This document shows, in pieces, positions 1 to 64,000 of a stretch of 64,000 nucleotides of DNA (position 1 is its first letter; the number at the start of each line of letters is the position of its first letter). The DNA is from Roseiflexus sp. (GTDB lineage Bacteria > Chloroflexota > Chloroflexia > Chloroflexales > Roseiflexaceae): NCBI GenBank assembly GCA_017743475.1, contig JAGHYV010000015.1, positions 1 through 64,000 of the forward strand. The letters run 5' to 3'. The notes beneath the pieces are model-generated. The model was not told where the DNA came from. It ran no database searches and worked only from the letters and a program-made list of their open reading frames with translations. Both the position numbers and the translations under genes were made by a program.

Positions 1-51
1 CTCGTGAACCTGGCGCAGAACGGTATACCGTGTCCCGTTAGATTATACTAG

Positions 52-1086
52 GCGCCAAGGCGCATCACCTGATTGATGGTATCGTGATTGCCGTGTGCGC
101 GGTCATCTGCGGGGCGGAAGGTTGGGTTGATGTGGCGGCATTTGGTCGCCGCAGACCAGCGTGGCTCGCTACGTTTCTGGCGTTGCCGAATGGCATCCCC
201 GCACACGATGCCTTTGGTCGGTCGTGCGCGCGGATCGACCCGGAACCGTTCCAGCGGAGCTTGCTGGCAGGTGCAGGCCATCCAGCCAGCGCACTTGGAC
301 GTGATTATGATTGATGGCACAACCCATCGCCGGTCCCACGACCGTCCGAACGGGAAAGCGGCGCTACATCTCGTCAGCGCCTGGGCCGCCGAACATCGCC
401 TGGCGCCTGGACACATCGCCGTTGATGACAAATCGAATGCAATCACCGCCATTCCGCAATTGCGCGACCTGCTGGACTGCGCGGCAGTACGGTCACAATC
501 GCTGCGATGGGGACGCAGACGACAATTGCCAAACGATATCCAGCGGGGCAGTCAGGAGGTGTCGGCTCTCGAGGAACGCCGACCAACGATGGCGGCTGAG
601 GCGGCGACCTTATGCGCCAAGGCCCGGACGGCGCGCCAATCGGCGTGTGGGATGCAGACGAATCGCGCGGTGACCGAGAAGTATGGACGAATGGAAACCC
701 GGCAGGCAGCCGTGATTCACGGCAGCGTTGGCCTATCTGAACGAGCGGCAACCGTGGGCGCAGTTGTCGGGTGTGGCCTTAGTGGAGGCCGAGCGCACGG
801 AACGGGGTGACGACGATCGAACAACGGTCCTATCTCCTCAGTCACGCACGGGACGCAGCGGCCGTCAAGATCGGGTGCAGGGCCAGGTGAGAATCAGGCG
901 CATTGGTCGCGCGACGTGACCTTCTAGGAGGATGCAAGCCGTATTCGCAGCGGTGACGCGCTGCAGAATATGGGCGTGCTGCGCCATATCGCGCTCAATC
1001 TGATACGTCAAGAGTCAAGCAAAGGAAGTGTCGGAACGAAACGCTTTCGTGCAGCGTTGGATGGCACCTATCTTGCGGAGTTCTCA
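52..1086 (+). pseudogene. Decayed ISAs1-family transposase
   Basis: Translations in alternating forward frames recover a recognisable ISAs1-family DDE transposase in the right order. A segment with LIDGIVIAVCAVICGAEGW and FLALPNGIPAHDAFG lies at about 72-250. The DGTTHRRSHD / VDDKSNAITAIPQL segment lies at about 312-465. The C-terminal HWSRDVTF / EDASRIRSGDALQNMGVLR / ALNLIRQ block lies at about 890-1080. Several frameshifts and stops separate the pieces and the N-terminus appears truncated near the window edge, so no product is expected. Family assignment rests on these motifs; terminal inverted repeats were not located. Confidence 0.8.
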
Positions 1087-1119
1087 GAATATAAGATGCG
1101 ATTGCCCCGGGGCGACGGA

Positions 1120-1196
1120 GGGGCGCCGCGGCGCTGCGCCCGTACCGGGGCGGCAGCGAGGCGCGAGGGGCGCCGCAGCGCTGTGCCCGTACTGGG
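1120..1196. repeat. GC-rich imperfect direct repeat (two 30-bp units)
   Basis: Two 30-bp units, at 1120-1149 and 1167-1196, each start GGGGCGCCGC and end in CCCGTACcGGG or CCCGTACtGGG, separated by 17 bp. A related unit occurs far away at 41648-41675 (GGGCGCAGCGGCGCTGTACC), which suggests a dispersed genomic repeat. The stretch between the transposase remnant and the next gene holds nothing else that I can identify. Confidence 0.6.
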
Positions 1197-1274
1197 AGCG
1201 GCGGGGACAGAACGATACCCGCTCGATACAAGCGCGCAGACCGACCTTAGCGGTCTTGGGGGAAATGAACGACA

Positions 1275-2816
1275 ATGCATGCCAGCTCTTCCCCATCAAA
1301 TAAGGTTGGCTATTCCTGGCGTGTTCGCATTCGCACAATAATCGGTTCGCACGCCGTTATTCTGGCATTGCTGGCGAGTCAGTTCATACTGGTGCAACTG
1401 CTCACGGGACCGCAATATGGCGATGCGCCGCGGAATATGCATTGGGGAATCCTGACCCTTGAGAATCCTGCATTTCTCCTGGGTGCGCCGGATACCTACG
1501 AACGAATCAAGGGTTTTCCGCCCGATCCGCCGTCGTTGGCGCCGCTGGCGCTCTACCGGTTCCCGCAGGGAGGGTTGCATCGCTGGTGGGGTCCGGTTCC
1601 GCCACTGGTTTTTGCTCTTGCCTGGTCGATGACGCGCTCATACACGGCGTTGCATCTGGTTGTTCCGCTTGCAGGCGCCGGAGTGGTGATCCTCACCTAC
1701 TGGCTGGCAGGTCTCTGGTTGACACGACGAGAGGCGTTGATTGCAGCAGCGTTTCTCGCCTGTTTCCCTCTCTTTCGGGATTATGCGACGGTTGCCTATA
1801 CCGAGGCGCTCTCCGCACTGGCGCTGACAGCAGCCGTGCTGGCGTATGTTCGCGGGCGCACGGCGGCAACCGTGATCCTCGGCTCTCTGGCGATCCTGAT
1901 GAAACTGGACCTGCTGCTGATCTATTCTGGCATCATTGGCATCTCTGCTATCTGGTTGATCATTGCACGACGGTTGCACCGTGAGGAGTTCATAGCGCCA
2001 TTCTCTGGAACGCATGCACTAGCTGCGCTAATCGCTCCGGCAGCGCTAACGTCGCCGTGGGTCTGGTACCACTACCTCGGTCAGGGTGAGCGCACGCCGA
2101 CGGGCGGGTTGTCGCTGCAGCAGTTTAGTCTGGTGGCGCCGCAGATGCTCGAGTTGTTGTTCTATATTCCGTGGTATGGTGCACTATTGACTCTGGCGGT
2201 CATCGGCGCCGTGGCTGCCGCTGGTGCGCGCAGTGGACGATTTCATGCCGGTATTCTGACATTGCTGCTGGCATGGCTCGGACTGGGCATTGTCGTGCTG
2301 CTGGTGTATGCGGCGACTCCTGGTTCGGGGAACAGTCCGCGGGTCGTCATTCCCGCGCTTCCGCCGCTCGCGCTGCTGTTTGCCGCTGGCATCACGCGCC
2401 TGACGATCCCGTGGCGGCGACGGGTTGCGTTCTACCTGATTACTCTGTTTACTGTTATCAATCTGGTTGCCATCGGATACCATGCCGTCGAGGGGGCGCG
2501 TCTCCGCAGGTATGCGCCGGTCTGGCAGGTGTTGCGCGAACAACCGCGCGGCTATGTGCTGACCGAGGCGTACTGGCATACCATTCTGTATGCGCGCCGA
2601 CCAGCGACGTGGTTCGAGTTCGATGAGACATTTCAGCGTAACATTATGGAGAACGCCGATCATTTCGCGCGCTATATGGATCGGCATCCCATTCGTTACG
2701 TTGTGTTGCCAGCGCGTGGTGATGCGCTCGCTTCCCCAGATGTGCGCGCATATCTCGACCGGCACGCCACACGGATCGAAGCGGGCGAGTTCGTGGTGTA
2801 TGTCGTTGAACGTTGA
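1275..2816 (+). CDS. GT-C-type membrane glycosyltransferase (GT39/ArnT-like)
   Basis: A 513-residue polytopic membrane protein with about ten or more hydrophobic segments. After the first segment (roughly residues 15-37) comes a polar loop with an Asp (GDAPRNMHWG), the usual place of the catalytic or metal Asp in GT-C enzymes. The C-terminal 100 residues are soluble. The family uses polyprenyl-phosphate sugars to glycosylate lipid or protein acceptors on the outer face of the membrane; the actual substrate cannot be told. It stands alone between an IS remnant and a convergent gene, and a heptamer repeat covers its stop codon region. The start is the first ATG in frame, with only weak Shine-Dalgarno support. 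Confidence 0.65.
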   Translation: MHASSSPSNKVGYSWRVRIRTIIGSHAVILALLASQFILVQLLTGPQYGDAPRNMHWGILTLENPAFLLGAPDTYERIKGFPPDPPSLAPLALYRFPQGGLHRWWGPVPPLVFALAWSMTRSYTALHLVVPLAGAGVVILTYWLAGLWLTRREALIAAAFLACFPLFRDYATVAYTEALSALALTAAVLAYVRGRTAATVILGSLAILMKLDLLLIYSGIIGISAIWLIIARRLHREEFIAPFSGTHALAALIAPAALTSPWVWYHYLGQGERTPTGGLSLQQFSLVAPQMLELLFYIPWYGALLTLAVIGAVAAAGARSGRFHAGILTLLLAWLGLGIVVLLVYAATPGSGNSPRVVIPALPPLALLFAAGITRLTIPWRRRVAFYLITLFTVINLVAIGYHAVEGARLRRYAPVWQVLREQPRGYVLTEAYWHTILYARRPATWFEFDETFQRNIMENADHFARYMDRHPIRYVVLPARGDALASPDVRAYLDRHATRIEAGEFVVYVVER

Positions 2817-2870
2817 AGGTTGAAGGTTGAGGGTTGAGGGTTGAAGGTGGGAAGGTTGAAGGTTGAACCC
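2806..2870. repeat. GGTTGAA heptamer minisatellite at gene 3' end
   Basis: About eight near-copies of a 7-bp unit GGTTGAA / GGTTGAG run from the last codons of the glycosyltransferase gene into the convergent intergenic space. They abut the GAACTGAGAAC-type repeat that follows. Confidence 0.7.
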
Positions 2871-2940
2871 GGTTCTCAGTTCTCAGTTCTTGGTTCTCGG
2901 TGCCCGGTTCTCAGTTCTTGGTTCTTGGTTCAACCCCTGA
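2871..2940 (-). repeat. GAACTGAGAAC-type simple dispersed repeat
   Basis: On the minus strand this stretch reads as alternating AACCAAGAACT / GAACTGAGAACC units. It overlaps the 3' end of the minus-strand hydrolase gene and encodes its last ~15 residues (NQEPRTENRAPRTKN), which are therefore repeat-derived. Similar repeats occur at 3921-3960, 27688-27735 and 28688-28743, always sense-oriented at the 3' end of a gene. Confidence 0.7.
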
Positions 2941-3782
2941 CCCCTGTGCCTCGCCAGGAACTCCAGAACAACTGCGTTGTACGCCTGCGGTTGCATAACG
3001 TGCAGAAGATGAGAGGCGCCACGTATCTGCACGTGTTCAACGTGAGGCAAGAAGCGCGCCAGTTCCCGGCTGACGAGCAGGAACATCGGCGGACTTGCGT
3101 CACCGGTGAGCAGGAGTGTCGGCGCCTGGATCGTCGCTGCTTCGCTGCAGGTGATGTCCTCTGATCCCATCGCGTCGATCTCTGTCGGCTCGGCGCCGAT
3201 CAGACGGGCATTGTCCATAATACGCTGGCGGGCTGATAGCGGCAGTTGGTCGAACACGCCGTTCCCCATCATGCCGTCGATAAAGAGCCGCGCGCCATGT
3301 TCCAGGTCGCCCTGCTGCACGGCGCGTTTTGCCGGAAGGATCGCTGCTGCACGTTGCGCCAGGAAATCAATCCCGCCGGGCAGTGCCGCCAGCCACGAGC
3401 GCAACGGCGGTTCGGTGATGACAAGTGTGCGCACCAGGTCAGGACGATCCGTCGCCAGCCGCAGAACGATATCCGCGCCGAACGAAAAGCCGATCAGGTG
3501 GACACGTCCCAACTGGAGCGCAGTGATCAGCGCAGCCAGATCACGCGCATGGGTGCGGGTTGAAGCACTATCGGCATGATCACCGGCAGGCGGGTTTGGG
3601 TAGTGGCATCGTCGACTGTAGGCAATGACGCGGAAGTGGGCGGCGAACGGCTCGATCTGTCGCTCCCATGTGCGCAGATCGGTCGGTCCGCTGCCGTGAA
3701 CGAGAACCACCGGCGCGCCATGCCCTTGATCAATGTACGTTAGCGTGGTGTGGTTAAGCAAGATATGCTTGTAGTCGTCCAT
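2883..3782 (-). CDS. Alpha/beta-hydrolase fold protein
   Basis: A 299-residue hydrolase. HG and oxyanion-hole segment VVLVHGSGPTD lies near residue 25, the nucleophile elbow GFSFG holds the Ser, the acid is in LLTGDASPP, and the His is in the GASHLLH segment. A complete Ser-Asp-His triad is therefore visible. The ATG at 3782 is preferred over a GTG 40 codons upstream, because the extension is Arg/Cys-rich and unlike the family. It lies downstream of the osmolyte transporter genes on the same strand, with a 160-bp gap, so co-transcription is uncertain. The C-terminal tail is encoded by a dispersed repeat. Substrate unknown. Confidence 0.75.
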   Translation of the reverse strand: MDDYKHILLNHTTLTYIDQGHGAPVVLVHGSGPTDLRTWERQIEPFAAHFRVIAYSRRCHYPNPPAGDHADSASTRTHARDLAALITALQLGRVHLIGFSFGADIVLRLATDRPDLVRTLVITEPPLRSWLAALPGGIDFLAQRAAAILPAKRAVQQGDLEHGARLFIDGMMGNGVFDQLPLSARQRIMDNARLIGAEPTEIDAMGSEDITCSEAATIQAPTLLLTGDASPPMFLLVSRELARFLPHVEHVQIRGASHLLHVMQPQAYNAVVLEFLARHRGQGLNQEPRTENRAPRTKN

Positions 3783-3920
3783 AGCATGAACCTGACAGGA
3801 TCGCTTACCGGTATGCTCTCTGCTTCCGGCGCTGCGTTGACAGGCGCTCCGTGCGGACAGATCAATGCTGCTGTCATCGGCGCAATGGCGCGGGAGGAGC
3901 ACTGCCTGATGAAGATTAGT

Positions 3921-3960
3921 TCATAGTTCGCAGTTCTTGGTTCTCAGTTCTTCGTTCCCG
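3921..3960 (-). repeat. GAACTGAGAAC-type simple dispersed repeat
   Basis: Sense-oriented copy of the AAGAACTGAGAACC repeat at the 3' end of the minus-strand permease gene. It encodes the last residues (GTKN) of that protein. Confidence 0.6.
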
Positions 3961-4585
3961 TCACTCCCCGCGTCGCCTGGAAGACACGCTGCTCGATCAG
4001 CCACAGGATGCCGTTGGCACTGATCGCCAGCGCACTAACTGCCACCGCGCCAGCGATGATCTTCTCAGGATTGCTGCTGCGCACCCCATCGAACAACAGT
4101 AATCCCAGCCCGCCAGCGTTGATGAATGCCGCAATTGTGCCAATCGCGATGATCGACAGCATCGCAACGCGCACTCCTGCCAGAATGATCGGCAGCGCCA
4201 GCGGCAGTTCAACCCGCCACAGGCGCTGCGCTGCCGTCATCCCCATGCCGCGCGCTGCTTCGACAATCGCCGGATCGATCCCGGTCAGACCAACGACGAC
4301 ATTGCGCACCAGGACAAGTTGCGCATACGCGACCAGGGCGATGACCGCTGGGCGCAATCCCAGACCGGTGAATGGAATGAGCAGCACAAAGAGCGACAGA
4401 CTGGGGATGGTGTAGATCACCCCCAGAATCCCCAGCACCAGGTTGCGCAGGCGTGCCACACGCGCGCAGACGATCCCTATGGGCAACGCAATCACAAGCG
4501 CAATTGCCAGGCTCAAGCCGGACATCACCAGATGCTGCCCGATTAGACTCAAGACATAAGGAAAATTGTCAATCAGGTAGCGCAT
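3944..4585 (-). CDS. OpuC/OsmF-type ABC transporter permease
   Basis: A 213-residue inner-membrane permease with about five to six hydrophobic helices and the BPD_transp_1 coupling motif EAARGMGMTAAQRLWRVELP (residues ~105-125). It is typical in length for the permeases of glycine betaine, carnitine, choline or other osmolyte importers. Its start overlaps the end of the ATPase gene by 17 bp, so translation is coupled. A second, paralogous permease lies at the other end of the same transcript, the usual two-permease layout of OpuB/OpuC/OsmF systems. The C-terminus runs into a dispersed repeat. Confidence 0.85.
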   Translation of the reverse strand: MRYLIDNFPYVLSLIGQHLVMSGLSLAIALVIALPIGIVCARVARLRNLVLGILGVIYTIPSLSLFVLLIPFTGLGLRPAVIALVAYAQLVLVRNVVVGLTGIDPAIVEAARGMGMTAAQRLWRVELPLALPIILAGVRVAMLSIIAIGTIAAFINAGGLGLLLFDGVRSSNPEKIIAGAVAVSALAISANGILWLIEQRVFQATRGVTGTKN

Positions 4586-5549
4586 GGGTTTTGCGTGTCA
4601 GCGCAGAAGCGATTATGTCGGGTGAAATCCGCCCTAGTTGCCGACCATTCTCAACTACCGGCAGCGGTCGCCCGCCAGAGCGCAGCACGCGGATAAGCGC
4701 CTCGCGCAGATTATCGCCAGGATTCAGTGTTTCCTGAATCCCATGAGCGGTATGATCGCCATTCATACCATCGCTAGCAAGCGCATCGGCAACGGTGAGC
4801 AAACTGAGACGCCGCAGCACATCGTCGGCGCCAAGCAGGTCGCGCACAAAGTCGTCTGCCGGTTCTGCCAGCACTGCTAGTGGTGTATCGAACTGCACAA
4901 TGCGCCCGGCACGCATAATCAGCAATCGATCCGCCAGGCGCAGCGCTTCATCAACATCGTGAGTCACGAACAGGATCGTTTTGTGAAGACGCTGCTGGAT
5001 GCGCAACAACTCTTCCTGGAGTCGGGCGCGGGTAATCGCATCGAGCGCGCCAAAAGGTTCGTCCATGAGCATTAGCGAAGGGTCTGCAGCGAGCGCACGC
5101 GCCAGACCAACGCGCTGCTGTTCCCCTCCGGATAACTGCCGTGGATAGCGACGGCGGTAAGAACGCGGCAGTTCCACCAGGTCAAGCAATTCGTCTATCC
5201 GCGCTTCGATCCGCGCGCGATCCCAGCGGAGTAGTTGCGGAACAACAGCAATGTTCTGTTCAACGCGCAGATGAGGGAACAGCCCCGTCTGCTGAATCAC
5301 ATACCCGATGCGACGGCGCAACGCAGTTGCTGGCATCGAACGCACATCGACCCCATCGATCAACAGGCGTCCAGATGTTGGCTCGTAGAGGCGGTTGATC
5401 ATTTTGAGCAGCGTCGTCTTGCCGCAACCGGACGGTCCCAGCAAGACGACGAACTCACCCTGTTTGATCTCGAACGAGACCTGATCGACTGCTGGACGAG
5501 TTTCGCCAGGAAATGTTTTCGTCAGTCGATCAGCAATAATGAATGCCAT
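4569..5549 (-). CDS. OpuC/OsmF-type ABC transporter ATPase with CBS domains
   Basis: A 326-residue cytoplasmic ATPase. Walker A GPSGCGKTT is near residue 37, Q-loop QQTGLF follows, the signature is LSGGEQQRVGLARA, and Walker B is LMLMDEPFGALD followed by the H-loop His in VTHDVDEA. A C-terminal CBS pair (last ~90 residues, ending RPLPVVENGRQLGRI) is the ionic-strength or nucleotide sensing part in osmolyte importers. The ATG at 5549, 4 bp after the binding-protein gene, is chosen because the upstream extension is not conserved-looking. It energises uptake with the two flanking permeases. Confidence 0.9.
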   Translation of the reverse strand: MAFIIADRLTKTFPGETRPAVDQVSFEIKQGEFVVLLGPSGCGKTTLLKMINRLYEPTSGRLLIDGVDVRSMPATALRRRIGYVIQQTGLFPHLRVEQNIAVVPQLLRWDRARIEARIDELLDLVELPRSYRRRYPRQLSGGEQQRVGLARALAADPSLMLMDEPFGALDAITRARLQEELLRIQQRLHKTILFVTHDVDEALRLADRLLIMRAGRIVQFDTPLAVLAEPADDFVRDLLGADDVLRRLSLLTVADALASDGMNGDHTAHGIQETLNPGDNLREALIRVLRSGGRPLPVVENGRQLGRISPDIIASALTRKTHALPD

Positions 5550-5553
5550 GAAT

Positions 5554-6504
5554 CTACTTGATAAACCCTTGCTGTTGCAGGAAGGTGCGCGCCACGTCGG
5601 CGATCTCCTTCTTCTCCGGTCCGTCAACCTGCCAGTTCAACCCCGACATGACGTCGTTGGTCAGGAGTGGCGCCAGTTTGTTGAGCGTCTCAGCGATGAT
5701 GGGGTTTGCAGTGAGCGTATCCTGCCGGATGACTGGCGCAATCTGGTAGATTGGGTAGTAGTTCTTATCATCCTCTAGCAACGCTAGTCCCAGTCCATTG
5801 ATCTGTCCATCGGTACCAAAGGCGACGACTACATCGATATCGCCTTTCATAAGCGCCTCATAGCGCAGCGCGCCGGTGTCGAGCTGCACAAAGTTGTCGC
5901 CAATGAACTTCGGATCGAACCCATACGCTGCCATCAACCCTTTGGTGTCTTCACGCTCCGGGAACTCCGGCGGTCCGCCGAGTTTCAGCTCACCCGACCG
6001 TGCTACCAGATCAGAGTAGGTGCGAATGCCCAGTTCTTCGGCACGCTGACGGGTCATCGCCAGGGCGTTCGTATTGTTGAACGGCGACGGTTCGAGCCAG
6101 GTCAATTTGAACTGTTCCTCATACCCCTTGCGCACCGCCTCAAGAATCGCGCGAGCATCGGAGATTGGCGCCTGCTTCAACACTTCGAGCAAGCCGGTCG
6201 ACGTATACTCTGGATACAGATCAATCTCGCCGTTGACCAGCGCCGTGTGCGCCACCGGCGTTGCACCGAGATTAAACTTACGTTCGACGCGGATGCCAGC
6301 GTTTTCCAGCGCCAGTGCGTACATTTCGGCAACTAGGATGGCTTCGGTGAAGTTTTTCGATCCGATGCGGACTGGTGCGGCTTCTGCGGGAGCGGGCTGA
6401 GGTGCAGCGGTTGGTTGCGTCGTTTGCGCCGGAGCGCCACAGGCTGTGAGGAGAACGCCGACCAGCGTGGTAAACGCCAACAACATTTGGATTGATCGCA
6501 CCAT
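5554..6504 (-). CDS. Osmolyte ABC transporter substrate-binding lipoprotein (OpuAC/OpuBC type)
   Basis: A 316-residue exported lipoprotein: a hydrophobic signal segment ends in a lipobox (LLTACG, Cys ~22), then a Pro/Ala/Thr linker, then the family motif IGSKNFTEAIL and GEIDLYPEYTSTGL. This family binds betaine, carnitine, choline or related quaternary amines, typically through an aromatic box. The ATG at 6504 is fixed by a perfect AAGGAGG at 6508-6514. The 52-codon upstream extension in frame lies inside the preceding permease gene and was rejected. It sits in one transcript: permease, binding protein, ATPase-CBS, permease. Confidence 0.9.
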   Translation of the reverse strand: MVRSIQMLLAFTTLVGVLLTACGAPAQTTQPTAAPQPAPAEAAPVRIGSKNFTEAILVAEMYALALENAGIRVERKFNLGATPVAHTALVNGEIDLYPEYTSTGLLEVLKQAPISDARAILEAVRKGYEEQFKLTWLEPSPFNNTNALAMTRQRAEELGIRTYSDLVARSGELKLGGPPEFPEREDTKGLMAAYGFDPKFIGDNFVQLDTGALRYEALMKGDIDVVVAFGTDGQINGLGLALLEDDKNYYPIYQIAPVIRQDTLTANPIIAETLNKLAPLLTNDVMSGLNWQVDGPEKKEIADVARTFLQQQGFIK

Positions 6505-6532
6505 AAACCTCCTTATTATAAGCACATATGCC

Positions 6533-7186
6533 CTACGTTGCAGTGCCCAGATTGGATGCCAGGCGTCGCTGCGTCCAGCCGAGCACCAATTCGGCTGCCA
6601 GCGCCAGTAAGGCAACCGGTATGGCGCCGACGAGCATAATCCGGGTATCGAACAGCGCATAGCCGCGGGTGATGAAAATGCCTAACCCTCCTCCGCCGAT
6701 AAACGCAGCGAGAGTCGCGCTTGCAATCACTTCAACCGCTGCTGTGCGCACGCCGCCAACAATCGAGGGCAGTGCGAGCGGGAGTTCCACGCGCCAGAGG
6801 ATCTGCGCAGTAGTCATTCCCATGCCACGCGCAGCTTCACGCACGTCGCCGTCGACTGCGCGAATGCCCGCATAGGTGGCGATGAGAATCGGCGGAATTG
6901 CCAGCAATGTCAACGCTACCATCGCTGGCAATGCACCAATGCCGAGGTACGGTTGCATCAGGAAGAGGAGGGCAAGGCTTGGTACCAGGCGCAGTGCCCC
7001 GAACGCGTTGATTGCCCACTGACCGATGCGTGCCTGATGTGCTGCCCAGATGCCGATCGGCAGCCCGATGACCGTGCTGATCGCCAGCGCTACCGAACTG
7101 ATCCAGAGGTGTTGGGTTGTAGCAGCCCAGAAACGCGGTTGATTGGCAAGAAAGTAGTGGTAGGCTTCAAACAGCAGTGAGATCAT
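6533..7186 (-). CDS. OpuC/OsmF-type ABC transporter permease (first of two)
   Basis: A 217-residue membrane permease with the coupling motif REAARGMGMTTAQILWRVE and a terminal helix pair. It is paralogous to the permease at 3944-4585, with the same motif and length. It is the first gene of the transporter transcript and ends 28 bp before the binding-protein start. The pair is expected to form the heterodimeric channel for osmolyte import. Confidence 0.85.
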   Translation of the reverse strand: MISLLFEAYHYFLANQPRFWAATTQHLWISSVALAISTVIGLPIGIWAAHQARIGQWAINAFGALRLVPSLALLFLMQPYLGIGALPAMVALTLLAIPPILIATYAGIRAVDGDVREAARGMGMTTAQILWRVELPLALPSIVGGVRTAAVEVIASATLAAFIGGGGLGIFITRGYALFDTRIMLVGAIPVALLALAAELVLGWTQRRLASNLGTAT

Positions 7187-7193
7187 TCATCCA

Positions 7194-8090
7194 TCAGAAC
7201 ATCGCATTCGCCAGATCGCGTCGCCCCTGGACAGTGAGCGGGTGCTGATCGCCAAGCGCAGTGAACAGTGCGAGTAACATCTTGCGCGCACCATCATCAC
7301 GGAATGCGCGATTGCGCATAACAATTGCCAGCAGGGTCTGGATTGCATCAGCGTAGCGTTGCCCGCGTAGTTGATGCGCCGCCAGCAACCAGCGCGCCTC
7401 GAGATCTGCTGGATTCTGCTCGATGCGCTCTAGCAGCGTTGACGGATTGGTCTCTTCCGCTTCAGCGATCAGCTCGGCAAGCGTCAGCCATGCCTGCGCC
7501 TGTTTTGCCTGTGGTGCATTGGACGGGACCTTCTTCAACATCTCGGCGCCTGCCGGGTCTCCCGCAACAAGCATCAGGCGCCCCAATCCAAACAGGCTGG
7601 CGCTATGGTTGGGATCGAGCGAGAGCGCACTTTCGTATCGCGCTTTTGCGCCAAGTGGATCACGGTCCTCAATCGCTGCCGCTTCTTCCGCCAGACGGTC
7701 GGCAGGTGAGGCAGGCGGTGGCGGCATGATGCGCTTCAACCATGCACGCACCTGCGATTCGGGCAGCGCACCGGTAAATTCATCCACTACCCGACCATCG
7801 CGAAACGCTTTGACTGCCGGGATGCTCTGGACCTGGAACATCTGCGCCAGGCGCGGATTCTCGTCCACATTCAGTTTCGCCAGAATCCAGGCGCCTTTTG
7901 CCTCAGTTGCTAGCCGTTCTAAAATGGGACCAAGCATGCGGCATGGACCGCACCAGGGCGCCCAGAAATCAACTACAACCGGAACGGTGCGCGAGCGTTC
8001 AAGCACCTCGGCGCGGAAGGTACGTTCGTTGACATCAATGACAGAACTGCTCGCGCTTTTGTTGACAAGAGACACAGTCGTATCCTCCAT
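7194..8090 (-). CDS. CnoX-like thioredoxin with C-terminal tetratricopeptide region
   Basis: A 298-residue cytoplasmic protein. The thioredoxin domain occupies residues ~20-125 with active site WAPWCGPC and the cis-Pro in SIPAVKAF. It is followed by helical TPR-like repeats (YESALSLDPNHSASLFGLGR) and a C-terminal Trx-associated helical module, the architecture of E. coli YbbN/CnoX, a redox-linked chaperone holdase. The intact CGPC suggests real disulfide reductase activity, unlike E. coli CnoX. The ATG at 8090 is preferred to the GTG two codons upstream. The next gene upstream, sppA, is 21 bp away on the same strand. Confidence 0.85.
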   Translation of the reverse strand: MEDTTVSLVNKSASSSVIDVNERTFRAEVLERSRTVPVVVDFWAPWCGPCRMLGPILERLATEAKGAWILAKLNVDENPRLAQMFQVQSIPAVKAFRDGRVVDEFTGALPESQVRAWLKRIMPPPPASPADRLAEEAAAIEDRDPLGAKARYESALSLDPNHSASLFGLGRLMLVAGDPAGAEMLKKVPSNAPQAKQAQAWLTLAELIAEAEETNPSTLLERIEQNPADLEARWLLAAHQLRGQRYADAIQTLLAIVMRNRAFRDDGARKMLLALFTALGDQHPLTVQGRRDLANAMF

Positions 8091-8111
8091 GACCACGGAA
8101 AGGCCTGCAAT

Positions 8112-9827
8112 TTATGCAATCCTCCTCAATTGTACCACACTCTCATCCTCGCTGAATGGTAACATTGCCCAGACGCGCGGTTGTCGCAGTTCTGCAATCA
8201 GCCCTCCCACTATATCTTTAGGGAAGGATTGAGGCGGCAGGCGTCCGCGCCCGCCGCCGATCAGAACCAGCGGCGCCGTCCGGTCGCGCGGCAATCCAGC
8301 GAGTTCCTGCGCCTTCAGCAATGCTTCCGGGACTCCGCCGGATCCATCGATCAATCCGTACTCACACGCTTCGCGTCCGCTCCAGACCCGCCCGCCTGCC
8401 AGCGGTTCGAGCGCCGGTTCCGGGATGTTGCGTCCAGTGCTGACCCGTTGTTTGAACATGGCGTAACTGTCGTTGATTAAGGCGCGTACAGCGGATCGTT
8501 CCGCTTCAGCTGGCGCATCACTCATGAAGAAGGCGCTATTCGCGCCGCGCCCGATGGCGACAGTGTTCACTCCTGCCCGTTTCAGCAGCCCTTCGGTCAC
8601 CGGGCGAATGATCAGCACGCCGATGCTGCCGGTGATGGCGCCAGGTTGCGCCAGGATCGTGCGTGCGCCGGATGCGACGTAATAGCCCCCCGAAGCGGCA
8701 ACATCGCCCAGGACTGCCACAACCGGCTTGCGGAGATCGAGACGACGTACTTCGCGCCAGATCAGGTCGGAATCGAAGGCGCTGCCACCCGGAGAGTTGA
8801 TGTACAGGAGGATCGCAGCGAGGCGTGGATTGCGCTCGGCCTGGCGTAACGCCTGTACGATGCTCTCGCTGCCTGCAATTAGACCGCCGATCAATGGAAT
8901 GGGCAGCGGGATCTGACGGCTTGGACCGGCAGCGATAACGCCTTCAATTGTGATGACACCGACCAGTCGGCGGTGGATGCGCAACATTGGCAGCTGGAGC
9001 GCGCGCCGTGCCTGTGCCCATTCGACAATCTGCGGCTCCGCTCTGGTGCTGGCTTCTTTCCCTGCGTGGGACGCCAGGAATGCTGGAAGTTCATCTTCGT
9101 ACAACACTGCGTCGATGAGTCCGGCTTCCTGTGCGCGTCGAGCGCTCCACGGTGCTGCGTCGATCAATGCACGCACTTCATCAGGAGTCTTGCGTCGCGC
9201 GGCGGCTATCGTTTCAACGATTGCAGCGTAGCGCAGGTCGAGCAGACGCTCGATCTGCTCACGGTTTTCCGGCGACATATCTGGGCGCGCCAGCGGATCG
9301 CCAGCCGTTTTGTACGGCGACACCGCCGTCACCTCAACGCTCAGGTCCACTTTCGCCAGCGCGTCTTTGAGAAAACGCACTTCGGTATACAGACCGGTAA
9401 CGTTGAGCAGCGCTGCTGGCGGGGCGACGATCAGGTCTGCAGCACAGGCGGCGACATACGTTTTCGTATCAGGATTCGTCAGGCGCGCTACAACGCTTTT
9501 GCCGCTTTCACGGAAGTGCCTGATCTCCTGGTGCAGGCTCTCAATCGTTGCCCATCCACAAGTTAGCGTGTTGAGGTCAAGCACGACTCCGCGTACCTGT
9601 GGATCAGAGGCAAGCCATTCGAGGCGACGACGCAAATCGCTCAGGCTCAACGGTATCGAGGCGCCCAGGAATTGCCGCGCCCACCAGGGCGGCGGCAACG
9701 CGAATTCCGAGAGCGCCCCGCCGATCGACAGGCGTACATATGCCACGCGGCGCCGTAGTAATCGGCGCCAGAGATTGCGGATGCGCCGCGTCAGGTTGAT
9801 GAGCCAGATGGAAAAGACACTCAACAT
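8112..9827 (-). CDS. sppA: Signal peptide peptidase SppA, 67-kDa type
   Basis: A 571-residue protease of family S49 with two tandem SppA-like halves. The N-terminal half carries the general-base Lys in SPYKTAGDPLARPDMSPENR (residue ~170) and the C-terminal half the nucleophile Ser in DVAASGGYYVASGA, the Lys/Ser dyad split across the halves as in E. coli SppA. The length is near the 67-kDa class (about 600). A short hydrophobic N-terminal stretch (FSIWLINL) may peripherally anchor it. It degrades cleaved signal peptides in the membrane. Probably co-transcribed with the thioredoxin gene. Confidence 0.85.
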   Translation of the reverse strand: MLSVFSIWLINLTRRIRNLWRRLLRRRVAYVRLSIGGALSEFALPPPWWARQFLGASIPLSLSDLRRRLEWLASDPQVRGVVLDLNTLTCGWATIESLHQEIRHFRESGKSVVARLTNPDTKTYVAACAADLIVAPPAALLNVTGLYTEVRFLKDALAKVDLSVEVTAVSPYKTAGDPLARPDMSPENREQIERLLDLRYAAIVETIAAARRKTPDEVRALIDAAPWSARRAQEAGLIDAVLYEDELPAFLASHAGKEASTRAEPQIVEWAQARRALQLPMLRIHRRLVGVITIEGVIAAGPSRQIPLPIPLIGGLIAGSESIVQALRQAERNPRLAAILLYINSPGGSAFDSDLIWREVRRLDLRKPVVAVLGDVAASGGYYVASGARTILAQPGAITGSIGVLIIRPVTEGLLKRAGVNTVAIGRGANSAFFMSDAPAEAERSAVRALINDSYAMFKQRVSTGRNIPEPALEPLAGGRVWSGREACEYGLIDGSGGVPEALLKAQELAGLPRDRTAPLVLIGGGRGRLPPQSFPKDIVGGLIAELRQPRVWAMLPFSEDESVVQLRRIA

Positions 9828-10217
9828 TTGTCTATGACCTCATATGTAAAATTGATCGACTCCACTGCAAAGCTTCACCGCCGGGACGCTGAGCGCGCAG
9901 AGGTTTCCGTCCATTGCCCACTGCATCTGCTATACTGCTGTGGTGACATGACCTTTGCAGGAGACTCAAGAATTGCAGCATTTCTCAGGGCTTCCGGCGG
10001 AGGGTTCAACCCCGTCCAAAAGGACCGATCTTCGTGAGACCTGTGCCTCATATCTCCGCGCCTCTGCGCCTCTGCGTGAGCCTGTCCAATGTACATGAAG
10101 ACGCGAAACACACGGAGGAATACGGATCATTCCGGTCTTTCTCGGATGCATTGACCGTCGTTCGTGTCTGCCGTGTCGCGCGAAGCGCCTGCTTCCGGCG
10201 GAGTGTGGACCGAAATT

Positions 10218-10280
10218 CATTTCGGTCGCCACAAGGGGAGCGCGATGGTGATTGCGATCGTCCGAGGAGTGTTCAACCTT
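10218..10280. repeat. Dispersed ~60-bp repeat, copy 1
   Basis: This stretch (starting CATTTCGGTCGCC and ending GTTCAACC) matches 29266-29327 at about 80% by eye; shared cores are GGGGAGCGC, ATGGTGATTG and GTTCAACC. It sits in the 500-bp gap between sppA and purK. That gap otherwise holds short motifs such as CTTCCGGCGGAGGGTTCAAC (near 9989) and no recognisable gene. Confidence 0.6.
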
Positions 10281-10324
10281 GTTCAATATCCCGCCCGATT
10301 CTCAGAAACAGGAAAGCAGTCGCC

Positions 10325-11458
10325 CTACCGCGCTTCTGCCAGAACATACCGTTCCACAACTGCCAGTCGATCCGCCAGTTGTGTCGCATCACCAGCGCAG
10401 ATGGTCACATGTCCCAGTTTGCGACCCGGTCGCGGCGCTTTGTCGTAGAGATGCACGTGCGTGTCTGGCAGCGCCAGCAGCATGGTTATATCGGGCAGAC
10501 TACCAATCAGATTGACCATCGCTGCATACCCTCGCGCCAGGGTGACGCCAGTCGGCAGACCGACGATTGCCCGCACATGGTTCTCGAACTGACTTGTGAC
10601 TGCTCCTTCGATCGTCCAGTGACCGGAATTGTGCACGCGCGGCGCCATTTCGTTTGCCAGCAGGCGAGCGCCTGTTGCGCGCGTGTTCGTTTCGTCGATT
10701 TCAAACAGTTCAATCGCCAGCACACCGACGTAATCGAGGGCTTCGAGAACACGACGTGCATATGTCTCTGCCAGCGTCTGCGTTTCGGATGCAAGTCCTG
10801 GCGCTGGCGCGATCGAGCGGTGCAGGATGCCGTTCCGGTGAACATTTTCGACCAGCGGATAGCACGCAATGCTGCCGTCCTGTCCGCGTACTGCCAGCAC
10901 TGATAGTTCGCGGGCAAATGCGATGAACTTTTCGAGAATCAACGGTTGCCCACCAAGTGCGTGCCAGGCGGGATCAACGTCAGCGTGGGTATGGAGAATC
11001 ACCTGACCTTTTCCGTCATACCCCAGGCGTCGCGTCTTCAGAACAGCGGGGAGTCCGATGCGTACCATCGCTGCCTCAAGCGACTCGCGATCATCCACTG
11101 GTGCGAAAGGAGCGGTTGGAATGTTCAGGCTTGCGAAGAAACGTTTTTCCTGGAGACGATCCTGCGCTACCTCAAGTGCCTGTGGCGGCGGGAATACCGG
11201 TACGCGCCGCTCAAGTACGCGCGCCGTTGTTACCGGCACATTCTCGAACTCATACGTTACCACTGTCAACCCCTGGCCAAACTGATCCAGCGCCAGATGG
11301 TCATCGTAAGGAGCGACAACCTGTTCCGCTAGGTAGCGAACCGGCGCATCGGCGGAAGGATCGAAGAAGCGGAAGCGCAGACCGAGCGGATAGCCAGCGA
11401 GTGCCAGCATACGCCCCAACTGCCCGCCACCCAGAATGCCAATCATCGTATTTTTCAT
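10325..11458 (-). CDS. purK: 5-(Carboxyamino)imidazole ribonucleotide synthase PurK
   Basis: A 377-residue ATP-grasp enzyme of de novo purine synthesis: it makes N5-CAIR from AIR, ATP and bicarbonate. The N-terminal [16 protein letters not shown] dinucleotide-like loop, [12 protein letters not shown] (ATP-grasp), and the [18 protein letters not shown] active-site motif are all present. The start ATG overlaps the purE stop by 4 bp (ATGA), so translation is coupled to the mutase that consumes its unstable product. Confidence 0.95.
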
Positions 11459-11952
11459 TGGTGCTGCTCACGTGGATCAGGAGATTGAAGCACGCGACGG
11501 GTCTGCTGCTCGCGGAACTGTCGCAGTGCATTGCGGATATGCGGGTATCGGTTGCCAAGGATTGCCGCAGCGAGGAGCGCGGCATTGACCGCGCCCGCTC
11601 GTCCAATTGCCAGCGTCCCGACCGGTACGCCTGCCGGCATCTGAACAATCGAAAGGAGCGAGTCCAGCCCGCGAAGAGCGTGCGACTCGACCGGCACGCC
11701 GAGTACAGGCACAACCGTTTTGGCGGCGGTCATGCCAGGGAGGTGCGCTGCGCCGCCAGCGCCCGCAATAATGACCTCGATGCCGCGTTCTTCGGCGCCT
11801 GCGGCATACTCGAAGAGCAGATCGGGCGTGCGGTGCGCCGAGACGATGCGCGTCTCGAAAGGGACGTGCAACTCTTCCAGCGTTTGCGCCGCGTGACGCA
11901 TCGTTTCCCAATCCGATTGTGATCCCATAATGATGCCGACTAGCGGCTGCAT
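11455..11952 (-). CDS. purE: N5-CAIR mutase PurE (class I)
   Basis: A 165-residue mutase converting N5-CAIR to CAIR. Motifs: [13 protein letters not shown] (substrate phosphate loop), [13 protein letters not shown] with the catalytic His, [12 protein letters not shown], and [18 protein letters not shown]. The pairing with PurK indicates the class I, N5-CAIR route. A GGAGGAA Shine-Dalgarno precedes the ATG by about 9 nt. It follows the amidotransferase gene by 21 bp on the same strand. Confidence 0.95.
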
Positions 11953-11973
11953 CTCTGTTGTTCCTCCACACTG

Positions 11974-12711
11974 CTACGCTGCAACACAAGCAATGAAGCC
12001 GGTGAACAGTCGCGCCCAGCGTGTTTCGGCGGATCGCCACAATTCTTCGGGATGGCACTGAACGCCAACGATGAATGTGTCGCCTGTGCCCTCGACAGCT
12101 TCGATAATCCCATCAGGCGCGCATCCGACCACGCGCAGACCCGGCGCGACATCACGCAGCGCCTGGTGGTGCAGCGTGTTGACCGCAATCGTGGTTGTTC
12201 CCAGTCGATCCGCCAGCCACGAGGCGTTGTCGAGTTCCAGCGTATGCGCTAGATACGCCCGGTCGCCGCTTTTCGACGACGCGCGATGGTCGAGTGTTCC
12301 CGGCAGTTCATCATTAATGTCCTGGTAAAGTGTACCGCCGAGCGCGACATTGATCAACTGAATGCCGCGACAGATCGCAAGCACCGGTTTGCGATCGGCG
12401 ACAGCCCGCCGCGCCAGGGTAAGTTCGACCTCGTCGCGCAGTTCCTCCACCGGACCAAGGAGCGGATGTGGCGGATGTCCGTAGTGTTTTGGGGCGATGT
12501 CGCCGCCGCCGCAGAACAGCAAACCGTCGCAGAGTTGGTAATGCGCGTCGAGCACCGCCTGATCATCGGTCAGGTGGATCAGGAGCGGAATGCCGCCGCC
12601 AGATTCAATCGCCTCCAGATACGCTCGTCCGATGCCGCTGATCGGCGCGGCGCCCTTCCGCTCAAACAGGGTGCCGACAACGCCGATGGTTGGGCGTTTC
12701 TGCTGAGTCAT
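11974..12711 (-). CDS. Class-I glutamine amidotransferase, peptidase C26 / gamma-Glu-GABA hydrolase family
   Basis: A 245-residue protein of the PuuD-like C26 family. The nucleophile Cys is in LAICRGIQLINVALGG (~residue 109) and the His/Glu dyad in VQCHPEELW near residue 220. Substrate recognition segment HHQALRDVAPGL is also typical. Members hydrolyse gamma-glutamyl bonds, for example gamma-Glu-GABA in putrescine catabolism. No other Puu gene is nearby, so the physiological substrate is open. It probably heads the purE-purK transcript. Confidence 0.8.
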   Translation of the reverse strand: MTQQKRPTIGVVGTLFERKGAAPISGIGRAYLEAIESGGGIPLLIHLTDDQAVLDAHYQLCDGLLFCGGGDIAPKHYGHPPHPLLGPVEELRDEVELTLARRAVADRKPVLAICRGIQLINVALGGTLYQDINDELPGTLDHRASSKSGDRAYLAHTLELDNASWLADRLGTTTIAVNTLHHQALRDVAPGLRVVGCAPDGIIEAVEGTGDTFIVGVQCHPEELWRSAETRWARLFTGFIACVAA

Positions 12712-12882
12712 GGCTGCTCGCTTTCGTCGATTGCCTGGGCAGCGGTGCGTGTTGAATGTGACTTCTCCGCCTGCACCTGACGGGCGTAACAGGTTGGCGC
12801 CGCCCGCCGCCTATCCATCCCCGGCAAAGAGAGTATACCGCGTTTTCCTGATCCGGGATGTTCCTGTTACAGGTGAAGGGAA

Positions 12883-12986
12883 GTGTTCACATTTCTCCTG
12901 GGAGCGAGAGCATCTTGCCCTCGTAGACGCGACGAGGGCAGTGGGTCCTCGCTCCCATGCGCGTGTGTTCCCCCAGGTGTGAACAG
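12883..12986. repeat. Long palindromic intergenic element
   Basis: Nested inverted arms: GTGTTCAC (12883) with GTGAACAG (12979), GGGAGCGAG (12900) with CTCGCTCCC (12948), and TGCCCTCGT (12916) with ACGAGGGCA (12932), around a 7-bp centre. Most of a ~350-bp gap between the amidotransferase and the next gene is this element; I see no gene there. Confidence 0.7.
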
Positions 12987-13034
12987 TTTATAGCAGTTTT
13001 CACTTTGCCTGCTCTTCTGACAGACGAAATCATA

Positions 13035-13059
13035 AGGCGGACAGCGCATCTGTCCGCCT
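13035..13059 (-). terminator. Stem-loop, possible terminator
   Basis: A perfect 10-bp stem AGGCGGACAG / CTGTCCGCCT with a 5-nt loop lies just 3' of the minus-strand gene ending at 13065. The following U-tract on the minus strand is weak (TTATGATTT), so termination may be inefficient. Confidence 0.4.
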
Positions 13060-13064
13060 GCGAG

Positions 13065-13895
13065 TCATTGTATCGCGCGCTGCGCAGTGCACCAGCGTCG
13101 GGACAAAACAATACTGCTCACGTACTTCTCGCCGTATGCCAGGACGGTGAGATTGCCGCTCATATGGTTCTGACTCTCGAACTGAACATCGAAGGTGATC
13201 GGAAAAAGCAATTCTTCGAGCGGCGCCAGGATTGACCCGGAGGGCGGCGCCTTGGACGGTGGCTGCGCCTGCGGCGGGTGCAGTTCGGGCATCTGTTCTT
13301 GCAGAACAATCTGGTAACGCTTATCACCCTGCGCGGTGCATGCGCCCCCGGCAGTCTGGCTTCGCCGACCGCCCTCCGTCCATCGTGCATACACTTTCTC
13401 ATTCTCAACGCGCAGGTTCAGCACCCCCTGTCTGGTCCCGCTGGTCGGAACTTCGGGATTGGTCGATGCGACAAGGTTCGTTGTCATGTCCCAATTGCCG
13501 GTCATCGCCGGGCAACTGTCGGCGAAGGTCGAATGCTGATCGTTGGGAGACGACTGACCCGATCCCGCCCAACGGGTCAATTCGGCGTCGGCAATCAGGT
13601 ACATATCACCCTCAGAAACCTTGATATCGTCGGTCATCCGGTCATCGCTGCTGAATTGAAGCGTGAACACCATGGCTGCATTCGCGTCTGTTTGCTGCAG
13701 GTCAATCACGTAGCGTCCATTCTGCACACTGCATGTGCCGCGGGCGAACTCGCTGCGTTTCCCGCCTGGGTCAACGAGTTGAACCAGCGCTTCCCTGCCG
13801 TTGATCTGAAACGCGAAAATTGCCTCTTCTACATCGCCGATCTCATCCTGGAGGTCCGGATCGTTAGTGGAACGCAGCGTCAAGCGGTATTCCAC
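13065..13895 (-). CDS. C-terminal part of frameshifted secreted repeat protein
   Basis: A 276-residue open frame beginning at a GTG inside the end of the preceding ORF. It contains a domain starting CPAMTGNWDMTTNLVAST at about residue 128, a repeat of the domain whose first half, CPAKMNGEW, lies at the very end of the upstream ORF. Joining the two frames near 13893 gives CPAKMNGEW-EYRLTLRST, aligning with the second copy. The simplest reading is one gene broken by a 1-nt shift rather than two genes. Two repeated beta-rich domains with paired Cys suggest an extracytoplasmic protein. Function unknown. Confidence 0.55.
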   Translation of the reverse strand: MEYRLTLRSTNDPDLQDEIGDVEEAIFAFQINGREALVQLVDPGGKRSEFARGTCSVQNGRYVIDLQQTDANAAMVFTLQFSSDDRMTDDIKVSEGDMYLIADAELTRWAGSGQSSPNDQHSTFADSCPAMTGNWDMTTNLVASTNPEVPTSGTRQGVLNLRVENEKVYARWTEGGRRSQTAGGACTAQGDKRYQIVLQEQMPELHPPQAQPPSKAPPSGSILAPLEELLFPITFDVQFESQNHMSGNLTVLAYGEKYVSSIVLSRRWCTAQRAIQ

Positions 13896-14776
13896 TCGCC
13901 GTTCATTTTCGCCGGGCAGAGACCAGGATCAGCCAGTGGTTGAGGCGGTGGTTGGTTTGCTCCTGGTGGTGATCCAGGCGTGCCAGTGCACGTACCTGTG
14001 TTGAACAAGTCCATATACATGCCATATTCTGGTGCGAAGCGCGCAAACGTGACAGTTTGCCCCGGTTGAAAGTTGATGACCTGCGGCGGTTTCACCCACC
14101 ATCCGTGGCACGGCACATAGAGCGGGTCATTGTTGATCTCGCTCATCTCGATGGCGTGGACGATCCAGTAGGTCCCGGCAGGCAGCCAGACCTTCAGCGG
14201 TTCCCGTCGGTTGCTATAACTATAACTCTGCCCGATCGAAAAATCATTGGGCTTCAGCGCGTAGGAGAGACTCGGGTCGGTCGATGTTGCGCTCTGGATG
14301 CAGACGTTGAGGTACAGCGCGCGCGGCAGTTTGCGGCACATCGGATAGTACCCGTCGCCTCGCACGCCGGGATGTTCGAGGACGAACCAGCCGCCGTTGC
14401 GACGCTGCCAGGCGTCAGGATCGTTGCTAGTGTAGCTGTACACGCCGAAGGGCGAGAAGTGGGTCACTTCCGCGCTGACGGTGCGCGCGGCGGCATCGAC
14501 CACGCCCGCAATCGTGATCCATTCGCCGCTCTGGGCGTCGCGCGTGACCAGTCCCATCACCCGCGCCGGGTCGGTGTCGGTGGGGATCGGGAGCGTGATG
14601 CGCACCGGCACGGCGAAGGTCACGCCTTCCGGCTCGAACTGATAGAGCAGCCCGCTGAGCGCTATCTCATCGGGCAGAGTGACCGGTTGATCCGGCGCAG
14701 GTGCGATTGAGAAGGTGAGCTTGCCGGGCGTGCCGTCGGGATTGGGCGGCACGGCGCCGTGCGGCACTTCGATCAT
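13880..14776 (-). CDS. N-terminal part of the same protein; 5'-truncated ZU5-like domain
   Basis: An open frame usable from ATG 14776, 298 residues. It begins inside a domain resembling ZU5-type surface modules (IEVPHGAVPPNPDGTPG, then THFSPFGVYSY), followed by a Cys-containing region (DPLYVPCHGWWVKPP) and a Pro-rich linker (PPPQPLADPG) before the frame breaks. No signal peptide is present. The sequence 5' of 14776 looks like intergenic repeat rather than coding sequence, so the original N-terminus is probably lost. Likely a degraded exported-protein gene; the frame continues in the next ORF downstream. Confidence 0.55.
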   Translation of the reverse strand: MIEVPHGAVPPNPDGTPGKLTFSIAPAPDQPVTLPDEIALSGLLYQFEPEGVTFAVPVRITLPIPTDTDPARVMGLVTRDAQSGEWITIAGVVDAAARTVSAEVTHFSPFGVYSYTSNDPDAWQRRNGGWFVLEHPGVRGDGYYPMCRKLPRALYLNVCIQSATSTDPSLSYALKPNDFSIGQSYSYSNRREPLKVWLPAGTYWIVHAIEMSEINNDPLYVPCHGWWVKPPQVINFQPGQTVTFARFAPEYGMYMDLFNTGTCTGTPGSPPGANQPPPQPLADPGLCPAKMNGEWNTA

Positions 14777-14901
14777 CGGTCCGATGGCGTGTCGTAGGGA
14801 AAAGATGCATTTATAAGCAAGACGGTGAAGGAATCGCAATCCTTTTTCGGTGCGAAATAAAGGCGGGGAATGCGGGAGCGCGACAGTGACGCGCCATCTC
14901 G

Positions 14902-16266
14902 CTACAAACCGAGCAGCACTTTGGCGATCAGGAGATAAATCGCCAATCCGCTGGCATCCACTAGGGTGGTAATGAGGGGTGCAGAGATCAGCGCAGGGTC
15001 GATACCGAAGCGTCGTGCTGCCATCGGAACCATCGCGCCAATAATATTCGCCCAGATGCAGATCGCCATCACCGAGAGCGCAACCGTGATCGCCAGCGAC
15101 GCCATCGGCACTTCCAGGAACGCGCGTCCGAATGCGATAATCGCCAGCAGAAAGCCCAGAATGACGCCCACCAGCAATTCGCGCGCCAGCACGCGCCATA
15201 CATCGCGTAGACGGACTTCATTGAGTGCCATAGCGCGAATCAGGGTCGAAACGGTTTGCGCACCGGTATTGCTGCCGGTGCCGATCAGCAGTGGAATAAA
15301 GAACGACAGCGCCACAACCTGTTCTAGTTCCGCTTCGAAGAGCCGCAGCACATTTGCCGTAATCGATCCGGCGACGAAGAGGAACAGCAACCACACAATA
15401 CGCCGTCGCACCGATGCCGCGATCGGTGTCGTGAAGTAGGTTTCGTCCGCCTGCCCCTGTGCCACGGCGCCGAACTTCAACACGTCTTCCGCGCCTTCTT
15501 CGACCAGCACGTCCATCACATCGTCGACCGTAACGACGCCAAGCATGCGCCCCGCGTCATCAACGACTGGCAGCGCTGCCAGATCATAGCGTGCCACCAT
15601 GCGCGCCACCTCTTCCTGATCGGTTTCAGGATGAACAGCGATGGGTGATGGACGCATCAATTCGATGACTGGTCGATCCGGTCTTTCCACTAGCAGGCGC
15701 CGCAGGCTGACCGTACCGATCAGTCGATCGCGGACATCGAGCACATACAGGTACACAATGACCGCTGCGTCATGAACGATGCTCCGCAGACGTACCATTG
15801 CGTCGGCAACCGTATCGCTTTCGCGCAGCGCGACGAACTGATCGTTCAGCAGACGACCGGCGCTCTGCGGCGGATAGCGGAGTAGTTCACGAACATCGGC
15901 TGCTTCTTCCGGCGCCATTGCTGCCAGCAATTCGTGCTGACGCTCTGGCACGTCTTCGGCGAGAATAGCGGCGGCATCATCACTGTCAAGTTCTTCCAGA
16001 ATATCGGCAGCCTGTTCGACCGGCATCTGACTAATCAACTCGCGGGCGGTGTCGATGCTGGCTTCGTCAAGGACATCAGCCGCCTGCTGACGTTCGAGCA
16101 GGCTGAAGACGCGCTGTTGATCCTCATCATCCAGCCGTTCAATAATGTCTGCCAGATCGGGAGGATAGATGCGCGCCACCAGATCGCGGAGTGCTGCGAT
16201 GTCGTCGGCATCCAGGGCGGCGCGCACCTGTGATTCGAGCAGATCCAGATCGAGGGGGGCGGTCAT
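14902..16266 (-). CDS. mgtE: Magnesium transporter MgtE
   Basis: A 454-residue inner-membrane Mg2+ channel. The MgtE N superhelical domain (PPDLADIIERLDDEDQQ) covers residues ~30-135, a CBS pair ~140-265 (DRLIGTVSLRRLL, DAGRMLGVVTVDDVMDVL), and five hydrophobic helices fill the C-terminal half with the pore motif PLLIGTGSNTGAQ. Cytosolic Mg2+ bound between N and CBS domains gates the pore in this family. The ATG at 16266 overlaps the hydrolase stop by 4 bp; a 161-codon upstream extension was rejected as it lies in the hydrolase gene. Confidence 0.9.
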   Translation of the reverse strand: MTAPLDLDLLESQVRAALDADDIAALRDLVARIYPPDLADIIERLDDEDQQRVFSLLERQQAADVLDEASIDTARELISQMPVEQAADILEELDSDDAAAILAEDVPERQHELLAAMAPEEAADVRELLRYPPQSAGRLLNDQFVALRESDTVADAMVRLRSIVHDAAVIVYLYVLDVRDRLIGTVSLRRLLVERPDRPVIELMRPSPIAVHPETDQEEVARMVARYDLAALPVVDDAGRMLGVVTVDDVMDVLVEEGAEDVLKFGAVAQGQADETYFTTPIAASVRRRIVWLLFLFVAGSITANVLRLFEAELEQVVALSFFIPLLIGTGSNTGAQTVSTLIRAMALNEVRLRDVWRVLARELLVGVILGFLLAIIAFGRAFLEVPMASLAITVALSVMAICIWANIIGAMVPMAARRFGIDPALISAPLITTLVDASGLAIYLLIAKVLLGL

Positions 16267-16994
16267 GCGGCGCACTCCTGCTGATCGAGCCATGGCGTCA
16301 GCACGTCGATCAGTGCGTCTGCGTGGGTGTGCAGCAGGCTGACGCCTCCTCCACTGACGATCGCCGGTGTGCCATGTCCGACAGTCTGCGCTATCTCGTG
16401 CGCCTGACGCAGGATCGGGGCGGGGTCGCGATCCCCGGCGATGATGAGCGTTGGCGCAGTTATTGAACGCAATTGCATACGATAATCGGTATGCTGGAGC
16501 AGACGCTGGCATGCCTGTGCGTCGTGGTCGCCAGCACTGGTTGAGCGGCTGAACGCTGCGATCAACCCATCGCGCAGGCGCGCGCCGAGAGACCGTCGCC
16601 CGGCTGGCAGGATTTCGGGTGGCGAGATCAGCACCAAACCGGACACGCGCGTTGGTTGGTCGGCGGCGAGGTGGGTGGCAACCGCCGTTCCACCTGCGTG
16701 ACCAATGATAACAGTGCGCGGCACGCCGAGCAGATCGAGCAGATCGCACACATCGGCTGCCAGGCGCGCGATGCTATCGGCGAGCGGCAATCGACGACTC
16801 CGACCATGCCCGCGCAGGTCTGGCACGATAGTCTGATACCTGCCAGCAAGTTTGCTGGCGAGTGGTTGAAACACATCACCGCAGGCGCCAAAGCCATGGA
16901 TGAACAGCAGCGGAAATCCGCTGCCGCCGGTTGCGCAGTAGAGCGCGGATGCGCGCCTAGTTGCAGGAATGGCGCGCAGAGTGAGCGCAGTCAT
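16263..16994 (-). CDS. Alpha/beta-hydrolase homologue lacking the nucleophile Ser
   Basis: A 243-residue alpha/beta-hydrolase: oxyanion segment LLFIHGFGACGD, DLRGHGRS, acid in LIIAGDRDPAPI and His in SLLHTHADALI. At the nucleophile elbow, where GHSxGG is expected, the sequence reads GHAGGT with Ala encoded by GCA, so a catalytic Ser is missing. It may be inactive, a binding protein, or use a different residue. A GGAGG precedes the ATG. It is translationally coupled to mgtE (ATGA) and lies directly downstream of the candidate structured RNA. Confidence 0.75.
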   Translation of the reverse strand: MTALTLRAIPATRRASALYCATGGSGFPLLFIHGFGACGDVFQPLASKLAGRYQTIVPDLRGHGRSRRLPLADSIARLAADVCDLLDLLGVPRTVIIGHAGGTAVATHLAADQPTRVSGLVLISPPEILPAGRRSLGARLRDGLIAAFSRSTSAGDHDAQACQRLLQHTDYRMQLRSITAPTLIIAGDRDPAPILRQAHEIAQTVGHGTPAIVSGGGVSLLHTHADALIDVLTPWLDQQECAA

Positions 16995-17129
16995 GGCAGT
17001 CCTCCATTGACAGAGTGCAGGCGGATTGTCATTTGTCGATTCGGAAGGCGCGGCAGTGAGCGGCGCAACCGCTGCGGCACACGATAAGCCGCCACTGTCA
17101 GGAGGACCCGGAGCGTGAGGTGTTTCGCT

Positions 17130-17160
17130 CTAAAAAGCCCCCACAGCCTCAGACTGCGGG
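17130..17160 (-). terminator. Intrinsic terminator of candidate structured RNA
   Basis: Read on the minus strand, CCCCCGCAG pairs with CUGUGGGGG (9 bp including one G-U) around a 7-nt loop and is followed by CUUUUU. It lies 135 bp upstream of the hydrolase start, so it either ends a separate RNA or acts as an attenuator for the hydrolase-mgtE transcript. Confidence 0.8.
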
Positions 17161-17491
17161 GGCGCATAACCAGAGAGGGGCGTACCGCTTATAAGCGACC
17201 GCCCGCGCTGCACTTCCCCGCAGCGTATGAGGTAACCGGCGCACAGATACCGTTGTGCTGCCGCGCGCAACTATGACCAGAGTTAGCGTCCATATCCCTT
17301 CAACAGAACACTCTCTCGCCTGAGCCGGGTGGAAAACTCATTGTTTTCTGACACACCTCTGCGCTTCAACAATCGCTGCAGGTTTTTTCCTGCACATTCA
17401 CCATATGTTCACGACTAAACCTGGTGAACTTTGCGATTACGCGCTGTGTTTGGGCGAAAGAGCACAACCATACAACCGGTCACGACCGGCT
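17130..17491 (-). ncRNA. Candidate structured RNA or attenuator leader (~360 nt)
   Basis: Between a near-consensus promoter and an intrinsic terminator on the minus strand lies a region with no credible ORF but at least six hairpins. Their arms on the plus strand are CCGGTC/GACCGG (17476-17489), GTTCAC/GTGAAC (17407-17429), TGCAGG/CCTGCA (17377-17394), GGC-GCACA/TGTGC-GCC (17238-17262), CGCTGC/GCAGCG (17206-17225) and CGCTT/AAGCG (17186-17197). I do not recognise tmRNA, RNase P, 6S, SRP or known riboswitch cores. Its place just ahead of hydrolase-mgtE allows either a free RNA or a riboswitch-like leader. Confidence 0.55.
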
Positions 17492-17497
17492 TGAGCA

Positions 17498-17526
17498 AGT
17501 ATACACGCTCGTGCGCAGCGCGTCAA
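17498..17526 (-). promoter_or_regulatory. Near-consensus sigma-70 promoter
   Basis: On the minus strand: TTGACG at 17526-17521, exactly 17 bp, then TATACT at 17503-17498. Transcription would start near 17491, immediately before the first hairpin of the candidate RNA. It lies just downstream of the methyltransferase stop codon. Confidence 0.7.
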
Positions 17527-17538
17527 GTTGCGAAAATG

Positions 17539-18912
17539 TCAAAGTTTCGCGTTCGCTGGCACAACAGTCCACGCCTCACCGCCGATTACGTCGATGACCT
17601 TTACGGCGAGCAGTGCGCCCGTAGCGTGCCGATCCAGGGTGTAGACGCCGCTGACGAGCGTCCTGCGGCGTAGTGGTGCATCCACAATTGTGGGACAAAA
17701 CAATCTCCCGTCATATGCGGGATCGATCAGGATCTCATCAACCATACAGCGCCAATCGTTCAGATCGCCTGATACGGTTGTCAATGCGGGATTGACGTAC
17801 CCCTCGACAGTGATTGTAATCTGTGCATTGGTGCGCGCGATACGAATGGTCGCCTCGCCGCGCGGCGCTGGCGTCGTTTCTCCGACCTGCACAATGGTAA
17901 AGCCATCGGATGCCGGATTGCACGGCTGAAGCATGCAGCGCAACCGACGGGCGGTAATCTGGATGGCGCTCGGATTGACATCACAGGCAATCCAGCGTCG
18001 CCCCAACTGCTGCGCGACAACCGCCGTCGTGCCCGATCCGGCGAAGCAATCCAGTACCACGTCGCCTGGACGGGACGAAGCGCGCACGATGCGATTCAGC
18101 AGCGCTGGCGGTTTGGTAGTGGGATACCCCAGGTCACGCACGAGCGCTGCGTCGATTGGGATCGTCCACACATCGTAGGCGCCGATGCCGGGTTTGCGCA
18201 GATAGGTCTTGACCCGCTCACCACGCGGGTTGACATTCCAGTAGTAGCGTCCACGCTCGTCCGCCTGCCGAAAGCGGGCAAGTTGCTGTCGCGTGTAGGG
18301 GATAAGCACCTCGTTGTAATTGAACGTCCAGCGATCACTGCGGGCATAGAGCAGGATGGTATCATGTTTGCGGTTGAACTGGCGTTCGCCATCGCCGCCG
18401 CTTGGGTAGAACCAGATAATTTCGTTCAGCATCCGTTCGGCGCCGAAGACTTCGTCCATGAGACAGCGCAGCAAGTGCGCCTTGCGAAAATCGCAGTGCA
18501 GGTAGATGCTGCCATCTTCGGCGAGCAGTTCGCGCAGCGCGATCAGGCGTTCGTACATGAACTGGAGATAGGCGTCATCGTCCCAGGTATCGCGGTATTC
18601 GGCATTGGGAACAGGAATGAGTCGCGCAGAACCGGAACCACGCAGGCGTATGCGGCGCACACGGTCGATGCCAGCGCCGAATGGCGGGTCGATGTAGATC
18701 AGATTGATGCGCTGCCGATACCCGTTCGCCAGAAGCCAGGTCAGCGCGGCAAGGTTCTCGCCGTGGATCAACATATTCGGACCGGTCGCACCCGATCGTT
18801 CCACTTCGATAGCGGTCGGAACGGTGAGCGGCGCCAGTGGTCGCTTTCCGTTCCAGGTGAGAAAGGCGCGCCCCGCAGGCGGCGACAGGTGAATAATAGG
18901 CGGTATGTCCAT
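17539..18912 (-). CDS. Orphan site-specific DNA methyltransferase (beta class, Mod-like)
   Basis: A 457-residue N6-adenine or N4-cytosine DNA methyltransferase. The catalytic motif IV (INLIYIDPPFGAG) is at about residue 73 and precedes the AdoMet motif (LDCFAGSGTTAVVAQQLGRR, ~residue 278), the order of the beta class, similar to type III Mod subunits. A ~150-residue C-terminal extension follows. No restriction endonuclease gene is adjacent, so it may be an orphan regulator or housekeeping methylase. Target sequence cannot be read from the gene. Confidence 0.85.
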   Translation of the reverse strand: MDIPPIIHLSPPAGRAFLTWNGKRPLAPLTVPTAIEVERSGATGPNMLIHGENLAALTWLLANGYRQRINLIYIDPPFGAGIDRVRRIRLRGSGSARLIPVPNAEYRDTWDDDAYLQFMYERLIALRELLAEDGSIYLHCDFRKAHLLRCLMDEVFGAERMLNEIIWFYPSGGDGERQFNRKHDTILLYARSDRWTFNYNEVLIPYTRQQLARFRQADERGRYYWNVNPRGERVKTYLRKPGIGAYDVWTIPIDAALVRDLGYPTTKPPALLNRIVRASSRPGDVVLDCFAGSGTTAVVAQQLGRRWIACDVNPSAIQITARRLRCMLQPCNPASDGFTIVQVGETTPAPRGEATIRIARTNAQITITVEGYVNPALTTVSGDLNDWRCMVDEILIDPAYDGRLFCPTIVDAPLRRRTLVSGVYTLDRHATGALLAVKVIDVIGGEAWTVVPANAKL

Positions 18913-18941
18913 AGCAGAACCATGGTCTGGCGCGCACAGTT

Positions 18942-19316
18942 CTATGGTCGAGCCATTTCAACAGTGCGCAGTGCAATGATGCACACGAACATACAGGCGA
19001 AGGCATACATCAATCCCTGAGAACGCGGCTCACGGTTGCGCGCCGAAGAGTGGGCAATCGGAATAGTGAGCAGTGTGATAATGCCGTAGAGAATATGCAT
19101 TTCAGGACGGAGCGGCAGCAACCCGCGCACCAGCAGTATCACGCCGAGGACGCATTCCGACAGCACGAGCAGCACTCCGATCGCCATGCCGCTGCGGAGC
19201 CACGCTCCAACCGGACGCTGTAACAGACCCAGGATCAGCGCCCAGAGCGCCAGTATGCTAAAGACCAAGAGAATGGTAAAGAGCAGATTCGCATGCAAGC
19301 GCAGAATGTGTTCCAT
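18942..19316 (-). CDS. Small four-helix membrane protein
   Basis: A 124-residue protein with four predicted membrane segments (around FTILLVFSILALWALILGLL, AIGVLLVLSECVLGVILLV, HILYGIITLLTIPIAHS and FACMFVCIIALRTVEM). ATG 19316 is chosen over a long upstream extension that runs antisense to the divergent glycosidase gene. The family is unrecognised. It lies 29 bp before the methyltransferase on the same strand and its 5' end is 51 bp from the divergent glycosidase start. Confidence 0.65.
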   Translation of the reverse strand: MEHILRLHANLLFTILLVFSILALWALILGLLQRPVGAWLRSGMAIGVLLVLSECVLGVILLVRGLLPLRPEMHILYGIITLLTIPIAHSSARNREPRSQGLMYAFACMFVCIIALRTVEMARP

Positions 19317-19367
19317 AGTATCAGGATTGTACCGCAGGTGGATCACGCAGGCAATAGATGGAAGTTT

Positions 19368-20699
19368 ATGAACCGCAATCTGATCGATGAAGCGCGCAAC
19401 CGCGCAATGGACGTGCTCTACCATTGTTGCACACCGCATGGCTTTCGCGCTTCGGCGCTCGCAGCGGGCTACCCGCAGATCTGGGCGCGCGACAACGGCA
19501 TTATGATGCTGGGTGTCGTCGCCAGCGGCGATCCCGCCCTGATCGCGTGCAGTCGCGCAGCACTCGAAACCCTGGGCGCGGCGCAGTCGCGGCGTGGGCT
19601 TATCCCGCTCAATATTAACCCCGACACTGGCTATATCAGCACGGAGAACGCTGGTGCAGCCGACTCGAATCTGTGGTTCATTCTGGGGCATTACCTTCAC
19701 TACTGCGCTACCGGTGACGTTGCTTTCGTGCAAGCGCACTGGAGGGAGATCGACAGGGCAATGGTATGGCTCGAATACCAGGATATGAACGAATGCGGGT
19801 TGATCGAAATCCCGGAGGCGGGCAACTGGATGGACCTGCTGGCAGTGCGTTACAACACGCTGTACGACAATGTGCTGTACTATGCGGCGGCGCTAGCGCA
19901 TGAACAACTACGCACTCTAGTAGCACCAGAGATGCCAGCGCATCAGCTGACGATCGACGCCGCTGGCATCCACGAACGTATCAACCTTCTGTTCTGGATC
20001 GACCGTTGTTGGGTCGCCGAGCATTTTGCCGCTCATCTCGAACGTCTCAAGGCGATGCGGCTGGAATGGTTCATGCTGTACCACAATATCGGCATGATCT
20101 CCAGCCGACCGTTCTATCTGCCGTGGGTCGCCTTCCGCGAATTCGGCGACTGGTGTGACAGTCTCGCCAATCTGCTCGCCATTTTGACCGGTGTGGCAGA
20201 CGGACATCGCACAGAACACATTCTGCGCTTTATGTATCAGGTTGGCATGGCGGAACCCTATCCGACGAAAGCCATCCATCCGCCGATCTATCCGGGCGAA
20301 GCGCATTGGCGCGAGTACTACCGCAGTCGGACGCTTAATCTGCCGCACCAGTATCACAACGGCGGCATCTGGCCGATGATTGGCGGCTTCCACGTGGCGG
20401 CGTTGGTACGCCACCGCTGGCACAATCAGGCGGAGCGATTGCTCCGGTCGCTGGCAGAGTGTGTCTATCAGGGATTACATTGCGACTGGGAGTTCAACGA
20501 ATGGATGCACGGCGAAAGCGGTCATCCGATGGGGTATGCGCAGCAGGGGTGGTCGGCTGCAATGTATCTGTACGCTGATAACGCGGTGCGAACCGGTCAA
20601 ATGCCGCTGTTTGATCAACTGCTGGCGGTCAAGCCGGCAGCAGCAGTGGCAGCAGAGGTAAACGACGCCTACGTCCGCCCCGGCGGAGGACCGGTATAG
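19368..20699 (+). CDS. (alpha/alpha)6-barrel glycoside hydrolase, GH100/debranching-like
   Basis: A 443-residue cytoplasmic protein. Motifs GYPQIWARDNGIMMLG (residue ~35), AADSNLWFILGHYLHYCATGD, EAGNWMDLL, NGGIWPMIGGFHVAAL and EWMHGESGHPMGYAQQGWSA resemble neutral invertase/amylo-1,6-glucosidase-type six-hairpin glycosidases. Candidate acids are the Asp of ARDNG and the Glu of FNEW/HGES. No secretion signal. The actual sugar cannot be told; sucrose or an alpha-glucoside fits the family. The ATG at 19368 is preferred because an upstream in-frame ATG would overlap the divergent gene. Confidence 0.6.
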   Translation: MNRNLIDEARNRAMDVLYHCCTPHGFRASALAAGYPQIWARDNGIMMLGVVASGDPALIACSRAALETLGAAQSRRGLIPLNINPDTGYISTENAGAADSNLWFILGHYLHYCATGDVAFVQAHWREIDRAMVWLEYQDMNECGLIEIPEAGNWMDLLAVRYNTLYDNVLYYAAALAHEQLRTLVAPEMPAHQLTIDAAGIHERINLLFWIDRCWVAEHFAAHLERLKAMRLEWFMLYHNIGMISSRPFYLPWVAFREFGDWCDSLANLLAILTGVADGHRTEHILRFMYQVGMAEPYPTKAIHPPIYPGEAHWREYYRSRTLNLPHQYHNGGIWPMIGGFHVAALVRHRWHNQAERLLRSLAECVYQGLHCDWEFNEWMHGESGHPMGYAQQGWSAAMYLYADNAVRTGQMPLFDQLLAVKPAAAVAAEVNDAYVRPGGGPV

Positions 20700-20725
20700 G
20701 GATGTCCCGGCAGTGAGTCGTTGTC

Positions 20726-21844
20726 TCAGTCGCCGAAGACAATCCCCAGATCGCGCGCCGTTAGCATGGTATCCGAGTCGAGCGGGACGGTTTTCATGCG
20801 CCGGGTTGCCTCTTCGAGTGGCACATACCGCACCGTTGGCGGGTCGAGCGCCACCATCACGCCAGACTGCCCTTCTTCGAGCGCGCGCACAGCCGCTGCG
20901 CCGAAACGCAGTGCCAGCAGGCGGTCAAATGTGGTTGGTGTGCCGCCACGCAACAGGTGCCCCAGAACGACAACGCGCGTTTCTTTGCCGGTCAGCTCCT
21001 CGATCTCACGTGCCACCCGCTCACCAATGCCGCCCAGACGCTCGGCGCGACCAGCCTCTTTTGGAGCAATCAGCGAGACACTGCCCTCAATCGGACGGGC
21101 GCCTTCAGCAACAACCACGATCGAGTATGGTCGCCCTTCGGCTTCGCGGCTCTTGATCTTGGCAGCAACCTTGTGGATGTCATAAGGGATTTCAGGAATA
21201 AGGATAACGTTCGCCGTTCCGGAGATCCCGGCGTTGAGTGCAATCCATCCGGCATAGCGCCCCATCACTTCAACCACCATAACCCGCTGATGCGCTTCGG
21301 CAGTTGTGTGCAGGCGATCAATCGCTTCAGTAGCAAAAGCGACTGCGGTATCAAAGCCGAAGGTGGCAACCGTCCCATCCAGGTCATTGTCGATTGTTTT
21401 GGGAACACCGATCACCCGCACCCCCTTGCGTGCTAGCGCCGCTGCGATCTCCATCGAGCCGTCGCCGCCGACTGAGATCAATGCATCGATGCCGTAAACC
21501 GCAAGACCGTTCACAATCTCGTCGGTGCGGTCACGCTCGATCACGGTGCCGTCGGGCAGTTTTGTGGGGTAGCGCAGGGGATTTCCACGGTTTGTTGTTC
21601 CGATGATAGTGCCGCCCAGTGGTGTAATGCCGCGCACCGTTTCGCGGGTCAGCGGAATCACGCCGCCTCGTGGATATTCTTTCGGTGAGAGAATGCCATT
21701 GAATCCGTCACGAATGCCATAGCATTCCCAACCGCGCTGCATAGCGCTCAATACCGTAGCGCGGATAACAGCGTTGAGCCCCGGAGCATCGCCGCCACCG
21801 GTACAGATGGCAATGCGCAATCGTGAGCTTGAAGGGATCGTCAT
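20726..21844 (-). CDS. pfkA: 6-Phosphofructokinase, GGDG type (probably ATP-dependent)
   Basis: A 372-residue PFK. N-terminal TGGGDAPGLNAVI, the phosphodonor loop SVGGDGSMEIA, and catalytic PKTIDNDLDGT are clear. Gly at the position corresponding to E. coli Gly104 favours ATP, whereas Lys in PKTIDND (E. coli Gly124) is seen in both mixed ATP-PFKs of actinobacteria and PPi enzymes. ATP use is therefore inferred, not certain. It phosphorylates fructose-6-phosphate. A GAGGAG sequence lies about 11 nt before ATG. It is 209 bp downstream of the aldolase gene and may have its own promoter. Confidence 0.9.
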   Translation of the reverse strand: MTIPSSSRLRIAICTGGGDAPGLNAVIRATVLSAMQRGWECYGIRDGFNGILSPKEYPRGGVIPLTRETVRGITPLGGTIIGTTNRGNPLRYPTKLPDGTVIERDRTDEIVNGLAVYGIDALISVGGDGSMEIAAALARKGVRVIGVPKTIDNDLDGTVATFGFDTAVAFATEAIDRLHTTAEAHQRVMVVEVMGRYAGWIALNAGISGTANVILIPEIPYDIHKVAAKIKSREAEGRPYSIVVVAEGARPIEGSVSLIAPKEAGRAERLGGIGERVAREIEELTGKETRVVVLGHLLRGGTPTTFDRLLALRFGAAAVRALEEGQSGVMVALDPPTVRYVPLEEATRRMKTVPLDSDTMLTARDLGIVFGD

Positions 21845-22053
21845 AGCGTTGCGCTCCTCTCTTCTCCTGAACCGGTTTGCCAGTTAGCATCACCTGAAAA
21901 TACTACACGCCGTCGCGCATATGACGCGACAGCGCGTAGATGGTATCGACCCTATGCCCCACCATATCTGGCATATATGCCTTGGTGCTCATACCAGTGA
22001 AGGAACGGGGCGAACCCCATTCCCAGGTGCGGACATTGGGTGCAAACGTATGT

Positions 22054-23094
22054 TTAGACTGGCAGATCAACCACCTTAATGGCGTCTTTACCGCCATACA
22101 TATCCCACCAGGGTTTCGCGCCTTTGTCCAGCACCTCGTTCAGCGCGGTGATATTCTGCACGCCGCGGTCGCTGAGCCATGCTTCGAGTGCATCGTACCC
22201 CTCGCGCGCATAGACGGGGATACCATCCTGCCAGGTCGCGCGTCCGCATAGAACACCAGCGAAGCGCGATCCGGCTTCGGCAGCCATTTCGAGCGACTCA
22301 CGGAACACCTCATCGGTTACGCCAGCGCTCAGGTAGATGAATGGCTTGGTGGCGGCATCCGACGCTTCGCGGAACAGTTTCAGCGCCTCCTGGCGAGTGT
22401 ATGCTTCCTGTCCGCTGAATGCTTTGGTGCCAGACACAAACTTCATGTTGACTGGCACTTCGACTTTCAGCACATCGACACCGTACTTCGGCTTGGAGAA
22501 CTCCTCCATGTAGGCAGCAACATATTTTGGCTTGACTTTGGCAAACTCGAAACTCTTCTCATCGCCGATGTTGTCGTCGTATGCCAGCGGTTCAAGGAAG
22601 AAGGGAACATCAAGCCCTTTGCACTCCGCACCGACGCGCTCGATGAATGCATGTTTGCGTGCCAGAATGTCCGGCTCGTCGAATGGATTGTAGTAGATCA
22701 GGATTTTGATAGCGTCTGCACCCGCTTGGATCAGGCTATAGACGCTCCAGGTATCGAGCAGGTCTGGCAGGCGCCCTTTGATGGAGGCATCGTAGCCAGT
22801 TTTCTCATACGACATCAGCACGCCGACATTCGGTGCTTTGTGCTGAAGTGCAGGCAAACCATACTCCGGATCCATCAGGATCGCCGAAGCATACTTCGTT
22901 AATATCTTTGTGACTGCGGTCTTGAACAGGGTCAGATCTTCACTGGTCGCCGTTCCGCCTTCGCCGCGCGCTTTGGCAATCGCCTTTTTGAGCGAGCCAC
23001 GCTGGTCCATTGCCGCTGCTGCGATGACGCCGCGTTCATTGGCACACTTATTGATGCCATTGAATTTGCCGCGTGTCATTGTGACCGTGGCCAT
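22054..23094 (-). CDS. LacD-type class I aldolase (tagatose/fructose-1,6-bisphosphate)
   Basis: A 346-residue TIM-barrel aldolase of the LacD/DeoC-like superfamily. Segments AAMDQRGSLKK, ILMDPEYGLPALQ, ADAIKILIYYNP and DVLKVEVPVNMKF (Schiff-base Lys) match the family. LacD cleaves tagatose-1,6-bisphosphate and also fructose-1,6-bisphosphate. The flanking phosphofructokinases and absence of other lactose genes suggest that it serves as the glycolytic FBP aldolase. AAGGAGG lies 6 nt before ATG 23094. It follows the second PFK gene by 12 bp. Confidence 0.85.
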   Translation of the reverse strand: MATVTMTRGKFNGINKCANERGVIAAAAMDQRGSLKKAIAKARGEGGTATSEDLTLFKTAVTKILTKYASAILMDPEYGLPALQHKAPNVGVLMSYEKTGYDASIKGRLPDLLDTWSVYSLIQAGADAIKILIYYNPFDEPDILARKHAFIERVGAECKGLDVPFFLEPLAYDDNIGDEKSFEFAKVKPKYVAAYMEEFSKPKYGVDVLKVEVPVNMKFVSGTKAFSGQEAYTRQEALKLFREASDAATKPFIYLSAGVTDEVFRESLEMAAEAGSRFAGVLCGRATWQDGIPVYAREGYDALEAWLSDRGVQNITALNEVLDKGAKPWWDMYGGKDAIKVVDLPV

Positions 23095-23106
23095 TGTCAA
23101 CCTCCT

Positions 23107-24264
23107 TCAGTACAAGAACATCGGCTTGCCAAGCGGGTGTTTGACCCGTGGCCGGTAGTTCTCCACGTCGTACAACTCTTCGACATCAACCCGTTTGACT
23201 CCCTGCACGCAGGTATCGACCGGAACGGTGGTATACTGCCCGTTCTGGAGCGCCACCATGCGCCCGGTGTGCCCCTGGAGCAATTGATCGACTGCCAGAT
23301 TGCCATAACAGATGGCAACCATTCGGTCGAGCGAGTCGGGTGCACCAGCGCGCATCAGATATGACAGCTGCTGGTAGACGATGTCGATGCCGGTGATCTG
23401 CTTGATCGCCTCACCGGTAATCATGCCGATGCCGCCGAGTTTCCGGTGCCCGTAAGCGTCTTCCTGGCCGTATTCGACCACCTGCCCGCCGATCATTGAT
23501 GCGCCTTCTGAGATGACGCAGATCGAATAATTGCTGGGGTTGCGTCGGCGGTCTTCCACCAGGAAGCGTGCCAGCTTCTCGACATCGAACGGCACTTCGG
23601 AAATGATGGCGCGATCAACGTCTGCCAGGTACGCCGAGATCAGCGCTGTTTCCCCTGAGTTGCGTCCGAACAGTTCAATCACGGCAACACGCTCGTGTGA
23701 GCCGGTCGGCGTGCGCAGTGCGTTGATAAAGTCAACGCTGCGGGTGACTGCCGTTGAGAACCCGATGCAGTAGTCGGTGCCGAACACGTCGTTGTCCATC
23801 GTTTTGGGGATGGCAATGATCCGCACCCCCTCACGATGCATGCGAACCGCATAGGAGAGAGTGTCGTCGCCGCCGATTGGAATAAGCGTGTCGATACCAA
23901 GATGCTCCAGCACACGTAACACATGTGGCGTACAGTCAGCGGTTTTCTTTTCGCCAGTGAGTTCGAACTTGCCCTTGAGAAATTCGGGCATCTCCTTCTC
24001 GCGCACACGCTGTGGGTTGGTGCGTGATGTGTGCAGGTGCGTTCCACCGTACCGGTCAATCGTACGCACATCCGCCTTGGTGAGTGGCTGCACCCATTCC
24101 GACGCGCTCTCTGGATCGTCCGGGTTGTAGTACAGCAAACCGGCCCAACCACGCCGGATGCCGATAACCTCGATCCCGGCGTCGCTCGCGCGATTCACTA
24201 CTGCCTTGATGCACGGATTCAAGCCGGGAACGTCACCGCCGCCAGTCAGAATGCCAATACGCAT
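23107..24264 (-). CDS. Phosphofructokinase, GGDD type (probably PPi-dependent)
   Basis: A 385-residue PFK with [15 protein letters not shown] at the N-terminus. The phosphodonor loop reads [12 protein letters not shown] and the catalytic loop AIPKTMDND. Asp after GGD and Lys before TMDND are the classic pair marking pyrophosphate-dependent enzymes, which work reversibly in glycolysis and gluconeogenesis. An SD-like GGAG-AAAGGG precedes the ATG. It is the first gene of a two-gene unit with the aldolase. Compared with its neighbour at 20726 it is a distinct subfamily, not a recent duplicate. Confidence 0.88.
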
Positions 24265-24538
24265 AGCCCTTTCTCCTCACTAAACCAAGCAGTGCCTTTC
24301 ACGTCCAGTTATGGACGGTGTGTGATATGCAGCACTCATCAGATCACACCCATCCGCGCGGAGATCTTTCAGCTCTCGATGAGTTGGCACATGCCGCAAC
24401 ACCGCGGCGCAAGTCACTGTCGCGAGATCCGGCTGACAACTATGTTGCGTGTGCAGTGCGATACTGCCACTATTGTATACACGGCTTAACTACCTGCGGT
24501 TATCAGGTTCCAAACAGCGCGTAAATATATCGCAACCT

Positions 24539-24568
24539 TTGCCGGTTGGCGAATGCCATTGATATAAT
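24539..24568 (+). promoter_or_regulatory. Promoter TTGCCG-N18-TGATATAAT
   Basis: TTGCCG at 24539 and TATAAT at 24563-24568, with TGA forming an extended -10. The predicted start near 24575 leaves a ~22-nt leader to ATG 24597. Because the -10 lies inside the longest ORF (from 24546), that longer start cannot be used from this promoter. The ~270 bp between here and the divergent phosphofructokinase start hold no other clear feature. Confidence 0.65.
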
Positions 24569-24596
24569 AGCACAGGCGTCGTCTCGTGGGATTGCT

Positions 24597-25577
24597 ATGC
24601 ACCGACTATTATACATCTATCAGACAATCTTGCGTTTTCCGCTCTTGATCGCGATCGTCCTGTCGTTGGGCGTTTCCCCAGCTTCCGCTACAGTTCAGAC
24701 CGTTCCTCCCGATCTATCAGAATACGAATCCTGGCTGCGCGAAGCATTCGCTGCCGCTCAGCGCGGTGACCGCATCGGTCTCGAAGACGTCGCCGGTCGT
24801 CTGGCGGCGGTGACTGCGGTTCGTTTCCCCGATGGGACGGTCGTGACGGTGGACAACGCCTGGCTGCAAGAGGCGCTTGCGTCACCAACTCCCGATCTCA
24901 CGCTGATCGGTGCGCGCCTTGGCGCGCTGATCGATGCACTCGCGCAACCACCGTCGTCAGCGCCAGCAGATGCGCTGGATCGATTGGAACGTATCCTCGA
25001 TGCCCCACCGTTCAATCGTCCGACGTTCGAGCCGCCACAATGGTTAATCGATGCACTTGGCTGGCTGATACAGGTGATTGAAACAATCAGTCGTCCGGTC
25101 AGCGTTGTACTGCCGCAGGCAACGAATGTGGTCGCCTGGATCATTGTGCTGGTCGGTATTGTGCTGCTGCTGGCAGTGATGATCTATCTGGCAATCAGTG
25201 TGCAACGCGGCATTGTGCGCGATGCACGGATCGAGGTGCAGAACGATAACGATGTACTGACGGCGACCGGGGCGTTCAATCAGGCAAGTTTTCTGGCACG
25301 CGACGGTGATTATCGCAGTGCAGTGCGCTACCTCTGTCTCTCAGTGCTGCTGTGGCTCGATGAACAGAACCTGCTGCGTTATGATCGCGCGCTAACGAAC
25401 CGTGAACATCTGGAACGAGCGCGGAGTAATCCCGACCTGTTACTGCGCCTGAAGCCGGTGATTGAAACGTTTGATCAGGTATGGTACGGCCATGCACCGG
25501 TTGACGCTTCCCTGTTTGCATCATATTGTCAACAGGTCGAGACATTGCGGCGCGAGATGGGAACGAAGCGCATATGA
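24597..25577 (+). CDS. DUF4129 domain membrane protein
   Basis: A 326-residue protein with an N-terminal signal-like segment (LLIAIVLSLGVSPASA), an extracytoplasmic helical part, one membrane helix (VAWIIVLVGIVLLLAVMIYL, ~residues 175-195), and a C-terminal cytoplasmic DUF4129 domain (DYRSAVRYLCLSVLLWLDE, LTNREHL). DUF4129 proteins accompany MoxR/DUF58 cassettes, as here. The start is fixed by the promoter geometry. The stop overlaps the next gene start (ATGA). Confidence 0.8.
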   Translation: MHRLLYIYQTILRFPLLIAIVLSLGVSPASATVQTVPPDLSEYESWLREAFAAAQRGDRIGLEDVAGRLAAVTAVRFPDGTVVTVDNAWLQEALASPTPDLTLIGARLGALIDALAQPPSSAPADALDRLERILDAPPFNRPTFEPPQWLIDALGWLIQVIETISRPVSVVLPQATNVVAWIIVLVGIVLLLAVMIYLAISVQRGIVRDARIEVQNDNDVLTATGAFNQASFLARDGDYRSAVRYLCLSVLLWLDEQNLLRYDRALTNREHLERARSNPDLLLRLKPVIETFDQVWYGHAPVDASLFASYCQQVETLRREMGTKRI

Positions 25578-26734
25578 GTCAATTACGCGATCTTCTGCTG
25601 ATAGCCGCTCTTTTTGGGGTCTTGATCGCCTTTGTTATTGTCAGTCCCGGTCGCTCTCCATCGCTGGCACCGGATACTCCAACGACTTACTCGAGCGCGC
25701 CGACGGGAGCGCTGGCGCTGTACGAATGGACGCGCGCCATGGGGTACGACGCGCATCGCCTCGAATATCGTCCTTTCGAGTTGACCGATGATGATGCTGT
25801 GCTGGTGATGCTCAATCCCAGCGCCGCGATCAGCAAGGATCACGCTCACCACATTCGGACCTGGATCGAACGCGGCGGGATGCTGATCTTCGCAGAAGAC
25901 ACACCAGCATTGTTCGGCCTATCTGATGCGCTGCTTGATGAATTGCAGATGCGTATGATCGTCATCACCGGCACACAGATGATCGAGCGCGTGCCGGCAT
26001 TGCAGCCGGTCTTCGATCAACCGCCGGTGCGTGAGTTGTTCGTTCGTCCACAGCGCATGCTTGTGCCACATCGCAACGATTATGCACCGCTGTTTGGCAC
26101 ATCAGGTCGGATCCTGATCGCAGGCATTCAAATTGGTCAGGGGTATGTGTATATCAGTGCAACTGCGCAGCCATTTACGAACAGTGGGTTGCGCGATAAG
26201 CAGCATGCTGCGCTGGTGCTGAATATGCTGCGGCGCACGTCGCCTGGCGATCGCGTTCTGTTCGATGAGTACCATCACGGTCTGGTTGCGCCGCCTGCAC
26301 CGACTGATGGATTGCTGCGCACGGCATGGGGATGGGCAGGGATCTATGCTGCGACCGTGACGGCGCTATTTTTGTTGTTGGGCGGGCGGCGCTTTGGGCG
26401 AGCTGTGCCGCTAAAGGAAGAGGTCGAACGTCGCAGCAGTGCGGAGTATGTCGAGAGCATCGCTGATCTATATCGGCGTGGAGGTAAACGCGCATATATG
26501 CTACGTCACTTTTACGCCAGCTTCAAACGTCGTCTAGCGCAACCATACGGTATTAACCCCCAGGTGGATGATCGCGAGTTTGTGTATCAACTGGCGCGAC
26601 TGCGCTCAATTGATGAAGCGGCGTTGCTTGCGTTGCTGGCGCAACTGCAGGCGACTCCCGCTTCGGATGCTGAGTTGCTGCGCGTGGTTGCCGCTGCCGA
26701 TGCGTTCATCCATGCGCAGACCCACGGGCAGTGA
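25574..26734 (+). CDS. DUF4350 domain membrane protein
   Basis: A 386-residue protein with an N-terminal membrane helix (LLLIAALFGVLIAFVIVS), an outward DUF4350 GATase-like domain (TGALALYEWTRAMGYDAHRLE, RTWIERGGMLIFAEDTPALFG), a second helix (GWAGIYAATVTALFLLLGG) and a ~110-residue cytoplasmic tail. The YRPFELTDDDAVLVMLNP segment resembles the Rossmann-like domain of the family. Coupled to the DUF4129 gene by a 4-bp overlap. Biochemical role unknown; probably part of a MoxR-linked envelope complex. Confidence 0.8.
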   Translation: MSQLRDLLLIAALFGVLIAFVIVSPGRSPSLAPDTPTTYSSAPTGALALYEWTRAMGYDAHRLEYRPFELTDDDAVLVMLNPSAAISKDHAHHIRTWIERGGMLIFAEDTPALFGLSDALLDELQMRMIVITGTQMIERVPALQPVFDQPPVRELFVRPQRMLVPHRNDYAPLFGTSGRILIAGIQIGQGYVYISATAQPFTNSGLRDKQHAALVLNMLRRTSPGDRVLFDEYHHGLVAPPAPTDGLLRTAWGWAGIYAATVTALFLLLGGRRFGRAVPLKEEVERRSSAEYVESIADLYRRGGKRAYMLRHFYASFKRRLAQPYGINPQVDDREFVYQLARLRSIDEAALLALLAQLQATPASDAELLRVVAAADAFIHAQTHGQ

Positions 26735-26758
26735 TAAAACCGACAAGGGGAGGAGTGT

Positions 26759-27715
26759 GTGAAACCGAATATCGCCGCGCGTCTGCACGCTATCCTTGAT
26801 CTGCTCGATGAAGGGTTTGCTCTCTACCGTCGCTCGTTCACCGGTTTTGTCCTGGTGGGACTCGCAGGGTTGACCCCGATTGCAATTGCGACAGGTCTGC
26901 TGATAGCAAATGCGGAACGACTCGGTCCTGGCTGGTTCATCGTTATCATTCTGGTGGGTCTGGTCCTGATGCTGCCGATGCTGATCTATCTGATCGGCGG
27001 ATTGTCACGTGCAGCGAATGCAGCAATCGAGGGGCGTGCCATTGATCTGCGCGAAACGCTGGCGCTCTATCCCAGCGTGGTTGCGAAGGCTGGATGTTTT
27101 ACCGTTACCTACGGTATTCTGATGCAGGTAGTGTCATCTTTGCTGAGTATTGTATGCATCTGTCCAATCTATGTTTTTTTGGGGATCTCTCTTACAGCGC
27201 TGGTTGCAGCGCCAGACAGCAGTGGCGTGGTTCAGGCGATTTTGCTGATAGTCATCGGCTTGCTGTTCATGGGTATGTATCTGCTCGGATTTATCATTGG
27301 CGGCATAGGGTACAGCAGTCTATTGTACGCGCTGCAACCATGGTTAATCGAGCGGCTGCGTTTTGGTGAGGCGATGGAGCGGAGTTTTGATCTGATCCGG
27401 TTTCGTCTACGCACGAATCTCCTCGCCTGGGGGCTGAGCGCGCTGCTGGTATTTGCCGTGGGCATCTCGGTGAGTCTGGCGGTGGGTGTGTTGATACCGC
27501 TGCCAGCGTTTCTCCTGCTTGGCGAGGAGTCGTCGTTTGCCCAGGCAATTGCCGGAGTCGCGTGGTTGCTCGGTCTGGCACTGGTGCTGCCACCCTGGCT
27601 CATCTCGATGACGCTACTGTACCGGCGGAACCTGGCAGCGCGCAGCGGCGCAGACCTAGCGCGGCGGGTCGAAGCGTGGCGGGAGAAGCAAGAACTGAGA
27701 ACCGATAGCCGATAG
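26759..27715 (+). CDS. Polytopic membrane protein of the MoxR cassette
   Basis: A 318-residue protein with about six hydrophobic helices and a charged C-terminal tail. It starts at GTG, preceded by a GGGGAGGAG ribosome site. It resembles glycerophosphodiester phosphodiesterase membrane-domain-like or DUF-type proteins without a catalytic domain, by fold impression only. The final residues (KQELRTDSR) come from a GAACTGAGAAC repeat. Position between DUF4350 and MoxR suggests it belongs to the same complex. Confidence 0.65.
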   Translation: MKPNIAARLHAILDLLDEGFALYRRSFTGFVLVGLAGLTPIAIATGLLIANAERLGPGWFIVIILVGLVLMLPMLIYLIGGLSRAANAAIEGRAIDLRETLALYPSVVAKAGCFTVTYGILMQVVSSLLSIVCICPIYVFLGISLTALVAAPDSSGVVQAILLIVIGLLFMGMYLLGFIIGGIGYSSLLYALQPWLIERLRFGEAMERSFDLIRFRLRTNLLAWGLSALLVFAVGISVSLAVGVLIPLPAFLLLGEESSFAQAIAGVAWLLGLALVLPPWLISMTLLYRRNLAARSGADLARRVEAWREKQELRTDSR

Positions 27716-27735
27716 CCATAACTGAGAACTGAATT
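27688..27735 (+). repeat. GAACTGAGAAC-type simple dispersed repeat
   Basis: AAGAACTGAGAACC units run from the last codons of the membrane protein gene towards the MoxR start, with a CCGATAGCC duplication in the middle. Sense-oriented to the upstream gene. Confidence 0.6.
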
Positions 27736-27743
27736 GGAGTGCT

Positions 27744-28691
27744 ATGCTAACTTATGATATTGCACAGGCTATGCGCTCCGAGGCGTCGAAAGTGATCGTC
27801 GGGCAGGAAGAGGCGTTCACGCAGATCCTGATCGCGCTATTTAGCGGCGGTCATGTGCTGATCGAAGGCGTACCAGGCACCGCAAAAACGCTAATGGCAA
27901 AGACACTGGCAGCGTTGATCGGTGTCGAGTTTAAGCGTGTGCAGTTTACACCCGACCTGATGCCTTCCGATGTTATCGGCACGCAGATCTTCGAGATGGG
28001 AACCGGGCAATTCCGCCTCCGCAAAGGTCCGGTGTTCACCAATATTCTGTTGGGCGATGAAATCAATCGTGCCCCGGCGAAGACACAGAGCGCCTTGCTC
28101 GAAGCGATGGAAGAGCGCCAGGTGACTATCGAAGGCGAGCGATTGCCGTTGCCTGAGCCGTTCTTCGTTATGGCAACGCAGAACCCGGTTGAATACGAAG
28201 GAACCTATCCGCTGCCGGAAGCGCAACTCGACCGCTTTCTCTTCAAGGTTATCGTCGATTACGCGTCGCAAGAAGTCGAGATCGAAGTGCTGCGTCGGTA
28301 CCATGCTGGATTCGATGCTCACCGCTTGGAGACGGTCGGGCTGCGTCCGGTGATGAACCCTGAGATCCTGGCGCAGTGTCGTGCTGAGATCCGCCAGGTG
28401 CAGGTGGACGATAGCATTCTGAAATATGTCACCGACATCGCCCAGGCGAGTCGCAAAAGTCTCGATCTGATCCTGGGTGGCAGTCCACGAGCGTCAATCA
28501 GCCTGTTGATCGCTGCCAAAACCTGGGCGGCGATGCAGAATCGCGCATATGTTACGCCCGATGATGTCAAGTTTCTGGCGCGACCAGTGTACCGCCACCG
28601 TATCATTCTCAAGCCGGAAGCTGAGGTCGAGGGGTTGACGCCAGATACGGCAATGTCGCGCATTCTGGCGCGGGTGGAGGTGCCGAGGTGA
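27744..28691 (+). CDS. MoxR-family AAA+ ATPase
   Basis: A 315-residue AAA+ protein. Walker [10 protein letters not shown] (~residue 41), Walker [21 protein letters not shown], sensor 1 [24 protein letters not shown], and the C-terminal lid with [14 protein letters not shown] are all present. MoxR ATPases act as chaperones that assemble or activate partner complexes, usually VWA/DUF58 proteins; the DUF58 gene 740 bp downstream is the likely partner. Start ATG with TTGGAG upstream. Confidence 0.92.
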
Positions 28692-28743
28692 GAACCGAGA
28701 ACTGAGAACTGAGAACCAAGAACCAAGAACTGAGAACTGAGGA
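28688..28743 (+). repeat. GAACTGAGAAC-type simple dispersed repeat
   Basis: Five to six units alternating GAGAACTGAGAACC and AAGAACCAAGAACTG directly after (and overlapping) the MoxR stop codon, sense-oriented to that gene. Confidence 0.7.
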
Positions 28744-29427
28744 TCGGGAAATGGATGCTACTCGTGAGCGACTGAGCACGTTCTTGCTTTACCTGACTGT
28801 TGAAGCGCTTATAGTATCTCTCAGATACGTTGACCATCGTGTGCATCTTCCATGTCGTGCAGGGTGCCCGCTTCCGGCATAGGGTTCAACCTCTCGTAGG
28901 AACTAATCCGATATTCGTTCGTGCCGTGGGGATGTTGAGAACATAAACCGGTATGCGCCGTTGCTGCGGGGCTCATGAAGATGAAGACTAGGCACTCAAT
29001 CCGGTATTCGTTCGTGCCGTCGAGCTAATATTTAGAACTTAATCCGGTGTACCAAACCGGCTGTCGGGCTAAAGCCTTCGGCTATGCGAGGCGAAGCCCG
29101 CCTGCGCGGGCTATGCTGGGTTATTTATTTATCATGGGCTCTCAGCTTTGCGGGGCGAGGCCCGCCTGCACGGGCTATACCGGACTTGACTCTTGAAACT
29201 CATAAGCTCTCAGCTATACCATGCAAAGCCCGTCTGCGCAGGCTGTAGCGGAATAAACAACCATACATTTCGGTTGCCGTTTGGGGAGCGCAATGGTGAT
29301 TGTGGTTGTCCAGGGAGGTTCAACCGCTGTAAGAGCTGCTACGGTGCGCTATCCTGATACCGTTCTACTTGTCAGATATGACCTGTCGCTGCCCGTGATG
29401 TGTCAACCTAATTGAAACCTGCAACGC
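28744..29427. repeat. Repeat-rich intergenic region within the MoxR-DUF58 cassette
   Basis: No gene is visible in these 680 bp. It holds two copies of ATTCGTTCGTGCCGT (28914 and 29003), three copies of a 29-bp element with self-complementary GCCCGCCTGCGCGGGC (29091-29119, 29155-29183, 29223-29251), and copy 2 of the ~60-bp dispersed repeat (29266-29327). It also has a GCTTCCGGCATAGGGTTCAA motif like that near 9989. The region looks like an accumulation site for genome-wide repeats. Confidence 0.75.
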
Positions 29428-30750
29428 ATGATCCCGACACTGCGCCTCTATCTCATGCTCCTCGTCGGCGCTGTACTGATTGCCGGAGCAGCGATTACGC
29501 CACTGGCGATCTGGATTGCCATTGCGTACCTGACGGTTGTCGCCGTGCTGGTAGGTATCGATTTTCTGCTGACCGACCGCCCCGCTGTTCTCGATGTTGA
29601 GCGCATTAACGACTCGCGTCTCTCACTGGGCGCCAGCAACCCGGTGACCATCCTCATTGCCAGTCGCGCCCGTCGCCGGTTGATGCTCCAGATCCGTGAC
29701 GAGCATCCTGATGCGATCCCGGCTGATAGTACCATCCTGAGCGGATCGGTCGATCCGTTTGCGTTGCTCGAAGTGCGCTACCACCTGCGTCCACTCCGCC
29801 GCGGCGACTATACGTTCGGCGACATCAACCTGCGCTATGTTAGCGCCTTTGGCACATTCGTGCAACAGGCACGCTATCCGGCTTCTGCACCGGTGAAGGT
29901 CTATCCGAATGTTCTGGATATTCGCAAATACGACCTGCTTGTGCGCAAAGGATTACTGCTCGAAATGGGGTTACGTCCAGTGCGCATTTTTGGGCAAGGG
30001 GTCGAGTTTGAGCGGTTGCGCGAGTACCATCCCGACGACGAGTTTCGTCGCATCAACTGGAAAGCGACTGCGCGCCGGGGCAAACCGATTGCTGCCGAGT
30101 ATGAGACCGAACGCAGCCAGTATGTTGTCAGCGTGATCGATACAGGTCGCCTCATGCGCGCGCCAGCGAACGACGGCACGGGAGGACTTGCTAGGCTCGA
30201 TTACGCTATCAACGCTGCCCTGCTGCTCTCCTACGTGGTCACTCTCAAAGGGGATCATGCCGGTTTGCTGACCTTTGCCGATGACGTTCGCACCTATCTG
30301 GCGCCGAAGCGCGGCAAAAGCCAGTTCTATCGCATGCTCGAGGCGCTGTACAACGTACCGTTTGAGCCGGTCGAATCCGACTATGCGCGCGCACTCACCT
30401 ATCTGAGCGCCAGGCATAAGCGCCGTTCGTTGATCATCGTCTTCACCGATCTCGTCACGCTAGACGCTGCACGCGATCTGATCGCGCACATGGCGCGTCT
30501 GGCGCAGCGTCATCTGCCGTTGTGCGTCGTTCTGTCCGACCCGAATATCACCCGGTTTGCCGGGCGTACGCCAGTTGAGGCGACCGACGTCTACCGGCGC
30601 GGTGTGGCTGAAATGCTTCTGGCGGAGCGTCGGGTTGTGCTCGAAACCCTGCATCGCAGCGGCGTCTTGACGCTTGACGTTCCCGCTGATCGTCTGAGCG
30701 TTGCAGTCATCGAAAAATATCTGGAGCTGAAAGGGAGGGGGATGCTCTAG
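29428..30750 (+). CDS. DUF58 domain protein
   Basis: A 440-residue protein: two membrane helices in the first ~45 residues, a beta-rich linker domain, then DUF58 with the signature YHPDDEFRRINWKATARRGK (~residue 200-220) and a VWA-like fold downstream (SVIDTGRLM, KRRSLIIVFTDLVTLD). The family partners MoxR ATPases. The usual DxSxSM MIDAS motif reads DTGRLM, so metal binding may be altered. It follows a repeat-rich gap after MoxR, so the cassette may be transcribed in two parts. Confidence 0.85.
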   Translation: MIPTLRLYLMLLVGAVLIAGAAITPLAIWIAIAYLTVVAVLVGIDFLLTDRPAVLDVERINDSRLSLGASNPVTILIASRARRRLMLQIRDEHPDAIPADSTILSGSVDPFALLEVRYHLRPLRRGDYTFGDINLRYVSAFGTFVQQARYPASAPVKVYPNVLDIRKYDLLVRKGLLLEMGLRPVRIFGQGVEFERLREYHPDDEFRRINWKATARRGKPIAAEYETERSQYVVSVIDTGRLMRAPANDGTGGLARLDYAINAALLLSYVVTLKGDHAGLLTFADDVRTYLAPKRGKSQFYRMLEALYNVPFEPVESDYARALTYLSARHKRRSLIIVFTDLVTLDAARDLIAHMARLAQRHLPLCVVLSDPNITRFAGRTPVEATDVYRRGVAEMLLAERRVVLETLHRSGVLTLDVPADRLSVAVIEKYLELKGRGML

Positions 30751-30763
30751 AGTGTTCAAGATT

Positions 30764-30773
30764 ATGGTACAAT
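30764..30773 (+). promoter_or_regulatory. Extended -10 promoter, leaderless start predicted
   Basis: TGG-TACAAT with the hexamer at 30768-30773, 7 nt before the GTG at 30781. No good -35 is visible, consistent with an extended -10. Transcription would begin at about the start codon itself. Confidence 0.45.
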
Positions 30774-30780
30774 CCCCGCC

Positions 30781-31572
30781 GTGATCATCCGAAGCCATAT
30801 CAACCAGATCCTTGCCGATGTTGGATCTGCCATTCCGCCGGATGGCAAGCGTGACTACTTCCGATTGCACCGCAATCGTTTTGCAATGATCCTCGCCGCG
30901 CTACCGACGGACGCCGGCAATCGCGTGCTCGAAATTGGCGTCAACCCTGGTCTTTTCACGCAAGCACTCGTTCGAGCCGGGTATCGGGTCAGCGGCACCG
31001 ACCTGTTTCCAGAACATCGCGCATCGTTGTGGCGCGATCTGGGGGTTGACGTGCGGCGCTGGAACATTGATACCGAACCGCCGCCATACCCGCCAGCATC
31101 GTTCGATCTTATTATCTTCTCGGAAGTTATTGAGCATCTTGTAAATCCACCACTGGACGCGCTGGCAGCAATGCGAGAACTGCTTGTTCCAGGAGGGTAC
31201 CTTCTGGTTTCGACGCCGAACCAGTTCTATTTGAAAAGCCGGTTGCGGGTGCTGGCAGACATTCTGCTGCTGCGTCCCTTCGAGCATGATGATGAATTCC
31301 GCCGCTGGGTGAGTCTCAAGGCAGAAGCGCGCTACTACACCCACAGTCGGTTGTACAGCATGGGTCAGCTTTGCTGGATGCTGCATCATGCAGGTTTCAT
31401 CGTAAGGAGGCGCATATACGGCAATCCATGGGAACGTGTCGGTCTGGAGTGGCAGCGTTTGTTGCGCCATCCCCACCGCTGGCTGGTCAAGGCATTGCTT
31501 TGGAGTGCAACACGCGCGATTCCGCCAGCACGATCAATGCTGCTAGTCGTTGCGCAGCGTCCCGCGGGTTGA
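30781..31572 (+). CDS. Class I SAM-dependent methyltransferase
   Basis: A 263-residue methyltransferase. AdoMet motif I is RVLEIGVNPGLFTQAL (~residue 46), and motif post-II reads SFDLIIFSEVIEHLVNPP, typical of UbiE/type-11 enzymes that modify small molecules or lipid-linked glycans. It begins at GTG without a Shine-Dalgarno and close to an extended -10. It lies between the DUF58 gene and three GT-C glycosyltransferase-like genes on the same strand, so a role in surface-glycan methylation is plausible but unproven. Confidence 0.8.
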   Translation: MIIRSHINQILADVGSAIPPDGKRDYFRLHRNRFAMILAALPTDAGNRVLEIGVNPGLFTQALVRAGYRVSGTDLFPEHRASLWRDLGVDVRRWNIDTEPPPYPPASFDLIIFSEVIEHLVNPPLDALAAMRELLVPGGYLLVSTPNQFYLKSRLRVLADILLLRPFEHDDEFRRWVSLKAEARYYTHSRLYSMGQLCWMLHHAGFIVRRRIYGNPWERVGLEWQRLLRHPHRWLVKALLWSATRAIPPARSMLLVVAQRPAG

Positions 31573-31581
31573 AGGCGCAGC

Positions 31582-33675
31582 ATGTGGCAATCCCTCAAAA
31601 AGAGCGCATATGTTCTACCGCTGTCTGGCTATCTGGCACTCAGCCTGATCATCATGGCGCCGGTGCTACCGGTATTCACCACCGCTCTTCCGGGTGGTCC
31701 GATTGCCAGCGTCGATGGATGGCAGAACGTCTGGAACCTGTGGTGGGTGCACCGCGCGGTGACGACCGCCACGAATCCGTTCTTCACACCGTTGCTATTC
31801 TATCCGCAGGGTGTTGATCTAACATTGCAAACGTTGAACATCAGTAATGGCATCCTGTTTCTCCCGGTCACGGCGCTTGTTGGTCCCATTGCTGCATACA
31901 ATGCTGCCGTCGTAGCCGCGCTGACTCTGTCGGGTATTGGCGGGTACGCCCTGGCGCTGAGGGTCAGCGGTGACCGCCTGGCAGCATTTGTTGGCGGTGC
32001 CGTGTTTACCTTCTCGCCGTTTCATCTGACCAAAGTATGGGATGGGCAGCTGGAGCTTATCACCCTGCAATGGGTTGCGCTGTATGCATTCTTCCTGTTG
32101 CGCACTGTGGAAGATGCGCAGCGACGCGATGCGCTGATCGCCGGGGTCTTTCTAGCGCTGATCGGGTACACGAGCTGGTACTACCTGTTCTTCTTTAGCG
32201 TCTATAGTTTACTTTTTGCCGCGATCTGGCTGGTAAAGGCACCTGATAGGCAGCGATGGGTTCTGGTTCGCTGGTTGGCGCTAATCGCTGGTAGCGGCAG
32301 CGTGCTGCTCGCGCCGCTAATACTTGCCGCTGGTCGCACTGCGCGCTCGATGGCAGGCGCCAGCGGCATGCGGTTTGATCCATCCAATCCGCTTGACCTT
32401 ATCCTTATTCACTCCGCCAATCTCTACGATGTGATTCTTCCCAATGGCTTGCATCCTCTCTGGGGAAGCGCAGTAGAGAATCTGGTGCGCACCTGGCATC
32501 CGTATATTGGTGCGTGGAATATTGCACTGGGGTATGTTGCGCTGGCTTTGTCCACTGTTGCGTTGATCATGGCTCGTCGCGAAGCGTGGCGTTGGACGGT
32601 CATTGGACTGATAGCGATCGTGCTCTCGTTGGGTCCGATCGTCCAGATTGGCGTAATGCGAACGCCGATACCGCTGCCGTATCAACTGATTCTGGCGATT
32701 CCGGGGCTGGAACTTGCGCGGCGTCCCAGCCATTTCATTGTTATCACTACGCTGATGCTGGCGCCGCTTGTAGCACTTGGTCTCCGGGAACTGCGAAGGC
32801 GATTATCGCTGCGGCAGGGGTATGCGCTTATCGGAGTATGCGCAGCGTTGATCGCGGTTGAGTTTGCCCCGCCGCGCTGGTCGCTCCATCCATTCCGGGT
32901 GCACCCGTACTATGAGCGTATTGCCGGGCACGCTGGCGCCGTAATGGAATTGCCGCCGCTCCTCGAAGCGAGCGAACCGCTTATGGCGCAGATCGTCCAC
33001 GGTCAGCCATTGATTGGCGGGTACGTGTCGCGTATTCCGCTGTATCCGTTCGTCGAGCAGGCGCCGGGAGTACGGCAGTTGTGGCGGATGCGTCCAGATG
33101 ACACGTACCTCTTCACCGATCAGGCAGACAATCGCCTGAAGGAACTCAATGCCTTCGGCATTCGTCATATCATTGTTCACTGGGATCGTATTTCTGCCGA
33201 TCGCCGCACCGATCTTCAGGCTGCACTGCAACAGACGCTCGGTGATCTCGCACCAGCGTATGCAGATGGTTCGTTGAGCGCATATCGTGTGCCGCAGATC
33301 GCTCAAACGCCGGTTGCATATGCGGCGTTTGGCAATGGATGGTATGCTGAGGAGCGTGATGGCAATCGTCACTGGCGCTGGATGGCGGCAGAGGGAGAAA
33401 TTAACCTGGTCAATGCGGGTCGAAGCGATACGCTGATCCGTATGATGATCTCTGTTCAATCGTATCGAGAGGAGCGTCGGTTGTCAGTCATGCTTGGCGA
33501 CCACGTACTTGGGTACAGAACAGTTGACCCGCAAGGCGCAACAATCGTCATGAGCTTTTTATTGCCGCCCGGTGAACATCGAGTGCGCATGCTCGCCGAT
33601 GCAACTCTTGATCCGGCTTCCTCACGGTTGATCAGCATTGTCGTGACCGATGCACGTTTCTTTGCGATTCCATGA
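31582..33675 (+). CDS. Large polytopic membrane protein, GT-C-like
   Basis: A 697-residue protein with about eleven hydrophobic helices in the first ~430 residues and a C-terminal soluble domain of ~260 residues. The first loop carries an Asp (SVDGWQNVWNLWWV) and the second YPQGVDLTLQTLN, as in uncharacterised GT-C-fold membrane glycosyltransferases. It starts 9 bp after the methyltransferase gene. Function is inferred from architecture; donor and acceptor unknown. Confidence 0.6.
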   Translation: MWQSLKKSAYVLPLSGYLALSLIIMAPVLPVFTTALPGGPIASVDGWQNVWNLWWVHRAVTTATNPFFTPLLFYPQGVDLTLQTLNISNGILFLPVTALVGPIAAYNAAVVAALTLSGIGGYALALRVSGDRLAAFVGGAVFTFSPFHLTKVWDGQLELITLQWVALYAFFLLRTVEDAQRRDALIAGVFLALIGYTSWYYLFFFSVYSLLFAAIWLVKAPDRQRWVLVRWLALIAGSGSVLLAPLILAAGRTARSMAGASGMRFDPSNPLDLILIHSANLYDVILPNGLHPLWGSAVENLVRTWHPYIGAWNIALGYVALALSTVALIMARREAWRWTVIGLIAIVLSLGPIVQIGVMRTPIPLPYQLILAIPGLELARRPSHFIVITTLMLAPLVALGLRELRRRLSLRQGYALIGVCAALIAVEFAPPRWSLHPFRVHPYYERIAGHAGAVMELPPLLEASEPLMAQIVHGQPLIGGYVSRIPLYPFVEQAPGVRQLWRMRPDDTYLFTDQADNRLKELNAFGIRHIIVHWDRISADRRTDLQAALQQTLGDLAPAYADGSLSAYRVPQIAQTPVAYAAFGNGWYAEERDGNRHWRWMAAEGEINLVNAGRSDTLIRMMISVQSYREERRLSVMLGDHVLGYRTVDPQGATIVMSFLLPPGEHRVRMLADATLDPASSRLISIVVTDARFFAIP

Positions 33676-33702
33676 TGTTCTATCGCCTGCGGGCAGAGGA
33701 TT

Positions 33703-33731
33703 TTTACGTAATGGATGACTTATAGTATAAT
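33703..33731 (+). promoter_or_regulatory. Promoter TTTACG-N17-TATAAT
   Basis: TTTACG at 33703-33708 and TATAAT at 33726-33731 with a 17-bp spacer. Predicted start ~33738. It places the mRNA start downstream of the first in-frame ATG (33715), supporting ATG 33787 as the translation start. Confidence 0.65.
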
Positions 33732-33786
33732 GCCCGCCGATATCAATTGCCTTCTTCTCTGCATCAATGAGACACTCCGTATCGTT

Positions 33787-36096
33787 ATGATACGTTCCGA
33801 GGTACAACCCACTGCCCGTCAGTATCACAGATTGCCCGATAATGTTTGGGTGGTTGCTTTCGGTAAATACCTGATTCTTGCGATCCTCGTTTCGTTATGC
33901 GCAGCGTACCTCGCTCTTGTGCAGCAAAACCCGATCCGCTATACGCTGGACGGAGTTCAGGATGGGCTGGAGGGTATCGGGTGGTACGGCGTCGAGCAGA
34001 GCGACCTCGGAACCTATCGCTGGTCGGCTGGCAGTGCTGAAGTGCGTCTGCCGCTTCGACACAATAGCGGACGAGAGTACCTTGTGGTATTGACTGCGCA
34101 GTCGCTTCATCCTCACGGTCCGCAACCAATCCGCTTTCTTCTCAACGACCAGATCATTACCGAGGTTTTCCCCGGCAGCGCATTGCGAACATATCGTTTG
34201 CTGCTGGCGCCAGCGCAGGGAGACGCAGGGATGCGTTTTGGGTTCACCACGCATCCGTTTCGTCCGACGGACGACAATCGCGAACTGGGATTGCTGGTAA
34301 GCCGTCTTTCCATTCGATCTATCCCAGTGCGCGACTGGTTATTGACGGTTGGAGCTCCACTCAGTCTGCTGGTGTTGTGGGGTGTGATCCGCCGACGTAC
34401 AACGTACTGGTCCGCGCTTGCAATTGTAGCGCTCCATGCGGTTGTATTGGCAGTTGCCGCAACGTGGTATCGACCAGGCGCCCTACCATTTATCTGGCTC
34501 GCTGCTCCTACCCTGATCGCTGCTGCTCTGAGCGTTTTTGTTGCCAGAACAACATCAGCCCGCATCGGTCTTGCAGCGCTCGTGGCACTAGTCGGGTACA
34601 GCAGCATTATCTGGCCCGCAGCTTTCACCGATGATGCGTTTATTTCTTTTCGCTACGCGCGTAATCTGGTTGCCGGGCATGGACTGGTCTTCAATCCTGG
34701 TGAGCGTGTTGAGGGATATACCAATTTTCTCTGGACGATGCTGGCGGCGTTCACCATCTGGCGTGGCGGTGATCCGGTCTTCTGGAGTTTTGCCGCAGGT
34801 GTGATCATTGGTCTGGCAATTGTGTTGCTGACCTACCGGGTTGCAGTGCTTGTGGTCGATCCACGATGGGGGCTTGCTGCTGCGTTGCTGGTGGCAAGCA
34901 GCCAGAGTCTGCTTGTCTACACAACGCGCGGCGCCGGTATGGAGACAGGACTGTTCACACTGCTCGTTCTTGTGGGTGGCGGCATCTATCTGTCAGCACT
35001 GTTGGCGAAGTACCCTGATCACGCCCGGCGATACGCTCTTGCGGGCATGATCTTCGCACTGACGGCGTTCACCCGTCCGGAAGGAGTAATGGTTTTCGGT
35101 CTGACACTCGGGCATGCCTTGCTGGTTGCAGTATCCGGCAGGTTGCAACCTGGTGGATCGTATATGCGCACGCTGCAGATAGCGCTTCGTGAGACGCTGC
35201 CGCTGGCAGTATCGTTTCTGACGCTGTTCGTGCCGTACTTTCTATGGCGGATGTGGTACTACGGCGACCCTTTGCCAAACACCTTTTATGCCAAAACAGG
35301 CGGCGGCATACAGCAGTGGTTGCGCGGGTTGAACTATACCATCGATTTTGCATTCATTTTTGGCGGTCCACTGCTTCTTATTGCTGCCGCAGCGCCGTTT
35401 GTCGGATTGGCTGATCGCTCGCGTTCGAAGGGAGAACGGCGCATAGTGCTGGCAACCCCTGCCGGATATCTTTGGTTGGTGTGTCTCATATACACTGCCT
35501 ATATTATCTACGTCGGCGGTGATCACTTCCCTGGAGAGCGCTTCTTCGTTCCCATTGTTCCGTTTCTGGCAATGCTGATTATTCTGGGCTCTTCTACTTT
35601 GATGACCATTTCGTTCGCGCAACGCGCTCGGTGGCTGGTGCGTGCAGCAGTTGTTGTTACGATTGTGGCGGCTGCCCTGGTGGGATTGAATCGTGGTGAG
35701 GCGTTTGAACGGCGCGTCCTTGGAAATGATGAGAGCGTCTGGATTTGGGCGGATCTCGGTTTGTGGCTCAATCAGAATACACCACTGGATGCAAGCGTTG
35801 CCGCTGCTGGCATCGGCGCTATTGCCTACTATTCGCAACGTGAGACAATCGATCTCCATGGACTGACTGATCGGCATATTGCACGTGTTGTCGTCAACGA
35901 TATGGGCAGTGGCGCCGCGGGGCACGAAAAGCGCGATCCAGAGTATGTGCTCAATGTTCGTAAACCGACCTATATCCCACAATTCTGGGAGGATTATTTT
36001 GGTGGAGCCAGCATCTTGCGGGGTAATTATGAATTAATCGACATTCGCACGAAGCGAGGGTATAACATACATTTGTGGAGAAGATTGTCGAATTAG
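33787..36096 (+). CDS. GT-C membrane glycosyltransferase (arabinofuranosyl/mannosyl-transferase-like)
   Basis: A 769-residue membrane protein. After ~270 residues with an N-terminal helix, a small soluble domain and three or four helices comes the conserved loop TDDAFISFRYARNLVAGHG, then VFNPGERVEGYTNFLWT. This combination with the DD pair is typical of GT-C enzymes annotated as AftB- or PMT-like. Some ten further helices and a ~120-residue C-terminal domain follow. It probably adds a sugar from a polyprenyl donor on the outer membrane face. ATG 33787 is chosen because a promoter lies across the earlier ATGs. Confidence 0.7.
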   Translation: MIRSEVQPTARQYHRLPDNVWVVAFGKYLILAILVSLCAAYLALVQQNPIRYTLDGVQDGLEGIGWYGVEQSDLGTYRWSAGSAEVRLPLRHNSGREYLVVLTAQSLHPHGPQPIRFLLNDQIITEVFPGSALRTYRLLLAPAQGDAGMRFGFTTHPFRPTDDNRELGLLVSRLSIRSIPVRDWLLTVGAPLSLLVLWGVIRRRTTYWSALAIVALHAVVLAVAATWYRPGALPFIWLAAPTLIAAALSVFVARTTSARIGLAALVALVGYSSIIWPAAFTDDAFISFRYARNLVAGHGLVFNPGERVEGYTNFLWTMLAAFTIWRGGDPVFWSFAAGVIIGLAIVLLTYRVAVLVVDPRWGLAAALLVASSQSLLVYTTRGAGMETGLFTLLVLVGGGIYLSALLAKYPDHARRYALAGMIFALTAFTRPEGVMVFGLTLGHALLVAVSGRLQPGGSYMRTLQIALRETLPLAVSFLTLFVPYFLWRMWYYGDPLPNTFYAKTGGGIQQWLRGLNYTIDFAFIFGGPLLLIAAAAPFVGLADRSRSKGERRIVLATPAGYLWLVCLIYTAYIIYVGGDHFPGERFFVPIVPFLAMLIILGSSTLMTISFAQRARWLVRAAVVVTIVAAALVGLNRGEAFERRVLGNDESVWIWADLGLWLNQNTPLDASVAAAGIGAIAYYSQRETIDLHGLTDRHIARVVVNDMGSGAAGHEKRDPEYVLNVRKPTYIPQFWEDYFGGASILRGNYELIDIRTKRGYNIHLWRRLSN

Positions 36097-36098
36097 CC

Positions 36099-36127
36099 TT
36101 GACAACTTTTGTTATTCGTGTTATGTT
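36099..36127 (+). promoter_or_regulatory. Promoter TTGACA-N17-TATGTT
   Basis: Consensus -35 TTGACA at 36099-36104 (overlapping the end of the glycosyltransferase gene), 17 bp, then TATGTT at 36122-36127. Predicted start ~36134, giving a ~200-nt leader for the next gene. Confidence 0.6.
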
Positions 36128-36204
36128 CCGTTGGCTCAATCTATCTATGGTACATAATCCGTTGAAGTGTACAGGTTGTATGTCTCTCAATACAGTACGT
36201 CCTT

Positions 36205-36250
36205 GCTCTCTGCTGGCGCTCTCTTTTCAGTGGAGAGCGCTGCAGAGAGC
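36205..36250 (+). promoter_or_regulatory. Strong hairpin in 5' leader
   Basis: GCTCTCTGC (36205) pairs with GCAGAGAGC (36242), and inside it GCGCTCTC (36216) pairs with GAGAGCGC (36233), giving 17 bp with small bulges around a 9-nt loop. No U-tract follows, so it is not an intrinsic terminator. An isolated AAAGGAGG occurs at 36287-36294, about 48 nt before the assigned start codon. Confidence 0.55.
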
Positions 36251-36341
36251 ACCATGCAATGAAGCCGATTGCTCGCTCAGGGTATGAAAGGAGGTTGTAT
36301 CGCTGCTTCCTGAGATTCCGGGTGCGCGATACGCATGGGCT

Positions 36342-37112
36342 ATGAAACAGTCACGCACATCATTGATTATCGCTGCATCCACTGTTCTGTTCCTGACAAT
36401 TGCGCTTGTGATCAGTGCCTCCACACCGTCAGGACAGGCGGAAATGCAGGACCTGATCGTCTTGCCGACCGTTCCTCCAACACCAACGGTTCCTCCAGCG
36501 CCGTCGCCTGTGATGGGCGTTGGGGCGCCGCAGGCTGCAACGACGCTTGTGACCGAGCAATTTGATATCGACGGAGCGCTAACTCGCTGGCAGATCGTTG
36601 ACCTTGAGGAAGTGCCAAATGAGCGACGCTCGCTCTGGACGGTCGTCGAAGGTCGGTTGCGTCAGGATCGCACTGTCCCGCCACTCCGCGATCCGAGCAT
36701 CCACGAAACGGCGGCGCTCATCGGCGAGGCGGACTGGAGTGATTATACGATCAGTGCCAGTTTTTACGATCAAGACAATGCCAACGTCGGTCTGATCGCT
36801 CGCTATCGGGATGGATCGTACTACCGGTATCGAATCATTCGGTACGACTATGAAGATCGTCCCAAGCATGTCATCGAACGAGTCGTCGATGGAACCGTGA
36901 CGGTTCTGGCATCGCTCGATGCGCCAGGGTACGAGCCGCGTCGGTGGAATACCATTATGTTCAGCGTCAATGGTGATCAGTTGCGCGCATTTTTCAACGG
37001 ACAGGCAACGATTGAGATTCGTGATGCGCAACTGTCATCCGGTTCCGCTGGCTTGTATACGCGTGCTATCGGCGGCATGCTGTTCGATTACGTTACGATA
37101 ACGAGTCCATAG
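36342..37112 (+). CDS. Membrane-anchored exported LamG/concanavalin-like protein
   Basis: A 256-residue protein with an N-terminal anchor helix (LIIAASTVLFLTIALVISA), a Pro/Thr-rich spacer (PTVPPTPTVPPAPSP), and a ~190-residue beta-sandwich domain. Segments FDIDGALTRWQ, SDYTISASFYDQDNANVGLIA, YYRYRIIRYDYEDR and SAGLYTRAIGGMLFDYVTI match the jelly-roll pattern of DUF1080/laminin-G-like modules that bind carbohydrate. No catalytic residues can be named. The start is uncertain, as the best Shine-Dalgarno lies well upstream and in a poor spacing. Confidence 0.65.
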   Translation: MKQSRTSLIIAASTVLFLTIALVISASTPSGQAEMQDLIVLPTVPPTPTVPPAPSPVMGVGAPQAATTLVTEQFDIDGALTRWQIVDLEEVPNERRSLWTVVEGRLRQDRTVPPLRDPSIHETAALIGEADWSDYTISASFYDQDNANVGLIARYRDGSYYRYRIIRYDYEDRPKHVIERVVDGTVTVLASLDAPGYEPRRWNTIMFSVNGDQLRAFFNGQATIEIRDAQLSSGSAGLYTRAIGGMLFDYVTITSP

Positions 37113-37197
37113 ATGAGTGCGTATCCATTCCGACATCGTTCACCGGAGACGGGCGCATGTGGTGAACAATGTTGTGGGAGCGCTTGATGAGGGTGGT

Positions 37198-39591
37198 ATG
37201 AATCGTATCTTTTTGATACTGGCGATCCTGATGGTGACCGCGAGCACGGTCACAACGCTGTGCGCACCCCGCATCGCCCTGGCGCAGGCACCGACGATTG
37301 ATTTTATTGGACAGACGACGCTGCCGTCGTCCAGCAACGTCAAAACGCCGCAGATTAAGGGTCGCGGCAACGTGGTGCATATTGCTGGCAGCGCCGGAAG
37401 CCGCGATGACAACTTTGCACGGTACTGGCGCAAAAGCGATGATGGAACGCTCGGTTTCGCCGAGCCAAGGACGCTTGGACCCGCAACGGGTCAGTCGAAC
37501 TATGCTATTTCGGATGTAACGGTCGCGCCCAACGGTCGGGTGTATGTCATTGCAAATAACGTCCGCGATCAGGCGATCTATCTCTGGAGCTCCGGTGACG
37601 GTGTCACATGGAATCCCGATGATCGTAAAACCGTTATCAGGGGCGGTGGATTTCGCGTGTATCCGCATATCGCAGCGTCGAACGATCGCCTGTGGGTCGT
37701 CTGGAATCAGGATGGACGCTACCGATATCGTACGACGACGGACATCAACGGCGGTGGAGGCTGGACGGAAACGCTCCTTGTCTCAAATCGTGAGTCCATG
37801 AACCATCCGTCGGTCGCCGTCTCGCCGGACGGCAGTCGGATGGCCGTCGTCTATGGCACATCCGGGGGCGACATTTTCGTTGGCATCTGGAATGGATCAG
37901 GGTTTACCGAGCGATTGATCGCCGATACCAATCTTTACCTGGCTGATCCAACGGTTGCGTTTGGTCCCGATAAACGTATTTGGGTTGCCTGGCGCGCAGT
38001 CGAGGGCGGCATTTTCTTCAGTCGCGAGAATGATCAGGGCAATTTTCCGACATCGCGACTCATCTCTGCAGAGTCGTACGGAACCGTATCGGTCAGTGTC
38101 GATCCGCAAGGGCTCGGGCACCTCTTCTGGGTCGGCAACCGCGGTGATGGCTGGAAAGTGTACTATGCCCGGCAGGGAGCCGATGGATCGTGGGGACTGC
38201 GCGTTGTAGAACCAGGAGCGTTTATTGCCAACGGGATGGGTGCCGTCACTGTCTCCGACTTTGCCTATGGGCACGGCGTGACCGAGTACTTCGGGGGTAG
38301 CGGTCTCGTCACGCGCTACTATCTGTTCCGCTCCCAGGGCGATAACTGCATTGCGCAGACGATCACGATAGGCAATGCGATCCCCGGCACGAATCCGCCC
38401 GTGGTGCGTGATCCGACGGTTGTCGGGACGATTACGCCGTCTGCTGGATGTACGCCAGCCGAGCAGCGGGTGGTGCTCAATGCGCAGGACGCGAATGCGC
38501 TAGCGGTGCCGTGGAGCGGAACGTACAATGTGCCGATCACGAATCTAGAACAGTGCGTGCAGACGCTCCATGTGCAGTTGCGCGCCAATAATCGCACGCA
38601 GTTCGACCCACAGTGGCGTAGCGTCACCTTCATTGCTGACCCGCAGGCTGCCGACACACCGGTAGATGCAGCCGTCAATGTCATGAATCCGAAGATCTTT
38701 GGTCTCATTCCTCCAGCCTTCTCTCCGGTATCACCGGCGGGCGACATGATGATGGAAGGGGCGTCGAACGGCGATCCAGGTTACACACGGATTCCCCAGA
38801 TGCACATGCGGATTGCCGACATCGGCGACTGCACCGGTATCAGCGAGTATAAAGTGCTGTTCGACAACGACGCTTTGTTCCAGAGCGGGACGATCACCGG
38901 CACGTTCGCCAGCAATCTGCCGTTGCCGCCGCAGGCGCAAAACCAGCCGCTCCAGGTAGGCGGGACGCTCTTCAGAATTCAGGTGTTTGACCGCGCCGGG
39001 AACAGTGTGACGCTGCTGCGCCGCATGGTGTACGATCCGCCCGACCCGAACGGACGCCCGGTCATGGACCTGAGTCAGACCAGTCTGACGACCGATACGA
39101 ATACGCTGACGATCCTGCGCTCACTGATCATCAATACGATTGTCGTGACCGACAATCTCTATCGGCGAGGCGAATCGGTTCCAGACCGAGGGTACACGAA
39201 CAATCAGACGCCGCCGAACTCCAGCGACGCGACTAAACAGTTCTGGGGGCTCTGGATTGCGGTCGAATACCTGGGGAAAGGCGCCAATGCGGAGACTCAG
39301 TATCCACCTCTGACCAGTTTCGACAATCTGCGCTGGCAACCGGTTGAAGTGCCGAATGCTGTCAACGGCGCGCATGTGCGGTTCAATCTGTTCAGCGGCG
39401 TCCTTGATCGGACGGCGTCATCGCCAACGAATGGGTTCGGACCGGACTTGACGAAGGACGGAACCTATCGGGTGTATGTCAAGGCGCTCGACGGCGCGGG
39501 CAACGCCAGTACTGCGACGTATAGCACGACTCTGCGCCTCGATCCGGGGTATGAGGTGCCGACGATTCGGCTGCCGATCATTAGGAGATAA
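37198..39591 (+). CDS. Secreted beta-propeller-like protein
   Basis: A 797-residue exported protein with signal peptide (IFLILAILMVTASTVTTLCAPRIALAQA shortened: cleavage near ALAQA). The first ~330 residues hold repeating blades of sialidase or neuraminidase-like type (HIAASNDRLWVVWNQDG, HPSVAVSPDGSRMAVVYG, DPTVAFGPDKRIWVAWRA). Two or three Ig-like/beta-sandwich modules with paired Cys follow. The C-terminus PTIRLPIIRR resembles short [L/I]P[L/I]xRR tails seen on exported Chloroflexi proteins (from memory). No catalytic residues recognised. Confidence 0.65.
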   Translation: MNRIFLILAILMVTASTVTTLCAPRIALAQAPTIDFIGQTTLPSSSNVKTPQIKGRGNVVHIAGSAGSRDDNFARYWRKSDDGTLGFAEPRTLGPATGQSNYAISDVTVAPNGRVYVIANNVRDQAIYLWSSGDGVTWNPDDRKTVIRGGGFRVYPHIAASNDRLWVVWNQDGRYRYRTTTDINGGGGWTETLLVSNRESMNHPSVAVSPDGSRMAVVYGTSGGDIFVGIWNGSGFTERLIADTNLYLADPTVAFGPDKRIWVAWRAVEGGIFFSRENDQGNFPTSRLISAESYGTVSVSVDPQGLGHLFWVGNRGDGWKVYYARQGADGSWGLRVVEPGAFIANGMGAVTVSDFAYGHGVTEYFGGSGLVTRYYLFRSQGDNCIAQTITIGNAIPGTNPPVVRDPTVVGTITPSAGCTPAEQRVVLNAQDANALAVPWSGTYNVPITNLEQCVQTLHVQLRANNRTQFDPQWRSVTFIADPQAADTPVDAAVNVMNPKIFGLIPPAFSPVSPAGDMMMEGASNGDPGYTRIPQMHMRIADIGDCTGISEYKVLFDNDALFQSGTITGTFASNLPLPPQAQNQPLQVGGTLFRIQVFDRAGNSVTLLRRMVYDPPDPNGRPVMDLSQTSLTTDTNTLTILRSLIINTIVVTDNLYRRGESVPDRGYTNNQTPPNSSDATKQFWGLWIAVEYLGKGANAETQYPPLTSFDNLRWQPVEVPNAVNGAHVRFNLFSGVLDRTASSPTNGFGPDLTKDGTYRVYVKALDGAGNASTATYSTTLRLDPGYEVPTIRLPIIRR

Positions 39592-39603
39592 CAGGAGTTG
39601 GCA

Positions 39604-39636
39604 GGAGCGTTGAGGATATCCACTCTTCAACGCTCC
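39604..39636 (+). promoter_or_regulatory. Intercistronic hairpin
   Basis: GGAGCGTTGA (39604-39613) pairs perfectly with TCAACGCTCC (39627-39636). It lies between the secreted protein stop and the next gene start, without a U-tract. It could protect the upstream mRNA end or affect translation of the next gene. Confidence 0.5.
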
Positions 39637-39647
39637 AGGTTGTATGC

Positions 39648-41165
39648 ATGCCAGCAACGGTCATCTATGAGCGGTTGGCAGCAGCACATCTGCGCAGTGA
39701 TCGCGGTCTGATCGTGATCGTTGCGTTGTTTGTGCTGCTGCTGCCTCTGGCAACACCTCGGGTCTATGCGACCGATGAGGTACAGTACTACGTTTATCTG
39801 CGCTCGCTCCGCTTCGATGGCGATCTCGATTTCGCCAACGATTATCAGCGCTTTGCCGAACTGAATCCGCGTTCAGGCATCGAGGGGAGCCTGCTTCAAC
39901 CCAACCGCATTCGCCCGGCAACCGGTCTGTACGGCAATATTGCTCCAGTTGGCGCTGCGATCATGTGGGCGCCGTTCTTTTTGCTGGCGGATGCACTGGT
40001 GCATATCGCCAATGCCGCTGGCGCGCGTATTCCGGCGGATGGGTTTTCGGCGCCGTATATCTATTCCGTCTGTTACGCTTCGGCGCTCTACGGTCTGCTG
40101 GGGGTGATCCTCTCGTATCGGCTGGCGCGCCGTTTTGCTTCAGGCTTTGCGGCAACGCTCGCCAGCGTCACGATCTGGCTGGCGTCGCCGCTGGTGTTCT
40201 ATATGTATGTGCAGATGCCCTTTGCGCATGCAACGGGTCTGTTCCTGACGGCGCTGTTCCTGACGATCTGGTATGAAACGCGGGAATGGGGGCGCGATGA
40301 CGCACAAGGGCATCCTGAACGCAACTGGCGGGCGTGGCTGATGTTGGGGTTGATTGGCGGGTTAATGACGATCACCCGCGAGCAACTGGGGCTGTTCCTG
40401 CTGGCGCCAGCGATCGAGGCGCTCTGGCGCTATGCGCGCCTGGTGCGACTGCTGCGCGCTGCCGGGCGACTGGCAGTACGTCATGCGCTCTTCGTTGGGG
40501 TGTTCGTGGTTGCGTTGACGCCGCAACTGATCGTGTACCAGACTCTCAACGGTGAGCCGCGACCGGCGAGTGAGGTGAGCGGTAAGTTGAACTGGTGCAG
40601 CCCGCATTTTCTCGATACCCTGATCGATGTTGATCCTGCGCCTGATTTCTGGTGCCCTGGCGCCAGTGACTTCACAGCGACCTTTCCGCCGTTCAGTCGA
40701 GGGGCGCTGGTCTGGAGTCCGGCGCTGGGGTTGGGGTTGATCGGGCTGGCGCTGCTCTGGCGGCGCGATCGTCTGCTGACGATGGCGCTGCTGATGGCGT
40801 TCCTGGCGCAGACGTGGATCAATGGCGCATTTGGCACCACGTGGCACCTGACCGGGGCGTTTGGATTTCGTCGCCTGATCGAGTGTACGCCGATCTTCGT
40901 GGTTGGTCTGGCGCTGGTGAATGACTATCTCATCAAACGGATCGGCAGGGTGGGGGTGATCATTCCTGCTATTGTGCTAATCGGGTGGAACGCTGGATTG
41001 GTGTTGAATGCGACAATCTTCAATGCCGAGACGAACCTGCGACGCGGGTTGACCTGGCCCGATGTGTGGCGCTGGCAGATGGAAGCGCCGCTCCGTGTGG
41101 TTGAGAGGGCGGGCGATCTGCTGTTTCGGCGTTGTCGTTTTTTTGAGAACCAGCAGTGTGACTGA
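39648..41165 (+). CDS. GT39-like membrane glycosyltransferase
   Basis: A 505-residue membrane protein with roughly ten helices. The first luminal-type loop has YATDEVQYYVYLRSLRFDGD followed by LDFANDYQRF, the acidic loop of GT-C/PMT-like enzymes of Chloroflexi and cyanobacteria. Its position after two exported proteins and two other GT-C genes suggests a protein or exopolysaccharide glycosylation group. Substrate unknown. It ends 10 bp before the terminator of the convergent tRNA gene. Confidence 0.65.
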   Translation: MPATVIYERLAAAHLRSDRGLIVIVALFVLLLPLATPRVYATDEVQYYVYLRSLRFDGDLDFANDYQRFAELNPRSGIEGSLLQPNRIRPATGLYGNIAPVGAAIMWAPFFLLADALVHIANAAGARIPADGFSAPYIYSVCYASALYGLLGVILSYRLARRFASGFAATLASVTIWLASPLVFYMYVQMPFAHATGLFLTALFLTIWYETREWGRDDAQGHPERNWRAWLMLGLIGGLMTITREQLGLFLLAPAIEALWRYARLVRLLRAAGRLAVRHALFVGVFVVALTPQLIVYQTLNGEPRPASEVSGKLNWCSPHFLDTLIDVDPAPDFWCPGASDFTATFPPFSRGALVWSPALGLGLIGLALLWRRDRLLTMALLMAFLAQTWINGAFGTTWHLTGAFGFRRLIECTPIFVVGLALVNDYLIKRIGRVGVIIPAIVLIGWNAGLVLNATIFNAETNLRRGLTWPDVWRWQMEAPLRVVERAGDLLFRRCRFFENQQCD

Positions 41166-41175
41166 ACGCGAACCT

Positions 41176-41206
41176 AAAAAAACAGTCGCAGGCCACAGAC
41201 CTGCGA
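41176..41206 (-). terminator. Intrinsic terminator of tRNA gene
   Basis: On the minus strand TCGCAGG pairs with CCTGCGA (7 bp, 7-nt loop), followed by CTG and seven T residues. It lies 4 bp beyond the encoded CCA of the tRNA. Confidence 0.85.
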
Positions 41207-41209
41207 TGA

Positions 41210-41284
41210 TGGTGGGCCGCCCAGGACTCGAACCTGGAACCCAGTCGTTATGAGCGACGCGCTCTACCGTTGAGCTAGCGGCCC
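41210..41284 (-). tRNA. tRNA-Met (anticodon CAU), CCA encoded
   Basis: Cloverleaf on the minus strand: acceptor GGGCCGC / GCGGCCC, D-arm GCTC-AACGGTA-GAGC, anticodon loop CTCATAA with CAT, T-arm CCAGG-TTCGAGT-CCTGG, discriminator A and genomically encoded CCA. The first anticodon-stem pair is mismatched (C-T). Elongator Met is favoured by the overall pattern; tRNA-Ile2 with a lysidine-modified CAU is the alternative. Confidence 0.9.
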
Positions 41285-41328
41285 GCCAGCGGATATGGTA
41301 CCACGCATAGCGCTCTGATGCAAGCAGA

Positions 41329-41619
41329 TCATGCGACAAGCGAGTAGAACTCTCGCTCGCGTTGCTCCAGCATGGGAACAATTTCCCTTTCGATAATCTC
41401 CTGGAAGTATGGCGTTTCGCGGTGTGCCGCCAGTGCTGCGTGAGTTTCATACTGCTCGTACAGGAGAAAAACATCCGGGTTCGATTGGGAGCGGCAGCAC
41501 TGATAGAGCATGCATCCTGGCTCATTGCGCCGTACCAGCGCCGCCATACGGCGTAACGCCTCTTCGACGGCGTCGCCCAGACCAGGTTTGCATACGTAGC
41601 GGGCAACAAGGACAATCAT
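41329..41619 (-). CDS. ABM-domain (YgiN-like) monooxygenase family protein
   Basis: A 96-residue ferredoxin-like-fold protein: MIVLVARYVCKPGLGDAVEE, then EPGCMLYQCCRSQSNPDVF, then FLLYEQYETHAALAAHRET, closely following the antibiotic biosynthesis monooxygenase pattern. Members are small dimeric quinol or cofactor-free oxygenases, or have unknown roles. The two Cys in the middle strand are unusual but no function is implied. It lies next to the tRNA on the same strand. Confidence 0.8.
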   Translation of the reverse strand: MIVLVARYVCKPGLGDAVEEALRRMAALVRRNEPGCMLYQCCRSQSNPDVFLLYEQYETHAALAAHRETPYFQEIIEREIVPMLEQREREFYSLVA

Positions 41620-41647
41620 AGATGTTGTTCCTTTCTACGGCGCTATT

Positions 41648-41675
41648 GGAGGGCGCAGCGGCGCTGTACCCCTAC
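41648..41675. repeat. GGGCGCAGCGGCGCTG-type short dispersed repeat
   Basis: This 28-bp stretch resembles the two 30-bp GC-rich units at 1120-1196, sharing GGCGC-GCGGCGCTG and CCC-TAC, in a 72-bp gap. Confidence 0.4.
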
Positions 41676-41691
41676 AGAGCGCCCATGTCAG

Positions 41692-42954
41692 TCAGGGTTC
41701 ATCTTTCTTGATGTCGCTCAGGCGAACAGTCTTCTGTACTCCGAACTTGATTGTCTTCTGTCCTTCGCTGGAGAGTTTGCCGGTCTGTTGCAGATGCTGG
41801 ATTTCGCGCTGCATCGTCTGCGCCAGTTCGACTTCACCCTGGTTGAGCAGACGGGTCACGGCGCTCTGCAACTTTTGCGTCGCGCTGGCGACATCGCCAG
41901 CCGCCAGGTCTTGCAGCGCCCGCGTTTGCAATTTGAAGGCGCTGACCTTTTCAACAATGTTCATAACACTGGCGTTTACCTGACTCGCAAGCGCGGCGTC
42001 GGTCGTAAACGTGAGCATGATGTCGGCACGGGTCTTTTCATCGCGCAGGTTTAGCAGTGGAATATCGTAACTCACTTCCGCCTGCCCGATGCGATATTCA
42101 CCTGCCGGACGCGGCTCGACCAGCACTTCGATCAGCAGGGTGCGACCGCCGCCGGTTTCCAGTTCACCGAGCGGCACGCTAACATCACGGTCGGAGATTG
42201 GGCGGTAGCCAAGATTGTTGATCAGCGGGTAGACCTGCCATACTGCGCGTGGCAGCACTCCCTGCACCAGTCGCAGCGTCAGATTCGCATGCTGCACCAC
42301 AGTTGCCTGGGCGCGCTGGATAGTGCTCTGAAAGTACTCGACGATCTTTTCCGGACGATCAATGTAATCGGCGGTTCCGCCTGAGCGGTTCGCCATTTCG
42401 ATCAGCAGGTCTTCATTCCAATCCTTGCCCACGCCAAGCGCCGTGATTGGCACATTGCGTTGCCCGGCGTCTGTAGCGCGGCGCAGACAATCGGACTCGT
42501 TCTCGGTCTGACCGTCGGTGAGCAGAATAAGCCGCCGCACCATCTGTGGCGGTCCCTTCTCAATCTCACGCAGTCCGGCTTCGATAGCTGGTGCGATTCG
42601 TGTACCGCCGCTGTCGCGCACGCGGTTGATACGGTCGATCAGTTCGGCAGGTCTGGTCACTGGTGTGGCAGGGATCAGCACCTCAGTCCGATGATCGAAA
42701 ATGACCACCGAGACGACATCCTGCGCATCGAGCATCTCAATGGCACGGATCGTCGCCCGCCGCACCCGGTCGATCTTCTCGCCCTTCATCGAGCCGCTCC
42801 GGTCAATCACGAAACAGGCATTGACGGGCGCGCGCACCTGCGTCATCACCTGAGCGGGCGTGATTTCGAGCAGAATATAGGCAACCTGCGGTGTTGCCGC
42901 TGCTGCCATGTACGGGCGCGCCAGCGACGCGCGAATTGTGACCTCGCCTGCCAT
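41692..42954 (-). CDS. VWA domain protein
   Basis: A 420-residue protein. After an N-terminal beta domain (~45 residues) comes a von Willebrand A domain with a complete MIDAS: DRSGSMKG, DSGGTRI and LILLTDGQTE. The C-terminal ~150 residues include a ligand-like beta domain and a helical tail. It lacks a signal peptide, so it is probably cytoplasmic. ATG 42954 is chosen for AAGGAG 7 nt upstream; the 31-codon extension is basic and unlike the family. It is divergent from a Ser/Thr kinase-FHA gene, hinting at a phosphorylation-linked pair. Confidence 0.85.
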   Translation of the reverse strand: MAGEVTIRASLARPYMAAAATPQVAYILLEITPAQVMTQVRAPVNACFVIDRSGSMKGEKIDRVRRATIRAIEMLDAQDVVSVVIFDHRTEVLIPATPVTRPAELIDRINRVRDSGGTRIAPAIEAGLREIEKGPPQMVRRLILLTDGQTENESDCLRRATDAGQRNVPITALGVGKDWNEDLLIEMANRSGGTADYIDRPEKIVEYFQSTIQRAQATVVQHANLTLRLVQGVLPRAVWQVYPLINNLGYRPISDRDVSVPLGELETGGGRTLLIEVLVEPRPAGEYRIGQAEVSYDIPLLNLRDEKTRADIMLTFTTDAALASQVNASVMNIVEKVSAFKLQTRALQDLAAGDVASATQKLQSAVTRLLNQGEVELAQTMQREIQHLQQTGKLSSEGQKTIKFGVQKTVRLSDIKKDEP

Positions 42955-43195
42955 ACGAATACTCCTTCTGCAACGTCCTGCATAGACCCTGGTTTTGCCT
43001 AAGGTCGTCGTTTTCTCTTTCGGACGCGCAACACGCCCATCGTTCATAATGGACGAAGCGCATCGTGCAACTGTTGCACTGACGTCGATATCCGCAACAT
43101 CATTTTGACAATCGCTTTGTGCGGAGACAACGACTCCGCGAAAACAACCGTATCACGTGTATCAAGTATAGCACAGCGCCATCGATGCATATCCT

Positions 43196-43205
43196 GTGGT
43201 ACAAT
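43196..43205 (+). promoter_or_regulatory. Extended -10 TGGTACAAT for kinase gene
   Basis: TGG followed by TACAAT (43200-43205). Predicted start ~43212 and a ~40-nt leader to ATG 43254. No convincing -35. Confidence 0.45.
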
Positions 43206-43253
43206 TTGCGGCGAGACGCGATTCCGCTGCACAGAGTGCACGCTCGGCGCCAT

Positions 43254-44642
43254 ATGTCTGATCTGCTGGTCCCGGAAACAACCATCCGCGGCACACATGC
43301 CGAATATCGTATTCTCTCACTGATAGGTCGCGGGGGGATGGGTGCCGTCTATCGTGCGCTTCGGCTTGCCGACTCGACAATCTGGGCGTTGAAGGAGATG
43401 CGCCCGGCGGAAGATTTGCCGCCAGGCGAACTGGAAGAAAACCGGCGTCTCTTTTTGCAGGAAGCTGAACTGCTCAGGAAGCTCAGCCATCCGGGGCTGC
43501 CAGTCGTTGCTGATCTGTTTGAGTACCAGGGTCGCCCGGTGATGATCATGGAATTTGTGCCGGGTCAGACGCTCGAGCATTGCATCCGCGACGCCAATGC
43601 CCCGCTGCTGGAGCAGCAGGTGATCGGATATGGCATTCAGATTGCACGCATTCTGCACTATCTTCATACGCGCACTCCACCGATCATCTATCGCGATCTG
43701 AAGCCGTCGAATGTGATGCTGACGCCGGAAGGAGTTCTGAAACTGATCGATTTCGGCGTTGCGCGGACGTACAAGGCGCGCAAGGCGAAAGATACGATTG
43801 CGATGGGATCAGCAGGTTATGCGCCGCCTGAACAGTATGGCAAAGGGCAAACCGATGCGCGATCTGACGTCTATGCGTTGGGCGCAACACTGCTCCATCT
43901 GCTGACCAATCTGCCGCCGATCCCGTTGCAGACGCCAGCAAAAGGAAGCATTCGCAAACTCAACCCCTCGGTTGATGCGCGTACCGAGGAGGTGATTATC
44001 AAAGCAATGAATCTGGAACCGTCCAAACGGTTCAGCAGTGCGCTTGAGTTCGAGCAGGCGCTTCATCGTTGCCTGGATGCGCCCTATGTCGACCCGGTCG
44101 CTCGTGCTACGCCACCCCCGCCAATCATTCCGCCCGTTGCACTACGACCGTCGTCGGAAACCATTCTTCAGACGCCATCCGATCCTGTAGCGCCAGTTGC
44201 ACCTCCTGCACCTTCGACCGATGTTCCGGCATCAGGTGCAGCATGCGCGCGTTGTGGGCGGATCAACAAACCGAATGCGCGCTTTTGCGCCGGATGTGGT
44301 GTGCCGCTCAGCGCTGCGCTGGTCGTGCCGCGCCTGATCGTTGTGTCACCGCGCAGCACCTTCGAGCAGAAGATCGAACGCACACCGCTCCGGATCGGTC
44401 GCCGTGACCCGCGCCAGCATCACTATCCCGAACTTGACCTAGCAGAGTACGACCGGGGCATTGCGTCGCGCCACCACGCAGTGATTGACCGGAACGGCGA
44501 TCACTATACGCTGGTTGACCTCGGATCGACAAATGGTACGCTGGTCAATGGATCACCGCTCCCTCCTCACCAGAAGCATCATCTGCGCTCTGGCGACCGG
44601 ATCAAGATTGGTGAGGTGGAGATTGAATTCCGTTGGGGATAA
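43254..44642 (+). CDS. Ser/Thr protein kinase with zinc ribbon and FHA domain
   Basis: A 462-residue cytoplasmic signalling protein. Kinase domain ~15-275: GRGGMGAVYRA loop, Lys in WALKEM, catalytic YRDLKPSNVM, DFGVA. Then a Pro-rich linker, a zinc ribbon (CARCGRINKPNARFCAGCG, ~residue 330) and a C-terminal FHA domain (TPLRIGRRD, IASRHHAVIDR, DLGSTNGT) which binds phospho-Thr. No membrane helix. Start ATG 43254 follows from the promoter position; a cysteine-rich stretch just upstream is in another frame. It ends 3 bp before purQ. Confidence 0.9.
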   Translation: MSDLLVPETTIRGTHAEYRILSLIGRGGMGAVYRALRLADSTIWALKEMRPAEDLPPGELEENRRLFLQEAELLRKLSHPGLPVVADLFEYQGRPVMIMEFVPGQTLEHCIRDANAPLLEQQVIGYGIQIARILHYLHTRTPPIIYRDLKPSNVMLTPEGVLKLIDFGVARTYKARKAKDTIAMGSAGYAPPEQYGKGQTDARSDVYALGATLLHLLTNLPPIPLQTPAKGSIRKLNPSVDARTEEVIIKAMNLEPSKRFSSALEFEQALHRCLDAPYVDPVARATPPPPIIPPVALRPSSETILQTPSDPVAPVAPPAPSTDVPASGAACARCGRINKPNARFCAGCGVPLSAALVVPRLIVVSPRSTFEQKIERTPLRIGRRDPRQHHYPELDLAEYDRGIASRHHAVIDRNGDHYTLVDLGSTNGTLVNGSPLPPHQKHHLRSGDRIKIGEVEIEFRWG

Positions 44643-44645
44643 CGT

Positions 44646-45452
44646 ATGAAGAAAACGCCGCGCGTTCTTATTCTGCGCGCTGCGGGCATCAACCGCGACA
44701 GTGATGCCGCTACTGCTATTGAACTTGCGGGTGGGCACCCGGAGGTAGTGCATATCAACCGGCTTATCAGCGGTGACTGCCGCCTGATGGACTATGCGAT
44801 GCTGGTCGTTCCCGGCGGCTTTTCGTATGGTGACCATCTCGGTGCAGGGAAATTGCTTGCCGTTGATCTCATTCACTGCCTGGGTGATCAGATCACACGC
44901 TTCATCGCCGACGGTCGCCCGGTTATCGGCATCTGCAATGGCTTCCAGGCGCTGGTGAAGGCTGGTATTCTGCCTGGTACGCCCCTGACGGAGACATCCG
45001 CCTCGTCACCTGCACAGTCGGTTACCCTCACCGATAATGCGTCTGGTCGCTTTGAGTGCCGCTGGGTGCGCCTGGCCGCTGACCCTGGCAGCGTGTGCGT
45101 TTTTACACGCAGCATTGATCGTCTGATCGAAGTACCCGTTGCTCATGGCGAAGGACGTTTTGTTACCCGGAATGCTGCCGCCCTCGCGGCACTGCGCGCT
45201 GCCGGACTGGTCGCGCTGCGCTATGCTGCCGCCGATGGCGGTCCGCCGTCGTACCCGGAGAACCCGAACGGCTCGGAGGATAATATTGCCGGGATCTGTA
45301 ACCCTGGCGGAAATGTGCTTGGGTTAATGCCTCACCCCGAAAATGCCGTGTTCCCCTATCAACACCCGCGCTGGACACGCGAGCCGCTGCGGGAGGAGGG
45401 TGATGGGTTGGTCATCTTCCGCAACGCGATCCGGTATGCCGCCGGGATTTGA
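44646..45452 (+). CDS. purQ: FGAM synthase glutaminase subunit PurQ
   Basis: A 268-residue class-I glutamine amidotransferase supplying ammonia to PurL for FGAM formation in purine synthesis. The nucleophile Cys is in VIGICNGFQALVKAG (~residue 98), with PGGFSYGDHLGAGK and a C-terminal LMPHPENAVFPYQHPRW with the catalytic His/Glu. The length is slightly longer than the ~225-residue small PurQ and close to the archaeal-type form. It directly follows the kinase gene (3-bp gap), so the two are probably co-transcribed; purL and purS are not in the window. Confidence 0.88.
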   Translation: MKKTPRVLILRAAGINRDSDAATAIELAGGHPEVVHINRLISGDCRLMDYAMLVVPGGFSYGDHLGAGKLLAVDLIHCLGDQITRFIADGRPVIGICNGFQALVKAGILPGTPLTETSASSPAQSVTLTDNASGRFECRWVRLAADPGSVCVFTRSIDRLIEVPVAHGEGRFVTRNAAALAALRAAGLVALRYAAADGGPPSYPENPNGSEDNIAGICNPGGNVLGLMPHPENAVFPYQHPRWTREPLREEGDGLVIFRNAIRYAAGI

Positions 45453-45470
45453 GGAGTAGCACGAAAGAGC

Positions 45471-46304
45471 CTACCGGAACCACTTTTCCCGCAATGTATC
45501 AAAGAATCCCTCGGCGCGCAGGTCATCCAGTGCATGATTCACTGCCTCGTGCAGGCGATACGCTTCCGGCGCAACGGCGATGACGTATGGTTCGAATGTC
45601 AACGCCGTCGCAATGCGCAGTTCCGGTGCACGCGCTATGGCGATCAGCGCCGCAGCATGATCGGTCGCAACGGCGTCCACGTCGCCGCGCTGTAGCGCTG
45701 CCAGCGCCTCGTCCGGCGTATCGTAGTCGGCGCGCAGAACGAACGACACCCCTTCCATCAGGCGTCGTCGTGCCCAGGTGTCGGCGTCGGAACCGAGCGC
45801 CACACCAACTACGCGCCCGGCGAGATCGGCTTCTGTAGCGATTGGCGTATCACTCCTGACAACCAGCATCTGCCCGGCGTCGAAGTAGAACTGCGAGAAG
45901 CGCGCACGCCAGCTGAGTTCCGGCGCGTAGGGGAGTGCAGAGATCGCAACATCAGCACGTCGTGCTGCCAGGTCGTCATAGATTGAGTCCAGTCCAACTG
46001 GCACGAATTCGACCTGCATGCCAAGGCGTGCCGCGATTGCCCGCGCTAGGTCGATGTCGTACCCGGCTGGTTGCCCATCCTCCATCCACGTAAACGGGTA
46101 GAAGCCGAAATCGACTGCCACCCGCAGCGTGCGTCGCTGCTGTGCCGCTGCCCACACCGGGTCGAGACCCTGCCCGGCGACGTTCAACCCCATCTGAGCG
46201 CTCACTGCGAGCGCCGCATACCCGATGATCACCAGCAGCGCCACTTTGTCGAGCCAGCGCAATCCGGCGCCCCACCGCTGCCACATCCGGTGTATCTCTC
46301 TCAT
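45471..46304 (-). CDS. Amino-acid type ABC transporter substrate-binding protein
   Basis: A 277-residue family-3 periplasmic-type binding protein (SBP_bac_3), with an N-terminal anchor helix (KVALLVIIGYAALAVSAQMG) rather than a lipobox. Segments RVAVDFGFYPFTWMEDGQPA, GYDIDLARAIAARLGMQVEF and VGVALGSDADTWARRRL are typical. No permease or ATPase is adjacent, so it may serve a distant transporter or act as a sensor. Convergent with purQ. Confidence 0.75.
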   Translation of the reverse strand: MREIHRMWQRWGAGLRWLDKVALLVIIGYAALAVSAQMGLNVAGQGLDPVWAAAQQRRTLRVAVDFGFYPFTWMEDGQPAGYDIDLARAIAARLGMQVEFVPVGLDSIYDDLAARRADVAISALPYAPELSWRARFSQFYFDAGQMLVVRSDTPIATEADLAGRVVGVALGSDADTWARRRLMEGVSFVLRADYDTPDEALAALQRGDVDAVATDHAAALIAIARAPELRIATALTFEPYVIAVAPEAYRLHEAVNHALDDLRAEGFFDTLREKWFR

Positions 46305-46345
46305 CGTATCTTCATACAGATGGCTTGATCACATGTCTTTGTTCA

Positions 46346-46373
46346 AGTATACTTTAACCAATCCTGATACAAT
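46346..46373. promoter_or_regulatory. Overlapping divergent promoter elements
   Basis: On the plus strand TGA-TACAAT (hexamer 46368-46373) faces the membrane-protein gene. On the minus strand TATACT (46351-46346) faces the binding-protein gene, with a TTGTAT 15 bp upstream of it. The two overlap within 30 bp in the gap between divergent genes. Confidence 0.45.
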
Positions 46374-46466
46374 TCCTTCACGCATGCGCCAAATTCTCCT
46401 GGTGAGTGTTTATATCGACGAAACCTGGCGCTAACTGCCGAATATGGGCGCCAGTTTCAGGGAAAT

Positions 46467-47141
46467 GTGGTGACACCTATGCAGGACCCGCGTCATATGT
46501 CGCAACCTCCGGCTCAGCAAACGCCTGCGCCGTCGTCATATCCCGTGCAATCGCCGTACCCATACTATGCCCAACCGCCGCGGGTGGGCCCGGCCGGGCG
46601 CTTCGCGCGATTGATGCGTCTGCTGCTGCGGCGCGTCCTGTACGGGATGGTTCTCCTTGGGCGTTCGCTGCGACCGTATGCCCTGACCCTTGTTGTTGCA
46701 TTCGTGCTGTTGAGTGTCATCGGCTGGATGAGCTGGCAACTGTGGGGACCGAAACCGGGCGATCCCGGTTTCACCCGCGCCGAGTCGATCCCGCCTGCGC
46801 CAGCGGTGCTCAACTACCTTCAGGGGCGCAAGACATTCAACGCCGACCTGATGTGGGATTCATTCAGCACCGAGTATCAGACGGCGCGTCTCAATGCGGG
46901 CGCATCGAAAGCGACGCTGCAATCGCAGGCGAATATCGAGAAGAATATGGGGCTGGTGTACAATCGCTACGACTATATTGGCGGTATTCCGCTCGATGAT
47001 GGTGGTTCGATGTACTTCTATGCCGTCCAGGTGTCGCTCCAGAGCCAGCGAGCCAGGGTTCCGTTGATTATTACTGCCAATCCAGATGGCAAGATTGTCA
47101 ATATCATCTCACCGCTCGATCGGCTTACGCAGAATAACTGA
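46467..47141 (+). CDS. Single-pass membrane protein of unknown function
   Basis: A 224-residue protein: a Pro/Gln/Tyr-rich N-terminal ~40 residues (PAQQTPAPSSYPVQSPYPYY), a basic stretch, a hydrophobic helix (ALTLVVAFVLLSVIGWMSW, ~residues 72-91), and a ~130-residue extracytoplasmic domain (NYLQGRKTFNADLMWDSFS, ending SPLDRLTQNN) of NTF2- or SnoaL-like impression. It is next to an FtsH-like protease gene on the same strand. GTG at 46467 is preferred for the AGGG just upstream; ATG 46479 is the alternative. Confidence 0.6.
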   Translation: MVTPMQDPRHMSQPPAQQTPAPSSYPVQSPYPYYAQPPRVGPAGRFARLMRLLLRRVLYGMVLLGRSLRPYALTLVVAFVLLSVIGWMSWQLWGPKPGDPGFTRAESIPPAPAVLNYLQGRKTFNADLMWDSFSTEYQTARLNAGASKATLQSQANIEKNMGLVYNRYDYIGGIPLDDGGSMYFYAVQVSLQSQRARVPLIITANPDGKIVNIISPLDRLTQNN

Positions 47142-47196
47142 TAGTGGAGAAGTGTAATAGTGAGCGGCGCACATGCGCCTGAAATGGGAGTTGAGC

Positions 47197-49179
47197 ATGG
47201 CACTTGAACCGTATCGTCCCAGCGTCGATCCACGCTACCGCGATGAACTTGATCGCGAACTGGACCAGAAGATCGATCAGGCGCTCCACCGCTGGCCCTG
47301 GAAGGTGCGCCGCTTCATCTTGCGCGTCCTGATCGCTGTTGCCACCGTCTGGCTGGTGATCAATCTGACGCCGCGCGCCATTGAGTTCGTTATGACGAAC
47401 GATGTGGGCGCCGCAATCATTCAGGTGCTGCTGATTGGCACCTATCTGTTCTTCTTCATCGGGTTCCAGTTCTTCCTGATGTTCTACTTCATGGGCCGCA
47501 CCCGCATCTACTGGCTTAAACCAGGCGAGACGGGCATTGGCTTCAAGGACTACAAAGGCAATCCGGAGGTACTGGAAGCGGCGCGCCGGATTGTAACGCT
47601 GCTCAAGGGCGCCAAAGAGTTCAAAGAGATGGGTGGCGAGGTGACCCGTGGCGTGCTCCTGATCGGTCCGCCTGGAACCGGCAAAAGTTATATGGCACAG
47701 GCAGTAGCGACTGAAGCAGGTGTGCCGTTTGGCTACCTGAGCGCTCCATCGTTGACATCTGCCTGGATGGGCATGGGCAACGTAAAGGTTATGTTGCTCT
47801 ACCGCAAGGCGCGTAAACTGGCTCGTGAGTATGGTGCCTGCATCCTATTCATCGACGAAATCGATGCGATTGGCATGGCGCGCAGTCCGAACCTTGCCGG
47901 TCAGGGCGCTGTGGGCATGTCTTCCGATCCAAACCACGGTGGTCGCTCCAATGTGGTCATGGGTCTAGGAATGGGCATGGGCGCGGGGAGTGGTCTGCTC
48001 AACGAACTGCTTATCCAGATGGACCCGCCGCCGCACGAACAGTCGCTGACTGGTAAGATCCTGCGCTTCTTCGGTCTGCGTCGCAAGAAGGCGGAAATGC
48101 CGCCAGTGCTTACAATGGCAGCGACCAACCTGGTAGAGACGCTTGATGCGGCGTTGTTGCGACCAGGACGCTTTGACCGCAAGATTGTGGTCGATCTTCC
48201 CGATGCTGATGGGCGTCGAGAGATCATTGAGTACTATCTGGCAAAGGTGAAGCACGAGCCAATGCCAATTGATCGTATGGTCTCCGATACAATTGGTTAC
48301 TCCCCAGTGGCGATCAAGTTTGTAATCAACGAGGCGGTCATACACGCCCATTTCGACGGTCGATCGTCGATCAACTATTGGGATTTCACCCGCGCCCGTG
48401 AGACGCACGAGTGGGGTCTGCGCCAGCCGATCCGCAACATGTCGTATGAAGAGCGTCGCCGTCTTGCGTACCATGAAGCAGGTCATGCTTACGCGGCGGT
48501 CAAACTGCTGCGCAAAGAGCGCCTGACGAAGGTGACAATCGTGCGCCACGGTTCGGCGCTTGGCTTTGCCGCCTGGAAACCGGAGGAGGAGATTCATACG
48601 CGCACGAAGGACGAACTTCTCGACCGGATCAAAATCTCGCTTGCCAGTCGCGCTGCCGAAGAAATTTTCCTCAATATCCAGATGAGCGGCGTGACAAGTG
48701 ACCTGCAAAACGCCACTGGTCTGGCTACCTTCATGGTCGGCGCGTATGGAATGGACGACAGTCTGTACTCGTATCTGACGTTCGGTATGCAAGGGCTGGC
48801 AAGCCCAGATATCAAAGCGCGCGTTGAGGCTATTCTGAATGAGCAGTACCGGCAGGTGAAGTCGCTGCTCGAAAACAACAAGGAAGCAGTGATTGCGATC
48901 GCCGAGGCGCTGATCCTGCGTAACGAGCTGACCGACATTGACGTAAATGAGATTCTGGCGCGTGTTGAAGCTGAGCATCCGTTCACCGATCCGCGCACTG
49001 TGCAGCGCCAGCAGTTCGGCTTTGTTACAAGCCGCCCGCTTTCGGAGCCGGTCAGCGTCAGCCGCCGTCTCCCTGTCGCCCGTCGCCCCTCAGACGCTAT
49101 CAGTGTGCCTGCTGCCAACCAACCGCCATCATCGCAGAAGCCGCAGGCATCGACCGATCAGGCGGACGACCAATCGTAA
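47197..49179 (+). CDS. FtsH-like membrane AAA+ zinc metalloprotease
   Basis: A 660-residue protein with two adjacent N-terminal membrane helices (~42-62 and ~75-105) and no room for the usual FtsH periplasmic domain. AAA+ core: Walker A LIGPPGTGKS, Walker B CILFIDEIDAIG, SRH LLRPGRFDR. A ~60-residue insertion rich in Gly, Met and Ser follows Walker B. The protease domain has the zinc site YHEAGHAYAAV and the third ligand in GVTSDLQNATGLA. So both activities look intact. It ends in a Pro/Ser/Gln-rich tail and a strong terminator. Confidence 0.9.
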   Translation: MALEPYRPSVDPRYRDELDRELDQKIDQALHRWPWKVRRFILRVLIAVATVWLVINLTPRAIEFVMTNDVGAAIIQVLLIGTYLFFFIGFQFFLMFYFMGRTRIYWLKPGETGIGFKDYKGNPEVLEAARRIVTLLKGAKEFKEMGGEVTRGVLLIGPPGTGKSYMAQAVATEAGVPFGYLSAPSLTSAWMGMGNVKVMLLYRKARKLAREYGACILFIDEIDAIGMARSPNLAGQGAVGMSSDPNHGGRSNVVMGLGMGMGAGSGLLNELLIQMDPPPHEQSLTGKILRFFGLRRKKAEMPPVLTMAATNLVETLDAALLRPGRFDRKIVVDLPDADGRREIIEYYLAKVKHEPMPIDRMVSDTIGYSPVAIKFVINEAVIHAHFDGRSSINYWDFTRARETHEWGLRQPIRNMSYEERRRLAYHEAGHAYAAVKLLRKERLTKVTIVRHGSALGFAAWKPEEEIHTRTKDELLDRIKISLASRAAEEIFLNIQMSGVTSDLQNATGLATFMVGAYGMDDSLYSYLTFGMQGLASPDIKARVEAILNEQYRQVKSLLENNKEAVIAIAEALILRNELTDIDVNEILARVEAEHPFTDPRTVQRQQFGFVTSRPLSEPVSVSRRLPVARRPSDAISVPAANQPPSSQKPQASTDQADDQS

Positions 49180-49200
49180 TCTCATAGAACTGGTAGAAGA

Positions 49201-49234
49201 CCGCACGAGTCGTTGTAACTCGTGCGGTTTTTTT
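49201..49234 (+). terminator. Intrinsic terminator after FtsH-like gene
   Basis: CCGCACGAGT pairs perfectly with ACTCGTGCGG (10 bp, 7-nt loop) and is followed by seven T residues. Confidence 0.95.
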
Positions 49235-49400
49235 ATCGGCTTGAAATTCTAAAAAGAGGACTCTTCTCCTACTGCATTCTGCGTCGACAGGCTTTATGAT
49301 ACAAAGAGGGGCGCACTGCTGCACACAACGTTGATCAGCCTCGGATCGATACGTATTCCTCCACGCAAGGATATTCGGAAAAGACAGGTATCAACAAACT

Positions 49401-49940
49401 ATGGAAGCGCTGATCTACGCTCCAACTGCTCATGCGCTAATGTGGAGCATGGCCGAGTCCCACCGGTCGATGATCGCTGACGTTCTGCGTGTAGCCCAAC
49501 CGCTGCGTGCCTTCACGATTTACGCGCGCGTTCGTATCGATCCGGGTTTTGGCGCCCTGTCGATTGTTCGACTGCATGCCGATCAGCCGTTGCCCTTCTT
49601 CGATGCATTGGAGCGTCCGCTGCCACTGGTCACGCGACTGTGCGAATTCTGGTATCCGCACCTTACCAGTCTTATTCGTCCCGAACGTCATCCGCGTCAG
49701 GCTCGTCCCGACACGCTAGTGGTCTGGGGACCGCCACGTGCTCCGCTTTCCTCCATCCGCGACAGTGTTCCCGTCCATGATCCGCGCACTGGTCACTACC
49801 TGGGGCGCGCGTTCTGGCGAGTTGATCGTGAGGGGTACTGGGGATGCTGGAGTGACTCGACCGAGAATATCGGTCCGGCGCTCACGCTGGCTGAACTGGT
49901 TGCACTCCTCAATGCTGCACGAGGTATTTTCGCCGACTGA
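49401..49940 (+). CDS. Hypothetical protein (179 residues)
   Basis: An unrecognised 179-residue soluble protein. It lacks membrane segments and signal; composition is Arg/Pro/Trp-rich. Local segments: EALIYAPTAHALMWSMAESH, ARVRIDPGFGALSIVRLHAD and a C-terminal WRVDREGYWGCWSDSTENIG. It lies alone between the FtsH-like terminator and the sigma-like gene. Coding status is supported by length, codon use like its neighbours, and absence of a better overlapping frame. Confidence 0.55.
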   Translation: MEALIYAPTAHALMWSMAESHRSMIADVLRVAQPLRAFTIYARVRIDPGFGALSIVRLHADQPLPFFDALERPLPLVTRLCEFWYPHLTSLIRPERHPRQARPDTLVVWGPPRAPLSSIRDSVPVHDPRTGHYLGRAFWRVDREGYWGCWSDSTENIGPALTLAELVALLNAARGIFAD

Positions 49941-50153
49941 TTTCGGAAAGGTGAGGAACTGCGCCTGGGTACTGTCGTCCGTTGAAAAAGTTAAAACGCA
50001 TTACACCTCGATTAAGGATTTCTTTATTCTTTTCGGGTATTACCATTACTGATCGTAAGCCTGTCATCCGGTTCTCATCCAGGAGTCATTCTCGCCAGGC
50101 GAGCTAGTGCCTAGAATAATCTACAGAAGCCAGCGATCTACGAGGAGGCATGA

Positions 50154-50966
50154 ATGCAGCAGAGCCATACGGATGTTCCTCGTCCGCTGCCGAATGCATC
50201 AGCACGCAGCGTCTGCAGATCGTCTTCCACATATGAGTCGTCTTCCACATATGAGCATACGGATATCGATGCGCAGACAATTGTCGGCATGGATCTTGCG
50301 ACACTCCAGCGGCACTGTCGCATCGAAAGTGAACGCTTTTTTCGAGGTCAACCGCACGATACGCGCTTCGCTTACGAGCTATTCCGGCGGGCGCTGGTTG
50401 AGCGATGCGATGCGGCGTGGGAATACTTGTTTTACCAGTATCGCGCACTGGTCGAGGGTTGGGTACGGCGGAGCAGTGCGTTCGGCAGCACCGGCGAGAG
50501 CAGCGAGTACTTCGTTGGTTCGGTGTTCGCTCGTTTCTGGCAGGCAATCACGCCAGAGCGTTTTGCTGCATTTCCGACACTCGGATCGTTATTGCACTAT
50601 CTGCGCCTCTGCGCCAGTTGCGTGGTGATCGACTGTGCACGTGCGCAGTCCTGGGCGGAGATTGTGCCAGACGAGTGCGTGCGTGCTCGTGGTCAGATGC
50701 TGGATGCGCCGGATGAGGAGGCGATCAACCGGGTGGCGCGCGAGGAGTTCTGGCGCTCAATCGATGCGCTGCTAATATGCGACGTCGAGCGGTTCGTGCT
50801 CTACCACTCGTTCATTATGGGGCGCAAACCGGGGGAGATCTACAAGATGCGTCGTGATCTGTTCAGCAGCGTTGCAGAGGTATATAACGTCAAGCGGAAT
50901 GTTCTTGGGCGCTTGAGCCGTAATCGTGAACTGCGTCGCCTGGCGGGGATGCCAGCGTCTTCGTAG
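50154..50966 (+). CDS. Sigma-70-family-like RNA polymerase factor (divergent)
   Basis: A 270-residue protein with a region-2-like helical segment (ERCDAAWEYLFYQYRALVEGW, then SVFARFWQAITPERF) and LLHYLRLCASCVVIDCARAQ. The C-terminal segment resembles sigma region 4 (RFVLYHSFIMGRKPGEIYKM, FSSVAEVYNVKRNVLGRLSR). This suggests a Chloroflexi-type ECF-like sigma factor; assignment is by pattern only. The N-terminus contains an exact in-phase 18-bp duplication (STYESSSTYE). GAGGAGG precedes ATG 50154. No anti-sigma gene is adjacent. Confidence 0.55.
   Translation: MQQSHTDVPRPLPNASARSVCRSSSTYESSSTYEHTDIDAQTIVGMDLATLQRHCRIESERFFRGQPHDTRFAYELFRRALVERCDAAWEYLFYQYRALVEGWVRRSSAFGSTGESSEYFVGSVFARFWQAITPERFAAFPTLGSLLHYLRLCASCVVIDCARAQSWAEIVPDECVRARGQMLDAPDEEAINRVAREEFWRSIDALLICDVERFVLYHSFIMGRKPGEIYKMRRDLFSSVAEVYNVKRNVLGRLSRNRELRRLAGMPASS
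50221..50256 (+). repeat. 18-bp tandem duplication inside sigma-like gene
   Basis: CGTCTTCCACATATGAGT at 50221-50238 is repeated immediately with one final-base change at 50239-50256. It keeps the frame and doubles SSTYE. Confidence 0.9.
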
Positions 50967-51022
50967 GGATTGGAGGAAAGACGTTGCGCTGCAACGTCTC
51001 TCCTCTTTCTGCGGCAATGCTG

Positions 51023-52066
51023 CTACGTTTCCATTTCATCGGCGATGAACGCCGTCAGGTCGGCGACGCGGGTCGCATACCCCCACTCATTGTCGTACCA
51101 CGCAATGACCTTGATCAGATTGCCCCCGAGCGCCATTGTGAGCGGCAGATCAACAATCGCCGACGCAGTGGAGCCGATAAAGTCACTCGATACCAGTTCC
51201 TCGTCGGTCACTTCCAGAATGCCTTCCAGCTCCTTACTCTGCGCTGCTTCGCGGAACGTTTCGTTCACCTCATCGACCGAGACGTTGCGCTCCAGCTCGA
51301 CCACGAAGTCGATCATTGAGACAGTTGGAGTCGGCACACGCACGGCAAACCCATCGAACTTGCCTTTGAGTTCAGGAATCACAAGCGCCACCGCCCGTGC
51401 TGCACCAGTGGTCGTCGGCACAATGTTCATTGCAGCCGCCCGCGCGCGCCGCAGGTCTTTGTGAACATTATCCTGCAGGTTCTGATCCATGGTATAGGAA
51501 TGAACCGTTGTCATCATCCCGCGGCGGATGCCAAAATTGTCGTTGAGCACCTTTGCCACCGGCGCCAGACAGTTGGTGGTGCAGGAAGCGTTGGAGATGA
51601 TGTGGTGAACGGCGTTATCGTAGCGATCTTCGTTGACGCCGAGGCAGATGGTAATGTCCTCGCCTTTAGCGGGCGCCGTGATGATAACCTTGCGCGCACC
51701 CGCCTGGAGGTGTGCACGCGCCTTCTCCGCCTCGGTGAAGCGCCCGGTTGACTCGATCACAATGTCGACGCCTAGGTCGCGCCATGGCAGTTTCGCCGGG
51801 TCAGGCTCCTCCAACGCCACAATGTCGATCTGACGTTCATCCCCTTCTTCGCTGTAAAACGTCACACTGATCCGATCACTGGTCACGCTGACATCGCCAT
51901 CGAACGCGCCATACGTCGAGTCGTGGCGCAACAGGTGCGCCAGTGTTTCATTGTCGGTCAGGTCGTTTATTGCTACGATCTCCAGGTCGTCCGGGTAGTG
52001 CTCGAGCATTGCTTTGAAGCTCTGGCGGCCGATCCGACCGAAGCCGTTAATTGCGACACGTGCCAT
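51023..52066 (-). CDS. gap: Glyceraldehyde-3-phosphate dehydrogenase, type I
   Basis: A 347-residue NAD(P)-dependent GAPDH. N-terminal [18 protein letters not shown] Rossmann loop, catalytic [13 protein letters not shown] with the Cys (~residue 157), the substrate Thr/His region [18 protein letters not shown] and the C-terminal [16 protein letters not shown] are present. AAGGAG lies 8 nt before the ATG, and an extended -10 (TGCTATAAT, 52134-52126) is upstream. It completes the glycolytic set along with the phosphofructokinases and aldolase at 21-24 kb, but is unlinked. Confidence 0.95.
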
Positions 52067-52125
52067 CGTCGTGCTCCTTCTGCATCTGTACCGGTGCGCT
52101 CTGGCGTTCGGAGCGCACCGCGTCC

Positions 52126-52134
52126 ATTATAGCA
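52126..52134 (-). promoter_or_regulatory. Extended -10 promoter of gap
   Basis: On the minus strand TGC-TATAAT, hexamer at 52131-52126, 60 bp before the gap start. No clear -35; the -35 zone overlaps the end of the upstream gene. Confidence 0.55.
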
Positions 52135-52153
52135 TGGCTCTCGCCATGCCTTT

Positions 52154-53266
52154 TCAGAAGGAGATCGAGCGCTCTTTCAGATGGGTTTCGGGCCAGATGC
52201 GAATGCCTCGCTCCAGGCGGTTGTCAGCTTCGATGATGCATGCATCGCTAACGACTGCGCCATCGCTGATGTGAGTGCGCGCGCCGATCTGATTGCGACT
52301 ACCAACAACACACGATCGTAGCGCGACCCCTTCTTCGATCTGGTTCCCTTCCCAAAGGACAGCGCCCTCGATCCGGGCATTCGCGCCGATAACGCATCCC
52401 GCGCCGATAACGGTCGGTCCGATGATCTGCGCGCCAGCGCCGATCTTCACTCCCGGACCAATGACGACAGGACCAATAATCTGGGCGCGCGGGTGAATGT
52501 CGGCATCCCCGACCAGCCATACCCGGTTGCCAATCTCTTTACCATGAAAACGGTAACGCACCTTGCCGACCAGGATGTCGTGGTGCACCTCCAGATATGC
52601 CGACGGTGTGCCAATGTCGGTCCAGTAGGCGGACGACGGGTAGCCGTACATGGGATCGCGGGTCTGGAGGACGACAGGGAACAAGCCGCGCTCGAACATG
52701 TAGTGTTGCTTAGGCGGCACGTAGCGGAACAGTTCCGGCTCGATAATATAGGTGCCAGCGTTGATCAGGTTTGAGGTTACTTCATCAACCCGAGGCTTCT
52801 CGACAAACCGGCGGATGTGACCCGTCTCATCCATTTCGACCAGACCATACGCCGTCGGGTCTTCGACTGGTGTCAGCGCGATAGTCAACTTGCTACCGCG
52901 CTCGCGGTGGAACGCCATCATTGCCTGCAGGTCGAGATCGGTCAGTACATCGCCGTTGAAGACGAAGGTTGACCCGTCTAGCATGTGTTCGACATTCTTC
53001 ACTGCGCCAGCGGTCCCCAGCGGCTCTGGTTCTTCGATCACGTGGATCCTCAGGCCAAGCGCCGAACCATCGCCGAGCGCCTCACGGAACCGCCCAGCGA
53101 GGTATTGTACGCACAGGATGACTTCTTCGATCCCCTGGCTGCGCAGATTTTCCAGGACGTGGACAATAAACGGTTGATTGACAAGCGGGATCATCGGCTT
53201 GGGTGTGTTGCACGTGAGCGGTCGTAAACGGGTGCCAAGGCCACCGACCAGAATAACTGCCTTCAT
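52154..53266 (-). CDS. Mannose-1-phosphate guanylyltransferase-like nucleotidyltransferase
   Basis: A 370-residue enzyme: N-terminal nucleotidyltransferase with VGGLGTRLRPLT and TPKPMIPLVNQPFI, VFNGDVLTD metal site, then a C-terminal left-handed beta-helix of hexapeptide repeats (GPVVIGPGVKIGAGAQIIGP). This layout makes GDP-mannose from mannose-1-P and GTP, but some relatives make dTDP- or UDP-sugars. The downstream product gene is the adjacent GDP-deoxymannose reductase-like gene, which favours GDP-mannose. The start overlaps that gene's stop by 4 bp. Confidence 0.8.
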   Translation of the reverse strand: MKAVILVGGLGTRLRPLTCNTPKPMIPLVNQPFIVHVLENLRSQGIEEVILCVQYLAGRFREALGDGSALGLRIHVIEEPEPLGTAGAVKNVEHMLDGSTFVFNGDVLTDLDLQAMMAFHRERGSKLTIALTPVEDPTAYGLVEMDETGHIRRFVEKPRVDEVTSNLINAGTYIIEPELFRYVPPKQHYMFERGLFPVVLQTRDPMYGYPSSAYWTDIGTPSAYLEVHHDILVGKVRYRFHGKEIGNRVWLVGDADIHPRAQIIGPVVIGPGVKIGAGAQIIGPTVIGAGCVIGANARIEGAVLWEGNQIEEGVALRSCVVGSRNQIGARTHISDGAVVSDACIIEADNRLERGIRIWPETHLKERSISF

Positions 53267-54222
53267 AGTTGCTCCTGTACCCGGAAACGCCAGTATTCAA
53301 GTGTGTCGAACAGGGTCTGCTCCAATGGAATGCGCGGCGTCCATCCGGTATCGGCGCGGAAGCGCGATGCGTCGCATACCATGCGCGGCACATCGGAGGG
53401 GCGCATCCGGGATGGATCCGGTTCGATCTGAATATCGTGGGTGCTGAAGGTCAGCAGAATGTCCAGAATGCGCTGCACGCCAACTGCCTGCCCGCTGCCG
53501 ACATTGTACGCTGCGCCGACTTCGCCGTGCAGTGCAGCGAGTTCATATGCGCGTACAATATCGCGCACATCGCTGAAATCACGTTCCGCCGCCAGATTGC
53601 CGACGCGCAGCACTGGTGGTTGCAGTCCGGCTTCGATCCTCGCGATCTGCGCAGCGAATGCCGGTACAACGAATGCTTCCGTCTGACGTGGACCGATATG
53701 GTTGAAGGGTCGGAGGCGAATAGTGCGCAGTCGATGACTGATGTGGTACTGGTAGGCAAACAGGTCTTGCGCCGCTTTGCTCACAGCATATGGGTTAACC
53801 GGGCGCAGCGGCGTTTGTTCGTTGATCGGCAGGTCTTCAGGGCGTACCAGCCCGTAGATCTCGTTGCTGCTGGCAACGATGATCAGCGGGTCAATCCGCA
53901 GTTGCAGCACGCTGAGAAACAGGTTAATCTGCGCGCCGATATTTACCTGAACCGTGGTATGCGGATCGGCGAATGCGTGCGGAACGTTCGATTGACCGGC
54001 GAGGTGGAAGATGACGTCGGGTCGGATACTGGCAAGCGCTCCCAGGGTTTGTTCACGGTCGCTGAGATCGGCAGTGATGTAGGTCACCCGACCGGTGAGG
54101 GTTTCCAGGGTGAGAGCTGGCTGCCGCGCAATGCCAGTGACCTCCCACCTGCCACTGGAGAGGAGATGCTCAGCCAGATGCCCGCCAACGAATCCATTGA
54201 TGCCAGTAATCAGCGCGCGCAT
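53263..54222 (-). CDS. GDP-4-dehydro-6-deoxy-mannose reductase-like SDR
   Basis: A 319-residue extended short-chain dehydrogenase: GINGFVGGHLAEHLL Rossmann loop, Ser in IIVASSNEIYGL, catalytic YAVSKAAQDLFAYQ (Tyr-x3-Lys), and FNHIGPRQ. Such enzymes give GDP-rhamnose or epimerised 6-deoxy sugars for surface glycans. The coupled GDP-mannose pyrophosphorylase-like gene supports this. GDP-mannose 4,6-dehydratase is not present in the window, so it may lie elsewhere, or this protein may be a dehydratase. Confidence 0.75.
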   Translation of the reverse strand: MRALITGINGFVGGHLAEHLLSSGRWEVTGIARQPALTLETLTGRVTYITADLSDREQTLGALASIRPDVIFHLAGQSNVPHAFADPHTTVQVNIGAQINLFLSVLQLRIDPLIIVASSNEIYGLVRPEDLPINEQTPLRPVNPYAVSKAAQDLFAYQYHISHRLRTIRLRPFNHIGPRQTEAFVVPAFAAQIARIEAGLQPPVLRVGNLAAERDFSDVRDIVRAYELAALHGEVGAAYNVGSGQAVGVQRILDILLTFSTHDIQIEPDPSRMRPSDVPRMVCDASRFRADTGWTPRIPLEQTLFDTLEYWRFRVQEQL

Positions 54223-54350
54223 AGGAACAGAGTCTGCTCAATGGTTTCTCCTTGCGCTACTATAGCGGAAGGCGCGGTATCGCGCAAGATGCGTGGATAG
54301 CAATCCTGTCATCCAGTGATGACACGTTGGTAAGTCCGGGGAAGGCAACA

Positions 54351-54371
54351 TAAAGCCCCCAGTTTGGGGGC
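54351..54371 (-). terminator. Terminator for the coiled-coil protein gene
   Basis: On the minus strand GCCCCC pairs with GGGGGC around a 5-nt loop, followed by TTTAT. It lies 42 bp 3' of the gene ending at 54413; the U-tract is short. Confidence 0.55.
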
Positions 54372-54412
54372 ATGATACTGCGGTGACTTCTAGAGAATGT
54401 AGCGGCAGGCAA

Positions 54413-55222
54413 TTACGACTCACCGCGATGGCGGGCAAGCGCCGCTTCGATAGCGCGCAGCACAGTAATGCGGTTGCGATGCGCTTGTTCGTACTGATAA
54501 AGTGCAAGTAGATCGGCTTCCTCCAGTTCGGCAACGATTGCGGCTGCCTGTTTTGCATTGAGTGCGTCGTACCCGGGAACCGGAGCAGTCATCGTGGATG
54601 CGGACGACTCACTCACCCTGGGTTGAGTGATATCGGCTGCAGACGCAAGAACCTCGTCTGGCTGGGTGACAGCGGCTGCGGGTGCGGGAACCTCGTCTGG
54701 CTGGGTGACAGCGGCTGCGGGTGCGGGAACCTCGTCTGGCTGGGTGACAGGGGTGGCTGCCGCAGATACAGAAACCTCGTCTGCTTCTGATTGAGGGACA
54801 GGAGTGGTTGGCGTTGGGGCCAGTGTCTGTCCATTGTCAGTCGGAGTGCTGACCGGCTTCCGCTGTGCAACGATCTGGTTGAGCATCGTACTGATCTGTT
54901 CAATCTGCTCGCGCAGAAGATTGATCGAATCGCGGGTTGGCAGATCAAGCGCTGCGGCAAGCAAACGCCCCTGACGTTCAATCTCTTCCCGAAGCGTCTG
55001 CCGGAGCAGCGCACCTTCGTGCAATCCTTCACGAGCCGCCCCTTCGCTCCCGGTCAGCCGGTTGCGTAGCGCTTCTATATGACTAATTCGGTCGCGCGCA
55101 ACCTGTTCGCCACGCGCTGCCAGACGATCAAGGAGTTGCTCCAGTTCATCATCTGCCAGCGTAATGGCGCCCAGCATCGCCAGCAGACTCTTGCGCACGA
55201 CATCGCGGGTTGTATCGAGCAT
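54413..55222 (-). CDS. Phasin-like/coiled-coil protein with Pro-Asp-Glu repeats
   Basis: A 269-residue protein. The N-terminal ~110 residues are a heptad-patterned helix (LLDRLAARGEQVARDRISHI, LREEIERQGRLLAAALDLP) like phasins or polyhydroxyalkanoate granule-associated proteins. A linker with three 13-residue TQPDEVPAPAAAV units follows. The C-terminal ~45 residues (YEQAHRNRITVLRAIEAALA) resemble the YExxHxxRxTVLxxIE motif found in actinobacterial and Chloroflexi proteins. ATG 55222 has AGGAGG at 7 nt. Function unknown; a granule or envelope structural role is plausible. Confidence 0.6.
   Translation of the reverse strand: MLDTTRDVVRKSLLAMLGAITLADDELEQLLDRLAARGEQVARDRISHIEALRNRLTGSEGAAREGLHEGALLRQTLREEIERQGRLLAAALDLPTRDSINLLREQIEQISTMLNQIVAQRKPVSTPTDNGQTLAPTPTTPVPQSEADEVSVSAAATPVTQPDEVPAPAAAVTQPDEVPAPAAAVTQPDEVLASAADITQPRVSESSASTMTAPVPGYDALNAKQAAAIVAELEEADLLALYQYEQAHRNRITVLRAIEAALARHRGES
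54651..54767 (-). repeat. 39-bp in-frame tandem repeat (3 copies)
   Basis: Units begin at 54651, 54690 and 54729 (ACCTCGTCTGGCTGGGTGAC...) with near identity, plus degenerate copies on both sides. They keep the coding frame and add 13 residues each. Confidence 0.9.
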
Positions 55223-55228
55223 ATGCAT

Positions 55229-55678
55229 GCCTCCTGTACGCTCCTGCTATGGAACGTGTGCGCGCAGGTACATATCATCCTCTTCCTGCCCTGAGCGCCT
55301 TACGGCCGCCTCATCTCTGACAGGCGTGACTTCCCCGCCAGCCACGGGTAGGCTTGTTTCGTTCGCCAAGACTCGTTCGCCAGCATCACGTTTTCAGTGC
55401 TGCCTGATTTGACTCCCGCAGCGTGACCGGGTGGTGGGATTGTGTACAATGCCTATCTGCGCGTACCATTGTACATTATCGATTACGTGATGCAACACCA
55501 TAGTTGCGTTTCTACACAAGTTGCAGGCGTAACGCGGTGCGTCATCAGTATACCACAGATCGTCAAGCAGCGGACGCGCAGGGCGTCAACCTTCCTTAAG
55601 TCCAGCGTCTGCCTGGTGCGACCTGCACGCTATCTTTCGCCTTCAACCTTTTATCACACCCCTGTTTCAGTTGGAACC
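55229..55678. other. Intergenic region with no recognised gene
   Basis: About 450 bp between the coiled-coil gene and the ferritin promoter. I see short GC-rich inverted motifs but no convincing ORF, RNA or repeat family. Confidence 0.5.
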
Positions 55679-55687
55679 TGATATAAT
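55679..55687 (+). promoter_or_regulatory. Extended -10 promoter of ferritin gene
   Basis: TGA-TATAAT with hexamer 55682-55687. Transcription would start ~55694, leaving a ~27-nt leader with AAAGGAG 7 nt before the ATG. No Fur box-like palindrome was noticed. Confidence 0.6.
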
Positions 55688-55720
55688 GCTGCCATACCGT
55701 ATGCGGAAAGGAGTGTCTAT

Positions 55721-56224
55721 ATGCTCAGCGAGAGCATTCAGCAGGCGATTAACAAGCAAATCACCTACGAGTTTTTCGCATCCCACGCCTACATGGCAAT
55801 GGCGGCTTACTTCGAGTCGCTGTCACTGACCGGGTTTGCCCACTGGTTTCGGTTGCAGAGTGAGGAGGAGCGCAAGCACGCGCTGCGCTTCTTTGACTAT
55901 GTGAACGACCGCGGAGGGCGCGTGATTCTCGGGGCTATCGACGAGCCGCAGAACGAGTTTGCATCGCCGCTTGACGTATTCGAGCACGCGCTGGCACACG
56001 AGCAGCGGGTCACTGCCGCCATTCATGCCATCTACGCCCTCGCTGCGCAGGAGAATGATTACCCCACCCTCAGCATGCTTCAGTGGTTCATCGATGAGCA
56101 GGTTGAAGAGGAGAAGAGCGCCCAGGAGATCATCCAGCATCTGAAGCTCATCGGCAACGACGGTCCTGGCTTGCTGGCGCTCGACCGACGCCTGGCGGAG
56201 CGTGAGGAGGAAGAGGAGGAGTAG
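55721..56224 (+). CDS. Ferritin (FtnA type)
   Basis: A 167-residue four-helix ferritin. Ferroxidase residues: first-helix Glu in NKQITYEFFASHAYMAMAAY, ExxH in SEEERKHALRFF, Glu in HALAHEQRVTAAIH, and Gln/Glu in FIDEQVEEEKSAQEII. It has no Met of bacterioferritin haem sites. It oxidises Fe2+ and stores it in a 24-mer shell. The C-terminus is a run of six Glu residues, longer than usual. Start supported by a good Shine-Dalgarno and promoter. Confidence 0.93.
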   Translation: MLSESIQQAINKQITYEFFASHAYMAMAAYFESLSLTGFAHWFRLQSEEERKHALRFFDYVNDRGGRVILGAIDEPQNEFASPLDVFEHALAHEQRVTAAIHAIYALAAQENDYPTLSMLQWFIDEQVEEEKSAQEIIQHLKLIGNDGPGLLALDRRLAEREEEEEE

Positions 56225-56282
56225 GTGCAGCGGGGGTGATGCTCGTGCTGCTCCCCCTGGTGTGTTCTGACGCGCTGTTGCT

Positions 56283-56370
56283 CCTCATCCCCCTGCCCCC
56301 TTCTCCCACAAGGGGAGAACCTGCCCTTTGCCCCCTCATCCCCCCTGCCCCCTTCTCCCACAAGGGGAGA
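56283..56370. repeat. Two direct repeats of a C-rich ~36-bp element
   Basis: CCTCATCCCCCTGCCCCCTT and the following CTCCCACAAGGGGAGA occur at 56283-56318 and again at 56334-56370 with a single extra C. CTCCC...GGGGAG is self-complementary. The 470 bp between ferritin and the CRISPR operon hold these and no gene. Confidence 0.8.
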
Positions 56371-56694
56371 AGGGGGAGTTTGGGCGTGCTGATGGCTGAA
56401 ACGGGAGATGGCATGCAGGGGCCTGCCAAAAAACCTGCTGATGTGAGCTTTCTCTCTGCTTCCCTTTTCCGCGTACAGGAGAAGGTGGATGTGCAGTGTC
56501 TTGATGCCCAAAACGAGAGAAGGAACGCAGAGGATGTCCAAAAAATCATGCTGTGGCAGGCTGCGATAGGAACGTATCGGTTGCATAGCGCAGGCCTCAT
56601 TGTTGACGAATGCAATTGTGTTTGCTCCTTTTGAGTGTTCACTGTGTAACCTCGAACAAGACTGTTGCACAACGCACGCTGCATCGTCAAGGGG

Positions 56695-57357
56695 TCAATT
56701 GTGCTCACTTTCGTGCAGAAGTTTTTCCAGCTCTTTAATCAGTTCTTTCGCCTGTTCCTCAACCTTTTCCGCTGCCCGCGGACTCTTGCGTTTGCCTGCA
56801 TGCATCAGGTCGTTGCGCAGGTCACCTAGTTGATTGTAGCACTGCACAATCGCATCAATCGTATTAGGGTCAAGATTAGGCAGCGCTGTATCGTTATTAT
56901 TCACGGGCGACTTGCCAATCATTTGTTGGGATTTCTGTCCAAGCGCACGCTCAATCTTCTCGCGCTCAGATTTCTCCAACAGGTTGTTACCCATCCCCCT
57001 CTGCACCATTACCCATGAAACCAGCCATTCACGCGCCAACGCTACCGCCAGAAAGATTTGATTGCGATCCAGGTACCATTTGATCAGCTGACGCTCGATC
57101 TTCAGCGTTTCCGCAGGATTCTTGGATTGCGCGTTCTCACTAAGTGCGATTGGGGTGAAACTGTTGCGCACGTGCTCACCGAGCGGCAGGAGCGGATGCG
57201 CAAGTTCTTGGCTCGCCTTGAGAGCCTCGGGTAACTGTGCACAAATCTGTGCGCTGGCGTCCATTGCTTCGTTAGGTCGCAAGACACGAAGCGCACGTGA
57301 AGCGCACTCAAGATAGGCTGCCGTCTTTTTGATTGGGGAATTGCTCCATTCGGACAT
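56695..57357 (-). CDS. HEPN-domain RNase half of split Csx1/TM1812-type protein
   Basis: A 220-residue mainly helical protein. The C-terminal HEPN signature RNDLMH (Arg181, His186; R-x4-H) lies in GDLRNDLMHAGK, the RNase active site of Csx1/Csm6-like effectors. A preceding segment (IERQLIKWYLDRNQIFLAVA, then AREWLVSWVM) matches the helical linker of TM1812/Csx2-family proteins. It lies in the same reading frame as the upstream CARF ORF, separated by one TAG and 13 codons. ATG 57357 has AAGG at 5 nt; an in-frame TTG at 57375 is an alternative start. RNase activity is inferred. Confidence 0.75.
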   Translation of the reverse strand: MSEWSNSPIKKTAAYLECASRALRVLRPNEAMDASAQICAQLPEALKASQELAHPLLPLGEHVRNSFTPIALSENAQSKNPAETLKIERQLIKWYLDRNQIFLAVALAREWLVSWVMVQRGMGNNLLEKSEREKIERALGQKSQQMIGKSPVNNNDTALPNLDPNTIDAIVQCYNQLGDLRNDLMHAGKRKSPRAAEKVEEQAKELIKELEKLLHESEHN

Positions 57358-57396
57358 CGCTACCTTATTTTTCAAGTCAGGTTTTACACGTTCATG

Positions 57397-57969
57397 CTAT
57401 GTTCGCAACAACCGTGCCAATTCGCGTGCATCTCCAAAGCGCACAAAGTGATCGGCACCCACTGTCCAGTCAAGCAAATCAACAAAGGGCGTCAGATCGA
57501 TAACCGGTGTTCGATTCGGAGTTACCGACTGATCGCGTGCCTCGAAGTTGCCATAATAGACCCCCTTTAGCTGGATATTTTTGACGACACGCAAATATGC
57601 TACGGCAAGAAAAGAGAGAAATGGCAACGAACGAAACCCATGGGTGATGTCGAAGATCAGTCGCTCTTCAGGCTCAACTGCATCAACAACGGATTGAAAA
57701 ATTGTCCACAGTTCCTCGCCATTGCGGCCATCTGGGATATCCACTGGTTGGATGTCACCGACAAATTTGGCAACGTAATTTTGAAACTCCGGTAAACATT
57801 GATCTCTTGCAGCCTTAGTTACAAAGACGCGCATCCGCAGACCCGGAACAAAATTCGCAAGTGCAATGCCAAAGAAAGGCGCTATATACTCGCGTCCATC
57901 GGGGAAGACGTAGTTTGTGTCGATTGGTTTGACTCCGAGGAAGATGATCGCTTTTGTCGTCTCTGTCAT
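57397..57969 (-). CDS. CARF-domain half of split Csx1/TM1812-type protein
   Basis: A 190-residue CARF protein. It carries the family signature DITHGFRSLPFLSFLAVAYL (DxTHGFRxxP), with a Rossmann-like N-terminal strand (AIIFLGVKPID), as in TM1812/Csx2 sensors of cyclic oligoadenylate made by Cas10. Family members are usually ~400 residues with a C-terminal HEPN domain; this frame stops at a TAG after the inter-domain linker (PFVDLLDWTVGADHF). The ATG at 57969 overlaps the RAMP gene stop by 4 bp (ATGA). The 42-codon upstream extension is a shadow of that gene. Confidence 0.8.
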   Translation of the reverse strand: MTETTKAIIFLGVKPIDTNYVFPDGREYIAPFFGIALANFVPGLRMRVFVTKAARDQCLPEFQNYVAKFVGDIQPVDIPDGRNGEELWTIFQSVVDAVEPEERLIFDITHGFRSLPFLSFLAVAYLRVVKNIQLKGVYYGNFEARDQSVTPNRTPVIDLTPFVDLLDWTVGADHFVRFGDARELARLLRT

Positions 57970-60128
57970 GTCTGTTTTTCCTTTTTTTCCTTTTCCAGTA
58001 ATATCAGCCCTTTTTCCACATCCGGCATTTCCAGCGTTAAGTTTGGTCCGGCCTGATCCACTTTGGTCGATTTGGCTTTGTTCTCCACAAACCACTCAAA
58101 GTTCTTTCCCTCTGGATCAGGTTGCAGATTGGTACGCGGATAGTGGATATGCTGAGGTTGACCCTTTTCAGGACCTCTGAGCAGTTTGATCAGGTCGACG
58201 ATATTGGGCAATTCATAGAGTGGTTTCCCGTAGCAACGTCGCATTGCCGTTGCGAAACGCTCCAGCCACCGACTACGCTCTGAGAATGTAGCAGTACGCC
58301 AGCCAGATGTTTGCAATGATCGGTAGCGAGTACCTGGATCGAGCAGTTCAACCTGAACCACGGAAAGCCTGACGCTGCCAAATCCCAACGGTTTGGCGTA
58401 TCCTAACCGGAAGAAACATTGTTCGTTGTCGCTCAGATTGAGTGTCCATAGCAGTGCTCCCAGCTCCACCGGCGCCAGGTTGTGGAAGTCAATGGTGAAC
58501 TCGAAGACGTTTCCCGGCGCCCGCACTCCGCGTACCGTGCGGTTTTGGTGATCTTGGCGACGTCCAGCACGCTCATATTCCAGACGGTTGAGGACTTTTC
58601 CATGGTGGCGGTAGAACTTGCGCCCGCGCAGTATGTTGGGACCATCATAGCCGATTGTGGTGGCAGCGCCGGGTTGCTTGCGTTCCGCTTCGCTCCATTC
58701 ACCTTTGCGCTTGCGCAGGTAGAAGAGGGTTGTCGTCGGCTTGGGTGATCCCAGGATTGCCAGCGGCATCTCACCATCATAGACGCCCTTATCTCCGTCC
58801 TCTGTCAGCACAGCGTGGCTGAAGCGCACTCGCCCGGCGTAAGCAATGCGTACCTTGTAGTCTTCGGTTGGTGTAGCCTTGACCCAGCCAAAGACGCGCG
58901 AGGCAATATCCAGGTGTTCATAGTCCTCACCAGGCTTCAGGTGATCGGGCAGCAAATTGCCGATAGCGTTACGGTAGCGCAGCCGTGCTACCCGTGCCAG
59001 CGCGATATTGCGCACGCGACCGGCATCCTCTGGCTCAAGCTCGACGTAGACCAGATTGTTCGGTTCCAGTCTTTCGCTCTGCACCTGACTGTGGAAATCC
59101 TCTTTGCGTTCGTGCAGTTGGGCGTGAAGCACAGCATTGAAGTCGGCTTCCCGTTCAACGTCGAAGTAAACTCTCTGCGCTTTCGTGCGGTCGCCGTGTT
59201 TGAAGTAAAAGAAACTTTCATTGCGCTTCGTTTCAATGGTCTGACCGGTGACTTTAACCCAGCCGCGATATATACGACTTTCTCCATCAGCAGGCAAATC
59301 TTCGGGTCGACGGGCGAGCGCATTAACCTTTGCGATATTGTTCTTTGTTTTGCCAATGATCGCATACGCTTTCTCGCCGCACTTCCAGTTTCCTTTGAGA
59401 ACATCGAGCTTTCTGTCCTTATAATACGCACCGATTTTCGCCTCTTCACAGAGCAGAATGACGCCCGGCTGATCACCATCGGGCAGCCTCTCCACAATCC
59501 CTGGCCTGAAACGGCGCGCCTCGGCCGGGTCGATGCGATACTCCAGACGTTCGTCACCGTTGAAGACGCCGAAGGGTGAGTTGGTAACAGCCTCAAACGT
59601 GGAGCGGATCATCCCGCGCAGACTGGCAGCCGGGATAGCGTCTCTGCCCTCGTACTGGAAGAAGCGGTAGCTTTTGTGCTGTACTTCTCTGCCATCGGGT
59701 AGGAGAACGGTGGTCACGTTCACACCGTGACTATCAGAGATAAACAGCGGTGTCACCGCCTCCAGTGTGCAAACGATGCGCCCCGTTAAGCCAATGTAGC
59801 GATCATGGGGCGGTGGTGCACAGCGACCGAGCAACTGAGCGTCCGGATCATTGGCGGGTATCGTCGGCTCAGGCAGATAGCGCACGAAGTTGTAGGGGTT
59901 GAGAAAGCGATATTCCTCTCTCATCTCAGTCGGTTGCCGGGGCGCGGGCCAGGGAATCTTTAGCGTTTTCTGTGCTTTGACGGCCTGAGCCTGTTTGGAC
60001 ACTGCCTCCTGGCGTTGATGTTCTCTGGTGTGTCCGGATTTCGCCACCTCTGGAAGTCTGAATTTCTGAGCCGCTTCTTTCTGGCGCTGACGATTCTGGT
60101 TGTTGGGTTTGCCTTTGTGCTTCGCCAT
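57966..60128 (-). CDS. TIGR03986-family CRISPR RAMP protein (copy B)
   Basis: A 720-residue RAMP (Cas7-like) protein. An ~70-residue Lys/Gln-rich N-terminal tail precedes the core: PPPHDRYIGLTGRIVC (residue ~105), IPAASLRGMIRSTFEAVTNS (~165-184), and the C-terminal glycine loop GYAKPLGFGSVRL. Such proteins are subunits of type III effector complexes around crRNA. At positions 400-410 the zinc-binding Cys of its paralogue are replaced (G400, D407, S410). GGAG at 7 nt and 4 bp after copy A fix the start. Confidence 0.85.
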   Translation of the reverse strand: MAKHKGKPNNQNRQRQKEAAQKFRLPEVAKSGHTREHQRQEAVSKQAQAVKAQKTLKIPWPAPRQPTEMREEYRFLNPYNFVRYLPEPTIPANDPDAQLLGRCAPPPHDRYIGLTGRIVCTLEAVTPLFISDSHGVNVTTVLLPDGREVQHKSYRFFQYEGRDAIPAASLRGMIRSTFEAVTNSPFGVFNGDERLEYRIDPAEARRFRPGIVERLPDGDQPGVILLCEEAKIGAYYKDRKLDVLKGNWKCGEKAYAIIGKTKNNIAKVNALARRPEDLPADGESRIYRGWVKVTGQTIETKRNESFFYFKHGDRTKAQRVYFDVEREADFNAVLHAQLHERKEDFHSQVQSERLEPNNLVYVELEPEDAGRVRNIALARVARLRYRNAIGNLLPDHLKPGEDYEHLDIASRVFGWVKATPTEDYKVRIAYAGRVRFSHAVLTEDGDKGVYDGEMPLAILGSPKPTTTLFYLRKRKGEWSEAERKQPGAATTIGYDGPNILRGRKFYRHHGKVLNRLEYERAGRRQDHQNRTVRGVRAPGNVFEFTIDFHNLAPVELGALLWTLNLSDNEQCFFRLGYAKPLGFGSVRLSVVQVELLDPGTRYRSLQTSGWRTATFSERSRWLERFATAMRRCYGKPLYELPNIVDLIKLLRGPEKGQPQHIHYPRTNLQPDPEGKNFEWFVENKAKSTKVDQAGPNLTLEMPDVEKGLILLEKEKKEKQT

Positions 60129-60132
60129 TACT

Positions 60133-62253
60133 TTACTCCGTGACGTTGCCATCTTTGTCAATCAACGGTAGACCTGCCTGATCGTCGTCGGCAAGAGGCA
60201 GGGCGAGCCTTGGTCCTGGATTCTGACCGCCGCGCTTGTTGCCGACAAACCACTCGTACTGCTTTCCTTGTGCCTGTGGTTGTCGTGTTGGACGTGGGTA
60301 GTGGACAGGCAGGGGCGGCGTATCAGCCAGCAGCGCTTTCAGGTCGCGGATGTTTGCCAGTTGATCAAACGCGGCGCCGTAGCGCGCTGCCATTGCCCGT
60401 TTGAAATCATTGATCCAGACATCCATCTGGTCGGTTCGATCAATCCAGCCATCGGCTGTATCAGACAACGATGCGTAGCGCACCTCAGGGTTGAGGATGC
60501 TGACCGACAGGACTTCGATCCGGGCAGAGCCGAAGCCCAGGGGTTTGGCATAGCCGATACGATGATGCCATTTTTCCAGGCGCAGACTCCACAGCAGCGC
60601 ACCTAACTCCACCGGCGCCAGGTTCTCAAATTCCACGGTAAATTCAAAGCGGCTGCCTGCCTTCTGGACGCCGTGCACAGTTCGGTTCTGGTCACTCTTG
60701 TTCCCGTTTACACTCTGGTATTCCTGCAGATGAAGACGGTCGCCGTGATGCCGATAGACCTTGCGACCACGCAGGATTTGGCCAGGGTTGTCGTAGTCTA
60801 CCTGCTGATCGCACAATCCATCCTGAGGTTTGCCGTTACGAGGTCGCAGGTAGAAGCGATAGGTCGTTGGCTTGGGTGTAGACAGGATCGCCAGCGTGGC
60901 GTCGAACGTGCCTGCATTGTGCGTCAATCGGGCATGACTGAAAATCACGCGGCCAGCGTAGGCAGTGGGTTTGGATAGCTCAGGACGCTGTTGCTCTGGA
61001 TCATCGCCCCACACCCAACCGAAGGTGCGACAGGCGGGGCAGAGCCTGTCGTAGTCCTCACATTTTGCCAGCTCATACGGATGCAGCAGGTCGCCGATCT
61101 TGCGCTCAAAGCCTACACGCGGAACAGAGACCGGCACGATAAATTTGACGCGGTAGCCTCCAGAAGCGTGTTCCAACATCGCATACACCAGATCGCCATC
61201 CCGCAGTTTTGCCTCGTTGCGGCCAGTGCGCTCCAGGATAAAGCGACTGAAGGCAGGTTCTCCACCCTGGGGTTGATCAGGATGCTGGCGCTTGCGCACC
61301 GCGTCGCTGTGGCGCTCCTGGTAGTCGGCGATCAGTTCTTCGTATTTTTGCCGTACCTCAACTGGTAGTTCAACCAATGGCAAATTTTTATCAGTGAAAA
61401 ATAGACGTTCATCGTGCTTGTTTTCGATGTTCTGATTGGTCAGGCACAGATAACCGGTGACCTGGCGCTGTTTGCCGATAGGACTGGGCAACGGCTGACC
61501 AGCCTTTGCCAGATGGACAACGTTCCAGAACTTGAAGTTGCGACGGGGATGTTTCATTGGCTCAATGAGGGCCTGACATTGCTCACCGTGCGCGAAGCCT
61601 TGTAGGGAGAGCCTCTGGCGCTGCGCATAGGGTGTACCGGGTGCTTGAGCTATCGTCCCGCTGGCGCGTAGTGGTTTGTAAACTGGCACCCAGGCAGCAT
61701 ACTGATAACCAGCAGGACGCTTTTGGGGATCGATGGACGTTGTGCCCGGCAGCAGCTCCAGTTTCCAGTCTTCATCAATCTTGCGCACGCGCGCCGGAAC
61801 TAGCCTGAGCGCATCTTCTGGTAAAAGGTGATAACTCAATCGTTTCTCACCTGCGAAATGGGCAAAACACGAGTTGGTCACCGCCTCGAAGATTGAGCGC
61901 ACTGCTCCGCGCAGGCTTGTACCAGGGATGGCGACATTGCCGTTAGGGTCACGAAAGAAGCGATAGTGGCGATGGACTTTACTGTTGACCGTCTCTTCTT
62001 TAATACCTTCGCTATCTGAAACAAAGATTGGTGTCGTCGCTGTGAGACAACAGCGAATGCGGCCTGTCAATCCCACATAACGGTCATGCGGCGGCGGTGC
62101 GTAGCGACCCAGCAATGGTGCAGCGTGGGGGTGACGGACTTCCAGCGTGCGCACAAAGTTATAGGGATTGAGGAAGCGATACCCTCTCTGTGATGAGGCT
62201 GGAGCTGGTGCAGGTTGTGACTCCATCTTACGTTTGGGTTTTGTTTTGCCCAT
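60133..62253 (-). CDS. TIGR03986-family CRISPR RAMP protein (copy A)
   Basis: A 706-residue RAMP protein, paralogous to copy B over nearly the whole length. Core motifs: PPPHDRYVGLTGRIRC (~53), IPGTSLRGAVRSIFEAVTNS (~109-128), and GYAKPLGFGSARIEV near the C-terminus. A zinc-knuckle-like CEDYDRLCPAC (C398, C405, C408) is intact. No long basic tail as in B. A putative Cas7-like backbone subunit of a III-D complex. It starts 1 bp after the Csx19-like gene with AGGAG upstream. Confidence 0.85.
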   Translation of the reverse strand: MGKTKPKRKMESQPAPAPASSQRGYRFLNPYNFVRTLEVRHPHAAPLLGRYAPPPHDRYVGLTGRIRCCLTATTPIFVSDSEGIKEETVNSKVHRHYRFFRDPNGNVAIPGTSLRGAVRSIFEAVTNSCFAHFAGEKRLSYHLLPEDALRLVPARVRKIDEDWKLELLPGTTSIDPQKRPAGYQYAAWVPVYKPLRASGTIAQAPGTPYAQRQRLSLQGFAHGEQCQALIEPMKHPRRNFKFWNVVHLAKAGQPLPSPIGKQRQVTGYLCLTNQNIENKHDERLFFTDKNLPLVELPVEVRQKYEELIADYQERHSDAVRKRQHPDQPQGGEPAFSRFILERTGRNEAKLRDGDLVYAMLEHASGGYRVKFIVPVSVPRVGFERKIGDLLHPYELAKCEDYDRLCPACRTFGWVWGDDPEQQRPELSKPTAYAGRVIFSHARLTHNAGTFDATLAILSTPKPTTYRFYLRPRNGKPQDGLCDQQVDYDNPGQILRGRKVYRHHGDRLHLQEYQSVNGNKSDQNRTVHGVQKAGSRFEFTVEFENLAPVELGALLWSLRLEKWHHRIGYAKPLGFGSARIEVLSVSILNPEVRYASLSDTADGWIDRTDQMDVWINDFKRAMAARYGAAFDQLANIRDLKALLADTPPLPVHYPRPTRQPQAQGKQYEWFVGNKRGGQNPGPRLALPLADDDQAGLPLIDKDGNVTE

Positions 62254-62254
62254 C

Positions 62255-62842
62255 TTAATGCTCCTGCAACGGCTGATTGCTCAACTCGCGATACCAGACA
62301 AACGCCGTCTGCCCGTTTTCGGTGTAGCGCCAGAAATGGAGGTAGACGCGACCATGAGCATTGACGGGATAGACCAGCCGGGCGGCTGCGACGCGGTCAT
62401 CAAACCAGAGATTGTAGTCCTTCTTGCGTTCACCCCACAGAATCACCGATTCCTCATAGCGCCGCAACGTGCAGCCAGGATGAGCTGCCCAGAAGTCCTT
62501 TGCGCCAAAATCATTCATCGACGCATCAATCTTCTCACCCACGTAATGCCACAACCAGCGTCCAGCGTCACGACGCAGCGAGAGATGTCCGCCCTTGCCG
62601 AAGATCTCGGCGCGTTGGAGAAACTCTGGCTCACCAGGCGCATCGGCGAACTCAATATGGCTGACGTGTTCCCACAGGCGAAATGGCATCTGGCTCCGTC
62701 GGTTCTGCCAGATTTTCAGAAAGTCCTCCAAACGGTCGATGGCGAATTGCCCGCCCAGAATTGTAGGTCGGTCAGCGTCGGTCACCTGTGCCTTCTGCAT
62801 CTTCTCAATCAGATGGTCGAAGTTTATGCTGTTGTCGCTCAT
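62255..62842 (-). CDS. Csx19-like (TIGR03984-type) CRISPR protein
   Basis: A 195-residue protein with no RAMP glycine loop. Aromatic-rich strands RRYEESVILWGERKKDYNLW, DDRVAAARLVYPVNAHGRVY and AFVWYRELSNQP resemble the TIGR03984/Csx19 family, found in subtype III-D loci (identification from pattern memory). Role in the complex is poorly known. Its ATG overlaps the stop of the upstream Csm3-like gene by 4 bp. Confidence 0.6.
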   Translation of the reverse strand: MSDNSINFDHLIEKMQKAQVTDADRPTILGGQFAIDRLEDFLKIWQNRRSQMPFRLWEHVSHIEFADAPGEPEFLQRAEIFGKGGHLSLRRDAGRWLWHYVGEKIDASMNDFGAKDFWAAHPGCTLRRYEESVILWGERKKDYNLWFDDRVAAARLVYPVNAHGRVYLHFWRYTENGQTAFVWYRELSNQPLQEH

Positions 62843-63999
62843 GAGACCCTCGCAGGATACAGATCAGATAGCCAAGAACCGTTGACCTGCTCGAAGTAAC
62901 TATCGCGTTGCAACGTGAAGTGATGCCGGTGCTCATCAACGAGATTGTTGAACGCTCTCACCCAACCCTCAGCCAGGGTTTTCAATTCATTGGTAGCCTG
63001 TTCGTAAACTAACGTATGGTAGATGCCGCTGAAACCGTTTTTGGATTGTAACAATCGTCGTCCGGCGACGACAGCCTGGTTGTGAGTATTGCTATCGGGC
63101 AGAGGAAAGTCGTCGTCGTGCAGGATACCGAAGGTTAATCTGGGACTCTCGATAACACACCGCCCGAAACCTTTCGCGGCACCGAATCCCACGGTCGTCA
63201 GTCCATCGTGCAGATCACGCAGCACCAGCGCCAGCCAGCCCAACTCCCATGGTTCGGGGTTTTCCAGAAACAGTCGCACACGGAATTTCGGCTTCCATAG
63301 CACCACGGCGTCGAACTTGGCGGTATCGTGGCCACCGCCGGTGAAGCGGTCAATAGCAAGGAAGTCGAGTGCTTTGAGTTCGACCTTCTCACCGACAAAG
63401 GGTGCATCTTCAACCCGCAATCGGCTTCCGTTCCACGGGCTGCCGAAAAGCCGACATGCAAGACACAGTTTGTCGTCGGCGCCTTCCTGCTCGAGTGTCG
63501 TGCGCTTAGCACGAGGAAGTGTCTTGATAAAGCTATTGCAACTTGCCACCGGATCATCGGTTCTAGTTGTCAATGGATTGCAGGCAGGGCATGTAGTAAT
63601 AAACTTCTCTTTCCTGGTCTTGCTATTCTGACCGCCATCCCATGCCTTAAGCGTTGCCAGCGTGCGAGCGATGCGTTCAGCCTGGCTGCGCAGCACGCCG
63701 CGCAGGCTGGAGCCGGGCAGCACTGGTTTTGCGCCCCTGTCATAGGTTGCCAACAGCGGCGCGTGGTCGAAGCCACTGCGTCCCGCCTGCATCAAGTCAT
63801 GGGTGAGAAAGGGTCCGGTCGCAGCCAGGGTGAACTCAGCCAGCACCCAGGAGCGTGCGACCGCTGGCAGGTCCCGGTGCTGCGTAGTTATGCGCCGTCG
63901 TGCATCCTCGACCTGTTTACGAAGCCAGTTGCGGTCGCCGTCCGTTGTGTCCCAGGGTGGTCCATTGCGCAGGAAATCGATCAGCACGTTGGGCTGATT
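62839..63999 (-). CDS. Csm3-like Cas7 RAMP protein (5' end outside window)
   Basis: At least 382 residues; the frame remains open to the window edge, so the true start may lie outside. RAMP core: VLPGSSLRGVLRS, with an Asp (GFDHAPL) where Csm3 carries the target-RNA-cleaving Asp; a Cys pair TTCPACNP and a second zinc-like CLACRLFGSPW; and the glycine loop VGFGAAKGFGRC. These suggest an active backbone subunit cutting target RNA. It is the first visible gene of the operon; a GTG start at 63987 exists but lacks a visible Shine-Dalgarno. Confidence 0.75.
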   Translation of the reverse strand, partial: NQPNVLIDFLRNGPPWDTTDGDRNWLRKQVEDARRRITTQHRDLPAVARSWVLAEFTLAATGPFLTHDLMQAGRSGFDHAPLLATYDRGAKPVLPGSSLRGVLRSQAERIARTLATLKAWDGGQNSKTRKEKFITTCPACNPLTTRTDDPVASCNSFIKTLPRAKRTTLEQEGADDKLCLACRLFGSPWNGSRLRVEDAPFVGEKVELKALDFLAIDRFTGGGHDTAKFDAVVLWKPKFRVRLFLENPEPWELGWLALVLRDLHDGLTTVGFGAAKGFGRCVIESPRLTFGILHDDDFPLPDSNTHNQAVVAGRRLLQSKNGFSGIYHTLVYEQATNELKTLAEGWVRAFNNLVDEHRHHFTLQRDSYFEQVNGSWLSDLYPARVS

Positions 64000-64000
64000 G

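Follow-up and report, generated by a model that had tools for sequence, protein, structure and literature searches.

Control of Mg2+ uptake through destabilizing nascent peptides has been described for enterobacteria, in the leader peptides MgtL and MgtQ (PMC11282234, PMC8092293). In the leader of enterobacterial mgtA, ribosomes drop off at the EPDP motif of MgtL at low Mg2+ through intrinsic ribosome destabilization (PMC11282234), and MgtQ of the Salmonella mgtCBRU operon requires Asp2 and Glu5 (PMC8092293). The Chloroflexota leaders analysed here resemble that of MgtL in that a short upstream ORF (uORF), with an acidic N-terminus followed by basic residues, precedes a Mg2+ transporter gene and its translation is proposed to control termination, but they possess an intrinsic terminator whereas MgtL works via Rho (PMC11282234); furthermore, the Chloroflexota uORF has no sequence homology to MgtL, is often found in series with an M-box, and its response to Mg2+ is a presumed one. 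The likeness to MgtQ consists in Asp2 of a short uORF in front of a Mg2+ transporter gene and in alternative RNA structures, but MgtQ frees the mgtB ribosome-binding site and so controls mgtB translation (PMC8092293). The Salmonella mgtCBR leader, with the attenuation-like short ORFs mgtM and mgtP, also joins two sensors in one Mg2+-related leader, although its signals are ATP and proline and there is no riboswitch partner like the M-box (PMC3641672). In mycobacteria, a conserved uORF (uORF2/Rv1805A) separates an M-box from the main genes; this peptide, however, is reported to be specific to mycobacteria, and the system employs a translational platform and Rho, without a uORF-controlled intrinsic terminator (PMC12810186). 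Another candidate regulatory RNA upstream of mgtE, the mgtE motif SRC-65-1, is limited to Thioalkalivibrio and includes the Shine-Dalgarno sequence and AUG of the main gene (PMC11109978). The M-box (ykoK) riboswitch itself is absent from the leader under study, but present in orthologous leaders and in front of a second Roseiflexus mgtE operon. No description of a module that consists of such a uORF and a terminator was found in the open-access literature. We estimate at about 0.6 the probability that the leader of the Roseiflexus hydrolase-mgtE operon is a transcription attenuator governed by a conserved acidic, MgtL-like leader peptide.

In the window, that is, the whole analysed stretch of 64,000 nucleotides from a Roseiflexus sp. 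contig, the original prediction placed a structured RNA without an ORF, equipped with a TTGACG-N17-TATACT promoter, six hairpins and a G+C-rich terminator with U5, next to a two-gene unit containing mgtE. Much of this outline agrees with what we find. All parts of the leader and the operon lie on the minus strand. The promoter (17526..17498), the best of three promoter-like matches in 3.5 kb (1.3 +/- 1.1 in shuffles), comes directly after a DNA methylase gene that is encoded on the same strand and ends at 17539; the orthologues have the same promoter. It is followed by a 5' hairpin, GCCGGUCGUGACCGG (17476..17490), and by the 5' strand of a long-range helix, GUGCUCUUUCGCC (17453..17465), the 3' strand of which is GGCGAGAGAGUGUUC (17306..17320); two closing pairs of this helix show changes on both sides. 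The helix encloses a weakly conserved domain (17321..17452). Downstream of it are a Shine-Dalgarno-like AAGGG (17296..17300), a uORF of 34 codons plus stop that encodes MDANSGHSCARQHNGICAPVTSYAAGKCSAGGRL (17189..17293), within which lies a candidate antiterminator strand, CUCAUACGCUGCGGGG (17216..17231), and the intrinsic terminator T2 (17132..17163), which consists of a hairpin of 12 pairs (17163-17137) and U5. The alpha/beta-hydrolase gene, the first in the operon (16263..16994), starts 137 nt past the end of the terminated RNA, and mgtE (14902..16266) follows with a 4-nt overlap with the hydrolase stop. The 361-nt RNA has a folding energy of -155.5 kcal/mol (z = -4.6), a stability that none of 100 shuffles reaches, so that the structured character of the element stands; the count of six hairpins is not a robust trait, given that identity of the 5' half falls to 35% within the genus. 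The element is very probably the 5' leader of the hydrolase-mgtE operon with a coding uORF.

Past the terminator, the segment GGGUCCUCCUGACA (17112-17096, minus strand) is complementary to the Shine-Dalgarno region of the hydrolase gene, UGGAGGACUGCC-AUG (17008-16992, minus strand), and this complementarity is kept in the other Roseiflexus leaders, so that a second, translational control is possible. In a covariance search, the window copy of the leader matches no Rfam family. Models of tmRNA, RNase P, 6S and SRP RNA have no match at the leader locus, each being found elsewhere in the genome, and weak matches to NsiR1, petD and ncS037, far below the gathering scores, were rejected as well. Elsewhere in the window there is one CRISPR-DR28 match (29090-29113, plus strand, 40.5 bits).

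The best conserved part of the leader is GAAGGGAUAUGGACGCUAACUCUGGUCAU, which comprises the Shine-Dalgarno-like site, the start codon and the following codons. The 34-codon frame is kept in all six Roseiflexus orthologues (the genome of the window and five others), with a dN/dS of 0.28 in frame compared with 1.06 and 2.35 in the other two frames; only 0.33% of the column shuffles yield a value as low (fraction 0.003). By this comparison of sequences, the window uORF is under purifying selection as a protein, contrary to the prediction of an RNA without an ORF. Between two Roseiflexus subgroups, the uORF is 84% identical, compared with 35% for the enclosed 5' domain. In other genera, the orthologous uORFs start with MDAKPGHSC, MDAIPGHSC, MDAIPGHSQ, MDDGHSC, MDVSHSC or MDASHSC; the first residues alone are common between genera, and the C-termini and lengths vary. 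A core motif, GRAUAUGGACGC-N7-GGUCAU, considered as a pseudoknot aptamer, was dropped once its letters were recognised as codons in a single frame that change synonymously. The second Roseiflexus mgtE operon (L041, G000:C162:45962-46128, minus strand) consists of an M-box, a first terminator, the uORF MDEGGHRSWRRSAATAYQTHLLLASVA, a second terminator, mgtE and ABC-permease-like genes; over its full length, this second uORF has a dN/dS of 1.9, that is, no purifying selection.

A DNA search yielded orthologous leaders in the five other Roseiflexus genomes and partial ones in G009 and G010, two further genera of the family; the genera g3, g7 and g9 were added by pattern search and hydrolase search. 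The promoter, the 5' hairpin and the terminator recur in the other Roseiflexus genomes as well as in G009 and G010, and every clade that was examined shows synteny of the leader with hydrolase-mgtE. In G009, G010 and G014, the orthologous leaders carry an M-box (RF00380; 111.6, 119.7 and 113 bits, respectively) upstream of the orthologous uORF, at the place of the enclosed domain of Roseiflexus. The counterpart of GUGCUCUUUCGCC starts the M-box match in G009 and G010, that of GGCGAGAGAGUGUUC is the 3' arm of the first terminator in M-box leaders, and the first M-box strand, GUGCUCUCUCG, is still present in Roseiflexus. The synteny and these M-boxes support the proposal of an attenuating, perhaps metal-responsive leader. 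A match to a known RNA family, which the original prediction regarded as refuting, occurs in the orthologues in G009 and G010 but not in the window copy. Neither the window leader (E up to 5) nor the five Roseiflexus orthologous leaders (E up to 0.1) gave an M-box match; a canonical M-box is found elsewhere in the Roseiflexus genome, before the second mgtE operon. In the hydrolase-mgtE leaders of Roseiflexus, g3 and g7, the M-box is absent and the uORF is kept, with the enclosed domain of the g3 leader much shorter than that of Roseiflexus. In the hydrolase tree, every M-box-less clade pairs with an M-box-bearing genus: Roseiflexus groups with g5 (98/96), g3 with g6 (85/86) and g7 with g9 (91/89), two of the three groupings being moderately supported and the g9 sequence being partial. 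Three losses of the M-box with retention of the uORF are the simplest reading of this tree, which would imply that the uORF carries regulation by itself. One of the leaders, in G013, has a SAM riboswitch (RF00162, 83 bits) upstream on the opposite strand (L035:4106-3973, minus strand; L057:904-771, minus strand).

M-boxes are present in 28 of the 158 Chloroflexia genomes and in 42 of the 400 sampled Chloroflexota genomes. Nearly all of the 30 Chloroflexia M-box leaders that were read contain, after the M-box and usually behind a first terminator, a short ORF starting with M-D/E (MSD in family f13); L060 and L076 have deviating ORFs. Outside Chloroflexia, such a uORF, often starting with MDAGPSS, was assigned in 14 of the 21 M-box leaders and one more (MDGDGSRQ, in L092) was recognised by eye, whereas none was recognised in the remaining six (L080, L081, L084-L087). 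At the usual uORF place downstream of its M-box, L085 has a good Shine-Dalgarno sequence followed by AUG-UGA, a stop right after the start. Judging from these sequences, an acidic-start uORF exists in most of the Chloroflexota M-box leaders examined. The genes behind uORF-bearing leaders encode MgtE, MgtC, Nramp-type proteins, ABC permeases and P-type ATPases, in line with the predicted metal link, which is, however, expected from the selection itself where leaders were selected by the M-box. In seven leaders (L071-L073 and L075 of family f13, L079, L088 and L093), the uORF has no obvious U-tract terminator behind it and the main gene is near; there, translation of the main gene may be what the uORF acts on.

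The product of p-values from a shuffled-ORF test was not used as proof because these leaders were picked for having the ORF; a cleaner test is a blind search of the 400 Chloroflexota genomes for a Shine-Dalgarno sequence followed by MDAGPS, with the reversed pattern as control. This pattern matched in 14 genomes and the reversed control in none. Eight of the 14 genomes carry an M-box (confirmed at the locus for L105), and seven of their loci could be read through to the gene, L083 ending within the uORF. The other six, all of genus g114, are not among the M-box genomes of the 400-genome survey, and no M-box was detected in the three of their loci scanned with Rfam; in the four g114 loci that were read (L115 and L116 being left out), one and the same kind of gene follows at a distance of 0.3-0.5 kb. 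All Pfam-tested genes behind these uORFs are transporters, namely ABC permeases (L079, L105), an Nramp-type protein (L088) and MgtE with a PRC barrel (L113), and the remaining genes were judged by eye. The g114 uORFs (L113-L118) start with MDAGPSSS and, with no detected M-box, are candidates for a stand-alone leader peptide outside Chloroflexia. A second anchored pattern matched G011 only. The pattern of the leader core was not found in viral contigs, and its matches in Bacteroidota, which have in common a longer, unrelated, coding-like context, were taken as chance. Overall, there is good support for a coding uORF and for its link to Mg2+ transport.

The window leader has two traits of a leader-peptide attenuator: upstream of the operon there is a short ORF, predicted to be translated from a ribosome-binding site of its own, and an intrinsic terminator lies close behind it. 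T2 begins 25 nt past the uORF stop, and in other leaders with an identified T2, this spacing is mostly 18-27 nt. In many leaders, the 3' part of the uORF is complementary to the 5' arm and loop of T2: the partners are CUCAUACGCUGCGGGG (uORF codons 21-26) and CCCCCGCAG..GAG in the window, CUUCUCGCCAG and CUGGCGAGAAAG in the second Roseiflexus operon, and CUCACGCUUCG and CGUAGCGUGAG in G009. Leader by leader, the significance of this complementarity is modest (p 0.08 in the window); complementarity and folding together make the candidate antiterminator strong in several leaders, but it is missing in L008, L061, L063-L065, L076 and L078. Folding with the ribosome placed at successive positions gives a clean switch in five leaders (L037, L041, L042, L062 and L066), where a ribosome on early codons suppresses T2, and T2 wins from about codon 16-18. 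For the window leader, equilibrium folding leaves T2 stable at almost every ribosome position and the switch appears only in the nascent-RNA calculation, where the T2 5' arm is held about 0.9 under an early ribosome and 0.4-0.7 when the ribosome is at codons 22-30. With the ribosome on the last codon, the outcome is reversed in three of the six orthologues, which, together with the equilibrium stability of T2, makes the direction of the switch less sure in the window leader. On balance, translation of the uORF probably controls T2. In the proposed mechanism, RNA polymerase would start near 17491 and a ribosome would load on the uORF at 17293; translation reaching the 3' half of the uORF would occupy CUCAUACGCUGCGGGG, so that T2 forms and mgtE is off. 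Drop-off or early lag of the ribosome, which an acidic N-terminus would be expected to cause when Mg2+ is low, would leave CUCAUACGCUGCGGGG to pair with the T2 5' arm and allow read-through into hydrolase-mgtE.

With respect to the signal, acidic residues make up 26% of positions 2-7 of the uORF peptides but 3% of later positions, where the peptides are basic, and Asp or Glu occupies position 2 in 24 of the 29 representative peptides. The acidic N-terminus typical of MgtL-type peptides is a feature of the set; the window peptide itself has only a single acidic residue near the start, Asp2. By analogy with the enterobacterial peptides, we infer that translation of the uORF breaks off early when Mg2+ is low and that this is the trigger, and put the odds that the signal is Mg2+, acting through the ribosome, at roughly even. 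In the sister genera, with an M-box in front of the same uORF module, Mg2+ would be read twice, and the Roseiflexus hydrolase-mgtE operon would have kept the uORF stage alone. At slightly less than even odds, we tentatively propose that Chloroflexota sense Mg2+ phylum-wide by the translating ribosome together with an acidic leader peptide (MDxxPGHS, MDDGH, MDAGPSS and kin). This sensor would usually stand in series with an M-box but suffice alone, the latter because several lineages without the M-box keep the peptide.

The protein-level constraint in Roseiflexus, and the precedent of a conserved, M-box-controlled mycobacterial uORF of unclear role (PMC12810186), could also mean that the uORF encodes a small peptide with a function of its own, exerted on MgtE or elsewhere, with the terminator merely setting the ratio of peptide to main gene. 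We consider this unlikely because so little beyond the first residues is common between genera, the same start precedes unrelated transporter families, the second-operon uORF is not constrained over the whole ORF, and the spacing between stop and terminator is kept. Somewhat less plausible still is attenuation of the classical amino-acid type or by a general sensor of translation rate, responding, for example, to His, Cys or initiation and not to Mg2+. A trp-like architecture agrees with the complementarity between the uORF and T2 and with the ribosome-position folding, and a Gly/Ser-His pair recurs in many peptides, but the peptides contain at most one His, with none in several (MDAGPSS), there is no run of control codons, and what follows downstream are genes for metal transporters, in many cases preceded by an M-box.

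If the Roseiflexus 5' domain were a new aptamer that replaced the M-box, it would be the real sensor and the uORF would be secondary. The conserved long-range closing helix, with two pairs changed on both sides, and the overall fold (z -4.6) speak in its favour, but an aptamer is usually the best conserved part of a leader, whereas the enclosed domain diverges even between Roseiflexus subgroups and is much shorter in g3, so that we regard this possibility as improbable. The remaining suggestion of the original prediction, a stand-alone, trans-acting small RNA of about 360 nt, has in its favour the element's own promoter and terminator and the size of the terminated leader; synteny with hydrolase-mgtE in every clade examined, and constraint that falls on codons, the uORF being the most constrained part of the element, make it very improbable.

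If attenuation by an acidic leader peptide is the correct reading, these leaders would represent a second, apparently unrelated occurrence of Mg2+ control through destabilizing nascent peptides, in a distant phylum and repeatedly paired with a metal riboswitch. That the peptide repeatedly stays behind where the riboswitch is missing would point to a general solution, and the leaders with one or both devices would form a natural series in which to study what is gained from a second sensor. Upstream of mgtE, what looks like a 'structured non-coding RNA' can be a coding leader.
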